Shown here piece after piece: positions 1-64,000 of a stretch of 64,000 nt of DNA (its first letter is position 1; each line of letters opens with the position of its first letter). This stretch comes from Scytolyngbya sp. HA4215-MV1 (lineage in GTDB: Bacteria; Cyanobacteriota; Cyanobacteriia; Leptolyngbyales; Leptolyngbyaceae), in assembly GCA_019359045.1 (NCBI GenBank), contig JAHHIA010000004.1, forward strand, positions 310,001-374,000. The letters are read 5' to 3'. Below the pieces are notes generated by a model that had not been told where the DNA came from, ran no database searches, and saw nothing but the letters and a program-made list of their open reading frames with translations. Made by a program: the position numbers and the translations under genes.

Positions 1-384
1 ATGACTCGTGAGACCGGCGATCCCTTGCTACCCGGAATCACCTGGAGCCAAAAACTGGGTTCCTGTCGCGACTTCGCCGTTCTGTTTATGGCAACCTGTC
101 GGGCAGTGGGGATTGCCGCTCGATTTGTCAGCGGTTACGAAGAAGGTGATCCCGATGCGCCAGAACGGCATCTCCACGCCTGGGCAGAAGCTTACCTGCC
201 GGGTGCTGGATGGCGTGGGTTTGACCCAACTCACGGGTTAGCAGTGAGCGATCGCCATATTGCCTTAGCGGCTAGCCCGATCTCGCGTGCCGCTGCTCCC
301 TTTGTCGGGTCATTTCAAGGCAATGATGTACAAACAACCATGAGCTATTCCCTATCTATTCAATTGCTTGCCAATGAACCCTAA
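1..384 (+). CDS. Transglutaminase-like cysteine protease domain, C-terminal part (5' end outside window)
   Basis: The reading frame is open at the window edge, so only the C-terminal 127 residues are visible. It carries the transglutaminase-core triad: Cys in GSCRDFA (about residue 22), His in HLHAWAE (about residue 59) and Asp in GFDPTHG. The spacing is that of bacterial transglutaminase-like peptidases, which usually carry an N-terminal beta domain that would lie upstream of the window. Family members hydrolyse or cross-link peptide amides; the substrate cannot be read from sequence. The stop codon overlaps the start region of the downstream lipoprotein gene. Confident about the fold, not about the physiological role. 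Confidence 0.85.
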   Translation: MTRETGDPLLPGITWSQKLGSCRDFAVLFMATCRAVGIAARFVSGYEEGDPDAPERHLHAWAEAYLPGAGWRGFDPTHGLAVSDRHIALAASPISRAAAPFVGSFQGNDVQTTMSYSLSIQLLANEP

Positions 385-397
385 ATTTGCGCTCCCA

Positions 398-1180
398 ATG
401 GTCAGAGTCAATCCCAAAAAACTTTTAGGAAAAATCATTGCGATCGCATGGTTGGGATCTGTGATCGGCTGTTCTCCCGCGGCGCAAAATTCCACAGAAG
501 TGCCCTCACCATCAACCCAAAATTCGCCTGTTCCAACCACTTCTGTTAGCACTTCTACCCAACCTCAAGCTTCACCCTCGCCACTGACAATTCCTGACGA
601 AAAATTTAATGCTCAACTCAATAACGTCAAAGACACAGTGTTAAAAGATCAGTATTTGGCTGCCCTCAAAGCCTTTGCTGATATTCCCAAAGAAAGACCG
701 GAATACCAGGCAATCGTGGCGAAAATGCTGCATCATCAAGATCGCGTTTTCGAGATGTTGAGTGATTGTGAGAGCGAAGATCCGGCCGTGATTCAGCGCT
801 CTGAGTTTTATAAAATTTCTGACCAACAATTTATTTTTCAAAGAGTCTGTTTTCTGGCTGCTTACAACGTGAGCTATGCCTTCTTCCTATACACCGAAAC
901 TCCAACGGATGCTCAGGTAAAACCCCTCAAAATTACCACGTATCGCCAAGACGAAAATACCAAAGAAATCTCCAAAGAAGATTCTCATCTTTTTGCCGGA
1001 CTTGCCAAGTATGACGAGAAAAATCAGGAACTTTCACTCATCAGCAAATATCGTGGCATTGGCGATTGTGGCATTTCAGGCAAATACCAATTTCAAAATA
1101 ATGAATTGGTGCTGCAAGAATTTTTAGCCGACTTTGAATGCGACGGCAAAATTGAATTCAACAAAGTTTATCCTCAGTGA
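398..1180 (+). CDS. Putative lipoprotein, unknown function
   Basis: A 260-residue protein with an N-terminal KK followed by a hydrophobic stretch and a lipobox-like end (GSVIGC), then a long Ser/Thr/Pro linker (about residues 28-65), as in exported lipoproteins held off the membrane. The C-terminal part is hydrophilic and contains paired cysteines. In-frame ATGs exist at 368 and 374 inside the preceding gene; 398 was chosen because it puts the charged n-region directly before the signal helix and leaves the upstream stop at 384 clear. I do not recognise the domain. It follows the transglutaminase gene on the same strand and may be co-transcribed. Confidence 0.65.
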   Translation: MVRVNPKKLLGKIIAIAWLGSVIGCSPAAQNSTEVPSPSTQNSPVPTTSVSTSTQPQASPSPLTIPDEKFNAQLNNVKDTVLKDQYLAALKAFADIPKERPEYQAIVAKMLHHQDRVFEMLSDCESEDPAVIQRSEFYKISDQQFIFQRVCFLAAYNVSYAFFLYTETPTDAQVKPLKITTYRQDENTKEISKEDSHLFAGLAKYDEKNQELSLISKYRGIGDCGISGKYQFQNNELVLQEFLADFECDGKIEFNKVYPQ

Positions 1181-1202
1181 AGCAAGTCGGAGATCGCTGT
1201 CT

Positions 1203-1862
1203 TTATAAGGTAAAGTCCTGTTCAAACTGACTGCGAGTTATAGGCTGGCTGAGTTCTAAACCTTCGCCACCTAATACCCCCAGCGGTTTACCCTCCACCG
1301 AGATCCAGACTTTGGCTTTGGGGTCAATGCTGGTTACCGTGTAGGTTATCTGCGCCACCCTACCGGTCATCGAAGCGCTGCCTCCGCCTGCCTTAAAGTC
1401 CGAAGACAAATCGATATGAATCCCATCAGAAGCCACCTGCAGACTCCGCAGTTTGGTTGCTTTAGGAATAGTGCTGATCAAATTGGGCTGGTTGGAACCT
1501 GCCAGCAATTGGGTCAAGGTAGCTTGTAAGACGGCATCTGGCTGATCTACCACTTTCAGCTTGACACGAGCAGGAGCCAATGTCATGTGGCGGTTGGCAT
1601 CCTTGAGCCAGTAGATTTCAACCGTGCGTTCGATCGTCACCGTTGAGGCAGATGACTGGGATGTGCCAGCAGTGGGAGCAGAAGGCTGTACCGCAGGCGA
1701 GTGTAAGGTCTGAGCAGAGGGGTTGGTTGGCACAGCGGACTGTTGGGTGGGGGCTGCTTGCCAAACCCACCAGGCAGTCGCACTTCCGGTTGCCAGCACC
1801 AGCCCCGACAACCCAACCAAAATACCCAGCGGAACCCGACGAGTCGATTTGCGATCTTCCAT
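1203..1862 (-). CDS. GerMN-domain membrane-anchored protein
   Basis: Starts with a short basic tail, one transmembrane helix (about residues 12-33), a Ser/Thr/Pro/Ala-rich linker, and a C-terminal GerMN domain (about residues 80-205) recognisable from the VEIYWLKD strand, the LLAG segment and the HIDLSSDF motif. GerMN domains occur in spore germination GerM and in many cyanobacterial envelope proteins, where the role is unclear but probably peptidoglycan-associated. An upstream in-frame ATG at 1877 exists; 1862 was chosen because a GGAGGG ribosome-binding site sits just before it. Convergent with the upstream lipoprotein gene. Confidence 0.75.
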   Translation of the reverse strand: MEDRKSTRRVPLGILVGLSGLVLATGSATAWWVWQAAPTQQSAVPTNPSAQTLHSPAVQPSAPTAGTSQSSASTVTIERTVEIYWLKDANRHMTLAPARVKLKVVDQPDAVLQATLTQLLAGSNQPNLISTIPKATKLRSLQVASDGIHIDLSSDFKAGGGSASMTGRVAQITYTVTSIDPKAKVWISVEGKPLGVLGGEGLELSQPITRSQFEQDFTL

Positions 1863-2083
1863 ATCTATGCCCTCCATAAAAATAAGCTGAATGTGAGGGG
1901 CTACCCATCACTACAAGAGTGACAAAGGCTTTTCAGCAGAACTAGGAGATTTTGAATTGTAAATTTGAATGGGGCAGTCGTTCGTGACTGTCAAAAGCGA
2001 TTTGCGTTTAGTTGACAAAACTCAAAGCTTTCCTTTTTACCACTTCCCTTTTTCCCCTTTAATCCTTTATTCTCCCTCTCTTC

Positions 2084-2860
2084 CTATGGCTCAATCCGAG
2101 TAAAAGCAGCTAGATTCAACTGATCAGTCGTCAATTCCAGTTGCAAAATTCGTGCCAGAATTTTTCCCTTGGCCCATCGATTGAGATCGAGGCGATCGCT
2201 CACCCCCTGCGCGATCGATTTCACCAATCTTGCGGGCACTTTTTCGCCATTCACTTCCACGATCGGTTCCACCAAAACAATGTATCTGCCCCGCTCCAAT
2301 TTCAGGGTTGCCTCTGTGAGAATCATGAGGCGATCGGGATAGCCCCGTTCTTGTAATTCGACTTGTAACCGCAGTCGATTGTTGCCAAGAAAATCGACGG
2401 TGGGGTTAATTAGGTTATAGCGTTTAATCCCTTCCGCATCTGTTCCTTTAAGTAAATCGATGCCCAATTTGCGAAATCGCTTGGCAATGATGGGCGATCG
2501 CAAAGCTTGATTAATATCTGCTTCGGTCAGTGCAACCTTGATAGCTGCTTGTAACGGTTGCTTTAGCCGAAATTTACCCTTACGAATCCGCTGTGCATCG
2601 AGAGCGATCGGGTCAGTTTCTACTTCCAACAACGCAATTCGCATCTCCTTTTCGGGAAACAGTCCCCGTCCAGCAATTCGGACATGCTCAATCCGACCAT
2701 TCAACAATTGATAACTGGGGGTATTATCAATGCGAATCTGGAGTTGCTCAACCCCTTTCAGTTGCTTGCGAATCGCGCTTTCAGCGACATGGTCAGTAAT
2801 GAATCCAGCAGGGGAGATTAAACCAATGAGAGTTGAGAAGAGGATGGTAAAAAATTCCAT
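2084..2860 (-). CDS. DUF2993 (LmeA-like) protein
   Basis: A 258-residue protein with a hydrophobic N-terminus resembling a signal peptide (FFTILFSTLIGLISPAG), then the DUF2993 fold: the repeated pattern of a long amphipathic strand with GRI.HV.I.GRGLF, and a C-terminal LTTDQLNL segment. DUF2993 proteins in actinobacteria (LmeA) act in the periplasm on lipoglycans; the cyanobacterial members are uncharacterised envelope proteins. About 200 bases separate it from the GerMN gene on the same strand, and that spacer contains only AT-rich sequence with no visible feature. Confidence 0.75.
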   Translation of the reverse strand: MEFFTILFSTLIGLISPAGFITDHVAESAIRKQLKGVEQLQIRIDNTPSYQLLNGRIEHVRIAGRGLFPEKEMRIALLEVETDPIALDAQRIRKGKFRLKQPLQAAIKVALTEADINQALRSPIIAKRFRKLGIDLLKGTDAEGIKRYNLINPTVDFLGNNRLRLQVELQERGYPDRLMILTEATLKLERGRYIVLVEPIVEVNGEKVPARLVKSIAQGVSDRLDLNRWAKGKILARILQLELTTDQLNLAAFTRIEP

Positions 2861-2961
2861 ACATCTGGGGGGAGACTAACCCCAGTTATAGACTGCCCTG
2901 CCCGTTTTTGGTTGCAATATCGCAGACTGGGGCTGCCAACTTTTCAGTCTACCCAGGGTGG

Positions 2962-3468
2962 TCAATTAACCAGAGCGATCGCAGCAACCAGACGAAATCC
3001 TGCAATTTGGTTGATTTCCATCAGTGCCTGTTTCATTTCATCGGCTACCGAATTTGTCAAACGGGTTTCAAATGCTGTCAGGATGCTTTCTTTGGTGTGA
3101 TTTTTCACCGCAATGATGAAGGGAAAGCCAAATTTGTCTTTATATGCCTGGTTCAGGGCATGAAAGCGATCGTACTCAACCGGACTGAGTCGGTCTAAGC
3201 CGACCCCTGCCTGCTCTTGGACTGAAGCTTCCGCCATTTTGGCTTTGCTACCCAGGTCAGGATGTGCCTGAATTAACGCCAGTTGCTCATCTCGGCTCAG
3301 TGCTTGGACGATACGCACCATTTTTTGATGGAGATCTTCTCGATCTGTAAAGGGACGATCGTGCCAGGCTTGCTCGGCGATCGCAGGCGTATCCTCGAAC
3401 ACAGCTCCTAAGGCAGCAACAAATTCTTCCTGACTCATCTGGTTGATGTGGGCGATCGAGTACGGCAT
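2962..3468 (-). CDS. uraD: 2-oxo-4-hydroxy-4-carboxy-5-ureidoimidazoline (OHCU) decarboxylase
   Basis: A 168-residue single-domain protein, the usual UraD length. Features of the family: the N-terminal FVAALGAVFEDTP helix, the HPDLG motif near residue 88 including the catalytic His, and the C-terminal FGFPFIIAVK segment with RL.N. These enzymes decarboxylate OHCU to S-allantoin in the purine degradation route after urate oxidase and HIU hydrolase. No other ureide-pathway gene is in the window, so it stands alone here. ATG start with the conserved N-terminus immediately following. Confidence 0.88.
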   Translation of the reverse strand: MPYSIAHINQMSQEEFVAALGAVFEDTPAIAEQAWHDRPFTDREDLHQKMVRIVQALSRDEQLALIQAHPDLGSKAKMAEASVQEQAGVGLDRLSPVEYDRFHALNQAYKDKFGFPFIIAVKNHTKESILTAFETRLTNSVADEMKQALMEINQIAGFRLVAAIALVN

Positions 3469-3598
3469 CGTAATTGTTAGATATCGCAGTGGAATGACGA
3501 AGAATCTATCAAAAATCTTTGAAGGTAACAGAATTCTTGAAAAGTTGGTTTACAATTCCTGAAGTCTAGCTGCCAATTTGTTTATTACCGATACCAGT

Positions 3599-3721
3599 AT
3601 GGATGTCAAATTAGTTCTTGTGGTCTTGACCGGCATTTTCACAGTTGCCTGCCTGTTTTTCGGCACTCGCAACGGTTTCTATGATTCTGACAATTATCAC
3701 GGGAATGGCTCGGCTCACTAA
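3599..3721 (+). CDS. Small single-helix membrane protein (40 aa), possibly NDH-1 subunit P-like
   Basis: A 40-codon frame beginning ATG-GAT-GTC and ending at TAA 3719-3721. The peptide has one transmembrane segment (residues 4-22, LVLVVLTGIFTVACLFF) followed by a hydrophilic tail with the motif NGFYDSDNYHGNG. The tail looks conserved rather than random, and from memory it resembles the small cyanobacterial NDH-1 subunit NdhP; this is recollection, not a search result, so no symbol is given. No clear Shine-Dalgarno sequence. A weak hairpin with a short T-run follows the stop (about 3731-3756). It lies alone between uraD and the beta-CASP gene. Confidence 0.6.
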   Translation: MDVKLVLVVLTGIFTVACLFFGTRNGFYDSDNYHGNGSAH

Positions 3722-3984
3722 AAGGACTTCTACCCCTTGCCGAGGGTTTTAACTCAAAAAATGCCCGCCACGAAATAGCGATTGCCAGATCGCATCCTCA
3801 CCCCCTACAAGGCATTCCATTTCTCGTTCCAGAAAGTCGTCCCAGTTTTTGAGATAATCCTGAAGGTAGGCATTGAACTATTTTTTCTCACTGCCCAAAG
3901 CTTCATGAAAGTCGGGATATTCTTTGCTGGATGCTGGAGATCGAGTTGGAATCGGTTTAGCCTTGACAGGGGCGCTGTACAGAC

Positions 3985-5676
3985 GTGATCGATCTGGAAT
4001 GTTTACCCTATGCTGTGGGTCATGCGGATGAAGGGGTCTGTCTGCTGGTTCGGATGGGGCCTTATCGCATTCTTTTGGATTGTGGATTGCGCGATACTTC
4101 ACTCCTCAAGCCCCAGCGATCGCACCTGGCACTCCCCGCCGACCTGGTTTTATGTAGCCATGCTCACCCGGATCATGCCAGAGGCTTACTGGATCTGCAT
4201 CGTCAGTACCCTCAGCTACCCATCTATGCGAGTGAGGTGACCTCTCAACTGCTGCCCTTAAACTGGCTGCACACCGCAGAGGCACCTTTGCCGCTCTTTT
4301 GCCATGCTTTACCCTGGCGCACTCCCGTTGAATTTCAAGATGGTCTAAGTGCTGAGCTATTCCCATCCGGGCATTTACCAGGGGCAGCGGTGATTGCCTT
4401 AACCTATCTGCCTCCGCGTCAACTGGGAGAAAAAACATCCCGTTCCTATCGAATTCTTTATACAGGTGATTTTTTTCTATCCAATTCTCGCCTGGTTGAA
4501 GGGTTACCCCTAGAAGAGCTACGGGCATTGCAACCAGATGTATTGATCGTTGAGGGAACCTACGGCACTGCCCGACATCCCCATCGTCGCCAGCAAGAAA
4601 ATCTCCTGGCAGAACGGATTAACCGAGCGATCGCGGAAGGTTTTTCGGTATTGTTGCCGACTTCAGCCATGGGGCTGGGACAAGAATTGTTGATGTTACT
4701 GCGCAGTCATCATCACTTTACAGGACGCGATCTGGATATTTGGGTCGATGGCGCTGTCGCCACTGCCTGTGACGTTTACCTGGAACTGTTGCCCCATTTA
4801 CCGACCGCAGTGCAAAACTTTGCCCGTCACCAACCCCTGTTCTGGGACGAACGGGTACGTCCGCGAGTCAGGCACCTACCGCCAGCGCAGCGGAGTCAGG
4901 TTGGGCAAGCCCCTTGCATTGTGCTGACCGATCTCAACGCCGATTTGAGAGAATATTGCCATCCCGATAGTGGACCCTGGTTAGTGTTGTTGCCTCAACA
5001 ACCAGGGCGATCGGAAATTGAACAGCGCGTCTTGAGTGGGGCGGCGGCATCTCTGGCCCCCCCCTCCGCACTTCCCCAAATCGAGACTTATCTTCTTGCT
5101 CAACATTCGGACGGACCTGGGATTACCCAGCTCATCCACAATTTGCGCCCTCAGCATGTGGTCTTTGTACATGGGTCGCCGACTTATTTGGCAGATCTGA
5201 CAGGGCTAGAAGAACTGCACAACCGCTATCACTTACACTGTCCTTCTGCGGGGAGCCAGGTTGAGTTGCCGATCGGCGAAACCTTCTTGCAGCCTGCCGC
5301 GCCCGAAACTCACTATGAAGGCGAGTTAAGCGAGCTGGATACAGTAGTCACTATCACCCTGTCAGATGCCATCATGTCCGATCCGCGCTGGCAAAACTTA
5401 GCAGACACCGGCTTGGTTGAAGCTCGCTGGCAGGGGCAAGAGCTGGTGATTCGTGGCTTACCTCAACGAGAATTGCTCCGACAGCGAGGCGACCTTGCCA
5501 TCTCAACGACCACTGCCTGTTGCGGCAACTGCCGCCATAATCGCGGACAGCGCTGCTGGAATGCCGATTCTCCACTTTACAATTTCAAAGTTACACCGGA
5601 TGGCTACTGTCCCGCATTTGAATTTTCTCAAAGTTTGACAGAGGAGTCGGCGATCGATGCCGATGAAATGGAGTGA
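3985..5676 (+). CDS. Metallo-beta-lactamase/beta-CASP family hydrolase with C-terminal Cys cluster
   Basis: A 563-residue protein. The MBL core shows the zinc motif HxHxDH (H59, H61, D63, H64), the GHLPGAA histidine, YTGDFF aspartate and EGTYG motif, then a beta-CASP-like insert and a late VFVHGSP histidine. This layout is that of CPSF/RNase J-type nucleases and their relatives. The C-terminus adds a Cys-rich segment (CCGNCRHN...RCW...YCPAF) that may bind a metal. Starts with GTG; the residues immediately after it form the first MBL strand, so a later start would truncate the fold, although no clear ribosome-binding site is seen. Probably acts on RNA or DNA; substrate unknown. Confidence 0.8.
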   Translation: MIDLECLPYAVGHADEGVCLLVRMGPYRILLDCGLRDTSLLKPQRSHLALPADLVLCSHAHPDHARGLLDLHRQYPQLPIYASEVTSQLLPLNWLHTAEAPLPLFCHALPWRTPVEFQDGLSAELFPSGHLPGAAVIALTYLPPRQLGEKTSRSYRILYTGDFFLSNSRLVEGLPLEELRALQPDVLIVEGTYGTARHPHRRQQENLLAERINRAIAEGFSVLLPTSAMGLGQELLMLLRSHHHFTGRDLDIWVDGAVATACDVYLELLPHLPTAVQNFARHQPLFWDERVRPRVRHLPPAQRSQVGQAPCIVLTDLNADLREYCHPDSGPWLVLLPQQPGRSEIEQRVLSGAAASLAPPSALPQIETYLLAQHSDGPGITQLIHNLRPQHVVFVHGSPTYLADLTGLEELHNRYHLHCPSAGSQVELPIGETFLQPAAPETHYEGELSELDTVVTITLSDAIMSDPRWQNLADTGLVEARWQGQELVIRGLPQRELLRQRGDLAISTTTACCGNCRHNRGQRCWNADSPLYNFKVTPDGYCPAFEFSQSLTEESAIDADEME

Positions 5677-5685
5677 TCTGGCGAG

Positions 5686-5928
5686 TTAGTAATAATCGCG
5701 CTTCGATTCAGGCTGTTCAAAACTCGAAGGATCGTAAATATAGCGAGTGACCTCTTCTTCCAGCCGATGAATCAAATAAGGCTCCAGCGTGTTGCTATGG
5801 CGCAGAGCCGCCAAGTAGCCATCTAAATAAAGGCGTAAGTCATCGAACTGATACCCCCGATTCCACAGTTCTACCAGGGCATCGGTCAGCTTTTGGTAGC
5901 AGCGGATAGTTTGAGTGTCCTGCAACAT
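5686..5928 (-). CDS. Small conserved cyanobacterial protein (DUF6761-like)
   Basis: An 80-residue, mostly helical, acidic protein starting MLQDTQTIRCYQKLTDAL and ending KRDYY. The sequence looks like a cyanobacteria-restricted family of about this length with no known function. Convergent with the beta-CASP gene, with only nine bases between the two stops. No membrane helix or catalytic motif is visible. The 284-base gap to the next gene holds no further feature I can support. Confidence 0.7.
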   Translation of the reverse strand: MLQDTQTIRCYQKLTDALVELWNRGYQFDDLRLYLDGYLAALRHSNTLEPYLIHRLEEEVTRYIYDPSSFEQPESKRDYY

Positions 5929-6212
5929 GAGATGGGTTCGACGAAAACGACAGATCGTTATCTTGATTCTAGACTTAATTGTAAGGCTTCATGTTGTTAA
6001 ATGCTACTTTGCTTCGCTTCTCATTGGCTCATAAAACTTGATTAACTTTTTAAAACTTCTTGGAAATGCCTGTGCTCCCTTGACAGCAGGAAGACTGTAA
6101 CATAACCGATTCATTTTTCTGGGGTTCGTCAGAATCGAAGTAGCCTTAGTTACAGACCTATGACATCTGCTCTGATAACTTAATTCCACTAACAGAAGGG
6201 AAGCAAGCCTCC

Positions 6213-6983
6213 GTGGGATCTGTTTCTGTCCAAATCGTCGAAGGAAATCCGCACCTCCGATCGCTGCTAGGTTGGCATTTGCAGCAGGCTGGATATACCG
6301 TTTATCAGTCGGCGGATCTTCATCAAGCCAGGGATGTTTTTCAAAATCGCCAGCCAACCCTGGTCATCCTGGATTCTGAGTTACCAGATGGAGATGGGAT
6401 TGATTTTTGTCGCTGGCTACAGCAGCAACACCAAGTGTTGATCTTGATGTTGTCGGCGCGCAATTCTGAGGCAGACATTGTTGAAGGACTGCGGGCTGGA
6501 GCAGATGACTACCTGACCAAGCCCTTTGGCATTCAAGAATTTTTGGCGCGGGTCGCAGCGCTGACTCGACGCAGCCGTACGTCGATTCCACCTGCCCATC
6601 TGGACTATGGCGATCTCAAAATTGACCTGGTGCAAAGACGGGTGCGGTTTAAGGGCGCGTTTATTGAACTTACCCCTCAGGAATTTAGTCTGCTGTTTGT
6701 GTTGGCGCAGGCAGGAGGGATGCCATTGAGTCGATCGGAATTGTTACAGCGTGCCTGGCCCGATTCGATCGACAATCCCCGCACGGTGGATACTCATGTG
6801 CTGTCACTGCGGAAGAAAATTGAAACTGATCCCCGACAACCTGGATTAATTCAAACAGTCCGTAATGTAGGGTATCGCTTAAGTATGGAAATTCTCAGTC
6901 ATGGTTCGTCGGATTCTCAAACTGAGTTTGTCAATCGCAAGAAAACGACCAATCCAGCCCCACAGCGCATGGCAATGAAGTAG
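6213..6983 (+). CDS. OmpR/PhoB-family response regulator
   Basis: A 256-residue protein with a receiver domain (about 5-118) and a winged-helix DNA-binding domain (about 130-225, ending TVRNVGYRLS). The phospho-acceptor is D54 (ILDSELPDGDG), the switch Ser is in LSARN and the Lys in DDYLTKPF. One of the two N-terminal acidic residues that normally hold Mg2+ is missing: the sequence is VEGNP (E10, G11) instead of the usual acidic pair. GTG start. It is not an obvious RpaA or RpaB. The C-terminal tail after the winged helix (about 30 residues) is polar. No sensor kinase lies next to it. Confidence 0.85.
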   Translation: MGSVSVQIVEGNPHLRSLLGWHLQQAGYTVYQSADLHQARDVFQNRQPTLVILDSELPDGDGIDFCRWLQQQHQVLILMLSARNSEADIVEGLRAGADDYLTKPFGIQEFLARVAALTRRSRTSIPPAHLDYGDLKIDLVQRRVRFKGAFIELTPQEFSLLFVLAQAGGMPLSRSELLQRAWPDSIDNPRTVDTHVLSLRKKIETDPRQPGLIQTVRNVGYRLSMEILSHGSSDSQTEFVNRKKTTNPAPQRMAMK

Positions 6984-6991
6984 TCCGAATT

Positions 6992-7342
6992 TTACATTGC
7001 CAGTTGGTTGACATGATCCAGCATCTGTAATCCATGGATCAAAGATGCGCCGCCTCGAATGGCAGTTGCCACATGCACGGCTTCCGTCATTTGCTCCAGG
7101 TCAGAACCTTGCTGAAGCGATTCCTTACTATACGCATCAATGCAATAGGGACATTGCACTGTATGGGCAACTGCCAGCGCAATCAATGCTTTTTCTCGCT
7201 TGGAAAGGGCACCGTCTTCAAACACTGCCTGATAGTAGGCAAAGAACTTATTGGCGAGTTCGGGGTTGCCTTCGCCAATGTTCCCAAAATGGGGCAAATG
7301 TTCGGGTTTGTAGTACTGATCCATGGGGTTGAGTGATTGCAT
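6992..7342 (-). CDS. AhpD/carboxymuconolactone decarboxylase-like protein (arsenosugar-biosynthesis-associated type)
   Basis: A helical AhpD-fold protein with the redox motif CPYC, the KALIALAVAH helix before it and IRGGASLIHG after it. The N-terminal pattern YYKPEHLPHFGNIGE is typical of the subfamily annotated as arsenosugar biosynthesis-associated peroxidase-like proteins, usually found near a radical SAM enzyme; no such partner is present here. The frame can extend to a TTG at 7408; the ATG at 7342 or 7324 fits the family N-terminus better. Likely role: thiol-dependent peroxide or arsenic-related redox chemistry. Convergent with the response regulator, with eight bases between stops. Confidence 0.75.
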   Translation of the reverse strand: MQSLNPMDQYYKPEHLPHFGNIGEGNPELANKFFAYYQAVFEDGALSKREKALIALAVAHTVQCPYCIDAYSKESLQQGSDLEQMTEAVHVATAIRGGASLIHGLQMLDHVNQLAM

Positions 7343-7449
7343 GGGGCAGGGGTTCGGATCTCCGGCTTCTGTTAACAGTTCATGTTCAAGTCGTTCAACC
7401 GTAATCAAAAGCCGGGGATCTAAGTAGCTGGGCTAAATTAAATTGAAGA

Positions 7450-7506
7450 TGTTTTTGGGGGTGGAGGGGGTAAAACCCCCTGCCTGGGGGCGCAGCCCCC
7501 AAACCC
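7450..7506. repeat. GC-rich twin hairpin (REP-like)
   Basis: Two successive small hairpins, GGGGG-TAAAA-CCCCC (7466-7480) and GGGGG-CGCAG-CCCCC (7486-7500), sit in a G/C-tract between the M16 peptidase stop and the AhpD-like gene. The pattern is that of dispersed palindromic repeats seen in cyanobacterial intergenic DNA. There is no T-run directly after it on the minus strand, so it is not a classical terminator. Confidence 0.6.
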
Positions 7507-7560
7507 CTTTCTTACAATTAATTTAGGGCTACCTACTTAATGCTGAGGCGTGCAGCCGAA

Positions 7561-8880
7561 TCAGTGGCTTTGTTCGGGTTTCATCACGATGATGCCGTAG
7601 GCATTTGGAGAGAGATATTTCTGAGCTGCTGCTTGCAAAGTTTCCTCACTTAACGATCGAATATGGATGGGATAATTTAGCGCGGGCGCTAAATCACCCA
7701 CCAGAGAGTGATAGTAGCCATATAAACCTGAGCGATCGCTGGGCGTTTCATTACCAAAGATGAAATGATTGGCAACTTGGGTGCGAACCCGGGCAATTTC
7801 ACTGGCACTCACGGGCTCAGTTTGCATCCTGGTAATGTGTTGAACGATCGTCGCTTCTACGGCGGGTAAATGTTCGATCGACAAGCGAGCGGAGACCGAA
7901 AATACGCCCTGGTGTTGATATGTCATATTGCTGGCGGAAATTTGAGTCACCAGCCCTTTCTCTTCACGCAAATCTTGCACCAGGCGTGCCGTTCTACCAT
8001 GTCCTAAAATACTTGCCAGCACATCGAGTGCATAAGTTTGGTCGAGATCCATCAGTCCTGGCACTCGCCAGGTCATGACTAGGCGCGCCTGCTGCAATGT
8101 GGGATCGACAAACTCCCGCCGCACGATTTCCTGAAAGGGTTGCTCTGGGTGCAGGGTGGGTAGATGCTTGGATATATAATTTCCAGACTCAACACCGGGA
8201 CTGCGATGGCTCTCAGCCTGGGCAAACCCATGCTCTAAGATCTCAATCATTTGCTCAACGGGCAGATTTCCGACTACTGCAGCGGTCATCTGGCTAGGCT
8301 GATACCAGGCGGCATGAAAATCTCGCATTTGTTGCGGTACCAATTGCTCGATCACCTGGGTGGGACCTAATACTGGGCGACGATAGGGCAATTGCTCGAA
8401 GGTGGTTTCAGTAGTGCGTTGAAAGGTGCGACGGCGGGGATTATCTTCCGATCGTCGAATTTCCTCCAACACGACCAACCGTTCTCGCTCAAAGCTTTGA
8501 TCGGGGATGCTGGCATTGAGTAATACTTCGATTTGTAGCGGTGCCAGATCTGCAAAGTCTTTGGGGGCAGAGGTGATGTAGTAGTGGGTATAGTCCTGAC
8601 TGGTGGCGGCATTGGTAACTGCACCCCGCGCTTCTATCAGGCGCTCGAATTCACCACTTTCCAATTGTGAAGTTCCCTTGAAGATCATATGCTCCAGGAA
8701 ATGTGCCATCCCATTGATGTCATCCGGCTCTTTGGCAGAACCAACATTGAGCCAAAGATTGAGATTCACTGCTTCGACGGGCATTTGCTCAGCGACGATC
8801 GTTAAGCCATTGGATAGGCGATGGAGCGTGGGAGCATTGAGAGGTAGGGCAGAAGAAGCCTTGAGCAAGGTTGAAGTCAT
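7561..8880 (-). CDS. M16-family zinc metallopeptidase
   Basis: A 439-residue protein with the inverted zinc motif HFLEH (H60, E63, H64) and the distal ligand glutamate in VLEEIRR (about E140), which together define active M16 peptidases such as the processing-peptidase beta subunit and bacterial PqqL/YmxG types. The C-terminal half has the second M16 lobe with GRTARLVQDLREEKGLV. M16 proteins often occur in pairs with an inactive partner; none is seen here. Soluble, no signal peptide. ATG start gives the family N-terminus (TLHRLSNGLTIVAEQ). Confidence 0.9.
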   Translation of the reverse strand: MTSTLLKASSALPLNAPTLHRLSNGLTIVAEQMPVEAVNLNLWLNVGSAKEPDDINGMAHFLEHMIFKGTSQLESGEFERLIEARGAVTNAATSQDYTHYYITSAPKDFADLAPLQIEVLLNASIPDQSFERERLVVLEEIRRSEDNPRRRTFQRTTETTFEQLPYRRPVLGPTQVIEQLVPQQMRDFHAAWYQPSQMTAAVVGNLPVEQMIEILEHGFAQAESHRSPGVESGNYISKHLPTLHPEQPFQEIVRREFVDPTLQQARLVMTWRVPGLMDLDQTYALDVLASILGHGRTARLVQDLREEKGLVTQISASNMTYQHQGVFSVSARLSIEHLPAVEATIVQHITRMQTEPVSASEIARVRTQVANHFIFGNETPSDRSGLYGYYHSLVGDLAPALNYPIHIRSLSEETLQAAAQKYLSPNAYGIIVMKPEQSH

Positions 8881-9034
8881 GCAAATTCATCAGGACGCTT
8901 CATACATCTTAGTCTTTGTCGAGTGTCCATTAACCAATTACTGAGATTTTGCGGGATTTTGGTGGATTTGCCAGTAAAACTTTCGATCGATGGGGAACGT
9001 AGTCAAGAATGGTGTTGGCACTGTAGATGCTTGA

Positions 9035-10198
9035 TCAACTTATCTCGATCGCTCGAATCGCTTCGGCAGGAGCGGTGCCTTCCAGCACTGCCTGAATGCC
9101 GGGAAGATATTGATCCATGGTTAAAACGTTGGTGTAAACCAGTTGTTTGATGAGGGCAGGAGTGAGGCGATCGCCTTCTACATCAATGCTGGTTTTGTAG
9201 CGAATTTCGCCATCATTGAAGTCGAGTTCAAAGTTGCCAATGATCATGCCGTAGTTGGCGTGGGCAAGAAATTCACTAACAGGTTGTCTTTTATCTTCTG
9301 GTGTTTTAATTGCAGCAACAGAGTAAAAAACAAATTGCTGCTTCTCCTCTCTAGCTTGGGCATAACAAGTCCAAGCCCCGTTTTTACCCTGAAAGGCTAG
9401 TTGTAGGTAAGACTCCCCTTGAGGCTTACTAAATGACCAGTCATCTTGGGTAAAGAAGTGAATGACCTGTTCAAGGAGAGGCTGCTTCGTTACAGCAGCC
9501 TGCCAATCTTTTTTTAGTTGATGTTCGATCTCCTGAATTAACTGAGAGAATGGTTCTAAATTTATGTTGGAGAATTCTGCTAAAAGATGATTGATGCTTT
9601 GGGAGAAATCAGAGACTAATTTCTCAGATACAGCAGATACGTTATGTTCACTCCAATCTTTGAAGAATTGAAATAAAGCATCAGAAGCTGGATCTTCTGA
9701 TTCACTTGCTTGAGCCAACGCTGATGGGCTTAAGTAATCCCAGAGAGTACGATAGCCTACCTCTCCAAATTCTTGGGACTGTGTGGCTGAAAGCAATAAC
9801 CAACTTTCAGTACATACCAACGGATGATCAGGTTGCTCTTGACTCAGCTTAATCAAATAAGATGCGGCTTCACTAGCATCCGTTGCCTGTTCTATTAATT
9901 GAGATAGGAGATCATTCTTTAAAGCAATTGTGATGTGAATATCTGTTTCGGGTTTAAAGAAGCAATCTACAGTGAAAACCCGAATTTCTGGATTAAAATT
10001 AAATAGCGCTTCAGTATTAATGTGCTGGAAAAGGTCTGAGCCAACCTTAAACATTAAATGACATTCAATGATTCTATTGTCTAATTTTATTAGCGCCAGT
10101 TGCACTATGTAGAAGAATAATGAAGATTGAGAGCGATCATATATAGATATCGACTCATTGACTTGCAAACGCTGGGTTTGTAGATCCATAACAACCAT
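9035..10198 (-). CDS. YbjN-domain protein with unknown N-terminal region
   Basis: The C-terminal ~140 residues (about 250-385) match the YbjN / type III secretion chaperone-like fold common in cyanobacteria: LLEQVIHFFTQDDWSF, a beta-sheet with AWTCYAQ, then NFELDFNDGEIRYKTS and the MDQYLPGIQAVL helix. The N-terminal ~240 residues are acidic, helical and unfamiliar. The frame can extend to a TTG at 10240; the ATG at 10198 was preferred. It lies downstream of the candidate immunity gene on the same strand, with a short gap, so the toxin, immunity and YbjN genes may form one transcript. YbjN folds often act as chaperone-like partners, which could fit, but this is inference. Confidence 0.7.
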   Translation of the reverse strand: MVVMDLQTQRLQVNESISIYDRSQSSLFFYIVQLALIKLDNRIIECHLMFKVGSDLFQHINTEALFNFNPEIRVFTVDCFFKPETDIHITIALKNDLLSQLIEQATDASEAASYLIKLSQEQPDHPLVCTESWLLLSATQSQEFGEVGYRTLWDYLSPSALAQASESEDPASDALFQFFKDWSEHNVSAVSEKLVSDFSQSINHLLAEFSNINLEPFSQLIQEIEHQLKKDWQAAVTKQPLLEQVIHFFTQDDWSFSKPQGESYLQLAFQGKNGAWTCYAQAREEKQQFVFYSVAAIKTPEDKRQPVSEFLAHANYGMIIGNFELDFNDGEIRYKTSIDVEGDRLTPALIKQLVYTNVLTMDQYLPGIQAVLEGTAPAEAIRAIEIS

Positions 10199-10244
10199 TA
10201 AACCCCAAGAATTGTTTAAATTAACTATCAACAAAACCAAAGTT

Positions 10245-10793
10245 TCAATTCTTTGGACAAGGACTTAATATATCCTCAAATACTAAATATTCGACAGTCA
10301 CCTGTGAGCCAAAGATAGTAACTTCTTCTGGAAAAAATAAGTCAGGAACAGTCTCACTAATTTCCGCGTAAGTTAAACGTATGAAGCCAAGTTCCAATAA
10401 TGATTTGCATATTTCATCATCAAAATTGTATTGTGACTTACTATAAGCTTGTCCAGAAAACCCGTCTAGATCAGGAAGTATTCGATCTTCATCTTTATTT
10501 ATAACTATAAACTCATGTTGAAGATAAAAAACTTTAATCAGCTTTGAAATAAGAAGAACGCTTGAAAAGCTAGCCTCAAACTCACCTTTCACAACTTTTT
10601 TGAAATGAAATTTCCACTTTGCAGAAGGATATATATCAGGTTTTTTATACTCGACAATTTTTATACCATTATCCTCAATAACGGTATGCAATTTCTTAGG
10701 TAAAGTAAGAATTTGACTGCATTTTTCAAGAAAAAAATCACAGTCATTCTCTTTATAAATTCGATTGATAATCTCCTTGACCACTCTATTCAT
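10245..10793 (-). CDS. Candidate immunity protein for the adjacent DUF4157 toxin
   Basis: A 182-residue acidic protein that I do not recognise. It starts 16 bases after the stop of the giant DUF4157 gene, on the same strand, the standard position for an immunity gene in polymorphic toxin systems. Its base composition is clearly AT-richer than the housekeeping genes around, as is usual for recently acquired immunity genes. No membrane helix, signal peptide or catalytic motif is visible, which fits a cytoplasmic inhibitor that binds the toxin tip. The function is inferred from position only. Confidence 0.6.
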   Translation of the reverse strand: MNRVVKEIINRIYKENDCDFFLEKCSQILTLPKKLHTVIEDNGIKIVEYKKPDIYPSAKWKFHFKKVVKGEFEASFSSVLLISKLIKVFYLQHEFIVINKDEDRILPDLDGFSGQAYSKSQYNFDDEICKSLLELGFIRLTYAEISETVPDLFFPEEVTIFGSQVTVEYLVFEDILSPCPKN

Positions 10794-10809
10794 TGGGGAT
10801 ACCTCTTTG

Positions 10810-13800
10810 TTAATTCAGTTTCAAGTTATGACCTCCACTGCGGTCAGCAGGATCCGTCTGCACATCGGCAAAATTGAATTCGCCCTGGTGAATGCCGTCT
10901 GCATTACACTTCTCGAATGTTCCATGCTGAGTATCTACTCCATATAAATCTCCAGTTGCTGGATCTCTATAGACTGTGCGGTTATTGATTCTACTTAGTC
11001 GCGTATCTTTTTCAAACCCTTTTTGCGAAGCAATTTTACCTGCTTGTTCTTCAACGCGTGCTACCCGCTCACTAGGACTGAGTTTCTTGATCTCCTCAAT
11101 AAATGCCTGATTATCAAACTTACTTTCCGGCTTGAACTCCTTTTCGATCTCGCCCTTAAGTTCCTCAGCTTTTGTCCTCAGATCGTCAAATTCATCTCGG
11201 AATTTGTCGGCTTCATTCTTTGCCAAGCCCTCGATGTCTGGATCCCCTTTTGCATCCTCTATTCCTGCCTCTTTCACTTTTTCAGACAGAGCTTTTAGTT
11301 CAGCATCAAGTTCCTTCAGTTGATTATTGAATTTATCGTTATTCAAAAGCTTCCTAAGCTGTTCAGCCTGTGCTAGATCCTCTCGTTTTCCACTCCTGCG
11401 TAGTTCCTCTATCTGCTTGCTTAACTTTTCCTTTTCGCCTTTCAGTGACTTATTAACTTCTTTGAGAGATTCTTGTGCAGCAGACTCGGTTTTGGATAAT
11501 TGCTCCAGTTTAGTCTCCAAGGTCTCATTCTCACGAGCTTTCTTGCGGATCTCGGCTAAATCCTGCTCGACCTTTTCAAACTCGATGATCTTTTCCTCTA
11601 GATGCTTTTCAGCTTCGGTCAGTTCTTGCTTGGCCTTCTCAAATTCGGCTTTCTGTGCTTCAGGATCTTGTATTCCTTCAAGCTTTTTCTTAGACTGCTC
11701 AAACCTTTCCTTGGCTTGCTTAACCCCTTGGTCTGCCGTATTGATCCTTTCTTCAAACTTTTCCTTCGGATTGGCATTGATTTCCTCCCGATACTTTGCA
11801 TTGAGGCGATCGCACGGAGATGCACAGACGAGACACTCGCCATCCTCAGTAATCTTAACTTTGCGCTCACCATCAAGACTGGGCCTTTCAGATTGAAAGT
11901 CTGACCCAGGGTTGGCTTCGGGAGTATCTCCCTTAACTTCGGGTACTTCTGCCTTACCTTCTGGAACATCTCCCTTGACTTCCGGAGCATTCACTTTGAC
12001 TCCAGCTTCAGAGCCTTCTGCACCTTTGAATAGCCCTTTCACCCCTGCAACTAACTCAGAAGCAATTTCGCTAGCTAGCTCGCCCAGAACCACAAAAACT
12101 CCTGTAATTCCCAGCGTCAAGCTACTATTGGCAATTCGTTCATAGGCACTATCCTGCTTGCTTTCCGGTCCAAAAGCGAGGTCGTAAACAGCTTTGGCAA
12201 TTACGGCTGTTTCGGTCGCTACCATTGCTATCAGTAATCCTTCTCCAACCTCTCCAGCAAAGGCAAGCCCTGCTCCAGCCCCTGGAAGCGCACCTGCACC
12301 ACCAAAGAAAGCGCCAATAATTGCGCCTACTAAAATGGAGGCGATCGTAAACCAACCGTAGAACAATCCAATAACGCTATTCAGTTTTTGTTGTAGCGAT
12401 AGGAACTGATCGATCGCGGTACTAATATTTCCACTGGTCAGACTCTTAAGAATCTCCCCTGGAAGATGAATTAACTCTCCAACATCTTTTTTAAGCGGGC
12501 TTTTTTCGTTGAAGGGCCAAATCAAGTTCCAAACCATTTGTTTGATTTCGCCCCACCAGTTTGCCTTCAGGTGTTGTAGAGCTGGTTCCAATTTGCTCCA
12601 AATTCCCTTTAAGTGCTTTTGCAGAGGCTTACTGACCTTCTGCATGGCAGTTTCAATGGCTTCACGGGTTTTATCAGGAATCTGGTCAACTAGCTCTTGC
12701 AACTTCACTTTTGCAGCTGCTTCAAACGCGGCTTCGCTCTCTTGGAGCTTCTTCCAACCATTCAGGAATATGCCATGTTTGCCAAGGAAAATGTCATACA
12801 GAAACTTGAAGAGAGATTGTTTATAGCAATCAGGAATGAGCTTCCAGGCGTTGTAAGCCAGAATAGCCGGAATCATGGCAGGATTGGCGATCGCCAACCC
12901 GATGGACAACAGCAACTCTTTGTAAGGTCCAACAACATTCTTGATCTTAGTGAATACTTCTTGCACTCCTTGAACAGCAGCCTGGAAAGTATTCTGTGCC
13001 CAAGTAACAGCTTGCTTGATATCATTCGCCAAGGTCTGTACTACACCTTGTGCCACGCTTAATATAGGCACGCCAGTAATGGAACTGAGTAGTCCAACAA
13101 CTGCCTGACCAATTTCAGTAATGTGATGGACAAAACCTGTCGCAGTTTCCTGTACTCCGTGAGCAAATCCCTGGAGCGATTCCAGAAGTTGGGGGAGAAT
13201 TGTGTTGCCCATCTCTTCACGGGCATGTTTCACAATGTCTTTGTCGCTACGATGTGCCCATAACCACTGGGCTGCTTGGATCAGTTGTGGACCATATTTA
13301 ATGGCTCCTGCCAGCAACCCGACGGGTGAGAATGCCAGTAATACCATTCCCACCTTTTTCAACGGCTCTATCACAGGTGCCAGCGTTGCCTGAATTTTTG
13401 TCCAGGCTTCTGCTGCTTTTGTCTTCAGCCAACTTAAAACGCCACCTGCTCCATCACTGATAATGCCTAATTTTTCCTTCACCCAGTCCCAGGCAGCACC
13501 AAGCGCGCTTCTAACCGGAGCGCCCCATTCCCAAATCGTCGTTGCCAGGTTTGTGATACCTGTAACAACACTCCCTGCGATTTGCATAACTTTGTCGATC
13601 GCCGGGGAAATAATTGCATCATTAATTTTCTTAAAAACACTACCGACTTTGGCAAAGGCTGCCTGGATCTCCTTCATGACGGGGCTATTCATGAAAGCAT
13701 GCCCCATCTCTTGTAACGACCCTAGTATTTGATTGAAAGCGGCACAGGAAGCAGCATCTCCTTTTGCAGCTCCCTTGATGGTTTCAAATACATTGGTAAA

Positions 13801-15399
13801 ACTACCTTTCAATCCAGCAATGACATTGCCGATATTGACACCCGATGCAACACCGGAGACCCAGCTTTTAACCCCTTCTTTGATTTTTTCCGTCAATAAC
13901 CCCAACGGTCCCTGGCGCATCAGATCAGCTAAACCGGGGGCAACTCTGGCAACTAGCGCAGCAAAAGCATCCTTGCCCATTGAAGCTGCTTGTCCAGCCT
14001 TATCCCCGACCCATTGGGCACCTGCACCTGCGGCATTCTTGACATCATCCCAACCAAATTTCTGAACTGCTTTATTGTCCTGGGTATAGGGAGTAATATT
14101 TTCAGAAATTTGCTTACGTTGAATCGTTTTCTCAGCCTCTTCCTCTGCTTCGCAGGCAGCACACTTAATCTGCATGTTAGGAACTGCATCTTTGTTGCCC
14201 TGCGGCTTTACCTGTAAGGTCGAAGTAGAAGTTGCAGATAATGAAACAGCCGAATCTAGTTTGGTATGCAATCTTTCCTTATTCGCCAAGGAATGATGGT
14301 CTAGTTTCTGTTCAGAGTATTCAGTGACATAGTCCGCGCACTTCAACTGAAGCGCAGGCGACTGAGTATTCTGCTTGGCTGCTATCTGGTTATCTCGATT
14401 GTTAATGGGGTGAGATAGCTCTATTTTTGCCTGCAACAGACTATCAGAAACAGGATTCAGTTTTGGCTGGAGTGATAGTTTGGGTGATTTGCGATCGGTA
14501 TCGAGTTTCTGTCGTAAAGTTTTAGCTCCCATCTGCTGCACCACATGGGTCAACTCATGGGCAGTTAACTCATTATTTCCAGGAGACTTGCCTGCCCCAA
14601 AGTAAACATCACTCCCATGAGTGAATGCCTGCGCCCCTACCTCCCGATTCATCTGCACTGCATCGCCGCCTGTATGCACCCGCACCTGACTAAAATCAGC
14701 GCCAAAGCGCGGCTCCATAAACGATCTCACTCCATCCGGTAACGGGCTGCCGTTCCCCTTACTCGCATTTAGCCGACTTTCCAGAGCAGGAGATGCAGAT
14801 GCAGATCGATCGCCCAATCTCTGCACTGTCTCCTCTTGCTCACACGCCTCACACTTAGGCTGCAGCGTCTCTTCCTCGTCTTCTACCTGGCGCTGCACCA
14901 GGGGAGTAATCGTATCTGCGATCGGCTTTGTTTGAATCGCACCCTCAGCTTCTGCCTCCTCTGCAATATCTGAGTCTGTTTGGCGCTGTACTGAGAAAGC
15001 AGGAGCGGGCATTGTCATGACCTGGTCAGCCACGCGATCGGCTTCCTGCTCGTAGGGGTTATTAGGACGCCCGATCGTCAGTTTTGCCTGTATCCCCTTC
15101 CACTTCGGTGGATCAGGAGGTGTTTGTCCAGCCGCATACAAACTGACACGACTCCAATCGATTTCTGCCCTCTTGGGTTCTGGTTCGGCTGAGGTGTCCG
15201 CAGGCGGCGCCGGTTTGGGCGAAGCGATCGGCTCCGCACTCCAGGTCTCATGAGGGCGACGGGGAAACGGATTGGTCGGTGACGAAGCAATTTCCTGCCC
15301 CGGATAGGTCACCTCAAAGGGTCGCGGTGTGAAAGGATTGCTTTTGGGCGTACCAGCTTTGGGTTGCGAACCAGAGCCTTGAGTTTCGTGAGCGTGCAT
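10810..15399 (-). CDS. Giant DUF4157 protein with C-terminal colicin E3-type ribonuclease domain
   Basis: 1529 residues. The N-terminus is Pro-rich (1-100). A DUF4157 domain follows at about 205-292 with the zinc-protease-like HELTH (281-285); DUF4157 is known as a marker of cargo of extracellular contractile injection systems. Three short Cys-containing spacers (KCEACEQEE, LKCADY, IKCAACEAEEE) lie around it. A long amphipathic helical region follows, then a Gly/Ala-rich hydrophobic segment at about 1010-1080, PEVKGD-type repeats near 1130-1180, a CLVCASPC motif and a coiled coil at about 1205-1450. The last ~60 residues (10813-10992) resemble the colicin E3 rRNase: D1489, H1492 and E1496 in VDTQHGTFE match the spacing of the E3 catalytic D-x2-H-x3-E, followed by DGIHQGEF. 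The domain order suggests a delivered antibacterial toxin. No injection-system structural genes are in the window. Confidence 0.85.
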   Translation of the reverse strand: MHAHETQGSGSQPKAGTPKSNPFTPRPFEVTYPGQEIASSPTNPFPRRPHETWSAEPIASPKPAPPADTSAEPEPKRAEIDWSRVSLYAAGQTPPDPPKWKGIQAKLTIGRPNNPYEQEADRVADQVMTMPAPAFSVQRQTDSDIAEEAEAEGAIQTKPIADTITPLVQRQVEDEEETLQPKCEACEQEETVQRLGDRSASASPALESRLNASKGNGSPLPDGVRSFMEPRFGADFSQVRVHTGGDAVQMNREVGAQAFTHGSDVYFGAGKSPGNNELTAHELTHVVQQMGAKTLRQKLDTDRKSPKLSLQPKLNPVSDSLLQAKIELSHPINNRDNQIAAKQNTQSPALQLKCADYVTEYSEQKLDHHSLANKERLHTKLDSAVSLSATSTSTLQVKPQGNKDAVPNMQIKCAACEAEEEAEKTIQRKQISENITPYTQDNKAVQKFGWDDVKNAAGAGAQWVGDKAGQAASMGKDAFAALVARVAPGLADLMRQGPLGLLTEKIKEGVKSWVSGVASGVNIGNVIAGLKGSFTNVFETIKGAAKGDAASCAAFNQILGSLQEMGHAFMNSPVMKEIQAAFAKVGSVFKKINDAIISPAIDKVMQIAGSVVTGITNLATTIWEWGAPVRSALGAAWDWVKEKLGIISDGAGGVLSWLKTKAAEAWTKIQATLAPVIEPLKKVGMVLLAFSPVGLLAGAIKYGPQLIQAAQWLWAHRSDKDIVKHAREEMGNTILPQLLESLQGFAHGVQETATGFVHHITEIGQAVVGLLSSITGVPILSVAQGVVQTLANDIKQAVTWAQNTFQAAVQGVQEVFTKIKNVVGPYKELLLSIGLAIANPAMIPAILAYNAWKLIPDCYKQSLFKFLYDIFLGKHGIFLNGWKKLQESEAAFEAAAKVKLQELVDQIPDKTREAIETAMQKVSKPLQKHLKGIWSKLEPALQHLKANWWGEIKQMVWNLIWPFNEKSPLKKDVGELIHLPGEILKSLTSGNISTAIDQFLSLQQKLNSVIGLFYGWFTIASILVGAIIGAFFGGAGALPGAGAGLAFAGEVGEGLLIAMVATETAVIAKAVYDLAFGPESKQDSAYERIANSSLTLGITGVFVVLGELASEIASELVAGVKGLFKGAEGSEAGVKVNAPEVKGDVPEGKAEVPEVKGDTPEANPGSDFQSERPSLDGERKVKITEDGECLVCASPCDRLNAKYREEINANPKEKFEERINTADQGVKQAKERFEQSKKKLEGIQDPEAQKAEFEKAKQELTEAEKHLEEKIIEFEKVEQDLAEIRKKARENETLETKLEQLSKTESAAQESLKEVNKSLKGEKEKLSKQIEELRRSGKREDLAQAEQLRKLLNNDKFNNQLKELDAELKALSEKVKEAGIEDAKGDPDIEGLAKNEADKFRDEFDDLRTKAEELKGEIEKEFKPESKFDNQAFIEEIKKLSPSERVARVEEQAGKIASQKGFEKDTRLSRINNRTVYRDPATGDLYGVDTQHGTFEKCNADGIHQGEFNFADVQTDPADRSGGHNLKLN

Positions 15400-15611
15400 A
15401 GCAAAGCCAACCTGGACTCATATTTCAAGGGAATAGGAGTGAGGTAGATGAGATAGATATCGATGTTCGCGAAGACTTCCCCAGGAGGCGGTGAGAAAAT
15501 GTAGATTTATTCTCTCTAAAATTATAGACGATCGACTACTCGACTTTGGTCAACTACTTCACGATTTGTACGATTTAAAGGGGGCAGACTTTGCTCCTAG
15601 ACTTGCCTGAA

Positions 15612-16613
15612 TCAGCGAATCACTAGGGATGAATTCTCGGTGATCCATTGAATGACTTGTTGCCCCAGCCGGGTATTTTCGAGCCGATCGATTTCTCGAA
15701 TTCCCGTGGGGCTAGTCACATTGACCTCTGTCAAGTAACCCCCAATGACATCAATTCCAACAAAGATTAAGCCATCCTGACGCAAGGTTGGCGCTAACTG
15801 AACGCAGATTTGCCGCTCTCTTTCTGTGATTTCGGTTTGGGCAACACGCCCGCCCACTGCCATATTGCCACGAAATTCTTTGCCTGTAGGAATGCGATTG
15901 ACTGCCCCGATCGGTTCGCCATTGAGCAAAACAATCCGTTTGTCGCCAGCTTTTGCCTCGGGTAGGTAAGTTTGCACCATAACGGGCAATTGCCCTTGCA
16001 AAGTACTAATTTCTACCAAAGAGTTAAAGTTGCGATCGTCGGGGTCGAGAAACAAAATCCCTTCCCCCGCTTTGCCACCCAGGGGTTTTAAGACGGCTGC
16101 GCCTTGTTGCTCAAGAAATTGGCGAATTACCTGCTTGTCTTGGCTGACGATCGTGGTGGGAATTGCCTCTGTAAACTGAAGCGCATACATTTTTTCATTA
16201 GCGGCTCGAATTCCTTTCGGGGAATTAATCACGCGGGTTTTGGTTGGATCAACATAATCCAGAATGTAGGTCGCATAGAGATAAGCGGTGGTGACTGGCG
16301 GATCGGTGCGCATAAAAACCGCATCCATTTCCTCGAGCGGAGTCAAGCGCCCTGAACTGGAGGTTGACCCAATGCCATCTGCCAACGAAAACCAAGGATC
16401 TGCGGCAACCCAACGATCGGCTTGCAACTGAATTGGGGTGAGCTTCACAGGTTGCAACAGTGCCCAGGCTTTCCCCCCAATCACACTGAGCTGATTGAGT
16501 TGGGTAATCCAAACTTCATGCCCTAATTCTTGGGCAGCTTCCATCATCGCCACACTGGTGTCATGGCAGGGATCAAGGCGTTGAATTGGATCAATGATAA
16601 AAGCAAATTTCAC
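15612..16613 (-). CDS. gshB: Glutathione synthetase
   Basis: A 333-residue protein of the usual bacterial GshB length. It joins gamma-glutamylcysteine and glycine with ATP in the cytoplasm. The family N-terminus (FAFIIDPIQRLDP), the MRTDPP motif, NSPKGIRAANEK, the ATP-grasp lysine region LKPLGGKAGEG, and EVNVTSPTGIREI near the C-terminus are all present. It lies 52 bases downstream of grxC on the same strand, an arrangement conserved in cyanobacteria, so the pair is probably one operon. Confidence 0.95.
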   Translation of the reverse strand: MKFAFIIDPIQRLDPCHDTSVAMMEAAQELGHEVWITQLNQLSVIGGKAWALLQPVKLTPIQLQADRWVAADPWFSLADGIGSTSSSGRLTPLEEMDAVFMRTDPPVTTAYLYATYILDYVDPTKTRVINSPKGIRAANEKMYALQFTEAIPTTIVSQDKQVIRQFLEQQGAAVLKPLGGKAGEGILFLDPDDRNFNSLVEISTLQGQLPVMVQTYLPEAKAGDKRIVLLNGEPIGAVNRIPTGKEFRGNMAVGGRVAQTEITERERQICVQLAPTLRQDGLIFVGIDVIGGYLTEVNVTSPTGIREIDRLENTRLGQQVIQWITENSSLVIR

Positions 16614-16665
16614 AAAGAGAAGTCCTTCAGGGATAGCCGATCGCGAAGCATGAAACCAACGAGAA

Positions 16666-16929
16666 TTAGCTTGTCTGCAAGAGGGGGTCTAGCTTTTTCA
16701 TGCTATCTAGGGCGTAAAGATCGTCACAACCACCCACATGGTAATCATTAATAAAAATTTGAGGCAGCGATCGTCGTCCCTTGGCGCGTTGAGCCATTTC
16801 AGTGCGGGCAGATTCGTCCCCATCAATGGCGTATTCAGTAAACGCGACTCCCTTATCTTTGAGTAAGGCTTTTGCCCGAATACAAAAAGGACAGCTTCTC
16901 CAGGTGTAAATCTCAACTTTGGTAGCCAT
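16666..16929 (-). CDS. grxC: Glutaredoxin 3
   Basis: An 87-residue thioredoxin-fold protein with the dithiol active site CPFC (C13, C16), the cis-Pro motif RSLPQIFI and the GGCDDL glutathione-binding motif. It reduces protein disulfides and deglutathionylates using glutathione. An upstream in-frame start at 16950 adds seven residues; 16929 gives the standard N-terminus (MATKVEIYTW). First gene of the likely grxC-gshB operon, so its cofactor-making enzyme is encoded next to it. Confidence 0.93.
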   Translation of the reverse strand: MATKVEIYTWRSCPFCIRAKALLKDKGVAFTEYAIDGDESARTEMAQRAKGRRSLPQIFINDYHVGGCDDLYALDSMKKLDPLLQTS

Positions 16930-17003
16930 GCAAGTCCTCAAATAATGCAATATTTCTTATTTTATAGCCGTTTGCAGAAACCCGTCTTGCGGCGGCGGGT
17001 GGC

Positions 17004-18197
17004 TCAAGTTCTGTTTTCGGCACTGTGGGGTTGGCGATTGGTGCGGCGTTCTTGCAAAGAAACCACTTCGGCGGTGGTACTTTCGCGACCGACTCGAATC
17101 AAAAGTCCCGCAGCTAAGAGGCTGGCAATCATTGAGCTACCGCCCGCGCTAAACAGAGGCAGCGGCAAGCCAGTGGTTGGCAGCGCACCACTCACGACCC
17201 CTAGATTGAGCAGCGATTGCCCAACCATCAACACCATGATGCCGATCGCCACTAACCGATGCACCGCGTTACGAGCTTTGAGTGCCACCATCAACGCTAG
17301 GGTGGCATACGCCAGCAACAGTAATAGCAAGACAATGCTGCCAACATAGCCAAACTCTTCTCCAAAGACGGCAAAGATGAAGTCGGTATATTGAATCGGC
17401 AAATAGAATAACTTCTGCTGAGATAACCCAAATCCGGTGCCCCAAATTCCTCCGGACCCCAATGCCAATAAGCTTTGAATTAATTGATAGCCATCTCCGG
17501 TGGGGTCTGCCCAGGGATTCCAAAACGACAGCACCCGTCGTCGCTGGTACTCGTTGAAGGCAAAACTGATCCCTGCCAGCAACAGCCCCCCGATCGCCGT
17601 TGCTCCCAAATAGAGATAGGGAATGCCAGCCGCCAGGGCAATCAGCCAAAGGGTCATACCGCACAGGGCAGCCGTACTCAGGTTGGGCTGTTTCAAAATT
17701 GCCAGCAACACGACTGAAAAGATCCCCACCCAGGTACAGCGAGTTGCCCAAGAGAGCCGTTGCCATTGCCCAAAAATCCGGGCACTTTGCAAGATGAGAA
17801 AGGGTTTGATCAGTTCTGAAGGCTGCACGGGCATAGAGCCGATCGCCAACCAACGCGTTGCCCCATTAACCGTCGTCCCCATACCGGGGATCAGGGTCAC
17901 CATAATTAACCCCAAGAACACCAGGGTAATCCAATCGGCTAGCCCCAAAATATAGCGAATTGGAACATGAACCATCAGGTTGAAAAGCATTAAGCCCACC
18001 CCTGCCCAGATCAACTGACGCTTGACGTAGTAAAGACCATCGCCATAGTCAGCATCCGCGATCGGGTAAGAAGCCGAAAACAACACCACCAACCCCAAAA
18101 ACAACCATAAAAACGTGAGCCAACGCAACAACCGGGCTTCTAAAGCCCAATCCTGGACATGGGGTTCTAAAAAGGGGATTAAATAGCGCAGGTTCAC
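17004..18197 (-). CDS. ftsW: FtsW/RodA/SpoVE-family peptidoglycan polymerase (FtsW-like)
   Basis: A 397-residue polytopic membrane protein with about ten transmembrane helices and the SEDS-family signatures: GATRWLAIGSMPVQPSE (the loop after helix 4), QSLLALGSGGIWGTG, FIFAVFGEEFG and the late TTGLPLPLFSAGGSS. SEDS proteins polymerise lipid II glycan chains. The P-TTGLPLPL-SAGGSS ending and the position near gshB/grxC fit FtsW (septal) better than RodA, but the two cannot be fully separated by eye. Confidence 0.88.
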   Translation of the reverse strand: MNLRYLIPFLEPHVQDWALEARLLRWLTFLWLFLGLVVLFSASYPIADADYGDGLYYVKRQLIWAGVGLMLFNLMVHVPIRYILGLADWITLVFLGLIMVTLIPGMGTTVNGATRWLAIGSMPVQPSELIKPFLILQSARIFGQWQRLSWATRCTWVGIFSVVLLAILKQPNLSTAALCGMTLWLIALAAGIPYLYLGATAIGGLLLAGISFAFNEYQRRRVLSFWNPWADPTGDGYQLIQSLLALGSGGIWGTGFGLSQQKLFYLPIQYTDFIFAVFGEEFGYVGSIVLLLLLLAYATLALMVALKARNAVHRLVAIGIMVLMVGQSLLNLGVVSGALPTTGLPLPLFSAGGSSMIASLLAAGLLIRVGRESTTAEVVSLQERRTNRQPHSAENRT

Positions 18198-18349
18198 AGG
18201 TGCTCAGGGGAAAGGGGTTTACCGAAGCTTGCAACAATCTAAAACACGACCTCTAGCAGGTCGCTATTGTAATGCAATCTTTTCTGAAAGGCACGTTCAT
18301 TTTGTTGGGAATCTGAAACGAGCAATGCTTAGCCAAATCCACACTTAAT

Positions 18350-18374
18350 AAAAAAAGAGGTCAAAACGACCTCC
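18350..18374 (-). terminator. Rho-independent terminator of the apc operon
   Basis: On the minus strand a perfect six-pair stem GAGGTC / GACCTC with a five-base loop is followed by a run of seven T. It lies about 130 bases after the apcC stop and is the only strong terminator on this strand here. Confidence 0.85.
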
Positions 18375-18505
18375 TTTGAGACTCTTCAACATCTAGCACT
18401 CAATGAGTAAACAGGATCAACCGCATTAAAGACTTTGACAAGCTTCCGCGTAACCCCTATAAAATTTTTCAAAGGGATCAACATTCCCCAATCACGATTC
18501 GAGGA

Positions 18506-18709
18506 CTAGAGCAACCCAGTATTGACGCCAGGTTTGCCAGTTGCCAACTCAACCTTGACAATCTTGCCGCCCATCTTCATGATGCGCTGCTGCTCAGCAA
18601 ACCAATTGCCAAAGGGAACCAGCTTGGTGAAATAGGTATTTTGCAGTTCCCGCTGAGTACGGGTACGGGTCTTGCTTGGAACACAAGCAGTAATTTTGAA
18701 CATCCGCAT
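18506..18709 (-). CDS. apcC: Phycobilisome core linker LC7.8
   Basis: A 67-residue basic protein starting MRMFKITACVPS, containing the CpcD-like linker fold (TRTQRELQNTYFTKL) and ending KPGVNTGLL. It caps allophycocyanin trimers in the phycobilisome core. Last gene of the apcA-apcB-apcC operon; the apcB-apcC spacer is about 300 bases and holds a long hairpin, which may set a lower apcC transcript level. Confidence 0.95.
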   Translation of the reverse strand: MRMFKITACVPSKTRTRTQRELQNTYFTKLVPFGNWFAEQQRIMKMGGKIVKVELATGKPGVNTGLL

Positions 18710-18830
18710 AGTTGTGCTGTCTCCTGATGGGATTGGGAAAATTTTTTATCTGAAGTTCAGCCTATGCTCTGCGATCGCAGATGAGGCAACTATGAATATT
18801 TTCAGATAGCCTTTTGGTTTTCAAATCAAA

Positions 18831-18927
18831 ATCTGGAAGTCTAGAGTCAATGTTAGACCGCTAAAGCCAAGCGCAGAAACTCCGATTAGCCTTCGGCAGG
18901 CTGACACTCACCCCAGACTTTCCAGAT
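18831..18927 (-). promoter_or_regulatory. Long hairpin in the apcB-apcC spacer
   Basis: The arms ATCTGGAAGTCT (18831-18842) and AGACTTTCCAGAT (18915-18927) are inverted with one bulged base, and inside them AGCCT / AGGCT forms a second small hairpin. The transcript would fold into a large stem-loop between apcB and apcC. There is no T-run, so RNA processing, stabilisation of apcAB mRNA or attenuation are the likely roles. Confidence 0.6.
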
Positions 18928-18936
18928 TTTCACAAA

Positions 18937-19013
18937 GCTTTGAGTTTTAAGCTTTCAACTTTGGGTTGAATCAACTCAAAATCGATCACTTTGAACTCAC
19001 AACTTTGAACTAG
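18937..19013. repeat. Heptanucleotide tandem repeat block (STRR-like)
   Basis: The stretch just downstream of apcB runs in a loose seven-base period built on variants of CTTTGA / AACTCA. It reaches into the last codons of apcB. Similar blocks occur at several other spots in this window. Confidence 0.55.
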
Positions 19014-19498
19014 CTCAAGCCAGAGCTGATGTAGTCGAGGTAAACACCCAGTTCTCTACCAGCATCAGTGCCGATCAAACTAGCAGCAACTTCTTTGATT
19101 GCTTGGATTGCTTGAACGGTGGAACCAACGGGTACACCCAAGGAGTTGTAGGTTTCTTTCAGACCGTTGAGAACGCGCTCATCCAGGATGGAAGGATCGC
19201 CAGCCAGCATTGCATAGGTTGCATAGCGGAGGTAGTAATCCAAGTCGCGGATGCAAGCAGCATAACGACGGCAGGTGTACATGTTGCCACCGGGACGGGT
19301 GACATCAGAGTACAACAGAGACTTAGCAACCGCTTCTTTGATGATGGTAGAAGCGTTCGCAGCGATGGTGCCGGCTGCGCGAACGCGCAGTTCACCTGTG
19401 CCGAAGTAAGCCTTCAGCTTATCCAGGGAGCTGGAGTCCAGATATTTACCCTGAACGTCAGAAGAATTGATAACAGAAGTAATTGCGTCTTGTGCCAT
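19010..19498 (-). CDS. apcB: Allophycocyanin beta subunit
   Basis: A 162-residue phycobiliprotein with phycocyanobilin attached at C82 ([13 protein letters not shown]) and the conserved Asn at position 72 (GGN) that is methylated in beta subunits. It pairs with ApcA in the core cylinders that pass light energy to photosystems. 60 bases downstream of apcA. An AAGGAA ribosome-binding site precedes the ATG. Confidence 0.97.
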
Positions 19499-19558
19499 GA
19501 TCTTGATTCCTTAGAGTTGCGTAATCTTCAAATACTTAGCAATGGGCAGAAACAAGCA

Positions 19559-20044
19559 TTACTGCAAGGCACCAATGAGGTAGTCGAAGTAAGCACCCGC
19601 TTCAGCAGCATCTTCACCCGAAAGGAGAGAGCTAGCGACGCTCTTCAGCCCGCGAACACCTTCGCCAACAGCACCGATGGGTACTCCGAGGGAAGTGTAC
19701 ATTTCACGCATACCAACCACACCGATTTCTTCGATCGGGGTGACATCACCAGAAACAACTCCGTAGGTCACTAGACGCAGGTAGTAGTCTAGATCGCGCA
19801 AGCAGGTTGCAGTCATCTCTTCGCCATAAGCGCTACCGCCAGGAGAAACGACGTCGGGGCGCTTTTGAAACATCTGATCGCCAGCTTGCTTCACAATGCG
19901 CTCACGAGAATCGCTCAGAGTTTGAGCAATCCGCAATCTCTTTTCACCAGAAGAAACAAAACCTTTGATCCGATCCAGTTCACCAGGGCTGAGATAGCGA
20001 GCCTCAGCGTCTGCGTTCACGATTGATTTCGTGACAATACTCAT
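19559..20044 (-). CDS. apcA: Allophycocyanin alpha subunit
   Basis: A 161-residue phycobiliprotein starting [17 protein letters not shown], with the chromophore cysteine C81 ([13 protein letters not shown]). It forms the alpha-beta monomer of allophycocyanin with ApcB. First gene of apcABC; a GGAGGAA ribosome-binding site lies 8 bases before the ATG. apcE, often upstream in cyanobacteria, is not in this position; an unrelated VOC gene is there instead. Confidence 0.97.
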
Positions 20045-20444
20045 TGATGGATTCCTCCAAAAGAATGTAACCGAATGTGTTTAAACGGCTGTTGCGATCG
20101 ATTCATTTAATCAAATCGCACTGAACCCTTGCGAACAAGCGTTCAGCAATCCGCTGAACTTTATTTTTGAGAATCTAGTGATCTTCTGAGCCATTCTGTG
20201 ATATCTCAGAAGCGTCTTAGAACTTTAGATTCAGCGACCTTTCGGAAATATTTTCAGGCATTGCGTTCACACTCTAGGAGTAGTCGTAATAGTTTGTAAT
20301 ATTTCCCCTCATGTTTGGCAGGATGCATAAATCAGTCGATCGCGCTAGATCAAAAAGGAGGATTTTAAGACGTTTCCCTTCATGAGGGAGCCGAATGAGA
20401 TAACGTCCGCCTCCCCAGCCAGATGACCTGAGATTCCCCAACCC
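20045..20444 (-). promoter_or_regulatory. apc operon leader and promoter region
   Basis: A gene-free stretch of 400 bases upstream of apcA. It contains a perfect eight-base inverted repeat CTTCTGAG / CTCAGAAG (20183-20212) that would form a leader hairpin if transcription begins upstream of it. It must contain the strong light-responsive apc promoter, but I could not place -10 and -35 boxes with confidence. No small ORF worth calling is seen. Confidence 0.5.
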
Positions 20445-20867
20445 TCAAATTGCATCGTGAGATTGGTGCAAAATCCAACCGTTCCCTTCTGGATCAAACG
20501 CGTAGATTTCTCTGCCGTGGGAAGCGAGCATGATCTCGCCTGGGGGTGGGTAGCCCAGATGCGTGAGACGCGCGATCGCTACTTCCAAGCACTCTACCTC
20601 CAGACACAAACTCATTTGAGGCAGCAGCGTCCCTCCCCCCTCATTGCCCCGATCTCTCCTTTCGCGTGTCCCCTGTGCCAGCAGCTCCGCCTCGCCTCGT
20701 TTCGGCTTAAAAATGCCCAGCCGCAAACCAGGCAACTGGAACTCAGCATAGACCTTGGCGATCGTCGTCGTGGGTGCTTGTTCAAAAAACTGGCAGTAGA
20801 ACACTACCAGGCTGGAAAAATCTTTTGCTGCCAGTGTCATCAAAGCAGCCTTACAATGCACACCCAT
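20445..20867 (-). CDS. VOC-superfamily (glyoxalase/bleomycin-resistance-like) protein
   Basis: A 140-residue protein with the paired beta-alpha-beta-beta-beta modules of the vicinal-oxygen-chelate fold: an opening strand [20 protein letters not shown] and a closing strand [16 protein letters not shown], the latter carrying the conserved DPEGN metal-ligand region. Substrate unknown; members include glyoxalases, dioxygenases and resistance proteins. GAGGAG sits before the ATG at 20867, which supports this start over the internal ATG at 20840. Divergent from the aldolase gene. Confidence 0.82.
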
Positions 20868-20979
20868 GAGCGACTCCTCATTGGAAAATGATGTCCAAGG
20901 AGACAGGCGAAATCGAGGACAAGCGCTAGAGTGGGGAAGAAAGTTTTTGAATTTCTACTCCCCTTACCCAGGAGGTTGC

Positions 20980-22062
20980 ATGACCGCTACACTCTCTGCA
21001 CCCCAATCGATCGCCGCTTGGCTTGGTGATGAAGCAGATGATTTGCTGACCTATCAGGCGAAAGTGTCCAAGGACTTACTCCATTTACCGGGACCTGATT
21101 TTGTAGACCGCATTTTTATGCAGAGCGATCGTTCGCCCCAGGTATTGCGGAGTCTGCAACAACTTTACTCCACTGGGCGGCTGGCGAACACAGGCTATTT
21201 GTCCATTCTGCCAGTCGATCAGGGAATCGAGCACTCGGCAGGCGCATCATTTGCTCCTAATCCCATTTATTTTGATAGTGAGAACATTCTCAAATTGGCG
21301 ATCGCCGCGGGTTGCAATGCGGTAGCAACCACGTTGGGCGTGTTGGGCAGCGTTTCTCGCAAATATGCCCATCGGATTCCATTTATCGCCAAGCTCAATC
21401 ACAATGAACTTTTGACGGCTCCCAATCAGTTTGACCAGGTGATGTTTGCTTCGGTGGAGCAAGCCTGGAATTTAGGCGCAGTGGCAGTGGGCGCGACAAT
21501 TTACTTCGGCTCACCCGAATCGACTCGGCAAATTCAAGAAGTAAGTCAGGCGTTTGCACTGGCACACGAATATGGGATGGCGACCATTCTCTGGTGCTAT
21601 TTACGCAACAGTGCTTTTAAGCAAGACAAAGATTATCATGTAGCTGCTGACCTGACCGGGCAGGCAAATCACTTAGGAGTGACGATCGAAGCCGATATCA
21701 TAAAACAAAAGCTTCCAGAAAATAATCATGGTTATGCAGCTGTGGCGCAAGCACTGAGCAAAAGCTATGGCAAAACGGATAAGCGGATTTATTCTGACCT
21801 GGCCACTGACCACCCGATCGACCTGACTCGCTACCAGGTACTCAATTGCTACTGTGGACGAGCCGGACTGATTAATTCGGGTGGGGCAGCTAGCAAAAAT
21901 GACTTTGCCGAGGCAGTCCGTACTGCCGTCATTAATAAGCGGGCTGGAGGTACGGGATTAATCTCTGGTCGCAAGACATTCCAGCGCCCCTTTGAAGAGG
22001 GGGTCAAGCTTTTCCACGCTATTCAAGATGTGTATTTGTCAGAAGAAGTGACGATTGCCTGA
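20980..22062 (+). CDS. Class I fructose-bisphosphate aldolase
   Basis: A 360-residue enzyme of the bacterial/archaeal DhnA-type class I aldolase group. It has [17 protein letters not shown]-like ATTLGVLGS, the [10 protein letters not shown] strand, and a lysine-containing KRIYSDLA segment. It cleaves or forms fructose 1,6-bisphosphate in glycolysis and the Calvin cycle. The open frame reaches back to 20866, but the ATG at 20980 has an excellent GGAGG ribosome-binding site (20971-20975) and begins the conserved protein, so the upstream 38 codons are not counted. Confidence 0.92.
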
Positions 22063-22073
22063 CTTTACGGAAA

Positions 22074-22235
22074 GTTTTGAGTTTTGCGCTTTGGGTTTTG
22101 GGTTAGAATCCACAAGAACTCAGGCAAATTTTGAGTTTTGCAGGTTGAGTTATGAGTTAAATATCAATCAAAATTCATCAGCTTATAACGCTCCATCCAC
22201 AACTCAAAATTCATTACTCATCATTCATCACTCAT
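22074..22235. repeat. Three heptanucleotide repeat blocks between aldolase and aminotransferase genes
   Basis: Block 1 (22074-22108) has units such as GTTTTGA, GTTTTGC, GTTTTGG. Block 2 (22128-22162) has ATTTTGA, GTTTTGC, GTTATGA. Block 3 (22201-22235) has AATTCAT, TACTCAT, CATTCAT, CACTCAT, approximately the reverse complement of the block 2 type. Together they fill nearly the whole spacer and could pair into a long hairpin. Confidence 0.65.
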
Positions 22236-22242
22236 AACCGGT

Positions 22243-23409
22243 ATGAAGTTGGCAGCAAGGGTGGGACAGGTTACGCCTTCGATTACGCTCGCGATCGCGG
22301 CGAAGGCAAAAGCGATGAAATTAGAAGGCATTGATGTGTGTAGCTTCAGTGCTGGAGAACCAGATTTTGATACCCCGGCACATATTAAAGCCGCCGCAGA
22401 AAAGGCTTTGGCAGACGGTAAAACGAAGTACGGGCCAGCCGCAGGAGAACCGGGGTTGCGACAAGCGATCGCCAATAAACTACAAAAAGAGAATGGGCTT
22501 TGCTATAGTGCCGAGAATGTCATCGTCACCAATGGCGGCAAACATTCGCTCTTCAATTTGATGATGGCGCTGATTGATGCCGGGGATGAGGTGATTATTC
22601 CAGCTCCTTACTGGCTCAGTTATCCCGAAATGGTTAAACTGGTGGGAGGAACTCCGGTCATTGTGGCGACCGATACCCAAGCAGGCTGCAAAATTACGCC
22701 CGATCAATTGCGGCAGGCACTTACCCCTCGAACCAAACTGTTGATTCTGAATTCACCCTCTAATCCCACTGGCATGGTCTATACGCCAGACGAAGTTCGC
22801 GCGCTGGCAGCAGTGGTCGTGGAGTCCGGAATCTGGGTCGTTTCGGATGAGATTTATGAAAAACTCTTATATGATGGCGCCCAACATCTGAGTATTGGGG
22901 CTGTAAGTGCAGCGGTATTTGATCGCACCATTATTAGTAATGGGTTTGCTAAAGCTTATTCAATGACAGGCTGGCGAATTGGTTATTTGGCAGGACCCGT
23001 GGACCTGATTAAAGCTGCGAGTACAGTGCAGGGACATAGTACCTCAAACGTTTGTACCTTTGCTCAGTATGGCGCGATCGCAGCGCTGGAAAGTTCCCAA
23101 GACTGTGTAGAGGAGATGCGCCGCGCTTTTGCTGATCGTCGTCAGGTTATGTTGGATGGTATCAACAGCATTCCGGGGGTATCGTGTCCCAAGCCGGATG
23201 GGGCGTTTTATTTGTTTCCCAATATTGCTAAGACGGGAATGAAATCACTAGAGTTTTGCGATGCGTTGTTAGAGTCGCAACAAGTCGCCGTTATCCCGGG
23301 TGTTGCCTTTGGGGCAGATGACCATATTCGACTGTCCTATGCCACCGATATGCCCACCATTGAAAAGGGCGTGGAACGTCTGGCGAAATTTGTCCACCAA
23401 TTTGTTTAA
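22243..23409 (+). CDS. Class I PLP-dependent aminotransferase (aspartate aminotransferase-like)
   Basis: A 388-residue fold-type I aminotransferase. Landmarks: [10 protein letters not shown], the NGGKHSLFN turn, [10 protein letters not shown], the PLP lysine K237 ([17 protein letters not shown]) and the C-terminal IRLSYA arginine region that binds the substrate carboxylate. Sequence is of the Ib subgroup of aspartate/prephenate aminotransferases. It transfers the amino group of aspartate or glutamate. ATG at 22243 follows the heptamer repeats directly, with no clear ribosome-binding site. Confidence 0.92.
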
Positions 23410-23457
23410 AGAAAGTTATTCTTCATGGGGACGCAGGGTATGACGTCCCCCATAAAG

Positions 23458-23838
23458 CTAATCCCAGATCCGATTGCCGTTTTCATCCATCCGCGCCTGG
23501 CGGATGACGTCCGAAATTTCCTCAGCATCTTTAACGTGATGCAACGCTTTTTGAGTGCCGTCGGGTTCGTCCACCACAAAATAAGTAGGCACTACGATAT
23601 GTTCACCCGTAATATCGGGGGCATCCACTGCAACTTGTTGGGCTTTTTCTTCTAAGGTTTTGGATTCATCAATGCGATCGCCCGGATTCGCCGTTAAGTT
23701 TCCTTCTCGTACGGCTTTTTTCTGAGCTTGCTTTTGTGCCGGATCAACATCTTCTGGCTGAGTTGGTTGATGGGTCACACGGCTGGGTTGGTCGCTGACA
23801 TTTGTGGCATCCAATGAGTTTTGTATATCTTGACTCAT
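23458..23838 (-). CDS. Hydrophilic protein of unknown function
   Basis: A 126-residue, very polar protein rich in Gln, Asp, Glu and Ala, with an apparently disordered first half (DVDPAQKQAQKKAV) and a more structured second half (GEHIVVPTYFVVDEPDG) that could form a small beta unit. No recognised domain, no signal peptide. Convergent with the aminotransferase gene. A TCTCC-type pyrimidine block on the plus strand just before the start (AAAGGAGA on the coding strand) gives a good ribosome-binding site, supporting translation. Confidence 0.7.
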   Translation of the reverse strand: MSQDIQNSLDATNVSDQPSRVTHQPTQPEDVDPAQKQAQKKAVREGNLTANPGDRIDESKTLEEKAQQVAVDAPDITGEHIVVPTYFVVDEPDGTQKALHHVKDAEEISDVIRQARMDENGNRIWD

Positions 23839-24091
23839 GTCTAAAAAATCTCCTTTGACAGGTTTTCACATTGAAAATGAGAGAATCGCATATCTAGTCA
23901 GCCACCTAAAAACTCATCGAAGCAGCCTACTTTTTTTCACTCATTTAGGAATTGCTGAATCTTCAGTTCAGTTATGGGAAAAAAAGTAGGTTTGCCCAGA
24001 GAGATTTATGCTGAAGTTATTCTTTAATTCTCATTCCTAGACCCGCGATTGACCTCGCTCCCCAGGGAGAGATCGATTTCATTCTTCCTTA

Positions 24092-24874
24092 TCAACCCTT
24101 GAGCAATGACTCTGCTCCATCAATCCAAATCTCGGTTCCAGCAATATGGCTAGCCGCATCCGAAGCTAGAAACAGGACCAGCTGCGCAACCTGCTCAGCA
24201 CTACCCGGTTTTCCATCAGTAAGGGGGATATGCCCTTCCGGAAACTCTACAGGCTCTTGCACTTGCGCCAGGTCTTCGCGAGTGGTGTTGTCATCAATTT
24301 CAGTCGCAATTGCGCCAGGACAAATCACGTTCACTCGGACTTTATACCGTGCCAATTCCAGTGCCATCATCTTGGCAAAGGCAACTTGTGCCGCTTTGGA
24401 GCAGGCGTAGGCAGTGGCACCCGTATTGCTGAAAATGCGGGTGCCATTGACTGATGAGGTAATGATGACCGAGCCGCCCTGTCGTTTGAGATAAGGAGTG
24501 GCGGATTTGACGGTTAAAAAAGTTCCCCTCAAATTTACGGAAAGGGTTTTATCCCAGTCTTCTGCCGAGAGTTCTTCGATCGGTGCCCAAACACCGTTTA
24601 TTCCGGCATTGGCGAAGACAATATCAATGTGTCCCCAGGCACGCACGATCTCCTGCATTGCTTGTTCCACCTGCTGGGGTTGGGAAATGTCCGCAATGGT
24701 TGAAATGGCTTCGCCTCCATTCGCTTGAATTTTGGCAACTGTTTCCCTACCCTCTTCAGGCGTGTGGTCGATCGCGCCAATTTTCGCTCCGGCTTGAGAC
24801 AGCAACAGCGCTGCTGCCTGCCCAATGCCTGACCCTGCACCCGTCACAACGGCAACCTTTTCTGCCAACTGCAT
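24092..24874 (-). CDS. Short-chain dehydrogenase/reductase
   Basis: A 260-residue classical SDR. It has the NAD(P)-binding TGAGSGIG (11-18), NAGING, the catalytic Ser in IITSSVNG, and YACSK giving the Tyr-x3-Lys pair. An Asp in GAIDHTPEEG after the second strand suggests NAD(H) preference. Substrate unknown; the nearest-looking relatives are glucose 1-dehydrogenase-type and 3-oxoacyl-ACP reductase-type enzymes. The frame extends to 24889, but the ATG at 24874 begins the conserved fold. About 280 bases of gene-free DNA follow upstream. Confidence 0.88.
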   Translation of the reverse strand: MQLAEKVAVVTGAGSGIGQAAALLLSQAGAKIGAIDHTPEEGRETVAKIQANGGEAISTIADISQPQQVEQAMQEIVRAWGHIDIVFANAGINGVWAPIEELSAEDWDKTLSVNLRGTFLTVKSATPYLKRQGGSVIITSSVNGTRIFSNTGATAYACSKAAQVAFAKMMALELARYKVRVNVICPGAIATEIDDNTTREDLAQVQEPVEFPEGHIPLTDGKPGSAEQVAQLVLFLASDAASHIAGTEIWIDGAESLLKG

Positions 24875-25173
24875 ACCCAAACCTCGCAATCTCTCGGTTG
24901 TTACCTTTACTCCGAGTATCGAGCGAAGGGTTTGCAGTAACCTCTTACTAGAGACAGGTGAGAGGGCAACCGTTGGGAGGAATCCTTAGACGGGAGGGCG
25001 ATCTGCCAAGCGGGTAGACCTTAGGAAAATTGCCCATAAGCGAAAGCCTGAGCAGGCAAAGCAATTTTTCGCAAACTTTTGTTACAAATTTATTGCTGCA
25101 AGTCCTTTTTTTTAAGAAATCCTTAATAAGAGATCGCGAATTTCTTTACACCTTGGGATGGCTGTTGTCGATC

Positions 25174-25347
25174 TTACTTGCGTTCCAAACACAATAAAGG
25201 AACACACTCATCAACCTTGAACCAACGCTTGCGTCCTGTTTTGACCTTGACGAACACTCGATTGGGCGTAAATCGAGGAGAAGGAATCACGGTTCCGTTC
25301 CGACCATTCGGCAGTTGAACAAGGGTACCCGGTAAAATTGACATCAT
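25174..25347 (-). CDS. Small basic beta-rich protein
   Basis: A 57-residue protein beginning MMSILPGTLVQLPNGRNGTV, rich in Arg/Lys and strands, resembling a small SH3-like barrel. The frame can start at a GTG at 25368, but GAGGGAAG lies just before the ATG at 25347. I do not recognise a family. The short length leaves doubt, but codon use and the ribosome-binding site support it. Confidence 0.55.
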   Translation of the reverse strand: MMSILPGTLVQLPNGRNGTVIPSPRFTPNRVFVKVKTGRKRWFKVDECVPLLCLERK

Positions 25348-25509
25348 GAGTGGCTTCCCTCTAGGCACGTAAAAAGATAGCAGGCATCACAATGGGTGAA
25401 AACCTGGCTGGATGTATGGCGACAGATTGTAAAGAAAATCTGAAGATGCTTAAAAGTCTATCTGGTCTGCCTGTCTGTTTTAAGCAATTAAATATTTCTT
25501 TACGAGCGA

Positions 25510-25616
25510 TCGTTAGAGGGCATCTCTCCCTCTGATGATTTTGAATGGCATTGCAGCCCAAGCATGCTCTAGACAATCTCAAATCGTTAGAGGGTATCTC
25601 CCTCCATCGTGATTTT
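25510..25616. repeat. Two-copy direct repeat upstream of the SDR-side gene
   Basis: CGTTAGAGGG-ATCTC-CCTC...GATTTT occurs at about 25511-25542 and again at 25585-25617, with a few differences, in the spacer before the receiver-kinase stop. Function unknown; possibly a protein-binding site or degenerate terminator pair. Confidence 0.5.
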
Positions 25617-25626
25617 TAACAGCTTT

Positions 25627-27453
25627 TTAGGCACGATTTTTGGGGAGTGTGACGATTACCGTCGTGCCTCTCCCCGGCTGGCTTTGGATAGCAACCTCAC
25701 CGTCATGCAGATCAACACATAATTTGACGATCGCCAACCCCAAGCCATGCCCAACAATTGCGCTCACGTTACTGCCCCGATTGAAGGCTTGAAACAAGGT
25801 TGTCTGCTCTGCCAACGCCATGCCAATTCCTTGATCTTTCACCTCAAATTGCAGATGAGACTCCGTTCCCATCAAGTGCACTTCTATATTGCCGCCTAAA
25901 GGAGAAAACTTAATCGCATTCGATAAGAGGTTGATCAAGATTTGCCGAAGCAGATGTTGATCACCCCGAAAATTGCGTGTATTGCCTGAGATTTTGAAAA
26001 TCAATTCATGATGCACAGCCGAATCAACAGGAGTGCGATCGCTCAATAATTGCCGCTGTTCTTCAATAATGTCAGAAAAAAATTGTAGAACTTCAAACGG
26101 TAAAGGGGTAAATGCCGCTTTGCCCGATTCAAACGTTTCTAACACGAGTAATTCTTCGACTAGCAGAGACATTTGTCGGGCTTTCTCTTCAATTAGTTGT
26201 AAAAACCGTTGATATTTGGTGCTGTCTAATTGCTTGCCATGCTGTTTGAGCGTTGAGGCTGCTGCCAAAATCGAGGCGAGAGGCGCACGATATTCCCGAG
26301 AAACTGTGGCAACAAATTGAGTTTTAAACGCATTTAGCTGCCGTTCGGTCTCTAAAATTGCTAGGGCTTGAGTGAATTGCTCAGTTTGCTGAATCGCGAT
26401 CGCCAAATGATCTGCCAACTGCTCTAGCATTTCAACTTCATCTGTCTGCCATTGGCGATGGCTTGCGCCTGGCTCAGCCACTAACAGACCCCATAGGCTT
26501 TTCACATCAGCTTCAGGAATATTGCCTACGAATTCGATTGCGCTCCCTTCCGCTTGACGAGAAGGAGGAACTACAAGCTGTGGCAGATGCCCAGTTAGGA
26601 TAGGTGCAATGAGATAGGCGACCGGATCTGTTTGACGATCGCGCACAGTCAAAATGGTGGCTTGCTCCTGTTTTGAGGAAACAGTTCCGTTCCGATCAGC
26701 GAAATGACGTAAGCTTTGTGCAACCGAACTGGGTTCAAACCCATCAGACAAGCAGGTCAGAAATCCTTGCAGTGGCTCCGTTGAACAATTTGAGCCAACT
26801 TCATAACATTTCTGTAAATCGTCTGGAGAAAGCAGATTAAGTTGGCTAATTTCAGCGTTTGGCGCCAAGCGGTAAATGACCGTGCGATCGCAGTTCAATA
26901 ACTGGTGAATTTCTGTTGCAGCGGTTTGCAAAACACGTTGCAAATCGAGAGATTCCCGAATCCGCAATGCAACCTGAGCTAAATCGTTTTTGCGCTGAGT
27001 CGGTGTCGCCTGGTAAAGGCAAGGTTGGGGAGAATGAGCCGACTTCTGCCTAGGCTTTTGCAAATGAGACTGTTGAATCACATTTCGCACTGTCACCTGC
27101 AAAATATCGGGCTGCAAATGCTGCTTAACCAAATAATCTTGGGCACCCCGTTTCATTGCTTGCACTGCCACGCTCTCATTTCCTTGCCCCGTTAGCATAA
27201 TCACGGGCAATGGCTCATCCCATCCCTGATGCCTTAGCTCATCCAAAAACTCCAGCCCACTCATATCCGGCAAGGAAAAATCGAGCAGGATGGCATCACA
27301 ACGTTTTTTCTGATAGAGTTCGAGACCGACTTCAGCCGAAGCAGCCTCTAGAATTTGATAAGACTGCTCAGGATCGCTTGAAAGATATTCCCGATAAATT
27401 TCCCGATCCTCTGCACAGTCGTCCGTTATCAGGAGCGTCCAGACAGTTGACAT
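25627..27453 (-). CDS. Receiver-GAF-histidine kinase-like protein with altered H-box
   Basis: 608 residues. An N-terminal receiver (about 5-125; DD at 11-12, phospho-acceptor D58, Lys in DYLVKQH) is followed by a GAF domain (about 155-355, NDLAQVALRIRESLDLQRVL), a HisKA dimerisation region and a HATPase domain with intact N-box (INLLSNAIKFSP), G1 (DQGIGMA) and G2 (GHGLGLAIVK). In the H-box, where S-H-E-F-R-T-P is expected, the sequence is S-R-E-Y-R-A-P: the phosphorylated His is Arg386 (codon CGG at 26296-26298). The kinase can therefore bind ATP but should not autophosphorylate in the usual way. No partner regulator adjoins it. Confidence 0.9.
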   Translation of the reverse strand: MSTVWTLLITDDCAEDREIYREYLSSDPEQSYQILEAASAEVGLELYQKKRCDAILLDFSLPDMSGLEFLDELRHQGWDEPLPVIMLTGQGNESVAVQAMKRGAQDYLVKQHLQPDILQVTVRNVIQQSHLQKPRQKSAHSPQPCLYQATPTQRKNDLAQVALRIRESLDLQRVLQTAATEIHQLLNCDRTVIYRLAPNAEISQLNLLSPDDLQKCYEVGSNCSTEPLQGFLTCLSDGFEPSSVAQSLRHFADRNGTVSSKQEQATILTVRDRQTDPVAYLIAPILTGHLPQLVVPPSRQAEGSAIEFVGNIPEADVKSLWGLLVAEPGASHRQWQTDEVEMLEQLADHLAIAIQQTEQFTQALAILETERQLNAFKTQFVATVSREYRAPLASILAAASTLKQHGKQLDSTKYQRFLQLIEEKARQMSLLVEELLVLETFESGKAAFTPLPFEVLQFFSDIIEEQRQLLSDRTPVDSAVHHELIFKISGNTRNFRGDQHLLRQILINLLSNAIKFSPLGGNIEVHLMGTESHLQFEVKDQGIGMALAEQTTLFQAFNRGSNVSAIVGHGLGLAIVKLCVDLHDGEVAIQSQPGRGTTVIVTLPKNRA

Positions 27454-27532
27454 AGAAGGTTGGGGCAGGGATTGTCTACGTCAAGAATGCCACAAAATCC
27501 CATATCTAAATGGAAATCTAGTGAGAAATCTT

Positions 27533-29116
27533 TTAAGCACTCACCTTCAAACTGCCAGGGTCACCTGGGTTGCCGTGTAAAATAATGCCCCGTTGATTGA
27601 GATGTAAATGGCGAACAATTTTGTAAATGGTTTCGCTCTGGGCGGGTGCACCGGCTTTTTCGGCTAATTCCGCGATCGTCAAAGGAGCGGTTGCCTGTTG
27701 CAGAACCCTGACCACCTGCTTTTGCAGATCAAGAATCGCTGCCGCCGCTTTTTTGCCTGCTTCAACGCCCGGTTGGTGATAAGCGTTGATGTTCACTAAG
27801 AAGGCATAGAGACCCACTGCCCGTTCATAGAGGGCAATTAATGCACCCACCGTTTTAGGAGTGACTTCTGGAATGGTAACGGTGATCGAGTCTCGCTGGT
27901 TTTCGTAAAGCGCTTGCCGTGTGCCCTGTAGCAACCCTGACAGATAATCTCCAGCCGTGACCCCTGCTTCTACTTCCACCGACGCGCCCTGGCGATCGCG
28001 CAACACTTCAATAAACGTCAAGAAAAAGTTAGGCACTCCTTCCCGCAACTGCTGCACATAGGCATGTTGGTCAGTACTACCTTTGTTGCCGTAAACCGCA
28101 ATACCCTGGTAGACCGTGGTGCCAGCAAGATCTTTTTCTTTACCCAGAGATTCCATGACCAGTTGTTGCAGATAACGGCTAAACAGTAACAGGCTATCTT
28201 TGTAGGGCAACACCACCATGTCTTTTTCACCCTTGCCATTGCCCGCGTAGTACCATGCCAGCGCCAGTAAAGCAGCAGGATTGCGCTTGATATCGGGAAT
28301 GCGGGTAGCCGCATCCATCTCTGTGGCACCTGCCAACATGGCGCGGATATCGATACCCTGGAGCGCGGCATCGAGCAATCCCACCGCGGACAGTTCCGAG
28401 GTGCGTCCACCGACCCAGTCGAACATGGGGAAGGTGGCAAGCCAGCCCTCTGATTGCGCCACTTTATCCATTTGGCTACCAGGCATGGTGATGGCGATCG
28501 CCTGCCGGGAAAATTCCAATCCTCTGCTGGAAAAGGCTTTCTTGGCTTCGATCATGCCATTGCGGGTTTCTGGGGTGCCGCCCGATTTGGAAATGACAAT
28601 GACTAACGTACTGGCAAGGCGATCGCCAATTCGGTTCAGGACGCGATCGATCCCCGCTGGATCGGTATTGTCAAAAAAGTGAATATTCAGCGGGGGAACA
28701 TCTGGTGCCAGTGCCTCTGCCACAAATTGCGGTCCCAAAGCAGACCCACCAATCCCGATCGACAAGATATCGGTGAACTGAGTCGCTTGAGGCGGCAAAA
28801 TTTCTTTGGTATGAATTTTTTGTGCAAACGCTTCGATCTGATCCAGCGTTTGCACAATTTCTTGCTGAAATTCTGGTTTGGGAGCCAGTTGGGGATTCCG
28901 TAGCCAATAATGTCCCACCATCCGATTCTCGTCCGGATTGGCGATCTCACCTGCTTCTAATGCAGACATGGACTGAAATGCCTGCTCAAACTTGGGTCGC
29001 AAGGTCTGAACGAGGGCATCATTAAACCGCATACGACTGATGTCTACATAAAAATTCAGCCCCTCGTGATAGTAGAGCCAGTCTTGATACCGTTGCCAGA
29101 GATCTTGGGCGCTCAT
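27533..29116 (-). CDS. pgi: Glucose-6-phosphate isomerase
   Basis: A 527-residue enzyme that interconverts glucose 6-phosphate and fructose 6-phosphate. It shows the family segments [43 protein letters not shown] (catalytic loop), and [15 protein letters not shown] with the catalytic His. Length and order match the cyanobacterial form, which has a C-terminal extension containing a winged-helix-like segment ([15 protein letters not shown]). The frame starts at 29128 but the ATG at 29116 gives the natural N-terminus. Cytoplasmic. Confidence 0.95.
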
Positions 29117-29338
29117 TGCAAGCCTCAACTCGTCGCTGTTGCCACTGACCAGTGTATCGGTACAGGTCGGTGATACGAAAAGAAAAAATCAAAAAAATTT
29201 CTGCTGTTTGTCCTGGAAGAGATCGGTCAACGCCGAAGAGATTGGCACAAAACTGGTAGAAAAGTAGGCAAAATAGGGTAGCAATCAGGTAATCGTTCCA
29301 GGTTTGTGATCTCTTGTAAACGGCTCCAACCGAATCAA

Positions 29339-30319
29339 ATGAACTCTGCTGTTGATTCTTCCATCGAATTTGCTGATGTTGACCATCCCTCGGTGATCGA
29401 GACCCACGATCTTCGCAAGGTATACCGGACGGGTTTTTGGCTCAATCAAAAAATTGCATCTCTCAAAAATTGCTCCCTCAGCATCTACCAGGGAGAAACC
29501 TTTGGCTTACTGGGACCCAATGGTGCCGGAAAAACCACATTGCTCAAAATTTTGTTGGGGATCACGCGCCCCACATCGGGGACGGGATCGCTATTGGGCA
29601 GACCGCTGGGCGATCGCTCCGTCAAGCAACGCATTGGCTATCTGCCCGAAAACCCCTACTTCTATGACTATTTGACGGGGTGGGAAATCCTGCACTTTAC
29701 CGCTGGGTTATTCCAAATTCCACGATCGGTGCGGAAACAGAGGATTCCTGCCCTGTTTGACCTGGTAGGTCTGGCGCAATCTACTGCCAAAAAGAAACAA
29801 CTGCGTCAATATTCCAAAGGCATGTTGCAGCGAGTGGGTCTCGCCCAAGCCCTGATCAATGATCCCGAAGTGGTGTTTCTAGATGAGCCCATGTCAGGAC
29901 TTGATCCCATGGGACGCTATCAAATTCGAGAGATTATTCTCTCACTTAAGGGACAAGGTAGAACGATTTTCTTCAATAGCCATGTGCTCTCAGACGTGGA
30001 GATGATTTGCGATCGCATTGCCATCTTGGCAGACGGCGAACTAATCTGTAACGGTTCAGTGGAGTCACTCCTGGGCACCCCTGAGACCTACTCCATCAAA
30101 GGCAAAGGCGGTAGCCTGGATGTGCTCAAAAAACGAATGCTTAATCTGGAATTTCGCGACGGCTATTGGGTGGGGCACATCCAGGGCGATCCCTACGATT
30201 TACTCGCCAGCCTGCGACTTATGGGTGCCGAAATTGTCGGCGTGAACCTAGCGCGCCCCACCCTGGAGGAGTTTTTTATTCAGCAACTGCGCGATCGGGG
30301 AATTGTGTCGAGTCATTAG
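29339..30319 (+). CDS. ABC transporter ATP-binding protein
   Basis: A 326-residue ABC ATPase with Walker A GPNGAGKTT, a Q-loop, an LSGGQ variant (YSKGMLQRVG), Walker B VVFLDEPMSGLDP and the H-loop NSHVLSDVE. The C-terminal extension after about residue 225 is typical of export-type, Nat/CcmA-like ATPases. Its permease is not adjacent, so substrate is unknown. The frame opens at a GTG at 29306, but the ATG at 29339 was chosen. Confidence 0.9.
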   Translation: MNSAVDSSIEFADVDHPSVIETHDLRKVYRTGFWLNQKIASLKNCSLSIYQGETFGLLGPNGAGKTTLLKILLGITRPTSGTGSLLGRPLGDRSVKQRIGYLPENPYFYDYLTGWEILHFTAGLFQIPRSVRKQRIPALFDLVGLAQSTAKKKQLRQYSKGMLQRVGLAQALINDPEVVFLDEPMSGLDPMGRYQIREIILSLKGQGRTIFFNSHVLSDVEMICDRIAILADGELICNGSVESLLGTPETYSIKGKGGSLDVLKKRMLNLEFRDGYWVGHIQGDPYDLLASLRLMGAEIVGVNLARPTLEEFFIQQLRDRGIVSSH

Positions 30320-30346
30320 GGGGAGCAGGAGAGGGGGAGCTAGTAT

Positions 30347-30381
30347 GCAGGAGCCAGAAGCCAGAAGGCAGGAGCCAAAAG
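30347..30381. repeat. Heptanucleotide tandem repeat
   Basis: Five seven-base units built on GCAGGAG / CCAGAAG follow the ABC ATPase stop. The same unit family recurs at 55483-55552, upstream of chlN. Confidence 0.65.
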
Positions 30382-30412
30382 AAAACTTTTCACCCCATCA
30401 CTCCATCCCTCG

Positions 30413-31864
30413 TCACCCAACGACACACCCGCTCCGAGCCGGTAGCTCCACCGTCAAGCGGTCACTGTTCCAGGCCAGTTGGGCGGTGCCAAAAAGAACC
30501 TGACTCGGACGATCGCTCAATTCTGCTTGAGCAAGATGAAGGTCAATGCGAACTGCCTGAGTACTGCTGTTGATCAACACCAGCAAGCTTTCAGCGTCCA
30601 GTTGTCGCGCGAAGACATAGACCATCCCTTCGGCATAAAGGGTACGATAGCACCCGGTGCGAAGGCAGGGATAGGCATGGCGTAGTGCAATCAGTTGACG
30701 GTGATACTCCAGCAATTCTCGATCCCAGGCAGATTCGGTGGGAAATCCCCGTCGAGCATCGGGATCAATGCCACCGGGTAAGCCGACTTCGTCGCCGTAG
30801 TAAATGCTGGGAGCACCGGGGAAGGTGAGTAACAGGAGGGTGGATAACTCAACGCTGGCACGATCGCCCTGGGCAATGGTCAATAAACGTGCAGTGTCGT
30901 GGCTGGCGAGGAGATTCAGTTGCGTCAGTTGAATTTCCCAATCGTAAAGCGCCAGGAGTTCTTGAATCTTCTGAGCGTAGACCACGGCAGAGAGGGCAGG
31001 GTAAGGTTCGTAAGAGCGGCTCTCGACTTGTTGGAGATCGACCCGATCGTTGGCACAAAAGGCGATCGTGGGAGCCGCAAACAGATAATTCATCACTCCA
31101 TCAAATTGAGTACCATCGAGCCATTCGCGCGAATCGCGCCAAACTTCACCGACAATGTAGGCTTCGGGGTTTGCCGCTTTGACCCGATCGCGAAATTCTT
31201 GCCAAAACCCTGGCGTTTTGATCTCAAACGGCACATCCAATCGCCACCCATCAATGCCAAATTTAATCCAGTATTCGGCAATCTCCATGATGTATTCCCG
31301 CACTTCGGGATTGTCGTGGTTGAAGACGGGCAGGGCGCGGTTGCCAGCCCAGCCTTCGTAGTTGGCGGGGGCATCGCCAGTGTAAGGTGCTAGGGGCCAG
31401 TCGTGGATTTTGAACCAATTGAGCCAGGGAGAATGGGGGCCATTTTCCAGAATGTCATGAAAGAAGAAAAAGCCGCGACTGGCATGGTTAAATACGCCAT
31501 CCAATACCACTTTGATATTGCGTTGATGGGCGGCACCCAGCAATTCGTGGAGCGCAGCATTACCGCCCAACATGGGATCGACTTGATAATAATCGTGGGT
31601 GTGGTAGCGGTGATTGCTGGCAGATTGGAAGATGGGGGTGAAGTAAATGGCGTTGATGCCCAAGTCCTGCAAGTAATCTAGTTTGTCAATCACGCCCCAC
31701 AAGTCACCGCCTTTGTAGCCTTGAAGCGTGGGCATGGCGTCCCAGTCTTCCCAGGTGGCATTTTTCAGCAGTTTTTTATGGGGATGCTGACTGCGGGCGA
31801 AGCGATCGGGGAAGATTTGGTAGAAAACCGCATGTTTGACCCAATCCGGTGTTTGAATTTGCAT
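30413..31864 (-). CDS. GH13 alpha-glucosidase/neopullulanase-type glycosidase
   Basis: A 483-residue GH13 enzyme with the four conserved regions: DGVFNH (region I), GWRLDVP with nucleophile D210, IVGEVW with acid/base E240, and ASHDT with the transition-state stabiliser D323. The short N-terminus (WVKHAVFYQIFPDRFARS) and absence of a secretion signal suggest a cytoplasmic maltodextrin- or cyclomaltodextrin-degrading enzyme, consistent with glycogen breakdown. Convergent with the ABC ATPase. Confidence 0.92.
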   Translation of the reverse strand: MQIQTPDWVKHAVFYQIFPDRFARSQHPHKKLLKNATWEDWDAMPTLQGYKGGDLWGVIDKLDYLQDLGINAIYFTPIFQSASNHRYHTHDYYQVDPMLGGNAALHELLGAAHQRNIKVVLDGVFNHASRGFFFFHDILENGPHSPWLNWFKIHDWPLAPYTGDAPANYEGWAGNRALPVFNHDNPEVREYIMEIAEYWIKFGIDGWRLDVPFEIKTPGFWQEFRDRVKAANPEAYIVGEVWRDSREWLDGTQFDGVMNYLFAAPTIAFCANDRVDLQQVESRSYEPYPALSAVVYAQKIQELLALYDWEIQLTQLNLLASHDTARLLTIAQGDRASVELSTLLLLTFPGAPSIYYGDEVGLPGGIDPDARRGFPTESAWDRELLEYHRQLIALRHAYPCLRTGCYRTLYAEGMVYVFARQLDAESLLVLINSSTQAVRIDLHLAQAELSDRPSQVLFGTAQLAWNSDRLTVELPARSGCVVG

Positions 31865-32161
31865 GAGTGCTCCTGTGTCTCTTCTCTATAAAGAGGGTAC
31901 AGAGCGTTTACAATTTTGGGGTCTATCCACAAGTTGAAAAACTGGTTAGCCAGTCTTTGAGGTAAGCAGCCAGGCAACCATATCGGTACGGCGTTGCTCA
32001 ACAACGGGATGAAAATGATGCTGAATGATTTGAAACTTCGTTCCAAATCATCCTGCTTTTCAGCAACGCCCCATATAAGGGCGCTGCTTTGTGCCCTGCT
32101 AAGAGAGAAGAAGGTTCATTCTGAGATAGCAAGATGAACCCTCTCCTGATCTCAAGATGCA
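31865..32161. other. Gene-free spacer with one hairpin
   Basis: About 300 bases without a supportable gene. A hairpin with arms GATTTG / CAAATC and a TTCG-containing loop lies near 32028-32050. Nothing else is recognised. Confidence 0.4.
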
Positions 32162-32641
32162 TCAGACTTGATCCTGTCTCAGGCAAGTGGAATCAATCTG
32201 ATTCACTGCCTTAGCCTCCCAGGCAAAGTTGAAGATGGGAGCCGCTTCTTCTTGCCGATCGCTGGTCAGCACTTTCCCCATTTCCACGGCTCGATCGCAC
32301 TGTAAAGAATAAGTGAGATGATAGGCGGTTTCTTCCAGAATCGAAGGGGCCTTCCCGGGAGGGGGTTCAACCCATAAGGTTGTGTTTTGTCGATTGGTAA
32401 CATACACCGTTTCTCCTGGCAATAGAGTAACTTTTTGTTCACACCGTGCCGACCACCAGGTGCCTTGAAACTTAATCTCTCCTGATTTGTGGGGAGCAAT
32501 GGTTACCGTAATGATTGCTTCTCGCTCCATCAGGCTGAGTTCTTGTCCAGAAGGCGATTTTAAGGCACAGTGCTGAGTGGATTTGTTGCGATGACCAGAC
32601 AGAAAAAAGCTGAAAAAATTGACCAGTTTGAACTTTTTCAT
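32162..32641 (-). CDS. NfeD-like C-terminal-domain protein
   Basis: A 159-residue protein. The central part (about 50-95) has the small OB fold of NfeD C-terminal domains: GEIKFQGTWWSARCEQ, then VTLLPGETVYVTNRQNTTLWVEP. NfeD proteins usually follow several membrane helices and partner with flotillins; here only a short, weakly hydrophobic N-terminus is present, so the protein is soluble or peripherally attached. The remaining C-terminal 60 residues are unfamiliar. Divergent from the downstream regulator region. Confidence 0.65.
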   Translation of the reverse strand: MKKFKLVNFFSFFLSGHRNKSTQHCALKSPSGQELSLMEREAIITVTIAPHKSGEIKFQGTWWSARCEQKVTLLPGETVYVTNRQNTTLWVEPPPGKAPSILEETAYHLTYSLQCDRAVEMGKVLTSDRQEEAAPIFNFAWEAKAVNQIDSTCLRQDQV

Positions 32642-33528
32642 TGTCCTTTTCTCCTAATAAATCTGCTGTGAATTCCTAAAGCAATTTGGGGCTACACGCC
32701 TCAGTCAGAGTTCATGATTCTCCAACTCAGCGATGCTGAATTCTTCAGACACTCCTCAAAATTGGGTATGAGAGACACAGATTGAATCAGACTGTTATTC
32801 AGGGAAACAAACACTCAAACTTTGGGTTCTGTTTAGCAGCGATCGATGCTATTGATTCGGGTTCGTTTTGTTCAGAGACGACCACAGCGATCGTGGGGCT
32901 TGAACAGTAGAACTTTAGAAATAGAGACGATCGTCGATTTGAGCCATCAGAACATGACTTGGAGCATCAATTTAGAAGCTCTGCGGTTAGAGCAGTGCCA
33001 AAACTCAACGGAACCAATTGGGCAGCAACTCAATCAATCAGGAGTGCTTAAATCACCAAAATAATTTTGCTTACATCAATCCCCATTCCTTTGGACATGA
33101 TGTCTTCGCAGTCAGATTGACTCATCAATGCCATGGGAAACACAAGTGACGTTTTCAGGGGTTGAATGATCTTCAGGTGTTAGACAATCTTCAGGCTTGC
33201 AATGACATCGCTACAGCCAATGCGATTTTTGCCCGTCAGCATCAACTGGGTAACAAAAAACACGCTTTTGGGTTGCTGAATGACTGTCTTTATTCGGATA
33301 ATATTGGGAAACATCTATCAATGCATCTGCTTTGTCTGTAGAGTTCAATTCGTTTTTGAGAAAGACGAATTGCAGACCTGTGCAAATGCCTCCCCTGTGT
33401 GTTCTGTCTACCGTCATCAGGGTGCTGCTCGTGTTTGAGGACGAACGATATTTCCCCATCTGTTTGCTGACGCGAGCCTTGTGGGAAATTGTCCTCGCGG
33501 TCATTAGCAGCCCTTGAAGTTTTAAGTA
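32642..33528. other. Long spacer without a convincing gene
   Basis: Nearly 900 bases before the NarL-type regulator. Candidate frames here (for example 32846-33064 plus and 33211-33585 minus) have no ribosome-binding site, poor codon use and no recognisable fold. It may hold promoter elements for the regulator or remains of a deleted gene. Confidence 0.4.
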
Positions 33529-34197
33529 ATGAGCCAAAATTTGTCTGAACAACCCAGGTGGAAGATTCTGGTAGCGGATGGGCAAGAAGTTTTTTTACGG
33601 GGAACTTTGAGCTTTCTCAAAACACAATACCCGCAGGCAGAGATCTGCACTGCCAGAACTGGAGAAGCAGTCTTAACAGAAATCCAACGATTTCAACCCG
33701 ATCTGGTTGTCCTGGATGTGATCCTTCCAGAAAAAATAGGTGAACCAGCCCGGTCGGAAGCTGGCATTCAGTTACTCAAAATACTGATGCAAAAGTATCC
33801 AAATCTTCACTTGACAGTACAAAGCACTTGTATCAAATTGCTCATTCGGATCAGGGCAGAGATTGACGGTCATAAAGGTGGCTTTACAGCAGTTGATAAG
33901 AGTCTGTCTGGACAAGACCTGTTGACCCGTATTAACTGGGCACTGCAAGGACTAACCCACACAAAGGATTTGGGGACTGATCTGGAAATGAAGCCAGAGT
34001 GGTTAGAAGTGTTGAGATTGGCGTTTGTAGAAGAACTCACCAATCGAGCGATTGCACAACGCATGCAAGTGTCTGCAAGAACCGTTCAAATCTATTGGAC
34101 AAAAATCCAAGAAGCTCTGGAGGTTTATCAAGAGAAGGGAAAAGACCTCAAGATTCAAACTGAAAATCGGGCGCGAAAAATTGGCTTAATTGATTGA
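33529..34197 (+). CDS. NarL-type response regulator, divergent
   Basis: A 222-residue protein: receiver domain (about 11-135) with phospho-acceptor D63 (VVLDVILPEK), only one acidic residue at the Mg site (ADGQE), and Lys in AVDKSLSG; then a helix-turn-helix (about 160-210, RAIAQRMQVSARTVQIYW). An insertion KIGEPARSE after the acceptor lengthens the beta3-alpha3 loop compared with standard receivers. The target genes are unknown. No kinase is adjacent. ATG follows a spacer that shows no strong ribosome-binding site. Confidence 0.82.
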   Translation: MSQNLSEQPRWKILVADGQEVFLRGTLSFLKTQYPQAEICTARTGEAVLTEIQRFQPDLVVLDVILPEKIGEPARSEAGIQLLKILMQKYPNLHLTVQSTCIKLLIRIRAEIDGHKGGFTAVDKSLSGQDLLTRINWALQGLTHTKDLGTDLEMKPEWLEVLRLAFVEELTNRAIAQRMQVSARTVQIYWTKIQEALEVYQEKGKDLKIQTENRARKIGLID

Positions 34198-34581
34198 GTA
34201 GAAATTTTGAAGAAAAGAGGACAGGACTTTGTAAACTTGGCTTCATCTTGCAAAATGACTTCCAACATGTTGATCAACCTATAACAGGGTTTGAATGGCG
34301 AGTGTCAAGATATTTTGTGGTGCGCTGATTTACGATCGCCATTCCTCAACCCGGTAGTGTTTCAAAAATACCAACAACATGTCTAGAACATAACCCCTTA
34401 ACCCAGTAGCTGAAGTTTGGCAGACTGTCTTACACTTGAGAAAAGCCTGCTCAAGTTTGCTCAGTTCATTTGAGCATCGAGGAATTACGGGGACAAAAAA
34501 CGCCTGGGGTTGAAATATCTACTCAACTTTGGCAATCAACCCCTTGAGCGGAGTTTCGAGTGACTCAAACAGTAGATTGCC

Positions 34582-34764
34582 ATGAACACATTGATTTTGC
34601 TTGGATTCATCGTCGTTTACGGTGCCGGAGTTTGGAAGTTTTGGAGTGGGTTTCACCGAACCAACTTTAGTCAGGGGAAAATCTATTTGGGTTTGCTTTG
34701 GCCCGTCTTCCTGATCAGTAGTTCTTATCGCAAGAACTTTACCAAAGCGCTCAAAGGACAGTAA
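34582..34764 (+). CDS. Small membrane protein (60 aa)
   Basis: A 60-residue protein with an N-terminal helix (TLILLGFIVVYGAGVW) and a second hydrophobic stretch (LGLLWPVFLISS), ending in a basic tail. This pattern recurs as short cyanobacterial proteins of unknown function. Separated by 35 bases from the methyltransferase gene on the same strand, so probably co-transcribed. The 384 bases upstream contain nothing recognised. Confidence 0.65.
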   Translation: MNTLILLGFIVVYGAGVWKFWSGFHRTNFSQGKIYLGLLWPVFLISSSYRKNFTKALKGQ

Positions 34765-34799
34765 AAACCCCTTGATAGGCGAGTCGTCGCATACGCTGA

Positions 34800-35552
34800 A
34801 TGGCTAAAAAGCAAAATTCTAATTCTCCAGACGCTGCCCGATCGGGTTATCAGATCCCTGGTAGCGCTGCTGGAAAGCAAATTGAAGCCTGGCAAACGCA
34901 GATGATTGCAGTCGCCGATCGCTTTAACCGTGAATATCGTGGTGAAGCCTTCGAGTTGCCAGAAGAAGTCGAGGCAATGCCGATTTTTCAGGAGCGTGTT
35001 GCTGGCACGCTGCAAGCCAAGACCTTCTCTCCCTTTTGGGACGTTGCCAAGCCACAAAAGAACCAACGGTGCCTAGATATTGGGTGTGGCGTGAGTTTTT
35101 TAATTTATCCCTGGCGCGATTGGGATGCGTTTTTCTACGGACAAGAAATCTGCGATTTTGCGCGAGAAAGTTTAAATGCGCGGGGACCGCAACTTAACTC
35201 CAAACTGTTTAAGGGTGTGGCAAAGGGGGCTGCTCACCAGTTGAACTACGAAGTGGGGCAGTTTGATTTGGCGATCGCCACTGGCTTCAGTTGCTATTAC
35301 TCGATCGACTATTGGGAAGGGGTACTTGCCGAAGTAAAGCGGGTGCTGAAACCAGGCGGCATCTTTGTTTTCGATGCGATTGATTCCACTTTGCCCCTGG
35401 CAGAAAACTGGGCAATTTTGGAAACCTACTTGGGCACTGAGGTATTTTTGGAGCCACTCTCTGCTTGGGAAAAGCTCATCAAAGCAGCCGGGGGTAAGGT
35501 GGTGAAAAAGAAAACTGGGGAGTTATTTCAACTTTATCGAGTTGGGTTTTAA
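34800..35552 (+). CDS. SAM-dependent methyltransferase
   Basis: A 250-residue class I methyltransferase. Motif I is RCLDIGCGVSFLIYPW; the acidic end of strand 2 is FYGQEIC; the post-I region has FDLAIATGFSCYY; and a post-motif reads VLKPGGIFVFDAID. Substrate unknown. The N-terminal ~85 residues are polar and may form a cap. In the same direction as the small membrane protein before it. Confidence 0.85.
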   Translation: MAKKQNSNSPDAARSGYQIPGSAAGKQIEAWQTQMIAVADRFNREYRGEAFELPEEVEAMPIFQERVAGTLQAKTFSPFWDVAKPQKNQRCLDIGCGVSFLIYPWRDWDAFFYGQEICDFARESLNARGPQLNSKLFKGVAKGAAHQLNYEVGQFDLAIATGFSCYYSIDYWEGVLAEVKRVLKPGGIFVFDAIDSTLPLAENWAILETYLGTEVFLEPLSAWEKLIKAAGGKVVKKKTGELFQLYRVGF

Positions 35553-35609
35553 TTTTTTTCTTGTGCGATCGCCGGCTAATTTACAATCCCCTGAATATCG
35601 CCACAGGCA

Positions 35610-35879
35610 CTAAATTGCCTGAATCCACTCTTTCACTTCATACTCAGTCCAGACACCGTTTTGCCAATAGGGATCGGCTTCGATGAGCTGGCGCACAGTG
35701 ACAGCGTCGTCTGCTTCGTAAATGCCAAAACACTGGGTCAGGTCTTTGGTGGGTCCGATCGTGATCAATACACCTGCGGCTTTTTGCTGAGCTAGTCCAT
35801 CCAAATGCGCCTGCCGATAGGGAGTCCGTTTTTCTAGAACATCCTCGCAGTAGGTGCCCCACATTACATATTTAGCCAT
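35610..35879 (-). CDS. YciI-family protein
   Basis: An 89-residue ferredoxin-like-fold protein with the family N-terminus (KYVMWGTYCEDVLEKR), the conserved His in RQAHLDGL, and the ADPYWQNGVW segment. YciI proteins are small oxygen- or substrate-binding dimers of uncertain function. Convergent with the methyltransferase gene. Confidence 0.85.
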   Translation of the reverse strand: MAKYVMWGTYCEDVLEKRTPYRQAHLDGLAQQKAAGVLITIGPTKDLTQCFGIYEADDAVTVRQLIEADPYWQNGVWTEYEVKEWIQAI

Positions 35880-35998
35880 CGTAACTCACTCCTTCTTTTA
35901 GGAATTACAAACTCCGTAGCCTTGCCGATGTAACTGGGCAGGCTGAGCATTTGGGCAAAAACGGCTGCGATCGAGCGAAAATTTATGCGCCAAATGCG

Positions 35999-36027
35999 TA
36001 GCCCCGATGCAATCGGGGTCCTACTTT
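35999..36027. repeat. Palindrome after pheT stop
   Basis: CCCCGAT-GCA-ATCGGGG with extra outer pairing GTAG / CTAC lies directly downstream of the pheT stop. It is followed by a T-run only on the plus strand. It may be a weak terminator or a dispersed palindromic repeat. Confidence 0.5.
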
Positions 36028-38508
36028 TTAACTTCTCAGATCGGCTCGGAACTTCTCCACCAGGGCTTCGCGCACTTTTTGGTGAACCGGTTCAATGTCG
36101 TCCTCGGTGAGGGTACGATCGCTGGCACGGTAGACCAGGCGAAAGGCAAGGCTGCGTTGTCCATCGGGGACAGAATCACCACGATATTCGTCAAACAGTT
36201 CCACCGAGTCCAATAAAGCACCGCCCGATTTTCTGATCAGGCGCTCAATCTCGGATACAGAAACTTGGGTGGGAATGTAGAAGGCAATGTCACGATCGGA
36301 CGGTGGATAGGAGGAATAGGACTGGAATAACGGCACCAGGTATTCATCCTGATCCATGTGATTGAGCAACACATCCAGGTCTAGCTCGAAGGCATAGACT
36401 TCGTCTGGTAGCCCACGTTCCTGGCGCAATTGGGGATGCAGTTGCCCAAACGTACCCAAACGAATCCCTCGCAGCCACAGGGAGGCAGTCCGTCCAGGGT
36501 GGAGGCGCAAATCGCGACGATCGGGTTGATATTCCACCGGCAAACTCAGTCGTTGAAAGATACTATCTAACAAGCCTTTAGCCTCAAACCAGGACATGGG
36601 TTGCTCTTTGCCCCCTCGTTGCCATTTGCCCTGGGTGATATCACCACCAAAGATACCTGCCACCGAGTCAGCTTCACTGAGTCCATCTTCTTCTTGCCAG
36701 AAGATGCGACCAATCTCGAACCCACTTAATGCCCCATTTCCTTGCTCCAAATTGTATTGGAAGGCATCAATCAATCCATCGAGTAAGTTGGTGCGAAGGG
36801 CGGCATATTCATTAAATAGTGGATTACTCAGGTGAATCTGGCGACTTTCCCCCGGTTTAACCAGGGAATAGTGGCTGAGTTCGGTCAACCCGGCGGCTCT
36901 AAGGGCTTCTCGAAGTTTGCGGCTCAGCGCTTGCTCGATCGACAAATAGCCGGGTTCAGTCTTGTCGGGCAATGTGTCACAAAACTGGTTGTAGCCATAG
37001 ACCCGCGCAATTTCTTCAATCAGGTCAATTTCGCGTTCCAGATCGCGGTAGCGGTACGGTGGGACATTCACTGTCCAGCCCTGGGTTTTCTTCGTGGGTT
37101 TTATTTCGCAACCCAGTGCTTTAAGAACCCGTTCGACTTCGATCGCTTGCAATTCTCTGAGTGAATCTTCAGCATTTTCGGTCGTAGCGTCCTGTTTAGC
37201 GGGTTCCGCAGGCGATTCCACCATCCCCAAAATCTGGTTCACTCGTTCCAGGCGCAACTCAATAGAGCGGGTGGGAGGGGATTGGGCAGATTGGGCGATC
37301 GCGGTTGCCTGCACCACAGGCACACCTCCCGCCAGTTCTGCCAGAAGTTGAATTGCCCGACGGCAGGCAACTGCCAATTCTGCCTGATTCACGCCCCGTT
37401 CGTAGCGGGCAGAGGCTTCGGTGCGTAGCCCTTGAGAGCGGGCAGAGCGCCGAATTGCGGCAGAGTCAAAGTACGCCGCTTCCAGTAAAAGGGTCTGGGT
37501 TTCGGCAACCACTTCAGTCTCTTCGCCACCCATGACTCCTGCCAGGGCAACGGGGTGGTTGTTAGCAGTGATCAGCAGGGTTTGTTCTTGCAGCGATCGG
37601 GTTTGCCCGTCCAAGGTTTTGAGCGATTCACCGGATTCGGCAAACCGCACGCCAATTTGCAGGGCAGACGCTTGGCTCACGGCGAGGAGCCGATCGCGAT
37701 CGAAGGCATGTAAAGGCTGTCCCCACTCCAACAGCACGTAGTTTGTCACATCCACCACATTGTTAATCGGGCGGGTTCCGGCTGCCTGGAGGCGTTGCTG
37801 CAACCAGAGAGGCGAAGGGGCAACCTTCACCTGCTCGATTACCGTACCCATGTAAATTGGGCAGGCTTGCGGTTCAGAAATTTTGAGTGCCAGATCGGTT
37901 TTGCTGCTTGCAATCGCGGGGTCTTCAGCGATCGGTAAGCGCAGAGGCAAGCCAGTTAAGGCAGTAACTTCTCGCGCAATGCCCACCATACTCAAGGCAT
38001 CGGCACGGTTGGCAGTCGAAGTCAGGTCTAGGATCACATCATCTAATCCCAGTAACGGACGCGCATCGCTACCTGGTCGCAGATTTGCCTGGTCAAAAAT
38101 ATGGATGCCACTGGATTCCTTGGTTAGCCCCAGTTCCGAAAGCGAGCAAATCATACCGAAAGATTCTACTCCGCGCAATTTGGCAGGGCGAATCTTGAGG
38201 TCAACTTTGGGTAAATAGGTGCCCAGGGTGGCAACTGGAACATAGAGGTCGGCGCGCACATTGGCAGCACCGCAGACGATCGTCGAAGGCGTATCCGCAC
38301 CAATATCAACCTGGCAAACACTGAGCTTGTCCGCATTGGGGTGAGGTTGACGATCGATTACTTTGCCGACCACCACCCCATCCGCCCAGGTACGACGATC
38401 TTCAATGTCTTCCACTTCAAAACCTGCCATCGTCAGCATTTCTGCTAACGCTTCTGGTGGCATGGTGATGTCTACCAGTTCCCGCAGCCAGTTCAGGGAG
38501 ATCCGCAT
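36028..38508 (-). CDS. pheT: Phenylalanine--tRNA ligase beta subunit
   Basis: An 826-residue protein starting [14 protein letters not shown]. Domains in order: tRNA-binding OB fold (about 40-150), B3/B4 editing region with [22 protein letters not shown]5 domain (about 410-500), the catalytic-core-like region, and a C-terminal ferredoxin-like anticodon-binding domain ending [11 protein letters not shown]. It works with PheS (not here) to charge tRNA-Phe and to remove mischarged Tyr. Length is normal. Confidence 0.96.
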
Positions 38509-38770
38509 TGCTCTGCTTTGTCAAATGGATATTCAGCTTGACTATTCTATCGCTCAGACTCCCCCTGCTACTGTTGTCCTCATGATTTTGCGCCAAATTT
38601 GAACTTTGATTGGGTAGACGGGAAGCGATCGTCCTCCCTCAACGCCTCCGCGACATTGCAGAAGATCAAAGCGCGATCGCACCGCGTCACAACTGGACAA
38701 AAGTCCCCTACGCAACCTTTACCCCAACTCCGATAATATCTAGGCAGGTTAGTCTAGTAATCCGTCAGGA

Positions 38771-38843
38771 TAGATTTGAGGGGTCACTCAAATCTACAAA
38801 AACCATTTTTGAGATGTTTTGAGGGGCTGAAAACCCTCAAAAC
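38771..38843. promoter_or_regulatory. Two consecutive hairpins upstream of the triplicated-repeat membrane protein
   Basis: TAGATTTGA / TCAAATCTA (38771-38796) and GTTTTGAGGG / CCCTCAAAAC (38816-38843), both perfect inverted repeats, lie 67-130 bases before the next gene. They may be leader structures, operators or a small-RNA gene. Confidence 0.5.
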
Positions 38844-38909
38844 AGCCTTAATAGACCGCTAGAACCAGACGATGCAATAGAAACCGTGTTTATTGTGAGG
38901 TGATTGTCG

Positions 38910-40550
38910 ATGAGTCAGCAACCCAAACCGCCCGCTCAAGCGCAACCTCGTTTTCAAGAAACGATTTCTCATCCTCCAGCCTCCAAAGACTCAGCTAGTC
39001 CGGTTCCGTCTGCTCAAGCGCAATCCCGGTTTCAAGAAACGCTTTCGACCCCTCAAACCGCTCAGAGTTCTGCCAGTGCGGTTCCCCTGGCTCGATCGCA
39101 GGAGCGCTTTCAAGAGACTGTTTCTAATCCGCAAGCGACCAAAGGCTCAGCCAGTGCTGTTCCACGCGCATCTTTGGATAGCACGGGAGCCGTTTCCTTT
39201 AGCGAAGTGGCTGGGCAACGAGTTTCGCCCAGAGCGCGGGATTATGTGCCTTCTAATCCTGGTTTGGGTTCTCCGCCGCCTGCCAAGGCTGCCGTTGCTG
39301 CGCCGCAACCGGCTACCAGTCTCGATCGTTCCCCGGTATCTCGATCTCTGATGAAGGAAGTTGCCCAGATGCCAGGGACTGAAGTCTCTCAGGTTAAGGA
39401 GAGCAGCAAAGTCCAGAGCACTGTGGATACTGCTGCATTGCCTGCAAAGACAAATTCTGCAAAGACAAATTCTGCGACAACCGCTTCTACGACACCCAGC
39501 GAAACCAGAGCGCCCTCTCCTCTGACCCGCTGGATCAAATCGGTGAGTCCGTTTATTTGGGCGATCGTGATTGCGATCGTGCTGATTCCCCTGGCAGGTC
39601 GTTTTGTCATTGCCAAGAGTTTTATTGCTCCTACTGCATCGATCGCCCCCCATCAGGAACTCACCGCTGCACTGCCGCCCAAACTCAACCGCCTCGATCA
39701 GGAGATCGTCAATGCTATCCAATCTGCCCACCAGAAGACCAGAGCCTATGCCGCCTCTGAACTCAATACCTGGGTGGGAGAACTGGAACCCAGAGTTGAT
39801 AACTTTCTCGACTGGTACTTCGACTACTTCACTCAAAAACGGTTAGAAGTTTCAGCTCCTTTGGTATGGCTCAAAGCTGCCGCAGGCAAATTTATCGGTT
39901 TAGGCAAAGCCAGTCCCAGTGCAGCGGTGAATGCTCAGTTAACGAAGACTTTTCAAAAAGAATTTACTAAACGGGTTTTGGTGCCCCAAACCGCACAATT
40001 GCGGCTGGAAGTGATTACAACAGCCGCCGCAGAACATTTTGTGGCAGATCTAAGTCAGCAGATGACCGAGGTCAAGGGCAAATATCGCATTCCTCAAGGA
40101 CAGTGGGAGCGTTATCTGGATACCATTGCCACGACGGTGAGTGATACTGAAGGCAACCTCTCAAATCTGTCGCTGAAGGCGCTGGTGGGGGGCACAGGCT
40201 ATCTGGCGGCCAAGCCTTTTTTGCTGGCTTCGCTGGGCAAAGTGGGCAGCAAAATCAGCGCCAAATTTACGGCAAAGGCAACGGCAAAACTGGCAGCGAA
40301 AACGGGAACTTCCGTTGCTGCGGAGTTGGGCACCAGCCTGATTGACCCGATCGTGGGAGTGGGTATTTTGATTTGGGACTTGTGGGACTACCAACATACT
40401 GTGGCGATCGATCGTCCCTTGCTGCGCAGTAACATCGACAGCTATCTGAAAAGTATGCAGCGTTCTCTGCTAGATAATCCCGAAACAGGCATCATGGCAG
40501 CGATTAATCAGTTAGAAGCCAGTGTGGCGAAGTCGATGCCAAACCATTAA
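38910..40550 (+). CDS. Membrane protein with 3 x 26-residue N-terminal repeats
   Basis: 546 residues. The N-terminus has three near-identical 26-residue units (AQAQ-RFQET-S-P.....SAS-VP), followed by a Ser/Thr/Pro-rich disordered region to about residue 205, one transmembrane helix (WAIVIAIVLIPLAGRFVI) and a large C-terminal part, mostly helical, with a second hydrophobic region near 425-480 rich in Ala/Lys/Gly. The topology suggests a disordered cytoplasmic tail joined to a periplasmic domain, or the reverse. No catalytic motif. A TTG at 38904 precedes the ATG; 38910 has the GTGAGG ribosome-binding site. Confidence 0.75.
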   Translation: MSQQPKPPAQAQPRFQETISHPPASKDSASPVPSAQAQSRFQETLSTPQTAQSSASAVPLARSQERFQETVSNPQATKGSASAVPRASLDSTGAVSFSEVAGQRVSPRARDYVPSNPGLGSPPPAKAAVAAPQPATSLDRSPVSRSLMKEVAQMPGTEVSQVKESSKVQSTVDTAALPAKTNSAKTNSATTASTTPSETRAPSPLTRWIKSVSPFIWAIVIAIVLIPLAGRFVIAKSFIAPTASIAPHQELTAALPPKLNRLDQEIVNAIQSAHQKTRAYAASELNTWVGELEPRVDNFLDWYFDYFTQKRLEVSAPLVWLKAAAGKFIGLGKASPSAAVNAQLTKTFQKEFTKRVLVPQTAQLRLEVITTAAAEHFVADLSQQMTEVKGKYRIPQGQWERYLDTIATTVSDTEGNLSNLSLKALVGGTGYLAAKPFLLASLGKVGSKISAKFTAKATAKLAAKTGTSVAAELGTSLIDPIVGVGILIWDLWDYQHTVAIDRPLLRSNIDSYLKSMQRSLLDNPETGIMAAINQLEASVAKSMPNH

Positions 40551-40698
40551 GGCGATCGGATTCACTGATGAATATCCGTGCCTACCTTCACGCTAAACTG
40601 AGGGCATCGGATTGGCCAGTAACCCCCAAAGGGACTTGAACCCAGGGGATTGCCGCCAATTCAGCCCTTCACCTGGTTGCTAGCCCAGCCATACCACC

Positions 40699-41844
40699 AT
40701 GCGGGTTCCCCTCACCCATCGCAACACGATCGTCGTGCCCCTCCTCTTAGGCTTAAGCCTCAGCCACCTCGGTTGCACCGCCAGCCTACCTAACTCAACC
40801 GTTGTCGGCAAAGAACCCCCTCCTTCCCCCAGCCCCAGTGCCACCGCTACCGTCACGCCAAGCGATCGGGCAATGCCTCGGTATCAGCATATTTTCGTCA
40901 TGGTTGAGGAAAACAAAGGTTACGGGCAAATCATCGGCAACCCCGACCTGCCCGTCATTAACCAACTCGCCAAAACCTATGGACTCGCCACCCGCTTCTA
41001 TGGCGAAGTTCATCCCAGCGAAGCCAACTACATCGCCATGTTAGGAGGCAGCACCTTTGGCATTCACGACGACGACGCTTACTACTGTCAGGCAGGCAGC
41101 CAGGAACCGTTTTGCGGCAACGCTCAACAGCCCGGTTACGCCAACCACACCATTACCGCCAGAAGCCTGATTGACCAGCTTGAAGAAAAAGGACTCACCT
41201 GGAAAGGCTATTTTGAAGATCTCCCCGCCCCTGGTTCTAAAGTCGTCGTTGCGCCCGATCTCGCTCATGCCCTCTATGCCGTCAAACACAACGGGTTTCT
41301 CAACTTCAAGCGCGTGCAAGCCGACCCCAATCTGGCTCAAAAAATCGTTGGTTTAGATCAATTGGCGATCGATCTCAAAAGCGGCAAAGTCCCCAATTAC
41401 AGCCATATCATCCTCAATCAGTGCCATGAAATGCATGGACTGAACCAGTGCAGAGAACTTCGCCCCTTGCTCAAAACCGCAGACCGCAAGGTGGGAGAGG
41501 TGGTTCAGTTAATTACCCAGTCCAAATCGTGGCAGTCGGCTGAGAATGTGGCGATCGTCCTCACCTGGGATGAAGACAATTCCCCTCCTTTAAAAACAGA
41601 GCCTCAAGGCTGTTGTGGCTTTGAGCCGCGCAGTGCCGCCAACTTTGGCGGCGGACATATCCCCACCCTGGTGATTACCAACCATGGACCGCGCGGTGTG
41701 GCAGACCCGACCCCCTACAATCACTATTCCCTGTTGAGAACTATTGAAGATGCTTTTGGCATTAATGAATATCTGAACTTTGCCAAAAATACCGCTCAGG
41801 GAGTTCAGCCGATGCTGCCCCTCTGGGCGGTGGGTCAAAAATAG
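40699..41844 (+). CDS. Lipoprotein phosphoesterase (acid phosphatase/phospholipase C-like family)
   Basis: 381 residues with a signal peptide ending in a lipobox (SLSHLGCTAS), a Pro/Ser linker, then the phosphoesterase domain of the alkaline phosphatase superfamily. The metal-binding pattern starts with MVEENKGYGQIIG (E-N-K) and includes HPSEANYIAM, VLTWDEDN and GGGHIPTLVI with a conserved His. It probably hydrolyses phosphate esters outside the cytoplasmic membrane, a phosphate-scavenging role. The 5' end overlaps a tRNA-like palindromic sequence. Confidence 0.85.
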   Translation: MRVPLTHRNTIVVPLLLGLSLSHLGCTASLPNSTVVGKEPPPSPSPSATATVTPSDRAMPRYQHIFVMVEENKGYGQIIGNPDLPVINQLAKTYGLATRFYGEVHPSEANYIAMLGGSTFGIHDDDAYYCQAGSQEPFCGNAQQPGYANHTITARSLIDQLEEKGLTWKGYFEDLPAPGSKVVVAPDLAHALYAVKHNGFLNFKRVQADPNLAQKIVGLDQLAIDLKSGKVPNYSHIILNQCHEMHGLNQCRELRPLLKTADRKVGEVVQLITQSKSWQSAENVAIVLTWDEDNSPPLKTEPQGCCGFEPRSAANFGGGHIPTLVITNHGPRGVADPTPYNHYSLLRTIEDAFGINEYLNFAKNTAQGVQPMLPLWAVGQK

Positions 41845-41890
41845 GGCGCACTTATCACTCTACTGAACTACGCTGTACACTCAAATCTCA

Positions 41891-42263
41891 TGTACACACG
41901 AGTAATCAGTGATGTCATTGAGTGGGTTGATCCCCCTAAATCCCCCTTAACAAGCTACCGTGTACACACAAGTAATCAGTGATGTCATTGAGTGGGTTGA
42001 TCCCCCTAAATCCCCGCGCTGGCGCGCCGCTGCGCTAGAAAAAAGCGGGACTTTGAGTGCTGAAGCCCCCCTTGTTAAGGGGGGTTGGGGGGATCTCCAG
42101 GAGTTTCGCCTTGAATCTGAGATGTGTGTGTACACCGTAGCCTTAACAAGGGGGACTTTGAGTGCTGAAGCCCCCCCCTTGTTTCTGGCGAAGCGGCGCG
42201 CCAGTGTAGGGGTTGGGGGGATCTCCAGTGGTTTCGCCTTGAATCTGAGATTTGTGTGTACAC
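41891..42263. repeat. Dispersed repeat family 'TGTACAC - GATGTCATT - TTGATCCCCC', several copies
   Basis: TGTACACAC.AGTAATCAG followed by TGATGTCATTGAGTGGG and GTTGATCCCCCTAAATCCC occurs at 41891-41944 and again at 41961-42014 (70 bases apart). The partner half, with GGGGGGATCTCCAG and GTGTACACCGTAGC, occurs near 42088-42140 and 42216-42270. Another copy lies inside cobN (about 50899-51018). Confidence 0.75.
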
Positions 42264-42474
42264 CGTAGCTTTTTTCTGGTTCTCACTCAATTTGTGTTGA
42301 TCCGCCGTAGGGGCGCGGCATTCGGCAAATGATTTTTGGTTTTGTCAACCCTTTCCCGCCCGTAGCTTGCTTCCCGTAGGGTATGCCACGCCCGGGTCGC
42401 GTGGGTCGGTTTGATCCACCCTTTCTCCGCCCGAAGGTCACGCCCGGTTTGGATGGATGGGTATATCGTTGGGG

Positions 42475-42686
42475 GTGGGCGTGGCATTGGGGTAAACATT
42501 TTTGGTGAGATTTGTTAAATCGTTGTCCAATGCCGTGCCCCTACAGGGTTTGACAGCTCGGACACAAAATCTATCAGAAGTTGGGCGTGGCATTGGGATA
42601 AACATTGTCGGTGAGATTTGTTAAATCGTTGTCCAATGCCGCGCCCCTACAGGGTTTGACAGCTCGGACACAAAATCTATCAGAAG
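42475..42686. repeat. Tandem 106-bp duplication
   Basis: Copies 42475-42580 and 42581-42686 differ at only a few positions and share the GGGCGTGGCATTGGG start and GACACAAAATCTATCAGAA end. The same end motif and a TTTGTGTTGA start (42291) relate it to the hairpin element at 57518. Confidence 0.8.
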
Positions 42687-42828
42687 CAGGCTTTTTTAAG
42701 GGGATTGGGGGGAACTCCAGTAGTTTTGCCTTAAATCTGAGGTTTGTGTGTACACCGTAGCCTTAATAAGGGAGATCGGGTCTATTGCTAATGGCTAACG
42801 AACTTCTAGAGCATTCTCTTAAGACGAC

Positions 42829-42996
42829 TGTCTTTACTTCCGCAGTAGCGGATCTTACTTACATTCAAGTGGATCTTACTCCCATTCAAGTGGATCTTAC
42901 TCCCGCAGAAGGGGTTCTTACTTCCGTTGAAATAGTTCTTACTTCCGCAGAAGCGGTTCTTACTTCCATTGAAGCGGATCTTACTTCCGCTTCAAC
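42829..42996. repeat. 21-bp minisatellite, 8 units
   Basis: Eight consecutive 21-base units, consensus about GG(A/T)TCTTACT(T/C)CC-CAGAAG, at 42829, 42850, 42871, 42892, 42913, 42934, 42955 and 42976. Read as protein they give a seven-residue repeat (LTSAEAV-like), but no start signal or conserved flanks support a gene. Confidence 0.8.
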
Positions 42997-43248
42997 TTTC
43001 GTTACAAACAAGCCATTTTTAGCGAATGCTTTACTGCCACAACCCCGATCGCCCCTCAGCACCAACATTACCTCTAGCGTTTAAAAACGGAAATCACTCT
43101 GGTTACACAAAAATTCGGCACAAATACGGGCAAATTTCAGCATTTTCTGAAAGCCCCCTGCAACATCCCGAAGTTTTGCTGAACCCCCTGCCCCGATCGA
43201 CCTGCCATCCTGAGCCTATCCACTTCGTGTCATCAGGAGCACCGATTT

Positions 43249-43644
43249 ATGACCCGCAAAAAACGCACTTCCCGCATTCTGGAAAAAGCCGAACTGCGTG
43301 CTGCCGGACTCAAAGCCATTGACCCTGCGCTCGACTTTGGCGATATCCGCACCGTTGGCAATCTCTCTAGCCAGATCGAACAACTCCGAACCAAGATTGA
43401 AACTTACAATACGGCGCTGGCGGTGATCGATTCCTCCAAAACTGAAATCGCTGCCTTAGAAAAAGCTCTCGGCGACCTCACTGACAAAATGCTGATTGGT
43501 GTTGCCTTTAAATATGGCAAAGACAGCCGCGAATATGAAATGGCGGGCGGTGTGCGAAAAAGTGTGCGGGTCTATCGCAGTACTGCCAGTCGCCTGAAGG
43601 CAGGCTCTGAAAGTGGCTCTGGAGCAACGGTTCAGACTGCATAG
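43249..43644 (+). CDS. Coiled-coil protein of unknown function
   Basis: A 131-residue protein starting MTRKKRTSRILEKAELR, with a heptad-patterned middle (LSSQIEQLRTKIETYNTALAV) and a basic C-terminal part (KYGKDSREYEMAGGVRKSVR). It resembles small cyanobacterial proteins without assigned function. A hairpin terminator follows 41 bases after the stop. It lies at the left edge of the accessory island. Confidence 0.7.
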   Translation: MTRKKRTSRILEKAELRAAGLKAIDPALDFGDIRTVGNLSSQIEQLRTKIETYNTALAVIDSSKTEIAALEKALGDLTDKMLIGVAFKYGKDSREYEMAGGVRKSVRVYRSTASRLKAGSESGSGATVQTA

Positions 43645-43684
43645 GTGAGTTTTAGTCAAACTGCACAGATGGCTCAGATCACCC

Positions 43685-43722
43685 AAAACCTCGGAGGTTT
43701 CGTAAAACCTCCGAGGTTTTTT
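43685..43722 (+). terminator. Palindromic terminator; left boundary of the ATPase-nuclease cassette
   Basis: AAACCTCGGAGGTTT and AAACCTCCGAGGTTT are inverted around a CGT-containing loop, followed by a T-run. It can act as a terminator for the coiled-coil gene. An equivalent palindrome with compensated base changes lies at 48198-48227. Confidence 0.75.
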
Positions 43723-44003
43723 AACAGGTAGGTTATTGATGCGGACGATCGTGCTTTTTGCGATCGGTGGATTTGCAGGAGGCGATCGTTTGAATCAAAT
43801 CATCAATGGATATTAACTACTTTGTCCTCAGTAATAGCTGTGTGATTATTTAGACCCTTCTTTCAAAACATAATTTTTATTCCAAAATTCATAAAATATT
43901 ATCCAAAATTCGTTGTTTTTTTTTAATTTTTTGTGGCACTCTGAAAAAAGGGGATGCATACTTGAATAATTGCGAGTATTGAAGGTTTAGGAAGATTGCC
44001 ACT
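43723..44003. other. AT-rich spacer before the cassette
   Basis: No gene is visible. Base composition becomes markedly AT-rich from about 43850 with runs of A/T, the likely promoter zone of the three-gene cassette. No exact -10/-35 pair was fixed. Confidence 0.4.
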
Positions 44004-44687
44004 ATGCCGCCAGTAAAAGCTAAAATCAAGGATTCCAAAAATACGAATAGCCAGCTTGTTGGTCGTTCAACTCGTCTCTTGCTTGCTTTATGGGGCACAG
44101 ACGAACAAGTAATGCCTAAAGGTAAATTGACTGAGCGGCTTAAGCGCAAAGGTGAAAAGAGTGGCGATTATCAAGATGTGTTTGCTCAGTTAGAGGAAAA
44201 AGGTGCAATCTCGATCGTAAGCGGGAAGGTTGCGATTTTAGCTCAAGGTATTGAGCTATTAGGTCAATATTTGAAAGAATCTAATTTGGTCATCGAAGGA
44301 ACGATCGTAGGAGCCTGGGTTGCAAAGGCTCTATCCAAGTGGATTCAAAAGGCAAAAATGACGACTGGTTCTGCATCTACAAATGGGAAATTATCTGTTG
44401 CTAAGATTAGTTCTTACGAGAGCTTTAAACCCGAAGCACTTGCTCTGTTTGAGAAGTTGGATAAAGGCTACAACTATGGCGGTCTAGTTCCAATTTGGCA
44501 TCTGCGTCGTGAATTTGGCGATCTTGTAGAGCGATTGGAATTTAATGATTGGGTGATGAAAATGCAAGCCGATCAGTTGTTTTACTTGCAAAGTGGCGAA
44601 GCCATTGGAGCAACTGATGAACAGAAACAAGATTCAATTTCAAGTGAAATTCGGGGGCTATTGTTCTACGCTAGTCAACCAACTTGA
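44004..44687 (+). CDS. Cassette gene 1: winged-helix-like protein
   Basis: A 227-residue protein I do not recognise. The N-terminal part (about 20-85) has a winged-helix look: RLLLALWG, KGKLTERLKRKGE, VFAQLEEKGAISIVSGKVAIL. The C-terminal part (about 150-225) has a second helical/wing segment (LVPIWHLRREFGDLVERLEF...FYLQSGEA). Such a protein could be the DNA-binding or regulatory subunit. It is followed, after 128 bases, by the ATPase gene on the same strand. AT-rich compared with neighbouring chromosomal genes. Confidence 0.65.
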   Translation: MPPVKAKIKDSKNTNSQLVGRSTRLLLALWGTDEQVMPKGKLTERLKRKGEKSGDYQDVFAQLEEKGAISIVSGKVAILAQGIELLGQYLKESNLVIEGTIVGAWVAKALSKWIQKAKMTTGSASTNGKLSVAKISSYESFKPEALALFEKLDKGYNYGGLVPIWHLRREFGDLVERLEFNDWVMKMQADQLFYLQSGEAIGATDEQKQDSISSEIRGLLFYASQPT

Positions 44688-44815
44688 TTAACTGAATTAA
44701 ATAAACGATGGTTTAGCAATAGCATAATTCATGCAGGCATTGGATTTCGTCTAATTCCACTTGCCTATTTAGAGCAGTTTGAAAGAATAGCAATAGCCTT
44801 AGGAAAGAGTAAGCA

Positions 44816-46669
44816 ATGAGCGTTACCCAGGATTCGCATGCCCTTTTTGCAGCAGCACGTCAAAACAGCCCCAACCCCTTCTCTCTAGAGCATGTTATTT
44901 CAGCCAATGAAGTTTGGGGCGATGTGATGGCTGATTTAACTGATCTTAATCAGCATATTGATCAGAAAATTAATCAGGCAATTACTGAAGTTCGCCAAAA
45001 ATTCTCTAGGAAGATTGGGATTACCATGAAGGGAGATCGGGGAACAGGTAAAAGTCATGTTATTCACCGAATTTGGAAAAATATTGAACGAGAGGGAGAT
45101 GCTTTTTTTGCTTATCTACCTCCTTGTAAAAATCCAAGCCGTATTGATTCTCATGTACGAGTTAATCTATGTACAGATTTTGCCCGACAGAATGCGAGGG
45201 GTATAACACAGTGGCAAAAGTTTGCTGTCGCTATAATTTCCACCCTAAAGGGTACAGAGTTTGAGTCAGAATATCAACAATATATAGATCAGTGTGATGA
45301 ACCAGATTATTTAAAGAAATTTATTCTTGAAAATGTTGGAAAGTCGAATCTGGAAAGCTTTTTTGATAATTTGACAGAAGCAATTCTTGAAAATCAGCCA
45401 GAACTAGACTTCAACTTTTTGAAGGCGGTCTTATTCACGCTCTTTAAAAACTCAAAACTAGCTCAAGTGGGTTTAGCTTGGTTAAAAGGGGATGACCATC
45501 CTAGCATTAAGCAAGCAGGCTTACCTGAATACACATCTGAACAGCAAGATGACAGAGCAGTCTGGGTGATAGAACAGATTTGTAAGTTAGGAGAAGTTGT
45601 TGCAAAACCCGTAGTAATTTGCTTTGATCAAGTAGATTGTTATGAAGCAAATACCGAGACAGGCGACAGCAAAGCACAGGTTGTAGCTAAGTGTATTGAT
45701 CGTATTTATTTTCAGTGCAGTAATGTGATATTACTTTGCTGCGTTATTCCTGATACTGCCCGGGAAATCAGCCAAATGCAAAGCGGTATCCCTGACCGTG
45801 TTGGTCAATGGACAGTTAGTGCAAAACCTCCAACTGCTGATCAAATGGTGGAATTGGTCAAACTGAGATTAGCATGGTTTTATCGACATCATAATCTCAA
45901 TCAAGATAATTATCCCAATCTCTATCCTTTTGATGAAAATGAATTGAGGCAAGTCGCTAATGAGGCAGCAGCAGCACGTCAACTCTTTAAGGAATGGTGC
46001 GCTAAAAGATTTGCAGAGGTCGAGATTGGTAACCACAATATTAGAGAACCTATCAAGACGAAAAAACAAGAGCTTCTTGATATTTATAACGAATTGCTTA
46101 CAAAAGATGATGCTTTAAGCAAAAAAGATGATTCCTTAAATAAGGAAGATGAGCTAGCTTCAGTTATTACTTCTACAATCAAGATGCTTCCTGATCGAGT
46201 AGTAGAAGGTATAAAAATTGAGAAAATTGAGAAAATTAATGCTTCTTCTGCCCATGACTTGCACTTAATTATTTCTGGATATGATCCAAATCACGCAAAA
46301 AAAGTACGGATTGGCGTTAGAATTTGTGAAACGAAAACAGGTTTAACATTTAATGCGGTAATGAAGCGATTGCTTAATTATAAAAAGCATAAGCTTACTC
46401 GTGGTTGTCTTGTCCGTTCTACCCCTATTCCATTAAATTGGCGAAAGGGTAAAGAACTCGAACAGCAACTTCGAGAAAAGCAAAATGGTGAAGTTGTTGT
46501 TCTTAAAAAAGATGAAATAAAGCCTCTGGTTGCTATCGAAACGATCTATCGCCAATCAGCAGATTATGGTTTTGCTCAAGATGAATTAATTGAACTCATA
46601 AAAGAATTGGAATTAGTTGCTGAAAATCCCTTGATTCGTGAAATTTTAAGTGCTCCAGCAATAGCATGA
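44816..46669 (+). CDS. Cassette gene 2: P-loop ATPase
   Basis: A 617-residue ATPase. Walker A is GDRGTGKS (73-80), preceded by a strand IGITMK; Walker B is VVICFDQVD (about 266-274); a later CCVIPD resembles sensor I. This is the general layout of AAA+/STAND-type ATPases used in defence and in plasmid functions. The C-terminal third (about 430-600) is Lys-rich and may bind a partner or nucleic acid. The stop overlaps the start of the nuclease gene by four bases (ATGA), which indicates coupled translation and a joint complex. I cannot place it in a named family. Confidence 0.75.
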   Translation: MSVTQDSHALFAAARQNSPNPFSLEHVISANEVWGDVMADLTDLNQHIDQKINQAITEVRQKFSRKIGITMKGDRGTGKSHVIHRIWKNIEREGDAFFAYLPPCKNPSRIDSHVRVNLCTDFARQNARGITQWQKFAVAIISTLKGTEFESEYQQYIDQCDEPDYLKKFILENVGKSNLESFFDNLTEAILENQPELDFNFLKAVLFTLFKNSKLAQVGLAWLKGDDHPSIKQAGLPEYTSEQQDDRAVWVIEQICKLGEVVAKPVVICFDQVDCYEANTETGDSKAQVVAKCIDRIYFQCSNVILLCCVIPDTAREISQMQSGIPDRVGQWTVSAKPPTADQMVELVKLRLAWFYRHHNLNQDNYPNLYPFDENELRQVANEAAAARQLFKEWCAKRFAEVEIGNHNIREPIKTKKQELLDIYNELLTKDDALSKKDDSLNKEDELASVITSTIKMLPDRVVEGIKIEKIEKINASSAHDLHLIISGYDPNHAKKVRIGVRICETKTGLTFNAVMKRLLNYKKHKLTRGCLVRSTPIPLNWRKGKELEQQLREKQNGEVVVLKKDEIKPLVAIETIYRQSADYGFAQDELIELIKELELVAENPLIREILSAPAIA

Positions 46670-48114
46670 GTATTGAAATATCTAAAGGGATTCAACTTTC
46701 TGCATTTGATGTTGAAATGCTAAATTTAGGGAAGTTGATTGCTATCCCATTTAAGCAATTTGTATCAGAAGGCCAGATATTTTGGTTATATCCAAGTCAG
46801 CAAATTCCCTTTGGGTTGACGGTTGAGCAATATTACCAACTTAACTACTTACCACTTGCCCAAAACCCGTTTAATAGTCTTACCTCGATTCAGATACAAA
46901 CTTGGGGTAAATGTGAATATCATTGGCATATTCACCCAAACAAGCGACATCTTCTACCCAAAATCGCTCAGTCAACTATCTGGAACTTGAGCGCTCTGGA
47001 ACACATTTTTGAACAAAATCAGGTTCTTAAACTTTTATTTCTGCGAGTATACCAATTATCTGAACCTTGTATTCTGAATGCACCTCCTCCGCCTGGTTCC
47101 TTTTTTTGGTCGCAACCGGAAGATAGAATAATTGCAGCTAGTGAAAAAGATGAGCCTATAGTTTCCGAAAGTAGTTTTCGGCAACGCAAAGCCTTAATCA
47201 TGGATGGAGAAGCTTATCCCAATACGAGCTTAGAATCTCTACAATTCCAGCTATCGAGCTTAGAAGTGGGTCATCCTGTCGCAAAACAGCTCAATCATGA
47301 ACTTAAGCAGCTCCTAGGCTGGAATAGCCATCATAAAACTGTATTGACCGCACCGGAATGGATTAATAAAATTGCTGCTTTAGGCAATCGAAGTAAAGAG
47401 GAAGATGAAGGTAAAAGCAGCTATCAAGCTGGAACAGATTTTGAAATTGTAGTACGTCAAAGCTTAGAATTTCTGGGCTTCAAAGTAGACTATACCCATC
47501 GAGGTGGTGCAGGTGGTATCGATATTTTTTGCTCTGAGCCTTATCCTTTAGTAGGAGAGTGTAAATCAGGTAAAAAAATTCCAAATGACACGGCTGTTCA
47601 ACTCTTAAATCTTGGGACGTTGCGCCTTGAAAACAAAGAAGCTTTTAGTAAAGCCGCTAAATTAATCATTGGTCCTGGTGAACTAACCGATCAGTTAAAG
47701 AAAGCAGCGAAAGTACATGGTATGGCAATTCTTAACCCTGCGACTTTAGAGAAATTAGTTAAAGTTCATCATCAATATCCGATTGATCTCTTTAAGCTAC
47801 GAGATTATCTAGTAGACGGACAAGCGGATGATGAGGTTATCCGATATATCAATCAACACCTCCAAAAAATCCAGTTAAGAGCATTTATTGTTCAACTCGT
47901 TAAGGATTTTCTAGAAAGCTCTTTAGATGCTGATGCTGATATCTCTCAGCTTCATGCAATTTACGTTTTCCGTAAACCTGCACAACCCTTAAAACGAGAA
48001 GAAATGTACGAGATTTTGGTAGAACTCTCTTCCCCACTAACAGCCTATTTAGGGCGTAGAAAGGGAAATGATGGCTCTGACCGTTTTTACTTTTTGCGTG
48101 ATATGAAAAAATGA
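46666..48114 (+). CDS. Cassette gene 3: PD-(D/E)XK-type nuclease
   Basis: 482 residues. The N-terminal ~190 residues (beginning ISKGIQLSAFDVEMLNLGK and including TSIQIQTWGKCEYHWHIHP) look like the cyanobacterial DUF1802 type. The central part has the restriction-endonuclease core: E260 (GTDFEIVVRQ), D286 (GGIDIFC) and E298-x-K300 (VGECKSG), the standard D-E-x-K arrangement. A helical tail follows. Translation is coupled to the ATPase. It most likely cuts DNA. There is no methyltransferase in the cassette, so this is not an ordinary type II system. Confidence 0.8.
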   Translation: MSIEISKGIQLSAFDVEMLNLGKLIAIPFKQFVSEGQIFWLYPSQQIPFGLTVEQYYQLNYLPLAQNPFNSLTSIQIQTWGKCEYHWHIHPNKRHLLPKIAQSTIWNLSALEHIFEQNQVLKLLFLRVYQLSEPCILNAPPPPGSFFWSQPEDRIIAASEKDEPIVSESSFRQRKALIMDGEAYPNTSLESLQFQLSSLEVGHPVAKQLNHELKQLLGWNSHHKTVLTAPEWINKIAALGNRSKEEDEGKSSYQAGTDFEIVVRQSLEFLGFKVDYTHRGGAGGIDIFCSEPYPLVGECKSGKKIPNDTAVQLLNLGTLRLENKEAFSKAAKLIIGPGELTDQLKKAAKVHGMAILNPATLEKLVKVHHQYPIDLFKLRDYLVDGQADDEVIRYINQHLQKIQLRAFIVQLVKDFLESSLDADADISQLHAIYVFRKPAQPLKREEMYEILVELSSPLTAYLGRRKGNDGSDRFYFLRDMKK

Positions 48115-48197
48115 TTTTATGAATCGACCTTGATCTCACTGCCACGTAAAGCAGCGATCGAGCATGAGGATTGTTCGAAAACCATGCTGGAACCTAG

Positions 48198-48227
48198 ACC
48201 TCAGAGGTTTTGGGAAACCTCTGAGGT
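48198..48227. repeat. Palindrome; right boundary of the ATPase-nuclease cassette
   Basis: Arms ACCTCAGAGGTTT and AAACCTCTGAGGT form a perfect 13-bp inverted repeat around a four-base loop, 84 bases after the nuclease stop. It is the counterpart of the left palindrome at 43685, with paired substitutions at one position in each arm. Confidence 0.75.
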
Positions 48228-48288
48228 TGAGTTGGCAAATCGGCAGGTAGAGTAGAGTGAAATCAGCGGCTAAAGCAGGGGACGTTTC

Positions 48289-48363
48289 ATGACAATTCAG
48301 GAACTAGAGACTCAACTGCTTAAACTTGATCCATACCCAACAACTCAATCCTCAAGTGCTTAA
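48289..48363 (+). pseudogene. Remnant of an antitoxin-like gene N-terminus
   Basis: A 24-codon frame MTIQELETQLLKLD... resembles the first helix of small cyanobacterial addiction-module proteins, which continue for about 70 residues. Here it ends early at TAA 48361. It is probably a stump left by recombination, or at best a short peptide gene preceding mntA. Confidence 0.4.
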
Positions 48364-48381
48364 TTGGAGCAGCGATCGAGC

Positions 48382-48672
48382 ATGAACATTCGAGAGTATT
48401 TAATCGAAAAACGCAAAGATATTCTGGAAACGGCAGCCAAATATGGCGCTTATAACGTCCGCATCTTTGGCTCAGTCGCACGAGGGGACGCAGACGCAGA
48501 AAGCGATGTCGATTTTCTGGTAGAGATGGAGTCAGGACGCAGTTTACTAGATCTGGGTGGGCTGCTGATGGAATTGCAAGACTTATTGGGCTGTCCAGTT
48601 GATATTGTGACCGAACAAGGACTGCGCCAAAGAATCCGCGATCGAGTCCTGAATGAAGCCATCCCTCTATGA
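48382..48672 (+). CDS. mntA: MntA-type minimal nucleotidyltransferase antitoxin
   Basis: A 96-residue MNT-domain protein with the signature GSVARG (30-35) and SDVDFLV (41-47), giving the two catalytic Asp residues D42 and D44. Proteins of this type neutralise HepT toxins by adding AMP groups. The ATG at 48382 gives the family N-terminus; the frame extends to a TTG/GTG-like start at 48364. The ATG of the expected hepT overlaps the mntA stop, but hepT is cut after a few codons. Confidence 0.85.
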
Positions 48673-48695
48673 GAGACGATCAAGCCAACGAGTTA
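48669..48695 (+). pseudogene. Start of a truncated hepT toxin gene
   Basis: An ATG overlapping the mntA stop (ATGA) begins MRDDQANEL, the usual HepT opening (MRDD-). The sequence is then replaced at 48696 by a copy of the cobN 3' end. So only about nine codons of hepT remain. Confidence 0.55.
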
Positions 48696-48773
48696 CCAAT
48701 CTTGCCTTCAATCTGGGCTTCCGCTTCCAGCGACCACGATCGCAACTGATGCAACATCTCCGGACTGGCATTT
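48696..48773 (-). pseudogene. Duplicate fragment of the cobN 3' end
   Basis: 78 bases match the true cobN end at 49374-49451 with four differences, in the same orientation. In protein terms the copy reads NASPEMLHQLRSWSLEAEA-, the real gene NASPAVLHQLRSLSLEAEA-. It is the right-hand repeat flanking the RelE/ParE cassette. Confidence 0.85.
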
Positions 48774-48828
48774 TGACCTGATGTCAGACCTCGCGACGCT
48801 CTATCTTGGAATCGAGTAGTCAAGAGAA

Positions 48829-49098
48829 CTACTTATAAACGTCTCCACGAGATCCAATTGTGGTAATCACATAGGTTTGAGCGTCTTGATCTTCAATAAA
48901 CAGCACTCGATATTTACCAATCCGTAAGCGGAGTTCAGGACGACCCTTGAGTGGTTTAATGTCAAGCGTTTCTGGTGCAGTGAGCAACGTATCTAACGCT
49001 TCAACAATTCGCAATTAATCTTCTGGTTGCATTCGTTCCAGATATTTCTGGGCAGGCTTCAAAACAAGATATTGCCAATCAGCGTGCCGATTCGCCAA
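48829..49098 (-). pseudogene. RelE/ParE-family toxin gene with in-frame stop
   Basis: Read from a TTG at 49098, the frame gives LANRHADWQYLVLKPAQKYL...MQPED, then TAA at 49015-49017, then LRIVEALDTLL...PELRLRIGKYRVLF...GSRGDVYK. The two parts together make a normal ~89-residue RelE/ParE toxin, so the gene carries one nonsense codon. A downstream TTG at 49014 could allow a 61-residue C-terminal piece. The antitoxin gene overlaps the toxin start. Confidence 0.7.
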
Positions 49099-49336
49099 GA
49101 TTGCCTCCAAACAGCCTTTGCTTCAAGCCTGCCGCAGTGATCCCTCTATCCCGACCTGCCCAATACTCCTGCAAAGCCGCTTCACTGGCAGAAATTTCTT
49201 CAGCAGCAATCACTTCATCGGTGCCCTCTACTCTCACCGCCTGAGGCAAACTCACCGATAAAGCCTCCAGTAACCGTGCTTGATCTGCCAAAGGCAGGCG
49301 TTTCGCCAAACTGAGAACTTCTTCATAAGTGGGCAT
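49079..49336 (-). CDS. Antitoxin of the RelE/ParE-type pair
   Basis: An 85-residue acidic protein starting MPTYEEVLSLAKRLPLADQARLLEALS, with the helical LxxAxxLPxxDQxxLLExL pattern of cyanobacterial antitoxins. The C-terminal part (GLKQRLFGG) should wrap the toxin. Its stop overlaps the toxin start region, as in type II toxin-antitoxin operons. It is intact, while the toxin has a stop codon. Confidence 0.75.
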   Translation of the reverse strand: MPTYEEVLSLAKRLPLADQARLLEALSVSLPQAVRVEGTDEVIAAEEISASEAALQEYWAGRDRGITAAGLKQRLFGGNLGESAR

Positions 49337-49363
49337 CGCTCTTACCCAAATTGCAACATTAAC

Positions 49364-52300
49364 TCAATATACGCCAATCTTGCCCTCAATCTGGGCTTCC
49401 GCTTCCAGCGACAACGATCGCAACTGATGCAACACCGCCGGACTGGCATTTGCCCACATGCCCCGCTGATGCGCTTCCAGCAACCGCTCCGCCATATCTC
49501 GTAACGCCCAGGGATTCTTTTGCTGCACAAACGCCTGCACCTGCGGGTCGAGCAAATACGCCTCCGCCACGCCCTGATACATGTAATCGCCCACACATTG
49601 CGTCGTCGCATCATAGGCAAACAAATAATCGATCGTCGCTGCCATTTCAAACGCGCCCTTATAGCCATGGCGCATCGCCCCCGCAATCCACTTGGGATTA
49701 ATCACCCGCGATCGATAGACCCGCGCGATTTCCTGTTGCAGCGATCGCACCTTGGGATTTTCTGGCAGCGCATGATCACCAAAATACACCGTCGGGTTTT
49801 GCCCCTGGAGCGATCGTACCGCCGCCGTTAGCCCGCCCTGAAACTGATAATAGTCATCCGAATCCAGCAAATCATGTTCGCGATTGTCCTGGTTTTGCAA
49901 CACAATCTGCAGATCGCTCAACCGCCGCTCAAACACCTCCGGCTCCGAATGCCCCACCCCCTGAGCGCCATAGGCATAGCTGCTCCAGTTGAGATACGCC
50001 CGCGCCAGGTCATCGGAGGTCTGCCAGTTTTGCGACTCAATCAACCCCTGCAACCCCGCCCCATAGGCCCCCGGTTTCGAGCCAAACACCCGATAGCTCG
50101 ATCGGCGTTGCGCCTGCTCCGGCGTTAGCCCTGCCTGCTGCCACTCCTGCGTTTCTTGCTGCACCTGCGCCGCCAGGGGATTGTCGGCAGCGGGTTCATC
50201 CAGCGCCGCCACCGCTGCCACTGCCTGACTAAACAAATCAATCAGATTGGGAAACGCATCGCGAAAGAATCCCGAAATCCGCAGCGTCACATCCACACGA
50301 GGACGACCCAACAGCGAAAGGGGCAACACCTCAAAATCAATCACCCGTCGCGAAGCCCCTTCCCAAATCGGTTGTACACCCAACAACGCCAGTGCTTCTG
50401 CCAGGTCATCGCCGCCCGTCCGCATGGTTGAGGTGCCCCAAATTGAGAGCGCCAGGGTTTTAGGATACTCACCCTGCTCCTGGGTATAGGTTTCAATCAG
50501 CACTTCTGCCGCCTTGCGTCCCACATCCCAGGCGCTTTCCGTTGGCACCGCCCGAATATCCACCGAATAGAAATTGCGCCCCGTCGGCAACACCTCTGGA
50601 CGACCGCGGGTTGGCGCACCTGATGGCGCAGCGGGCACATAGCCTCCGGCTAAGCCATGTAGCAGATAGTGCATTTCCTGCTCCGTGCGTTGGAGATTGG
50701 GTAAGAGCCGATCGCGAATCCAGCTTAACTCTGCTTGTACCCGATCATGCTCTGGCGCGAGGGTATCGAGGTCAATTTTGGGATGGATGAGTAATTGTTC
50801 AACCTGAATCGCTGCCTGTTGCTCAATTAAGTCAATGATGTCACCTGCCCGATATTCTTTCTGTTCTCCTTTGCCTCTCCGCTCTGTTACTTCGCGACAG
50901 TGTACACCTGAATGATCCGGGATGTCATTCAGTGTGGTTGATCCCCCCAACCCCCTTAAAAAGGGGGCTTCAGATTTCAAAGTCCCCCTTCTAAAGGGGG
51001 ATTTAGGGGGATCGAATGCGGTGTTTCCAAACGTTTCAAATGGATAAACACAAGGTAGCCTGACGACCTGGGCTGGATCAACTGTCAACGGATCAAACTC
51101 CAACCCCCATGCCTGAGCGATCGCGCGGGTCAAGCCCATGCGTCCAGGCGAAGGATGACGGGCGATCGACACGATCAGGTCACGCAGTTGTCGTCCGATG
51201 GGGCATTGTCCAAACACATGCAAGCCATCCCGAATTTGGGATTCTTTAAGTTCACAGAGGTAACGATCGGCATTGGTAATCAGTTCCGTCAGTGCCGTTG
51301 CGGTAAGGGGTTCATCCGGTGCAGCGTTGGCGATCGTGCGAATTTCCTGGCTCAGATTTTCTTGTTGAATCAATGCCGTGATGCGATCGCGAATCACCGG
51401 AGAACGGGATGGGTCAAGGGTCAAGGCTTCGTAATATTCATCAATCAAGCCTTCCAGTTGCTGCAAGCCACCGTAGAGTTCGGCACGGGTCATGGGCGGC
51501 GTGAGGTGGTCGATGATCACCGCTTGCGATCGGCGTTTTGCCTGCGATCCCTCCCCCGGATCATTGACGATAAAGGGGTAGAGATGGGGCAATGCGCCCA
51601 AGGCGATTTCAGGATAGCAAGTTGCTGATAGCGCCAAACTTTTGCCGGGGAGCCATTCCAGGTTGCCATGCTTGCCGACATGGACGATCGCGTGCGTGCC
51701 AAACTCGGATCGCACCCAGTGATAAAACGCCAGATAGTCATGGGTGGGTTCTAGATCGGGCGCGTGATAGTTCAGGGCAGGATCGGTGTCATAGCCACGG
51801 GCAGGCTGAATGCCGACAAACACATTTCCCAGTTGAATGCCCGCGATCGCCAACGAGGCGGGAGCATCGCCCCAGCGTTGGCGAATTTGAGTCTGTACCA
51901 TTTCCGGCAACGTGACAAACCAATCTTGATAAGCCGTGAGGTCAAGAGTTTGATGGGCAGAATTAATGCCGTGGGTTTCTGGATCATTGGTCATCCCGGC
52001 AGTGAGGCGTTGAATTAACTCATCATCGCTGGCAGGAAGATTGTCCACCTGATAGCCTGCCTGTTGCAGTGCCCGTAAAATTGCCACACAACTGGCAGGC
52101 GTATCTAGCCCCACTCCGTTGGCGAGGCGACCGTTGCGGGTGGGATAGTTTGCCAAAATCAGCGCTACTTTGCGGTGATGCAGGGGTTGTTGGCGCAGCT
52201 TCACCCAATTTGCCGCCAGTTCCGCCACAAATTGAATGCGATCGTCCACGGGTTGATAGGTCAACACGTCGGTTTCCAATGTCGCATTCCATCCCTGCAC

Positions 52301-53347
52301 TGCCTTAAACGACACGGCACGACTGATAATGCGCCCATCCACTTCAGGCAACGCCACATTCATCGCTACATCGCGTGGCGACAAGCCTCGCCATTCCTGT
52401 TGCCATTGCGCCAAGCCACCGCCACTCAAAATCACCTGTAACACGGGCACATCCAACTGTTGCCACAGTTCAGGAAAGCGATCGGCAAACGTCGTCGAAG
52501 TTGGAGCCGCAGCGTTGCTCCCCCCCCATTCCCGATCGCCCACTTTTGCCAGGGAAAAGCTGGTGGTGTTGAGCAAAACTTGAATGCCTGCGGCGTCTTT
52601 GGGACGGAACTCCGCCAGTAAATCTGCCTGCACATCAGCATCACGCAACGAGGAGACAAACACGGGTACGGGACACAAGCCACGATCGCATAGGGCTTGA
52701 CAGAGAGCATCGATCGGGGCAAGGTTCCCTGCTAAATAATGCGCTCGATAAAACACAATTCCCACTTGCGGTGCAGTTTGAAGTTCTGGTGCCAGTGGGA
52801 AAGCATAGCGCCCCACCGAAGGCACGGGCAGAGGAGGGACATAGGAATACTCGCTGGCGAGACCGTGATGGGCAATCCAACCTAGGGCGTGGATCATGTT
52901 CTCGACTCCGCCTTCTAGAAAATAGCGCCAGCCTTGATTGACGGTGGCGATCGGCAAGGTGGAATGGCTCATCAGCGTCGGATCGGGCTGGTTGTCGCCG
53001 GGGAGCACAATCAGGGTGGCTCCGGTTTGTTTCACGGTTTCTCGCACCACTTCTAAGCCGTAAGACCAATACGCCCGCCCACCTAATAAGCGCAGCACAA
53101 TGACCTGGGCTTGCTCCAACACGGTTTCGGCATAGGTGTCGATCGACAATTGCTGCTGAAGCTGGAGCAAATTGACCACGCGGACTGCCGGGAAGGCGTT
53201 GGGTAGGTGCGGGATTGCCTGGGCGATCGCACTAATGTCGGTATCTGCGGCGGTGATGAGGACGATCGGGGCAGGGGTCTGCTCGACAAAGATCACACCA
53301 TCGGTATCCGGTGTCCAGCCACCGGGAGTTGCTGCCAGTCTATGCAT
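49364..53347 (-). CDS. cobN: Cobaltochelatase subunit CobN (magnesium-chelatase H-like)
   Basis: A 1327-residue CobN/ChlH-family protein starting MHRLAATPGG. Landmarks: NYPTRNGRLANGVGLDTPAS near 395, HVGKHGNLEWLPGKSLALS (catalytic-region His) near 560, YGGLQQLEGLIDEYYEAL, GRNFYSVDIRAVPTESAW and LSIWGTSTMRTGGDD. It inserts cobalt (or Mg in ChlH) into a tetrapyrrole together with ATPase partners not seen here. Residues about 777-817 come from a dispersed repeat inserted in frame (PPKSPFRRG and FLRGLGG). The 3' end borders the toxin-antitoxin cassette and its last 26 codons are duplicated at 48696-48773. Confidence 0.92.
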   Translation of the reverse strand: MHRLAATPGGWTPDTDGVIFVEQTPAPIVLITAADTDISAIAQAIPHLPNAFPAVRVVNLLQLQQQLSIDTYAETVLEQAQVIVLRLLGGRAYWSYGLEVVRETVKQTGATLIVLPGDNQPDPTLMSHSTLPIATVNQGWRYFLEGGVENMIHALGWIAHHGLASEYSYVPPLPVPSVGRYAFPLAPELQTAPQVGIVFYRAHYLAGNLAPIDALCQALCDRGLCPVPVFVSSLRDADVQADLLAEFRPKDAAGIQVLLNTTSFSLAKVGDREWGGSNAAAPTSTTFADRFPELWQQLDVPVLQVILSGGGLAQWQQEWRGLSPRDVAMNVALPEVDGRIISRAVSFKAVQGWNATLETDVLTYQPVDDRIQFVAELAANWVKLRQQPLHHRKVALILANYPTRNGRLANGVGLDTPASCVAILRALQQAGYQVDNLPASDDELIQRLTAGMTNDPETHGINSAHQTLDLTAYQDWFVTLPEMVQTQIRQRWGDAPASLAIAGIQLGNVFVGIQPARGYDTDPALNYHAPDLEPTHDYLAFYHWVRSEFGTHAIVHVGKHGNLEWLPGKSLALSATCYPEIALGALPHLYPFIVNDPGEGSQAKRRSQAVIIDHLTPPMTRAELYGGLQQLEGLIDEYYEALTLDPSRSPVIRDRITALIQQENLSQEIRTIANAAPDEPLTATALTELITNADRYLCELKESQIRDGLHVFGQCPIGRQLRDLIVSIARHPSPGRMGLTRAIAQAWGLEFDPLTVDPAQVVRLPCVYPFETFGNTAFDPPKSPFRRGTLKSEAPFLRGLGGSTTLNDIPDHSGVHCREVTERRGKGEQKEYRAGDIIDLIEQQAAIQVEQLLIHPKIDLDTLAPEHDRVQAELSWIRDRLLPNLQRTEQEMHYLLHGLAGGYVPAAPSGAPTRGRPEVLPTGRNFYSVDIRAVPTESAWDVGRKAAEVLIETYTQEQGEYPKTLALSIWGTSTMRTGGDDLAEALALLGVQPIWEGASRRVIDFEVLPLSLLGRPRVDVTLRISGFFRDAFPNLIDLFSQAVAAVAALDEPAADNPLAAQVQQETQEWQQAGLTPEQAQRRSSYRVFGSKPGAYGAGLQGLIESQNWQTSDDLARAYLNWSSYAYGAQGVGHSEPEVFERRLSDLQIVLQNQDNREHDLLDSDDYYQFQGGLTAAVRSLQGQNPTVYFGDHALPENPKVRSLQQEIARVYRSRVINPKWIAGAMRHGYKGAFEMAATIDYLFAYDATTQCVGDYMYQGVAEAYLLDPQVQAFVQQKNPWALRDMAERLLEAHQRGMWANASPAVLHQLRSLSLEAEAQIEGKIGVY
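50899..51018. repeat. Dispersed repeat inserted in frame within cobN
   Basis: About 120 bases: GTGTACAC, GATGTCATT-AGTG, GTTGATCCCCC, then inverted CCCCCTTAAAAAGGGGG and CCCCCTTCTAAAGGGGG blocks. It belongs to the family seen at 41891-42270. The length keeps the reading frame, adding about 40 residues at a site between conserved CobN blocks. Confidence 0.8.
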
Positions 53348-53483
53348 GGTTAATGTCCAATGGCGGATGCGAAGGAGTCTACAGCGGGTTCAAGATAAAG
53401 ACAAGTGATCTGTCGTTATGCTACGTCCCGAACAGATGAACTCGCAACTGCTCAAGCAATGTTTGGATAGGTACTAAAAAGAG

Positions 53484-53897
53484 ATGAACAAGCTGAAAGG
53501 GTTTCTTAAAATCATGCTGGCGATTTTTGTGATGACAGCAGGCGTGCTGCATTTTGCCACCCCTGATCCCTTTGTCAAAATCGTGCCTAGCTACCTACCC
53601 TCTCCGTTGATGCTGGTGTATGTCAGTGGCTTCTTTGAAATTCTGGGCGGTGTGGGGTTATTGATGCCACTCGTCAGCCAAGCCGCCGCCTGGGGACTAA
53701 TTGCGTTATTTATTGCCGTATTTCCAGCCAACATTAATATGGCGGTGAATCAAATTCATCTCGATGGTATTCCGGATATTCCCTGGCTCTACTGGGCGAG
53801 ACTGCCTCTTCAAGCAGTGCTGATCGCTTGGGCGTGGTGGTATACCCAACCATCGGTTCCGGTTCAGCAGTCATCCGGGCTGCCAAGTGAGGGTTGA
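53484..53897 (+). CDS. DoxX-family membrane protein
   Basis: A 137-residue protein with four transmembrane helices (starting near residues 8, 47, 70 and 105) and the family pattern LHFATPDPFVKIVPSYLP, then SGFFEILGGVGLL. DoxX/DoxD-like proteins are found in respiratory or thiol-redox contexts; function here unknown. Between cobN and chlN on the opposite strand to both. Confidence 0.8.
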   Translation: MNKLKGFLKIMLAIFVMTAGVLHFATPDPFVKIVPSYLPSPLMLVYVSGFFEILGGVGLLMPLVSQAAAWGLIALFIAVFPANINMAVNQIHLDGIPDIPWLYWARLPLQAVLIAWAWWYTQPSVPVQQSSGLPSEG

Positions 53898-53967
53898 CCG
53901 GGAAATGGGTGCGAGTTTTGGGTTGGCTGTCACGGCTGGATAAAAGATCCTAGAACAGAGAGCGATT

Positions 53968-53996
53968 AAAAAAAACGGATGAGGAGCACTCATCCG
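53968..53996 (-). terminator. Terminator downstream of chlN
   Basis: On the minus strand CGGATGA / TCATCCG, a seven-pair stem with a seven-base loop, is followed by eight T. It lies 28 bases after the chlN stop. Confidence 0.9.
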
Positions 53997-54023
53997 TTTG
54001 GTCAATCAGATATCCAGAGAGTC

Positions 54024-55439
<1,416 letters not shown>

Positions 55440-55482
55440 CTACGGTGGGTGGTCAGTGAGTTGGTGGTAGCAGGGAATGGGG

Positions 55483-55552
55483 GTAGGAGGTGGGAGGTGG
55501 GAGGCAGAAGTTAGGAGCCAGGAGGTAGGAGGTAGGAGGCAGAAGGTAGGGA
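55483..55552. repeat. Heptanucleotide tandem repeat, 10 units
   Basis: Ten seven-base units (GTAGGAG, GTGGGAG, GCAGAAG, TTAGGAG, CCAGGAG) in the spacer between chlN and the DUF5331 gene, on the purine-rich plus strand. Same unit family as at 30347-30381. Confidence 0.8.
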
Positions 55553-55575
55553 TTGATCTCCACTTCTCTACCCCT

Positions 55576-55998
55576 TCACTTCTCTACCCCTCCACCTCTC
55601 TGCCTGGGACGAGAGCCTTCGCAGTCTTCGTCGATTTTGGTCGGTAGGCGACTGGCGGGATTGGGCAGTGGCAGTTCGCGGTTCGACTCTGGCAGCAATT
55701 TGACTGGGTTGGGTGAAGCAATGTCTTCGATCACTTGCATCTCTTGGTCGGGATTAAAGTTGAGTCCCAGTGCCATAACAATGCGATCGGGATTGTTGCT
55801 GAGATCCACAATCAGAGGCAAAAGCTGCGTGAGTCGGGGTTCTAAAACCGTGAGTGTTGCCAAAATAAAACCAGAAGAGGGGCGACGGTGACCATTACAA
55901 TCGACCCAAACGCCTAAGCGAGCCAGCCACTCGCGATTTTCCTGGTAATAGGTCAGCCATTTTTCTCTAAGAAGTTGACGAAGTTGCTCGGTATTCAC
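55576..55998 (-). CDS. DUF5331 protein between chlL and chlN
   Basis: A 140-residue protein with the conserved opening LRQLLREKWLTYYQENREWLARLGVWV and a Pro-rich tail. A protein of this type sits between chlL and chlN in many cyanobacteria, which suggests a role with the dark protochlorophyllide reductase, although none has been shown. No catalytic motif seen. Confidence 0.8.
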   Translation of the reverse strand: MNTEQLRQLLREKWLTYYQENREWLARLGVWVDCNGHRRPSSGFILATLTVLEPRLTQLLPLIVDLSNNPDRIVMALGLNFNPDQEMQVIEDIASPNPVKLLPESNRELPLPNPASRLPTKIDEDCEGSRPRQRGGGVEK

Positions 55999-56013
55999 AG
56001 ATCAAAAAGTTGC

Positions 56014-56070
56014 GAGGTCTGAGTTTCAAGTTTTAAGTTAACGAATCACTCATACCTTAAAACTCATCGC
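56014..56070. repeat. Heptanucleotide repeat block between chlL and the DUF5331 gene
   Basis: Seven-base periodic sequence with units like GAGTTTC, AAGTTTT, AAGTTAA, CTCATAC, CTTAAAA, CTCATCG. It resembles the blocks at 22074-22235. Confidence 0.5.
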
Positions 56071-56083
56071 CCGTCTCTTTTCT

Positions 56084-56947
56084 TTAGACCATCATCAGAT
56101 CCAGTTGTTCTTCTTCAGTTTTCTTCGGTTGCGTCGGGTTGAGGTAGAAGTCTGACAACAGGGAGAACAGTTCGCGATCGGGAGAATCGTTGGGGACGAC
56201 ACCTTCAGGTCTTGCCAAAATTTGGTCAGCAATGTTCAGGTAATAATCGCAGACATAGTTGAGTGATGGGTCAGACTCTGCCATCTCAAACAGGGTTTTG
56301 CCTTTGACACGTGAGACTCGAATGTCTTCAATCAGGGGCAAAATTTCGAGCACGGGCATGGGAACTGCCTCGATATACTTGTCGATCAGATCTCGCTTGG
56401 AGGTGCGATTGCCAATCAATCCACCCAGACGTAGCGGATGGGTGCGAGCTTTTTCGCGCACAGAAGCTGCAATCCGATTGGCTGCAAACAGAGCATCGAA
56501 CCCATTGTCTGTGACGATCATGCAGTAGTCAGCGTAGTTCAGCGGTGCTGCGAAACCGCCACAAACCACGTCACCCAATACGTCAAACAAAATCACATCG
56601 TACTCATCGAAAGCATTGAGTTCTTTCAACAGTTTGACGGTTTCACCGACAACGTAGCCGCCGCAACCCGCTCCGGCAGGGGGACCCCCCGCTTCCACGC
56701 AATCGACCCCACCATAGCCCTTGTAGATCACATCTTCGGGCCAAACATCTTCGTAGTGATAGTCTTTTTCTTGCAGGGTGTCGATGATGGTTGGAATCAG
56801 GAATCCAGTCAGGGTAAAGGTGCTGTCGTGTTTGGGGTCGCAACCGATTTGCAACACTTTCTTCCCGCGGCGAGCCAGGGCAACTGAGATATTGCAACTG
56901 GTTGTGGACTTACCAATGCCACCTTTTCCGTATACTGCAAGTTTCAC
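56084..56947 (-). CDS. chlL: Light-independent protochlorophyllide reductase iron-sulfur ATP-binding protein
   Basis: A 287-residue NifH-like protein with P-loop GKGGIGKS (7-14), C95 (GAGCGGY) and C129 (DVVCGGF) as ligands of the 4Fe-4S cluster bridging the dimer. It passes electrons with ATP hydrolysis to ChlN-ChlB. First gene of the chlL-DUF5331-chlN operon. The 868-base upstream region (to 57814) is gene-free and must hold its promoter. Confidence 0.97.
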
Positions 56948-57814
56948 GCGAGTTATCTCCTATCGTCTTGAGTGAGTGCTTCCGGTCTAGAAATCAGCAG
57001 GTTAAATGCGAGTTCAGGGCGCAGTGGGTCTAACGAGCTTGTTTTAAGAAGCTTTTTAATAGTGTGGTTGCAAGCATTATTGTCGAATCTTCTTGCAAAG
57101 GAAAGGGGCTTCATAAATGAATGGGCTCGCTTGAGCTATCCTGAGGTTTCTGGAAGCTGATTTTCTGATTAGGCTCACTATAAACCCAACAGGAAACTTT
57201 TTTAGCGGATCCTACAGATTTTAACAAACTACTTTTATAAAAATAAGAACAAAAGACAAAAATTTGAAAAGGCTTGATTTGTGGTTTTTTCCAGCATTTT
57301 TGTCCAGGAAAATTGGGCAATCGGGCACGATCGTCCAGCACTGGAGAGGGATCAAGTTGCCCAAAATCTAGGTTGCAGCGTCTTTCAGCCGCTTACGATC
57401 GCGCAACGCTAGCGGCAATTTTCCGCTGCACCGTTCTCCATCAACGTTGCTTTGTTAAAAATAGTGAAACTTTGCCAACTCGACAGCCATGCAGTGGAAA
57501 TTGCGGTTCTACTTCAGTTTGTGTTGACCTGACGTGGGGGCTTAGCATTCGGCTAAAAATCGATGCAATCTTGCCAAGAATATTGCCTAAATGCTAAGCC
57601 CTTCTAGGATTTGAGAGATCCAACACAAAATCCGTCAGAATCAGGAATCATTCAGGAAAAGGGACGATCGCTGTATTCCCCAAAATTGGTCAATGTACAA
57701 TTGATTAACCATCTAGCAGTGGATATTGGCAGTAGCCTAGCCAAAGCACAGATTCTTTCGTGCTTTGACAGTTGCTCTCAGTAGCAGAGTGTCCTTCCAC
57801 ATTCCTCTCTCTCT
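56948..57814. other. Divergent intergenic region with one hairpin element
   Basis: About 870 bases between the divergent chlL and TIR-WD40 genes. It contains an AT-rich part (57190-57270) and the hairpin element at 57518-57629, and presumably two promoters. No gene is supported. Confidence 0.5.
57518..57629. mobile_element. MITE-like hairpin element
   Basis: A 112-base element with perfect 9-bp terminal inverted repeats (TTTGTGTTG / CAACACAAA) and an inner perfect 11-bp inverted pair GGGCTTAGCAT / ATGCTAAGCCC (57538-57548 and 57591-57601). No coding content. Related ends occur at 42291 and in the 106-bp duplication, so it is a dispersed non-autonomous element candidate. Confidence 0.65.
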
Positions 57815-60800
57815 ATGGGTGCTTCCAACGCAGCGACCAATCCTTTCTACGATGCTTTTATTTCCTATGGTCGAGCGGATAGTAAGTCCTTCGCAACCCG
57901 GTTATACCAACGTTTGCTAGAACAGGGACTTAGTGTCTGGTTTGACCAAAACGATATTCCCTTAGGTGTAGATTTTCAGTCTCAAATTAATGATGGCTTA
58001 GAAAGAGCGGATAACTTTCTGTTTATCATCGCTCCCCACTCGATTAACTCCCCTTACTGCGGCAAGGAAATCAGCCTCGCCCTGCAGCGAAACAAGCGAA
58101 TTATCCCGCTGCTGCATGTGGAACATATTAGCCGTGAGACCTGGCAAACCCGCAACCCCAAAGGGACAGATGAACAGTGGGCAGCCTATCAGACACAGGG
58201 ATTGCATTCCAGCTTCGCCAATATGCATCCAGAGATTGGCAAAATTAACTGGGTCTACTTTCGCGAGGATGTGGATGACTTTGAGCAGGCATTCAGCGGA
58301 CTGCTCAGCATTTTCCAGCGTCAACGCGACTATGTGCATCAACACACGGTTTTACTGGTGCGGGCGCTGGAGTGGGAACAAAATCAAAAGCAAACCCGGT
58401 ATCTGTTAGTTGGAGAAGAGCGGCAACAGGCAGAACGTTGGCTCAAGCATCGGTTTCACGAAGAACAAGCACCCTGTGAACCCACTGTCTTGCACAGTGA
58501 ATTCATCTGCGAGAGCATCAAGAATGCCAATAACTTGATGACTCAAGTCTTTCTCTCTTATGCCGACGCAAATCGCCCTTTGATGGAGCAAATTCGTAGT
58601 TTGCTGATGCGCGAGGGGATTACGGTGTGGACTAGCCAGACCGATATTCAAACCGGGGAAGCGTTTGAGGGGGCGATCGAACGCGGCATTGAGCAAACCG
58701 ATACAATTATCTACCTGCTCTCACCTCAGTCGTTGCAATCGTCCTATTGTCAGCACGAGGTTGACTATGCCTTGGGTCTCCATAAACGGCTGATCCCCCT
58801 GCTGGTGCAACCGATCGACCTGGAGCAGGTGCCATCGTCCATCAAGTCATTGCAGTTTATTAACTTTACTGACAACGCCACGATCGCGGATACCCAGCAG
58901 GACCTGGATCAGTTACTGAAAGCATTAGGCGAGGATGCTGCCTATTATGAGGAACACAAGCTGCTGCTGACCAAAGCCCTGAAGTGGGAACGCCAGAGCC
59001 GCAACCCCACGATTTTGCTGCGGGGTTATAACTTACGTCGAGCAGAAGACTGGTTTAAGGGCGCTCAACACCGCGCTCAGCATCCACCCACTGCCTTACA
59101 AGAGGAGTTTATTACCGAGAGTTTGCGCCAACCTCCGGCAACCTCGTTAGATGTGTTTATTTCCTATTCGCGCGCCGATTCTGAGTTAGCCCGCCGACTG
59201 AACGATGAATTGCAAACTCGTGGTAAAACCACCTGGTTTGATCAGGAAAGTATTGCCTCAGGAGCAGACTTCCAGCAGGAAATTTATCGGGGCATTGAAA
59301 GCGCAGACAACTTTTTGTTTATTCTGTCGCCCCGATCGGTCAATTCCCCCTATTGCGCCGATGAGGTGGAGTATGCAGCCAAGCTAAACAAACGCTTTGT
59401 CACAATATTGCATCACGCGATCGACCCGTCCACCCTCCATCCCGAATTAGCCAAGGTGCAATGGATCGATTTCCATCAACGCGGTGGAGATTTTTACGCT
59501 AACTTCAATCACCTAGTCCGCACCCTGGAGACCGATCGCGAACATGTGCATAGTCATACGCGATGGTCGTTGCGAGCATTGGAATGGCAGGACAAAGATC
59601 GCAATGAAGATCTGTTATTGCGAGGCATTGAGCGAGTCACCGCAGTTGCCTGGTTACAGGAAGCAATACAAGGCAAGAAACAGCCTGCTGTCACCGAGTT
59701 GCAACAGACGTTTATTAACGCCAGCACCGCCTTGCACGATCGCATTCAGCAGCAGGAGCAAATACGGCAGCAGCGGGAATTGGATCAGGCGATCAAAGCC
59801 CGTAAAGCTGCCCAACTGATCGCTGCGATTACCTCGATCGGCGGCACCCTGATGGCAGGTTTAGTGGTATTCGCTGGCGTTCAGGTCAGACAAGCCGAAA
59901 TTCAACAAATTCTAGCCATCCGTTCCTCAGCAGAGGCAGAGTTAGCCTCAGGCGCAGAGTTGGAAAGTGTGCTGGAAAGTTTACAAATGAGTAAAATGCT
60001 GCGGCAGTCCTTCTGGCAAGCGATTTGGCCAAAAGCAGGACTCAACCGACAAGTGCTGGACCAGCTGAGTAAGACAGTATACGCTGTCCAGAATGCGAAC
60101 CATGCCGGAGAACAGAATCGCCTGGAAGGACATACTGATTCAGTCTTCGATGTCGCCTTCAGCCCCGATGGCAAAATCATTGCCTCTGCCAGTGTGGATC
60201 AGACGGTAAAACTGTGGGATCAGAATGGCAAACTGTTGCGAACGCTGCCCGAACAAGAGGCTGCAGTCAGAGGAGTCACTTTTAGTCCCGATGGTAAGAT
60301 TCTTGCTACTGCGGGTGAAGATAAAACGGTAAAACTGTGGAGTCTGGATGGCAACCTCTTACACACGCTGAAGGGGCACACGGGACAGGTGCTGGACGTT
60401 GTTTTCAGTCCAGATGGCACGCTGATAGCCTCTGCTAGTCAGGATAGAACCGTAAAACTGTGGAGTGCTGATGGCAAACTGCTGCACACTTTGAGTGGAC
60501 ACCATAAGCGAGTGAATGGAGTGGCGTTTAGTCCAGATGGCAACCTCATTGCCTCTGCCAGTGGAGACCGAACGGTGAAACTGTGGAGTCGGAGTGGCAA
60601 ACTGTTGCGAACTCTACTGGGACACCAAGGTGGCGTCTATGCGGTCACCTTTAGTCCGGATGGCACGACGATCGCCTCTGCCAGTGGGGATAACATGGTA
60701 AGACTGTGGAGTCGGAATGGCGCACTCTTGCAGATCTTGCCGGGGCATACGGAGGTCGTGAGTGGTGTAGCATTTAGTCCCAATGGCAAAATTCTGGCGT

Positions 60801-61933
60801 CTGCCAGTTGGGATAGAACTGTGAAATTGTGGAATCGAGACGGCAAGCTCCTGCAAACGCTGCAAGGTCACGAGGATCCCGTGAAACGGGTGGCATTTAG
60901 TCCCGATGGCAGAACCCTCGCCTCCGCCAGCGAGGACAAGACGGTTAGACTCTGGAGTTGGAATGGCACACTTTTGCACACCCTAGAGGACCATACCGAT
61001 CAGGTCTGGGGTGTGGCATTCAGTCCCGACGGTAAAACTATTGCTTCCGCCAGTTTTGACAACACCGTGAACCTGTGGAATCCACAGGGGAGCCTGTTGC
61101 ACACCCTCTCAGGTCACCATAATTCGGTCTGGAGCGTGGCATTTAGTCCCGATGGCACTACGATCGCCTCTGGCAGTGAAGATAAGACTGTGAACTTGTG
61201 GAGTCGGGAAGGGACGCTCTTGAAAACGCTTCAGGGTCATCAGGATGCGGTTCGGTGTGTAGCATTTAGTCCCGATGGCACCACGATCGCCTCTGCCAGT
61301 CGAGACAAGACGATCAAACTATGGAGACAGGATGGCATCCTCATGCGCACCCTCCAGGGGCACAGTGCAGCGGTTAATGCGGTAGCATTTAGTCCCGATG
61401 GCACCACGATCGCCTCTGCCAGCGAGGATAAAACAATTAGGCTATGGAGTCGAGATGGCAAACTCTTACAGACCCTGACAGGACACCATGGTAAGGTGCT
61501 GAGTGTGGTCTTTAGTCCCGATAGTCAAACCCTGGCATCTACCAGTGACGACAGTACAGTTAGACTGTGGAGCCGAGATGGCAGACTCTTGCAAACTCTC
61601 TCAGACCATAGCGATGCAACTACCGGGATAGCCTTCAGTCCCGATGGCAAAACTCTGGCGTCTGCCAGTTGGGACAAGACCGTGAAAATATGGAGTCTGG
61701 ATGGTACGCTTTTGCAAACCCTTGAAGGGTCGCATGACGTACTCACAGCAATCGCATTTAGCCCTGATGGTAAAACCCTGGCGTCTGCCAGTCGGGACGA
61801 GACAGTGAAGCTCTGGTCGCTGGCAGGATGGGATGCTCTGATTCAGTCAGGATGCAGTTGGGTGCAAGATTATTTGGAGAATGACCCGAATGTCCAAAAG
61901 CGTGACAAACGTCTCTGTGATGGTATTCCCTAA
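57815..61933 (+). CDS. Triple-TIR, transmembrane, 14-WD40 giant protein
   Basis: 1372 residues. Three TIR domains: about 10-165, 243-370 and 444-570. Each keeps the YDAFISYGRADS-like first strand and a glutamate after the S-x-YC motif (E85, E315, E517), the position of the catalytic Glu in NAD-cleaving TIRs. After each TIR comes a copy of a helical linker (ALEWE..R....L..G, later ..WL or WF). One hydrophobic helix (about 666-691) follows, then fourteen WD40 repeats (about 771-1345) with the pattern FSPDG..IASAS.D.TVKLW, enough for two seven-blade propellers. It looks like a membrane-anchored sensor with NADase-type or scaffold TIRs. No partner genes are linked. Confidence 0.9.
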   Translation: MGASNAATNPFYDAFISYGRADSKSFATRLYQRLLEQGLSVWFDQNDIPLGVDFQSQINDGLERADNFLFIIAPHSINSPYCGKEISLALQRNKRIIPLLHVEHISRETWQTRNPKGTDEQWAAYQTQGLHSSFANMHPEIGKINWVYFREDVDDFEQAFSGLLSIFQRQRDYVHQHTVLLVRALEWEQNQKQTRYLLVGEERQQAERWLKHRFHEEQAPCEPTVLHSEFICESIKNANNLMTQVFLSYADANRPLMEQIRSLLMREGITVWTSQTDIQTGEAFEGAIERGIEQTDTIIYLLSPQSLQSSYCQHEVDYALGLHKRLIPLLVQPIDLEQVPSSIKSLQFINFTDNATIADTQQDLDQLLKALGEDAAYYEEHKLLLTKALKWERQSRNPTILLRGYNLRRAEDWFKGAQHRAQHPPTALQEEFITESLRQPPATSLDVFISYSRADSELARRLNDELQTRGKTTWFDQESIASGADFQQEIYRGIESADNFLFILSPRSVNSPYCADEVEYAAKLNKRFVTILHHAIDPSTLHPELAKVQWIDFHQRGGDFYANFNHLVRTLETDREHVHSHTRWSLRALEWQDKDRNEDLLLRGIERVTAVAWLQEAIQGKKQPAVTELQQTFINASTALHDRIQQQEQIRQQRELDQAIKARKAAQLIAAITSIGGTLMAGLVVFAGVQVRQAEIQQILAIRSSAEAELASGAELESVLESLQMSKMLRQSFWQAIWPKAGLNRQVLDQLSKTVYAVQNANHAGEQNRLEGHTDSVFDVAFSPDGKIIASASVDQTVKLWDQNGKLLRTLPEQEAAVRGVTFSPDGKILATAGEDKTVKLWSLDGNLLHTLKGHTGQVLDVVFSPDGTLIASASQDRTVKLWSADGKLLHTLSGHHKRVNGVAFSPDGNLIASASGDRTVKLWSRSGKLLRTLLGHQGGVYAVTFSPDGTTIASASGDNMVRLWSRNGALLQILPGHTEVVSGVAFSPNGKILASASWDRTVKLWNRDGKLLQTLQGHEDPVKRVAFSPDGRTLASASEDKTVRLWSWNGTLLHTLEDHTDQVWGVAFSPDGKTIASASFDNTVNLWNPQGSLLHTLSGHHNSVWSVAFSPDGTTIASGSEDKTVNLWSREGTLLKTLQGHQDAVRCVAFSPDGTTIASASRDKTIKLWRQDGILMRTLQGHSAAVNAVAFSPDGTTIASASEDKTIRLWSRDGKLLQTLTGHHGKVLSVVFSPDSQTLASTSDDSTVRLWSRDGRLLQTLSDHSDATTGIAFSPDGKTLASASWDKTVKIWSLDGTLLQTLEGSHDVLTAIAFSPDGKTLASASRDETVKLWSLAGWDALIQSGCSWVQDYLENDPNVQKRDKRLCDGIP

Positions 61934-61936
61934 CCT

Positions 61937-62914
61937 CTACTCTTCACTCTGCAAATGCTGTTCAGGATGCCGTTGCCCGCAATAGGCAATCAGGAGGCTA
62001 AACAAACCAATGCCTGTGATGTACTTAATGAGTGGGTAAATATTGGGATTGGGGGAGAAGAAGCCTTCGATGATGCCAGCGAGGATGAGCATCGGTACAA
62101 TGCCGTAGACCAGTTGAGCCGCTTCCAGTCCATAAAGGCGTAGGGCATCGATACGACGATATTTGCCGGGAAAGACGATCGCTCTAGCGATGAGCAATCC
62201 GGCAGCTCCCGCGAAAAAAATGGCGGGGAGTTCGAGTGCGCCGTGGGGCAAGACAAATGCCCAAAAGGGGAAAGCTAGCTTGTTTTGACCAACCAGTGCC
62301 CCGATCGCCCCAATCATTAAACCATTGGTGACCAGAATGTAGAGGGTCACTAATCCGGCAGAAATTCCGCCAGCAATGAGTTTGAATGAAACTGCGATGT
62401 TGTTGATCATAATGCCGCTAGAGGCGACAGGTTCAATGCCGACGATCGACCCCATCCACAACTCGCCGCGATCGCGCACCTTTTCAATCAGCTCACCCGG
62501 CACCAACAGTGACATAAATACCGGATCGCGCCAGGCAAACCACCAGGCAACAACAGCACCCAACAAAAACAGCGCAGTTGCCAAAGCAACACAGCCAGCA
62601 TTCCGCTGGATTGCTGCCGGAAACCCCCAGCGGTAAAATCGCCAAGCTGCTTGCCATTCTTGCCGACGCGACCCCTGGTAGATCTGGCTATAGCTGCGGG
62701 TTGCCAAACTTTGCAAACTTTGGATGAGCGTTTCACCCACCTGGTTTGTGCGGGCGCGTGCCAGATCTGCTGAGACCGATCGATACAAGCTGGCAAGCTG
62801 GCGAATTTCTTCGCCGCGCAAGGACTTTAGCCCTTTTTTTTCAGCTTGCTTCAACAACTCATCCAAACGCTTCCAATTCAGTTCACGGCGGGCGATCCAG
62901 CGCTGAATGTTCAT
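61937..62914 (-). CDS. SpoIIM-family (stage II sporulation protein M) membrane protein
   Basis: A 325-residue membrane protein: N-terminal helical soluble part with LYRSVSADLARAR, then six or so membrane helices with VSFKLIAGGISAGL, NGLMIGAIGAL and the HGALELPAIFFAGAAGLLIA motif typical of the SpoIIM/DUF95 family. Non-sporulating bacteria, including cyanobacteria, carry it for unknown envelope roles. The frame begins at 62938, but the ATG at 62914 (MNIQRWIARRELNW) fits the family. The stop is three bases from the TIR-WD40 stop. Confidence 0.88.
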   Translation of the reverse strand: MNIQRWIARRELNWKRLDELLKQAEKKGLKSLRGEEIRQLASLYRSVSADLARARTNQVGETLIQSLQSLATRSYSQIYQGSRRQEWQAAWRFYRWGFPAAIQRNAGCVALATALFLLGAVVAWWFAWRDPVFMSLLVPGELIEKVRDRGELWMGSIVGIEPVASSGIMINNIAVSFKLIAGGISAGLVTLYILVTNGLMIGAIGALVGQNKLAFPFWAFVLPHGALELPAIFFAGAAGLLIARAIVFPGKYRRIDALRLYGLEAAQLVYGIVPMLILAGIIEGFFSPNPNIYPLIKYITGIGLFSLLIAYCGQRHPEQHLQSEE

Positions 62915-63047
62915 GATTTGTGAATTTTCCCAGAACACTCCCCACAGCGTAGCTTAAGATAGCTCTGATTTCGCTATTCCAGTTGGTCTGTCGATGCGCA
63001 AAACCAACCTGGGCTAGCCTTCAGACAACCACAAAAAGGAGCTTATT

Positions 63048-63863
63048 GTGTCTCAAACTAGCCCGATTCGTCCTTTGAGTGTTGGCAATGTGGTTAGTGC
63101 TGGTTTACGGCTTTATCGATCTCATCTCCAAGACTTTCTAAAACTGTCGATCATCGCCTATCTTTGGGTGCTGGTGCCGGTCTATGGATGGGCAAAATGT
63201 GCTGCGATCCATGGCTTAGTTGCACGATTGGTCTTTGCTGAATTGATCAATGAACCTGAAAGCATCAGTGCGGCTCGCGAAAAGATTGAGCCACTGAAGT
63301 GGTCATTTTTGGGAGTTGCTTTTCGGGTTTGGTTGCGGGTGTTTTTGGTCTATCTGGGCTTAGCCCTTGTGGGCTTTATTCTGGGTGGTATCGTCGGCTT
63401 TATCCTGGGTTTCATCTTGGGCCCCCTTGCTGGTTTCCTAACAGTTTTGGTGATATTGGTGGTTGTTGTGCTTGGCATTACCTGGTTTTATTCCCGCTTG
63501 GTTGTTGCCGAAGTGCCACTGGCGGTCGAAGAAAACGTGAATGGACGGGAGAGTGTTGATCGGAGTTGGTCACTCACTGAAACTTCGGTCTTCCGAATTC
63601 AAGGGATTGTGCTGGTTGCTTTCTTGGTAACCGTGCCGTTGCTTGCAGTATTCAATTACGTGCCAAACTTTTTGTTAATCCCGCTCGAACAAGGGTCTGC
63701 AATCTATATCGTTGTTTATGTGCTGTCTATCATTAGCAGTTTGGTTGGGAGTGCGCTGATCATGCCTTTCTGGCAAGCCATTAAAGCAGTTTTATACTAT
63801 GACTTGCGCAGTCGTCGAGAAGGGTTGGGTTTGCAATTGCGCGATCGCGACTCCTCCGTCTAG
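63048..63863 (+). CDS. Polytopic membrane protein of unknown function
   Basis: A 271-residue protein with about six hydrophobic segments and a glycine-rich core (GFILGGIVGFILGFILG). Starts with GTG after an AAAAGGA ribosome-binding site, opening PLSVGNVVSAGLRLYRSHLQ, which is the pattern of cyanobacterial membrane proteins found close to SpoIIM genes. No catalytic motif. Divergent from the SpoIIM gene by about 130 bases, so perhaps functionally linked. Confidence 0.78.
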   Translation: MSQTSPIRPLSVGNVVSAGLRLYRSHLQDFLKLSIIAYLWVLVPVYGWAKCAAIHGLVARLVFAELINEPESISAAREKIEPLKWSFLGVAFRVWLRVFLVYLGLALVGFILGGIVGFILGFILGPLAGFLTVLVILVVVVLGITWFYSRLVVAEVPLAVEENVNGRESVDRSWSLTETSVFRIQGIVLVAFLVTVPLLAVFNYVPNFLLIPLEQGSAIYIVVYVLSIISSLVGSALIMPFWQAIKAVLYYDLRSRREGLGLQLRDRDSSV

Positions 63864-64000
63864 CCTCTACCTGATTGCTTGCGGTTGAAACAAATGTGTC
63901 CGGACAATGCCTTACTGACCTTGATTTAGCATTTTTCTACCCGCTTTATTTGGCTCAAAGTCATACCCATTTAAATTGAGAATGTGACATTTAGGAGATC
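63864..64000. other. Terminal 137 bases without a visible gene
   Basis: No start codon with a credible frame is seen before the window ends. Confidence 0.4.

Follow-up and report, generated by a model that had tools for sequence, protein, structure and literature searches.

A candidate injected-toxin cassette with a predicted colicin E3-type ribonuclease tip in the cyanobacterium Scytolyngbya sp. HA4215-MV1

For most DUF4157 cargo proteins no activity has been assigned, and the antibacterial eCIS toxins tested so far mostly come without a recognizable immunity gene. What, then, does the giant DUF4157 protein encoded in this window (the whole 64,000-nucleotide stretch of DNA analyzed here) do, and what do the genes beside it contribute? 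In our main reading, to which we give a probability of roughly 0.7, the locus is a three-gene injected-toxin cassette, comprising a cargo of a contractile injection system (CIS) with a 16S-cutting tip, an immunity gene, and a YbjN-family chaperone or adaptor. This reading draws on the observed DUF4157 domain, the colicin E3 signature and predicted fold of the tip, the gene order, the CIS genes of the genome and the neighborhood of YbjN genes; rRNA cleavage, delivery, immunity and chaperoning are what we infer.

A giant DUF4157 protein and its C-terminal tip

The list of open reading frames gives the toxin gene the coordinates, strand and length of 1529 aa that the initial annotation reported. 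Its features are as follows.

10810..15399, minus strand: giant cargo/toxin gene, 1529 aa, ATG start (ORF list; Pfam)
14749..15399, minus strand: Pro/Glu-rich N-terminal leader and spacer, residues 1-217 (pairwise BLAST)
14530..14748, minus strand: DUF4157/eCIS_core with HELTH motif, residues 218-290 (PF13699, E 1.9e-28, 98.9 bits)
12070..14112, minus strand: helical body, residues ~430-1110, with homologues among the cargo bodies that two related genomes encode in CIS loci
12226..12387, minus strand: hydrophobic segment, residues ~1005-1058 (weak PF21724/DUF6861 match, under the cut-off)
11140..11853, minus strand: charged, probably coiled-coil stalk, residues ~1183-1420 (coiled-coil-type matches)
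10813..11130, minus strand: predicted colicin E3-type ribonuclease tip, residues 1424-1529 (PF09000; AlphaFold2 model; Foldseek and VIA)

The DUF4157 domain, the hydrophobic stretches and the long charged helical segment described in the initial annotation are all present by Pfam, Kyte-Doolittle and coiled-coil-type matches, with a Kyte-Doolittle peak of 2.03 around residue 1010. Pairwise BLAST finds the stretch IQAKLTIGxPNxPYEQEADRVADQ (about residues 103-126) both in the window toxin and in other DUF4157 proteins. Receptor-binding and translocation domains of nuclease colicins are not among the Pfam matches of the 1,529-aa protein. At the charged stalk, a match to Ntox1 (residues 1169-1252, 20 bits against a cut-off of 25) was rejected as a second toxin and is treated as linker. 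Several cyanobacterial cargo proteins (the window toxin, the L034 toxin and ORF 1 of L055) carry a short Cys-containing module before the charged stalk, reading ITEDGxCLxCxSxC in the window toxin (residues 1169-1252) and IVRCSTCSEL in L055; this module in the region of weak Ntox1 similarity may be a pretoxin linker. Elsewhere in the window, at 57815..61933 on the plus strand, a gene encodes a protein of 1,372 aa that combines WD40 repeats with TIR domain(s), a possible defense or signaling protein.

The resemblance of the tip to colicin E3 was originally noticed from the motif D-x2-H-x3-E. This motif occurs once in the window toxin against a chance expectation of 0.11 for its composition, so that the motif alone is weak evidence. 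With the tip alone as query, PF09000 ('Cytotoxic') scores 24.5 bits (E 3.4e-5) against a Pfam gathering cut-off of 22 bits, and in the whole-protein scan only 19.6 bits, just under that cut-off. A profile search finds the window tip as the sole PF09000 match in the genome (24 bits), and six of the seven members of the tip alignment match the family. When a profile was built from E3-type tips of other bacteria only, the window tip scored 27.6 bits, versus at most 9.7 bits for 5,000 shuffled sequences. A single-sequence phmmer search of the PDB with the tip found no colicin, and the seven-member tip profile returned colicin E3 first, yet with an E-value of 0.13; the structural claim therefore rests on PF09000 and the fold.

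An AlphaFold2 model of the tip, for which the input was an alignment of seven natural sequences including two E3-type rows, reached a pLDDT of 93.7 and a pTM of 0.83, from a program itself trained on E3 structures. Foldseek against the PDB returned colicin E3 for all of its top three matches, with probability 1.00 and E-values of only 0.02-0.05. In VIA-align, colicin E3 entries rank 1-5 (Z 8.1-8.4, 84-87 residues, rmsd 2.8-3.1), followed by CdiA-CT of Enterobacter cloacae at Z 6.2, with the first unrelated fold at Z 3.7. Colicin E3 being the best match of the modeled domain, the likeness proposed from the letters alone, which a model with no E3-fold match would have spoken against, held up. 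We regard an E3-type fold of the tip as very likely on the basis of this model, and at the level of sequence and predicted fold the last ~100 residues of the window toxin are a colicin E3-type domain.

The Tox-ColE3 signature of Zhang et al. consists of R, Dxx[HK], E and H (PMC3482391), and it is complete in the window tip (R1474, D1489/H1492, E1496 and H1504). Positions in the tip alignment, together with the distinctive histidine near the C-terminus, are given below.

10978..10980, minus strand: R1474, invariant in 7 of 7 tips
10933..10935, minus strand: D1489, aligned with Asp510 of colicin E3
10924..10926, minus strand: H1492, aligned with His513 of colicin E3; Lys in one relative
10912..10914, minus strand: E1496, aligned with Glu517 of colicin E3
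10888..10890, minus strand: H1504, second His of the Tox-ColE3 signature (PMC3482391)
10828..10830, minus strand: H1524 of the SGGHxL end, the subfamily replacement for the Arg-containing end of colicin E3

D1489, H1492, T1494 and E1496 lie where the initial annotation had them, and its HQGEF begins at H1504. The R, D and E do not vary among the seven tips compared, and the H1504 position is Trp in one. The annotation had also pointed to Thr in place of E515 as a departure from colicin E3. This substitution is present, and it is no defect: Thr stands at the same position in E3-type tips of Gallibacterium (HGTME) and of two other cyanobacteria (HGTIE, HGTVE), and being common in such tips it is no argument against activity. 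The window tip departs from colicin E3 in its last ~10 residues, where the extreme C-terminus reads SGGHNLKLN, and G-x-H-x-L in relatives, versus the Arg-containing end of E3. Judged from the alignment, the SGGHxL end marks a tip subfamily. R545 in the C-terminal end of colicin E3 reportedly also contributes to activity.

One possible consequence of this end is a redirected specificity, by which an E3-fold ribonuclease would cut another RNA (tRNA, mRNA or another rRNA site). Such a reading could point to the C-terminal strand, which departs from canonical E3 with an invariant His replacing the Arg region, and to the E3-like sequence similarity of the tip, which is concentrated in about 35-40 residues. 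It is nonetheless unlikely, given that CdiA-CT ECL, more distant from E3 at 17% identity, still cuts 16S rRNA at the bond of colicin E3, A1493-G1494 (PMC9086364), and that five Imm45-linked loci of the tip subfamily carry an immunity family assigned to Tox-ColE3 by Zhang et al. Signature and predicted fold favor cleavage of 16S rRNA at the E3 site as the probable activity of the tip.

Tips related to this one stand at the ends of RHS, CdiA-like and HINT-bearing toxins of Caballeronia, Rhizobium, Paraburkholderia and Agrobacterium, and of a large Amycolatopsis protein (61% identity). The Amycolatopsis protein was considered as an eCIS cargo and not established as one: the gene is truncated by the contig start, and the 922 aa that remain give no DUF4157 match in Pfam. 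No relatives of the tip came from viral contigs or phage records. As a side observation, E3-type tips of Gallibacterium genomosp. 1 and 3 (L025, L026) are followed by a DUF7683 gene in the first case and by an ORF similar to it in the second; DUF7683 is likely an E3 immunity family.

Within the same class, genome G166, of another family, has a 293-aa ORF at a contig end with a canonical E3-type tip (IYEWDSQHGTIEKY, DPTRSVEP). The 87-aa gene after it is related to the gene that follows the E3-type tip of G109, and further downstream lie a body 50-62% identical to the cargo bodies of G025 and G032, a YbjN gene and a DUF4157 ORF. It thus seems that cyanobacterial injection cargo has acquired E3-type tips on more than one occasion, although the cut of the G166 contig bars proof of the DUF4157 linkage. 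The same array (contig 27; L055/L094) also includes another small gene and a second cargo body interrupted by a stop, and looks like an accumulation of tip-immunity cassettes.

Candidate immunity and YbjN-family genes

Two genes that the initial annotation overlooked follow the toxin gene on the same strand.

10245..10793, minus strand: candidate immunity gene, 182 aa, starting 16 bp after the toxin stop
9035..10240, minus strand: two-domain YbjN-family protein, candidate cargo chaperone/adaptor, 401 aa as listed, with a true start that may lie further in (PF10722)

The 182-aa gene has a GC content of 30-33%, versus 43-59% along the length of the toxin gene. Its product has no meaningful match in Pfam, NCBIfam or the PDB (the best Pfam score, 13.9 bits, is far below the cut-off of that family); it does not match Imm45 (PF15572) and resembles neither cloacin immunity nor DUF7683. 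None of the other 41 genomes of the order has the gene, and the combination of tip and downstream 182-aa gene is found in 1 of 42. One good homologue occurs in the phylum (L054; 26% over 180 aa, E 7.8e-16), on a short contig and with no toxin adjoining.

Zhang et al. paired both Imm45 and Imm-Cloacin with Tox-ColE3 (PMC3482391), a partnership that is usual, not strictly defining. In all five loci of the same tip subfamily that were checked by Pfam, Imm45 lies directly downstream of the toxin (52-77 bits), and a protective gene in that slot is therefore the rule. Position, spacing, strand, low GC and this conserved slot all argue against a second view of the 182-aa ORF, namely that it is unrelated and that the producer is protected otherwise, for example by release only from lysing cells. 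That view finds some footing in the many eCIS toxins without recognizable immunity genes (PMC8213781) and in the missing family match of the 182-aa protein, and we consider it rather improbable. By analogy with the relatives, an immunity function is the likely role of the gene, and the simplest reading is that a resident cargo body has received a different tip together with its immunity gene.

In the YbjN-family protein, PF10722 scores 41.6 bits (cut-off 22) over residues 256-383, behind an extra N-terminal domain. The gene is the only copy in the genome. Full-length two-domain YbjN genes occur in 3 of the 42 genomes of the order (this one, G021 twice, and G032), and at all four loci they are preceded, on their own strand, by a DUF4157 giant of 1,529-1,757 aa; G025 has two short YbjN genes in the corresponding place, and G009 has a fragment only. 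The order of toxin, small variable gene and YbjN gene recurs in G021 (contig 83) and G032, whose small genes are related to each other and unrelated to the 182-aa gene of the window. Across the phylum, a DUF4157 ORF lies within ~10 kb in 8 of 10 testable distant full-length two-domain loci (G126, G166, G397, G105, G293, G251 twice, and G213) and near 1 of 6 testable single-domain matches, where testable copies are those with enough flanking sequence; the count is limited by a DUF4157 profile built from the cargo set itself, and the neighborhood evidence by G166 C27 and G251 C42, in which the DUF4157 ORF is downstream of the YbjN gene.

YbjN proteins share the class I T3SS chaperone fold (PMC5398634). 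For the YbjN domain, single-sequence AlphaFold2 gave a low-confidence model (pLDDT 51), and a PDB search with the protein gave nothing useful. Among the open-access papers searched, none mentions both YbjN and contractile injection. By analogy of fold and neighborhood, we put the chance that the gene encodes a cargo chaperone at about even or slightly below. The wider idea that cyanobacterial injection systems use two-domain YbjN proteins as dedicated cargo chaperones, the counterpart of class IA T3SS chaperones, with genes directly behind those of the giant DUF4157 cargo and its variable immunity protein, is tentative and falls just short of an even bet.

Injection systems and delivery

The source genome (6.6 Mb, 33 contigs) was searched for eCIS genes, as the initial annotation had proposed, and two injection-system clusters were found. 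The first, at C23:76-91 kb, encodes a baseplate protein, gp25, a spike, CIS_tube, two sheath proteins and Pvc16_N; a pair of DUF4157 genes lies close to it, at 66 and 68 kb. The second is a tube/sheath cluster at C23:265-280 kb. The toxin cassette lies on C15, beside neither cluster, and tube genes occur on C23 only.

DUF4157 is a marker of eCIS toxins, often N-terminal, with a linker that can exceed 1000 aa separating it from the toxin domain (PMC8213781). In the window toxin, DUF4157/eCIS_core (98.9 bits) lies near the N-terminus of the 1,529-aa protein, and the genome has eCIS structural genes. The toxin gene is not within about 10 genes of an eCIS operon (contigs C15 versus C23), a location that 88% of known EATs share and that is statistical, not defining. 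In relatives, homologous bodies with other tips stand just downstream of a tape-measure-like gene, so labeled by sequence resemblance with no Pfam test (G021 contig 83, G022), and also adjoin spike, PAAR and AAA genes. Different tips on homologous bodies are as expected of a polymorphic toxin. DUF4157, body homologues in CIS loci and two clusters in the genome together bear out the cargo layout of a contractile injection system that had been read from the sequence, and delivery by such a system is, on these sequence grounds, the probable route.

The distance between the cassette and the injection clusters leaves room for two other explanations. First, given that some T6SS effectors carry DUF4157 as well (PMC11297309) and that the gene is remote from the clusters, the toxin could be delivered by a type VI or other secretion route. 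The genome, however, encodes gp19-type tube, CIS_tube, sheath and Pvc16_N proteins, and the homologous bodies of relatives sit inside CIS loci near the tape-measure-like, spike, PAAR and AAA genes, which, in a search that covered eCIS genes, makes this route very unlikely. Second, the locus could be a non-functional or orphan remnant, its toxin intact on paper, undelivered and retained through the immunity gene. An intact frame of 1,529 codons with a complete signature, co-directional partners separated by gaps of 4-16 bp, and a YbjN gene retained as the only copy in the genome speak against decay, so that we give little credence to this explanation even with the cassette isolated from structural genes and the tip and immunity gene confined to a single genome of the order. 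An injected toxin with its partner genes remains our preferred reading.

Ten other ORFs of the genome share an N-terminal leader (RP[FW]..., ADFSHVDLFSHAPxRxPIQ), which is more diverged in the C7:82948 ORF. These ORFs (loci L005 and L058-L062) lie at C19:60957, 109841, 112126 and 113469, at C15:265705 and 267953, at C23:279809 and 285244, and at C7:4163 and 82948. DUF4157 is missing from most of them, and in the second cluster the ORF at C23:279.8 kb directly follows a spike gene. The shared sequence has the look of a leader for cargo loading, carried by cargo genes scattered over the genome. Its presence on the window toxin was considered and rejected: the toxin appeared to match a leader HMM that included it, and scored 0.1 bits (best domain) with an HMM built from nine of the ten leader-bearing ORFs and without the toxin. 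As this HMM fails to match the window toxin, no loading signal is claimed for it.

Proposed mechanism and comparison with known systems

In the proposed mechanism, the 1,529-aa cargo would run from a DUF4157 module through a long helical, in part hydrophobic body and a charged stalk to an E3-type ribonuclease at its C-terminus, and the YbjN-family protein would serve as a dedicated chaperone or adaptor, holding this giant cargo for loading. Inside the target cell, the tip would bind the 30S A site, where Asp1489, His1492 and Glu1496 would act as the acid-base set for a cut in 16S rRNA at the A1493-G1494 bond (E. coli numbering), and translation would stop. The 182-aa protein would bind the tip and so protect the producer.

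If this reading holds, toxins of a class in which both are mostly missing would gain a target and a possible loading helper; for the window toxin, predictions can be made of the activity, the catalytic residues, the immunity gene and the target site, and its candidate immunity protein belongs to no Pfam family. It would also turn eCIS cargo into polymorphic toxins proper, with exchangeable tip-immunity cassettes. The YbjN fold, which is secretion-chaperone-like and has no known secretion role, would gain one, and the recurrent YbjN neighborhood offers a concrete candidate for the keeping and loading of large cargoes.

Colicin E3 and cloacin DF13 share with the window toxin the predicted E3 fold, the signature, the C-terminal position of the nuclease and a small gene downstream. 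The window toxin differs from them in its eCIS-type N-terminus, the absence of receptor and translocation domains, its SGGHxL end, and a candidate immunity gene that is not of cloacin type. The SGGH-type E3 tips of RHS and CdiA-type toxins belong to the same subfamily as the window tip (37-52% identity) and differ in their delivery modules (RHS, HINT or FHA) and in their immunity protein, Imm45. For Tox-ColE3, Zhang et al. list T2SS, T5SS and T7SS, not PVC (PMC3482391). In the open-access papers searched, colicin E3 and contractile injection systems were not found together; an earlier listing in survey supplements is possible.

The YbjN-family proteins AmyR and DR1245 have the PF10722 domain in common with the window protein, which differs from them in its fused extra N-terminal domain and in adjoining an injected-cargo gene. 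According to the AmyR paper, ybjN genes were found neither within type III secretion clusters nor beside type III secretion proteins.

The thylakoid-anchored CIS of Anabaena (Weiss 2022) is likewise a cyanobacterial system with DUF4157 proteins proposed as cargo; its particles contain Alr3311 and Alr3312 (PMC8894136). By their locus numbers these cargo genes adjoin the CIS cluster all3313-all3327, unlike the window toxin, and the available text assigns them no toxin activity. The eCIS toxins of Geller 2021 and Danov 2024 have the same layout as the window toxin, with an N-terminal DUF4157, a long linker and a C-terminal toxin domain. A colicin E3-type rRNase is not among the activities named in the available portions of those papers, and, compared with those toxins, the window toxin is accompanied by a candidate immunity gene and a YbjN gene.

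Follow-up and report, generated by a model that had tools for sequence, protein, structure and literature searches.

The window analyzed here is a stretch of 64,000 nucleotides from the 6.6-Mb genome of Scytolyngbya sp. HA4215-MV1, located on a contig labelled C15 in our analysis. It contains three co-oriented genes which code, in this order, for a winged-helix (WH) protein, an Orc1/Cdc6-like AAA+ ATPase and a nuclease (Table 1). The coordinates and the common strand agree with a preliminary description of this DNA. Its further statements about the layout were also confirmed: the ATPase stop codon and the nuclease start codon share the four bases ATGA at 46666-46669, the GC content of the operon is 0.35-0.42 compared with 0.50-0.60 in most flanking windows (profiled from 40 to 52 kb), and the operon contains no methyltransferase. 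A large gene on the reverse strand (49364-53347) adjoins the operon; from reading its sequence we take it to be a magnesium/cobalt-chelatase subunit of the bchH/cobN type.

The two palindromes which had been described as bounding the operon are real and related to each other. Hairpins of the type CCTCNGAGG..CCTCNGAGG occur just three times in the genome and two of the three copies flank the operon. The left copy consists of a stem followed by a T-run and lies immediately 3' of a 131-aa gene (43249-43644), and the third copy (C8:141822) is located just 3' of a paralogue of this gene (C8:141329-141670). Because of the T-run and the position of the third copy, the left hairpin is more likely the terminator of the 131-aa gene than a boundary of the operon. 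An interpretation of the palindromes as ends of a mobile element was not supported by the genome-wide hairpin count, the third copy beside the paralogue or the folding of the hairpins.

Table 1. Features of the operon and its borders in window positions, with the evidence for each assignment.
Feature	Position	Strand	Evidence
Hairpin with T-run, probably terminating the 131-aa gene upstream	43685..43720	+	z -7.0
Gene 1, winged-helix protein, 227 aa	44004..44687	+	ORF; alignment A3, 28 orthologues; weak winged-helix matches
Gene 1, first winged-helix region (approximately residues 20-90), differing between operons that are alike elsewhere	44061..44273	+	sliding identity
Gene 2, Orc1/Cdc6-like AAA+ ATPase, 617 aa	44816..46669	+	alignment A1; AlphaFold2 pLDDT 86.6; Foldseek
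Gene 2, Walker A GDRGTGKS, residues 73-80	45032..45055	+	sequence; G76, G78 and K79 invariant in 27/27
Gene 2, Walker B VVICFDQVD, residues 266-274; catalytic Glu replaced by Gln (Q272)	45611..45637	+	sequence
Gene 2, alpha/beta domain, about residues 460-535, candidate inactive REase	46193..46420	+	order of elements in the model
Gene 2, C-terminal helical/WH-like part, about residues 541-611	46436..46648	+	DSSP of the model
Gene 3, ASCH-like / PD-(D/E)XK nuclease, 482 aa	46666..48114	+	alignments A2 and A4; AlphaFold2 pLDDT 87.9
Gene 3, N-terminal DUF1802 domain, ASCH/PUA-like fold	46666..47205	+	Pfam DUF1802, 9e-17; Foldseek
Gene 3, PD-(D/E)XK catalytic core, exchangeable cassette	47350..47700	+	Foldseek; cassette exchange
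Gene 3, catalytic D286 to E298-C-K300	47521..47565	+	conservation
Gene 3, C-terminal helical part, WH-like, variable	47701..48111	+	Foldseek; identity
Related hairpin 3' of the operon, without T-run	48197..48228	.	z -4.7 to -5.2

The product of gene 1 is predicted to be a winged-helix-like protein, as proposed before; it shows weak matches to SelB-wing_2, DUF6293_C and the RIO2 WH domain and is co-encoded in nearly all relative loci. A search for homology between gene 1 and the C-terminus of the nuclease gave no match. The assignment of gene 2 to the P-loop ATPases was confirmed by the two Walker motifs, in which G76, G78, K79 and D271 are invariant in the family (alignment A1). The best Foldseek matches of the ATPase model in the PDB are the archaeal Orc1/Cdc6 structures 2qby, 2v1u and 1fnn. 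Between the AAA+ core and the C-terminal helices the model contains an alpha/beta domain with the REase-like order strand-strand-strand-helix-strand; its alignment columns showed no conserved D..ExK, and no specific REase fold match was found for it. The ATPases of the family are 600-680 aa long, match BrxC_BrxD weakly in 1/27 cases and show additional weak matches to STAND/NACHT-type families.

The nuclease begins with a DUF1802 domain as putative ASCH/PUA-like reader, continues with a FokI-like PD-(D/E)XK core and ends in a helical part. Foldseek aligned the DUF1802 part of the model with ASCH structures (ZmASCH 5y6b/5guq with a target TM of 0.50-0.60, TTHA0113 2dp9 with 0.65), at probabilities of 0.98-1.00 and E-values of just 0.01-0.1. 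With these matches DUF1802, which is hardly mentioned in the literature we searched, receives a model-based fold assignment. The middle part of the model matched the catalytic domains of FokI (3.5e-5), N.BspD6I and HindIII, and the C-terminal part gave weak matches to the C-terminal domain of Cdt1. The catalytic residues proposed in the preliminary description are highly conserved among 86 nucleases: D286 is kept in 83, E298 in 84 and K300 in 84 of them, and two of the three nucleases with altered residues are second, extra copies (L053, L073).

The ligands of ASCH domains are poorly known; reading of 6mA is a prediction, and the members characterized so far include amidohydrolases and an RNase, as reported for ZmASCH (reference in PMC7641849). 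ASCH/PUA domains often bind RNA, and together with the STAND/NACHT-type matches of the ATPase this would suit a system of abortive infection or of toxic action on RNA, with the ASCH domain as the RNA-binding part and the ATPase as the sensor of infection. We give this explanation only a slim chance, since the core resembles the DNA endonucleases FokI, N.BspD6I and HindIII and the WH partner is of a DNA-binding type.

To analyze the distribution of the operon, 390 cyanobacterial genomes were searched. ATPase matches with E<=0.001 were present in 109 genomes; about 74 of these matches were better than 1e-20 and represent the operon family, the others are distant paralogues. In the 29 best other loci the nuclease adjoins the ATPase in all cases and the WH gene in 28, and the single locus without a WH gene (L022) begins at a contig edge. 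A contig scan with a single ATPase sequence gave no confirmed relative, and a scan of the GTDB contigs using alignment A1 gave 79 named loci, all of them cyanobacterial. In the named cyanobacterial loci, 79 of 88 ATPase genes are preceded by the WH gene and followed by the nuclease gene on the same strand (median gaps 39 and 8 bp), and two or three operons are arranged in tandem in L035, L036, L058, L068 and L071. As this co-occurrence is far beyond chance, the trio is a genuine and widely conserved cyanobacterial operon; the possibility raised beforehand that the three proteins do not occur together elsewhere did not hold. The distribution is patchy, and about four fifths of the sampled cyanobacteria lack the operon.

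Comparison of closely related operons revealed that the nuclease core occurs in three forms, distinguished by a spacing of 7, 10 or 16 residues before the motif GGAGG(I/L)D. In the pair L064/L075 the identity is 97% for the ATPase, 92% for the ASCH part and 42% for the core; the corresponding values are 94, 86 and 47% for L045/L046 and 90, 93 and 44% for L105/L108. In such pairs the identity of the nucleases drops sharply near residue 200. For 15 pairs with unlike core types and an AAA+ identity of 85-99%, the median identity was 92% for the ASCH domain and 43% for the core, compared with 88% and 81% in 18 pairs with like core types. The C-terminal part of the nuclease shows a median identity of 59-71% where the ATPase reaches 85-99%. 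In quick FastTree trees, which yield approximate counts, a minimum of 24 switches of core type is required on the ATPase tree and 22 on the ASCH tree, against just 2 on the tree of the core itself; shuffling of the core-type labels on the ATPase tree resulted in a mean of 29 and a minimum of 24 changes (200 shuffles). Judged by these alignments and trees, the catalytic core is swapped as a cassette between operons with near-identical ATPase and reader. Recurrent exchange of this kind is typical of conflict genes, as in an arms race. Some pairs show a further mosaic stretch in the first WH region of gene 1: in L045/L046 and L064/L075 the identity falls to 35-65% and then returns to 85-100%. The medians over all pairs show this effect weakly.

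A second evolutionary feature concerns the Walker B motif of the ATPase. Orc/Cdc6-type ATPases normally have DExD at this position, which is also the majority form in the family analyzed here. Glutamine was found in 12 of the 13 members of the window's clade (51-57% identity) and glutamate in 95 of 102 members elsewhere; according to the alignment, the glutamate of Walker B was lost in the window's clade. In AAA+ ATPases an exchange of this glutamate for glutamine should permit binding of ATP and impair its hydrolysis. By analogy, the ATPases of the window's clade probably bind ATP with little hydrolysis. We also considered that such an ATPase depends on a second copy of the E-type, but no such copy was found in the genome of the window. 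L035, L036 and L071 carry both an E-type and a Q-type ATPase. Neither this clade nor the cassette exchange of the core is reported in the literature we searched.

The operon of many filamentous cyanobacteria is part of a syntenic stretch which, from reading the sequences, we take to be mraY - psaE - mutM - ndhO - mdh - operon - pgi - livM/livG. Within a Nostocaceae-like family the operon ATPase is present in 87 of 119 genomes; in 53 of these 87 the operon is located at most 15 kb from pgi, always on the opposite strand, and in the rest at other places. Seven genomes without the operon have an intact but empty mdh-pgi site (L110, L112, L115, L117, L118, L121, L123), and L119 contains decayed remnants of the nuclease and the WH gene. 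The operon of the window is located elsewhere, and an empty site at bchH comparable to the operon-less mdh-pgi sites was not found among the relatives of the window's family.

This mostly chromosomal position, fixed beside pgi in the 53 genomes, could point to a module for chromosome maintenance or replication/repair, in which an Orc/Cdc6-like ATPase, a DNA-binding WH protein and a structure-specific nuclease act on the cell's own DNA. The modelled Orc1/Cdc6 fold would agree with such a role, as would the lack of enrichment of defence genes described below. We nevertheless regard a maintenance role as unlikely: the operon is absent from most of the sampled cyanobacteria and was repeatedly lost with the site remaining intact, and wholesale exchange of the core between close relatives is unexpected for a housekeeping nuclease.

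No copy of the operon was found on plasmids (PLSDB), phages or IMG/VR contigs. This speaks against a phage module and against a plasmid-partition module, the latter being one of the non-defence alternatives named in the preliminary description. The absence from PLSDB plasmids would also be compatible with a barrier against plasmids or natural transformation that senses the topology of small DNA molecules entering the cell, or their replication, similar to Wadjet in purpose and not in parts, with the ASCH-like domain having only a structural role. Orc-like ATPases act on replicons, and a barrier of this type would fit an operon without methyltransferase. We consider it quite unlikely, because plasmid targeting is hypothetical and DUF1802 belongs to the best-conserved parts across the core types (median 92%), which suggests that the domain is important.

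The flanks of 33 non-syntenic loci showed no clear excess of PADLOC families over random control regions in a small test (137 flank and 136 random proteins, 25 commonest families compared); assorted PADLOC cross-matches occurred in both protein sets. Combined with the usually fixed chromosomal site in Nostocaceae-like genomes and the absence of plasmid or phage copies, this result does not bear out the earlier placement of the operon in a defence island.

The trio was also compared with known systems. The PADLOC 2.0 profiles gave no match for the ATPase and the WH protein of the window and matched the nuclease just with E-values of 0.007-0.014; sequence searches against the PDB gave nothing useful. 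In agreement with the preliminary description, none of the named systems in PADLOC, NCBIfam and Pfam fits the trio. The composition was, however, predicted earlier: in a study of Dnd systems (PMC10853773; NAR 2024;52:1005) one sentence predicts operons of an Orc/Cdc6 ATPase, an ASCH-REase and a "DndG-like triple wHTH" protein. Thus, the trio is not a new kind of system. Since our ASCH and Orc assignments came from the models before this prediction was taken into account, the two agree independently. The predicted operons are called mobile and directed against selfish elements; the study neither names them nor reports an experiment on them, and cyanobacteria do not appear in its main text.

The Orc/Cdc6-clade ATPase of that prediction is matched here by the archaeal Orc1/Cdc6 structures, the Walker A motif and the invariant D271, and the REase fused to ASCH by the modelled nuclease with its N-terminal ASCH-like and middle FokI/HindIII-like part. 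According to PMC10853773, the ATPase has an inactive REase between the AAA+ core and the C-terminal wHTH; the alpha/beta domain described above has the expected order of strands and helices, but neither a conserved ExK nor a specific REase fold match. The counterpart of the DndG-like triple wHTH protein would be the co-encoded WH-like partner, which is recognized by weak winged-helix matches. Mobility is a descriptive and not a defining trait of the predicted operons; the operon described here is located beside pgi in 53 of 87 Nostocaceae-like genomes and at other places in the rest, and it was found on no plasmid or phage. The mostly fixed site in Nostocaceae-like genomes, the exchange of the core cassette, the Walker-B E to Q clade and the identity of the ASCH-like part with Pfam DUF1802 distinguish our data from that account.

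In phosphorothioate-dependent SspBCDE and DndFGH systems, SspC is an Orc/Cdc6-clade ATPase and SspB and DndG are triple-wHTH proteins (PMC10853773). This combination of ATPase and wHTH partner resembles the trio, but the nuclease of the trio is an ASCH-like REase, and no sulfur-modification genes (DndA/C, SspA/D) were found in the operon or among its recurrent neighbours. Type IV restriction systems (McrBC, EVE-HNH, wH-REase fusions) share a PUA-superfamily reader and a nuclease without methyltransferase, and wH domains can read 6mA (PMC11037411). In McrBC the reader acts with the GTPase McrB instead of an Orc/Cdc6-like ATPase, while the reader of the trio is putative; the three proteins gave no McrB/McrC matches in Pfam, NCBIfam and PADLOC. 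BREX contains with BrxC/BrxD ORC/Cdc6-clade ATPases with wHTH (PMC12839542), to which the single weak BrxC_BrxD match corresponds. PglZ, the BrxX methyltransferase, BrxL and a helicase are absent from the conserved operon, and PglZ, BrxX and a large BrxC are not among the recurrent neighbours, which were named by reading their sequences.

From the observed operon, the modelled domain folds, the conservation of the active site, the cassette exchange and the pattern of gain and loss we infer a complex with a ligand for the ASCH-like domain, a DNA target, a trigger and a role in defence. We estimate a probability of about 0.6 that the operon encodes an ATP-gated DNA-restriction complex directed against invaders, which is possibly modification-sensing. 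The WH protein and the ATPase would together form a clamp or a scanning complex on the target DNA, by analogy with Orc/Cdc6 and SspB-SspC-type partners, which are thought to assemble on DNA likewise. This assembly would recruit or license the nuclease, the ASCH/PUA-like domain may inspect the bases, perhaps for a modification, and the PD-(D/E)XK core would cut the DNA. Because the operon is without methyltransferase, self and non-self would be distinguished by reading a modification or the state of the DNA and not by marking self DNA. As the Walker-B glutamate is replaced by glutamine in the window's clade, the Q272 ATPase might act there as an ATP-bound clamp or switch.

Restriction is favoured by the constant gene order with near-obligate co-occurrence, the intact nuclease residues, the FokI/HindIII-type core joined to an ASCH-like reader, the Orc1/Cdc6 fold, the tandem copies, the core exchange, the association of paralogous ATPases with WH proteins or an exonuclease and the prior prediction in PMC10853773. 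Patchy presence, empty sites and a decayed operon are as for a dispensable, costly trait. Several points count against it: the ligands of ASCH domains are poorly known, the mostly fixed chromosomal site in Nostocaceae-like genomes without plasmid or phage copies is unlike most mobile defence systems, the neighbours show no clear enrichment of known defence genes, and a constant reader with a variable nuclease is the reverse of the exchange of specificity domains in classical restriction systems. On balance, restriction or defence is still the best reading, as had been suggested for this candidate system, but without the association with a defence island. With somewhat less than even confidence, we further propose a chromosomally anchored immune system evolving by effector exchange: ATPase, reader and site stay near-constant and the catalytic half, in some pairs also the first WH region, is replaced, presumably as invaders inhibit or evade the nuclease; in one clade the ATPase would now be an ATP-bound, non-hydrolysing switch.

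A widespread cyanobacterial system with a one-sentence prior prediction thus becomes directly testable. The natural swaps, with ATPase and reader alike and the core unlike, offer a way to tell the part that determines specificity from the part that phage counter-defence attacks, and the natural Walker-B Gln clade poses the question whether ATP hydrolysis is needed. The operon may also hinder transformation of filamentous cyanobacteria.

The distant paralogues of the ATPase occur in two arrangements. In L143 and L145-L148 the ATPase is paired with a WH protein of 275-299 aa without a nuclease, and the profile of gene 1 weakly matches the WH partner of this two-gene system. In L142, L144 and L149 a single protein combines the ATPase with a 3'-5' exonuclease resembling RNase T/DnaQ, and these fusions are also present in genomes of 2.7-3 Mb.

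Four open reading frames upstream and downstream of the operon are listed together with related genes of other loci in the table. The 131-aa gene belongs to a multi-copy family with six copies in the same genome, contigs C17, C21, C8 and C15 being among their locations, and with up to 14 copies in the genomes of relatives. Its product is coiled-coil-like and has no Pfam family, and a hairpin, CCTCNGAGG, directly follows at least two copies.

Positions of flanking and related genes
Feature	Location	Position relative to operon
131-aa gene, multi-copy family member	window 43249-43644	upstream
MNT-type nucleotidyltransferase ORF	window 48364-48672	downstream
Short ParE-like toxin ORF	window 48829-49014	downstream
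Possible antitoxin ORF	window 49079-49336	downstream
Additional gene	L035:7550-8548	upstream
Second nuclease copy	L053:11584-13032	adjoining
Second nuclease copy	L073:13410-14855	adjoining
Stand-alone DUF1802 protein	G000:C21:107874-108389	

At four loci (L035, L036, L045 and L046) an additional upstream gene fuses a long, Lys/Ala/Ser/Thr-rich histone-H1-like tail with the first winged-helix domain of gene 1. A gene pair on the opposite strand recurs at L042, L056, L090, L111, L117 and other loci, either downstream of the operon or where the site is empty; it encodes a retroviral-type aspartic-protease-like protein (about 120 aa) together with a second protein of 105 aa, and is perhaps toxin-antitoxin-like. 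The second nuclease copies beside the intact operons of L053 and L073 have lost all three catalytic residues and are perhaps decaying or decoy copies.

At L143, L145, L146, L147 and L148 a winged-helix protein (275-299 aa) and an Orc-like ATPase (650-712 aa) form a two-gene system containing no nuclease. At L142, L144 and L149 an RNase T/DnaQ-like exonuclease is fused, within a single protein, to an Orc-like ATPase of the same type; this fusion, present also in small cyanobacterial genomes of 2.7-3 Mb, is possibly an old cyanobacterial protein. DUF1802 matches outside the operon include Synechococcus elongatus, Deinobacterium and the stand-alone protein of the window's own genome, whose Pfam score of 228 bits is far above that of the operon nuclease.
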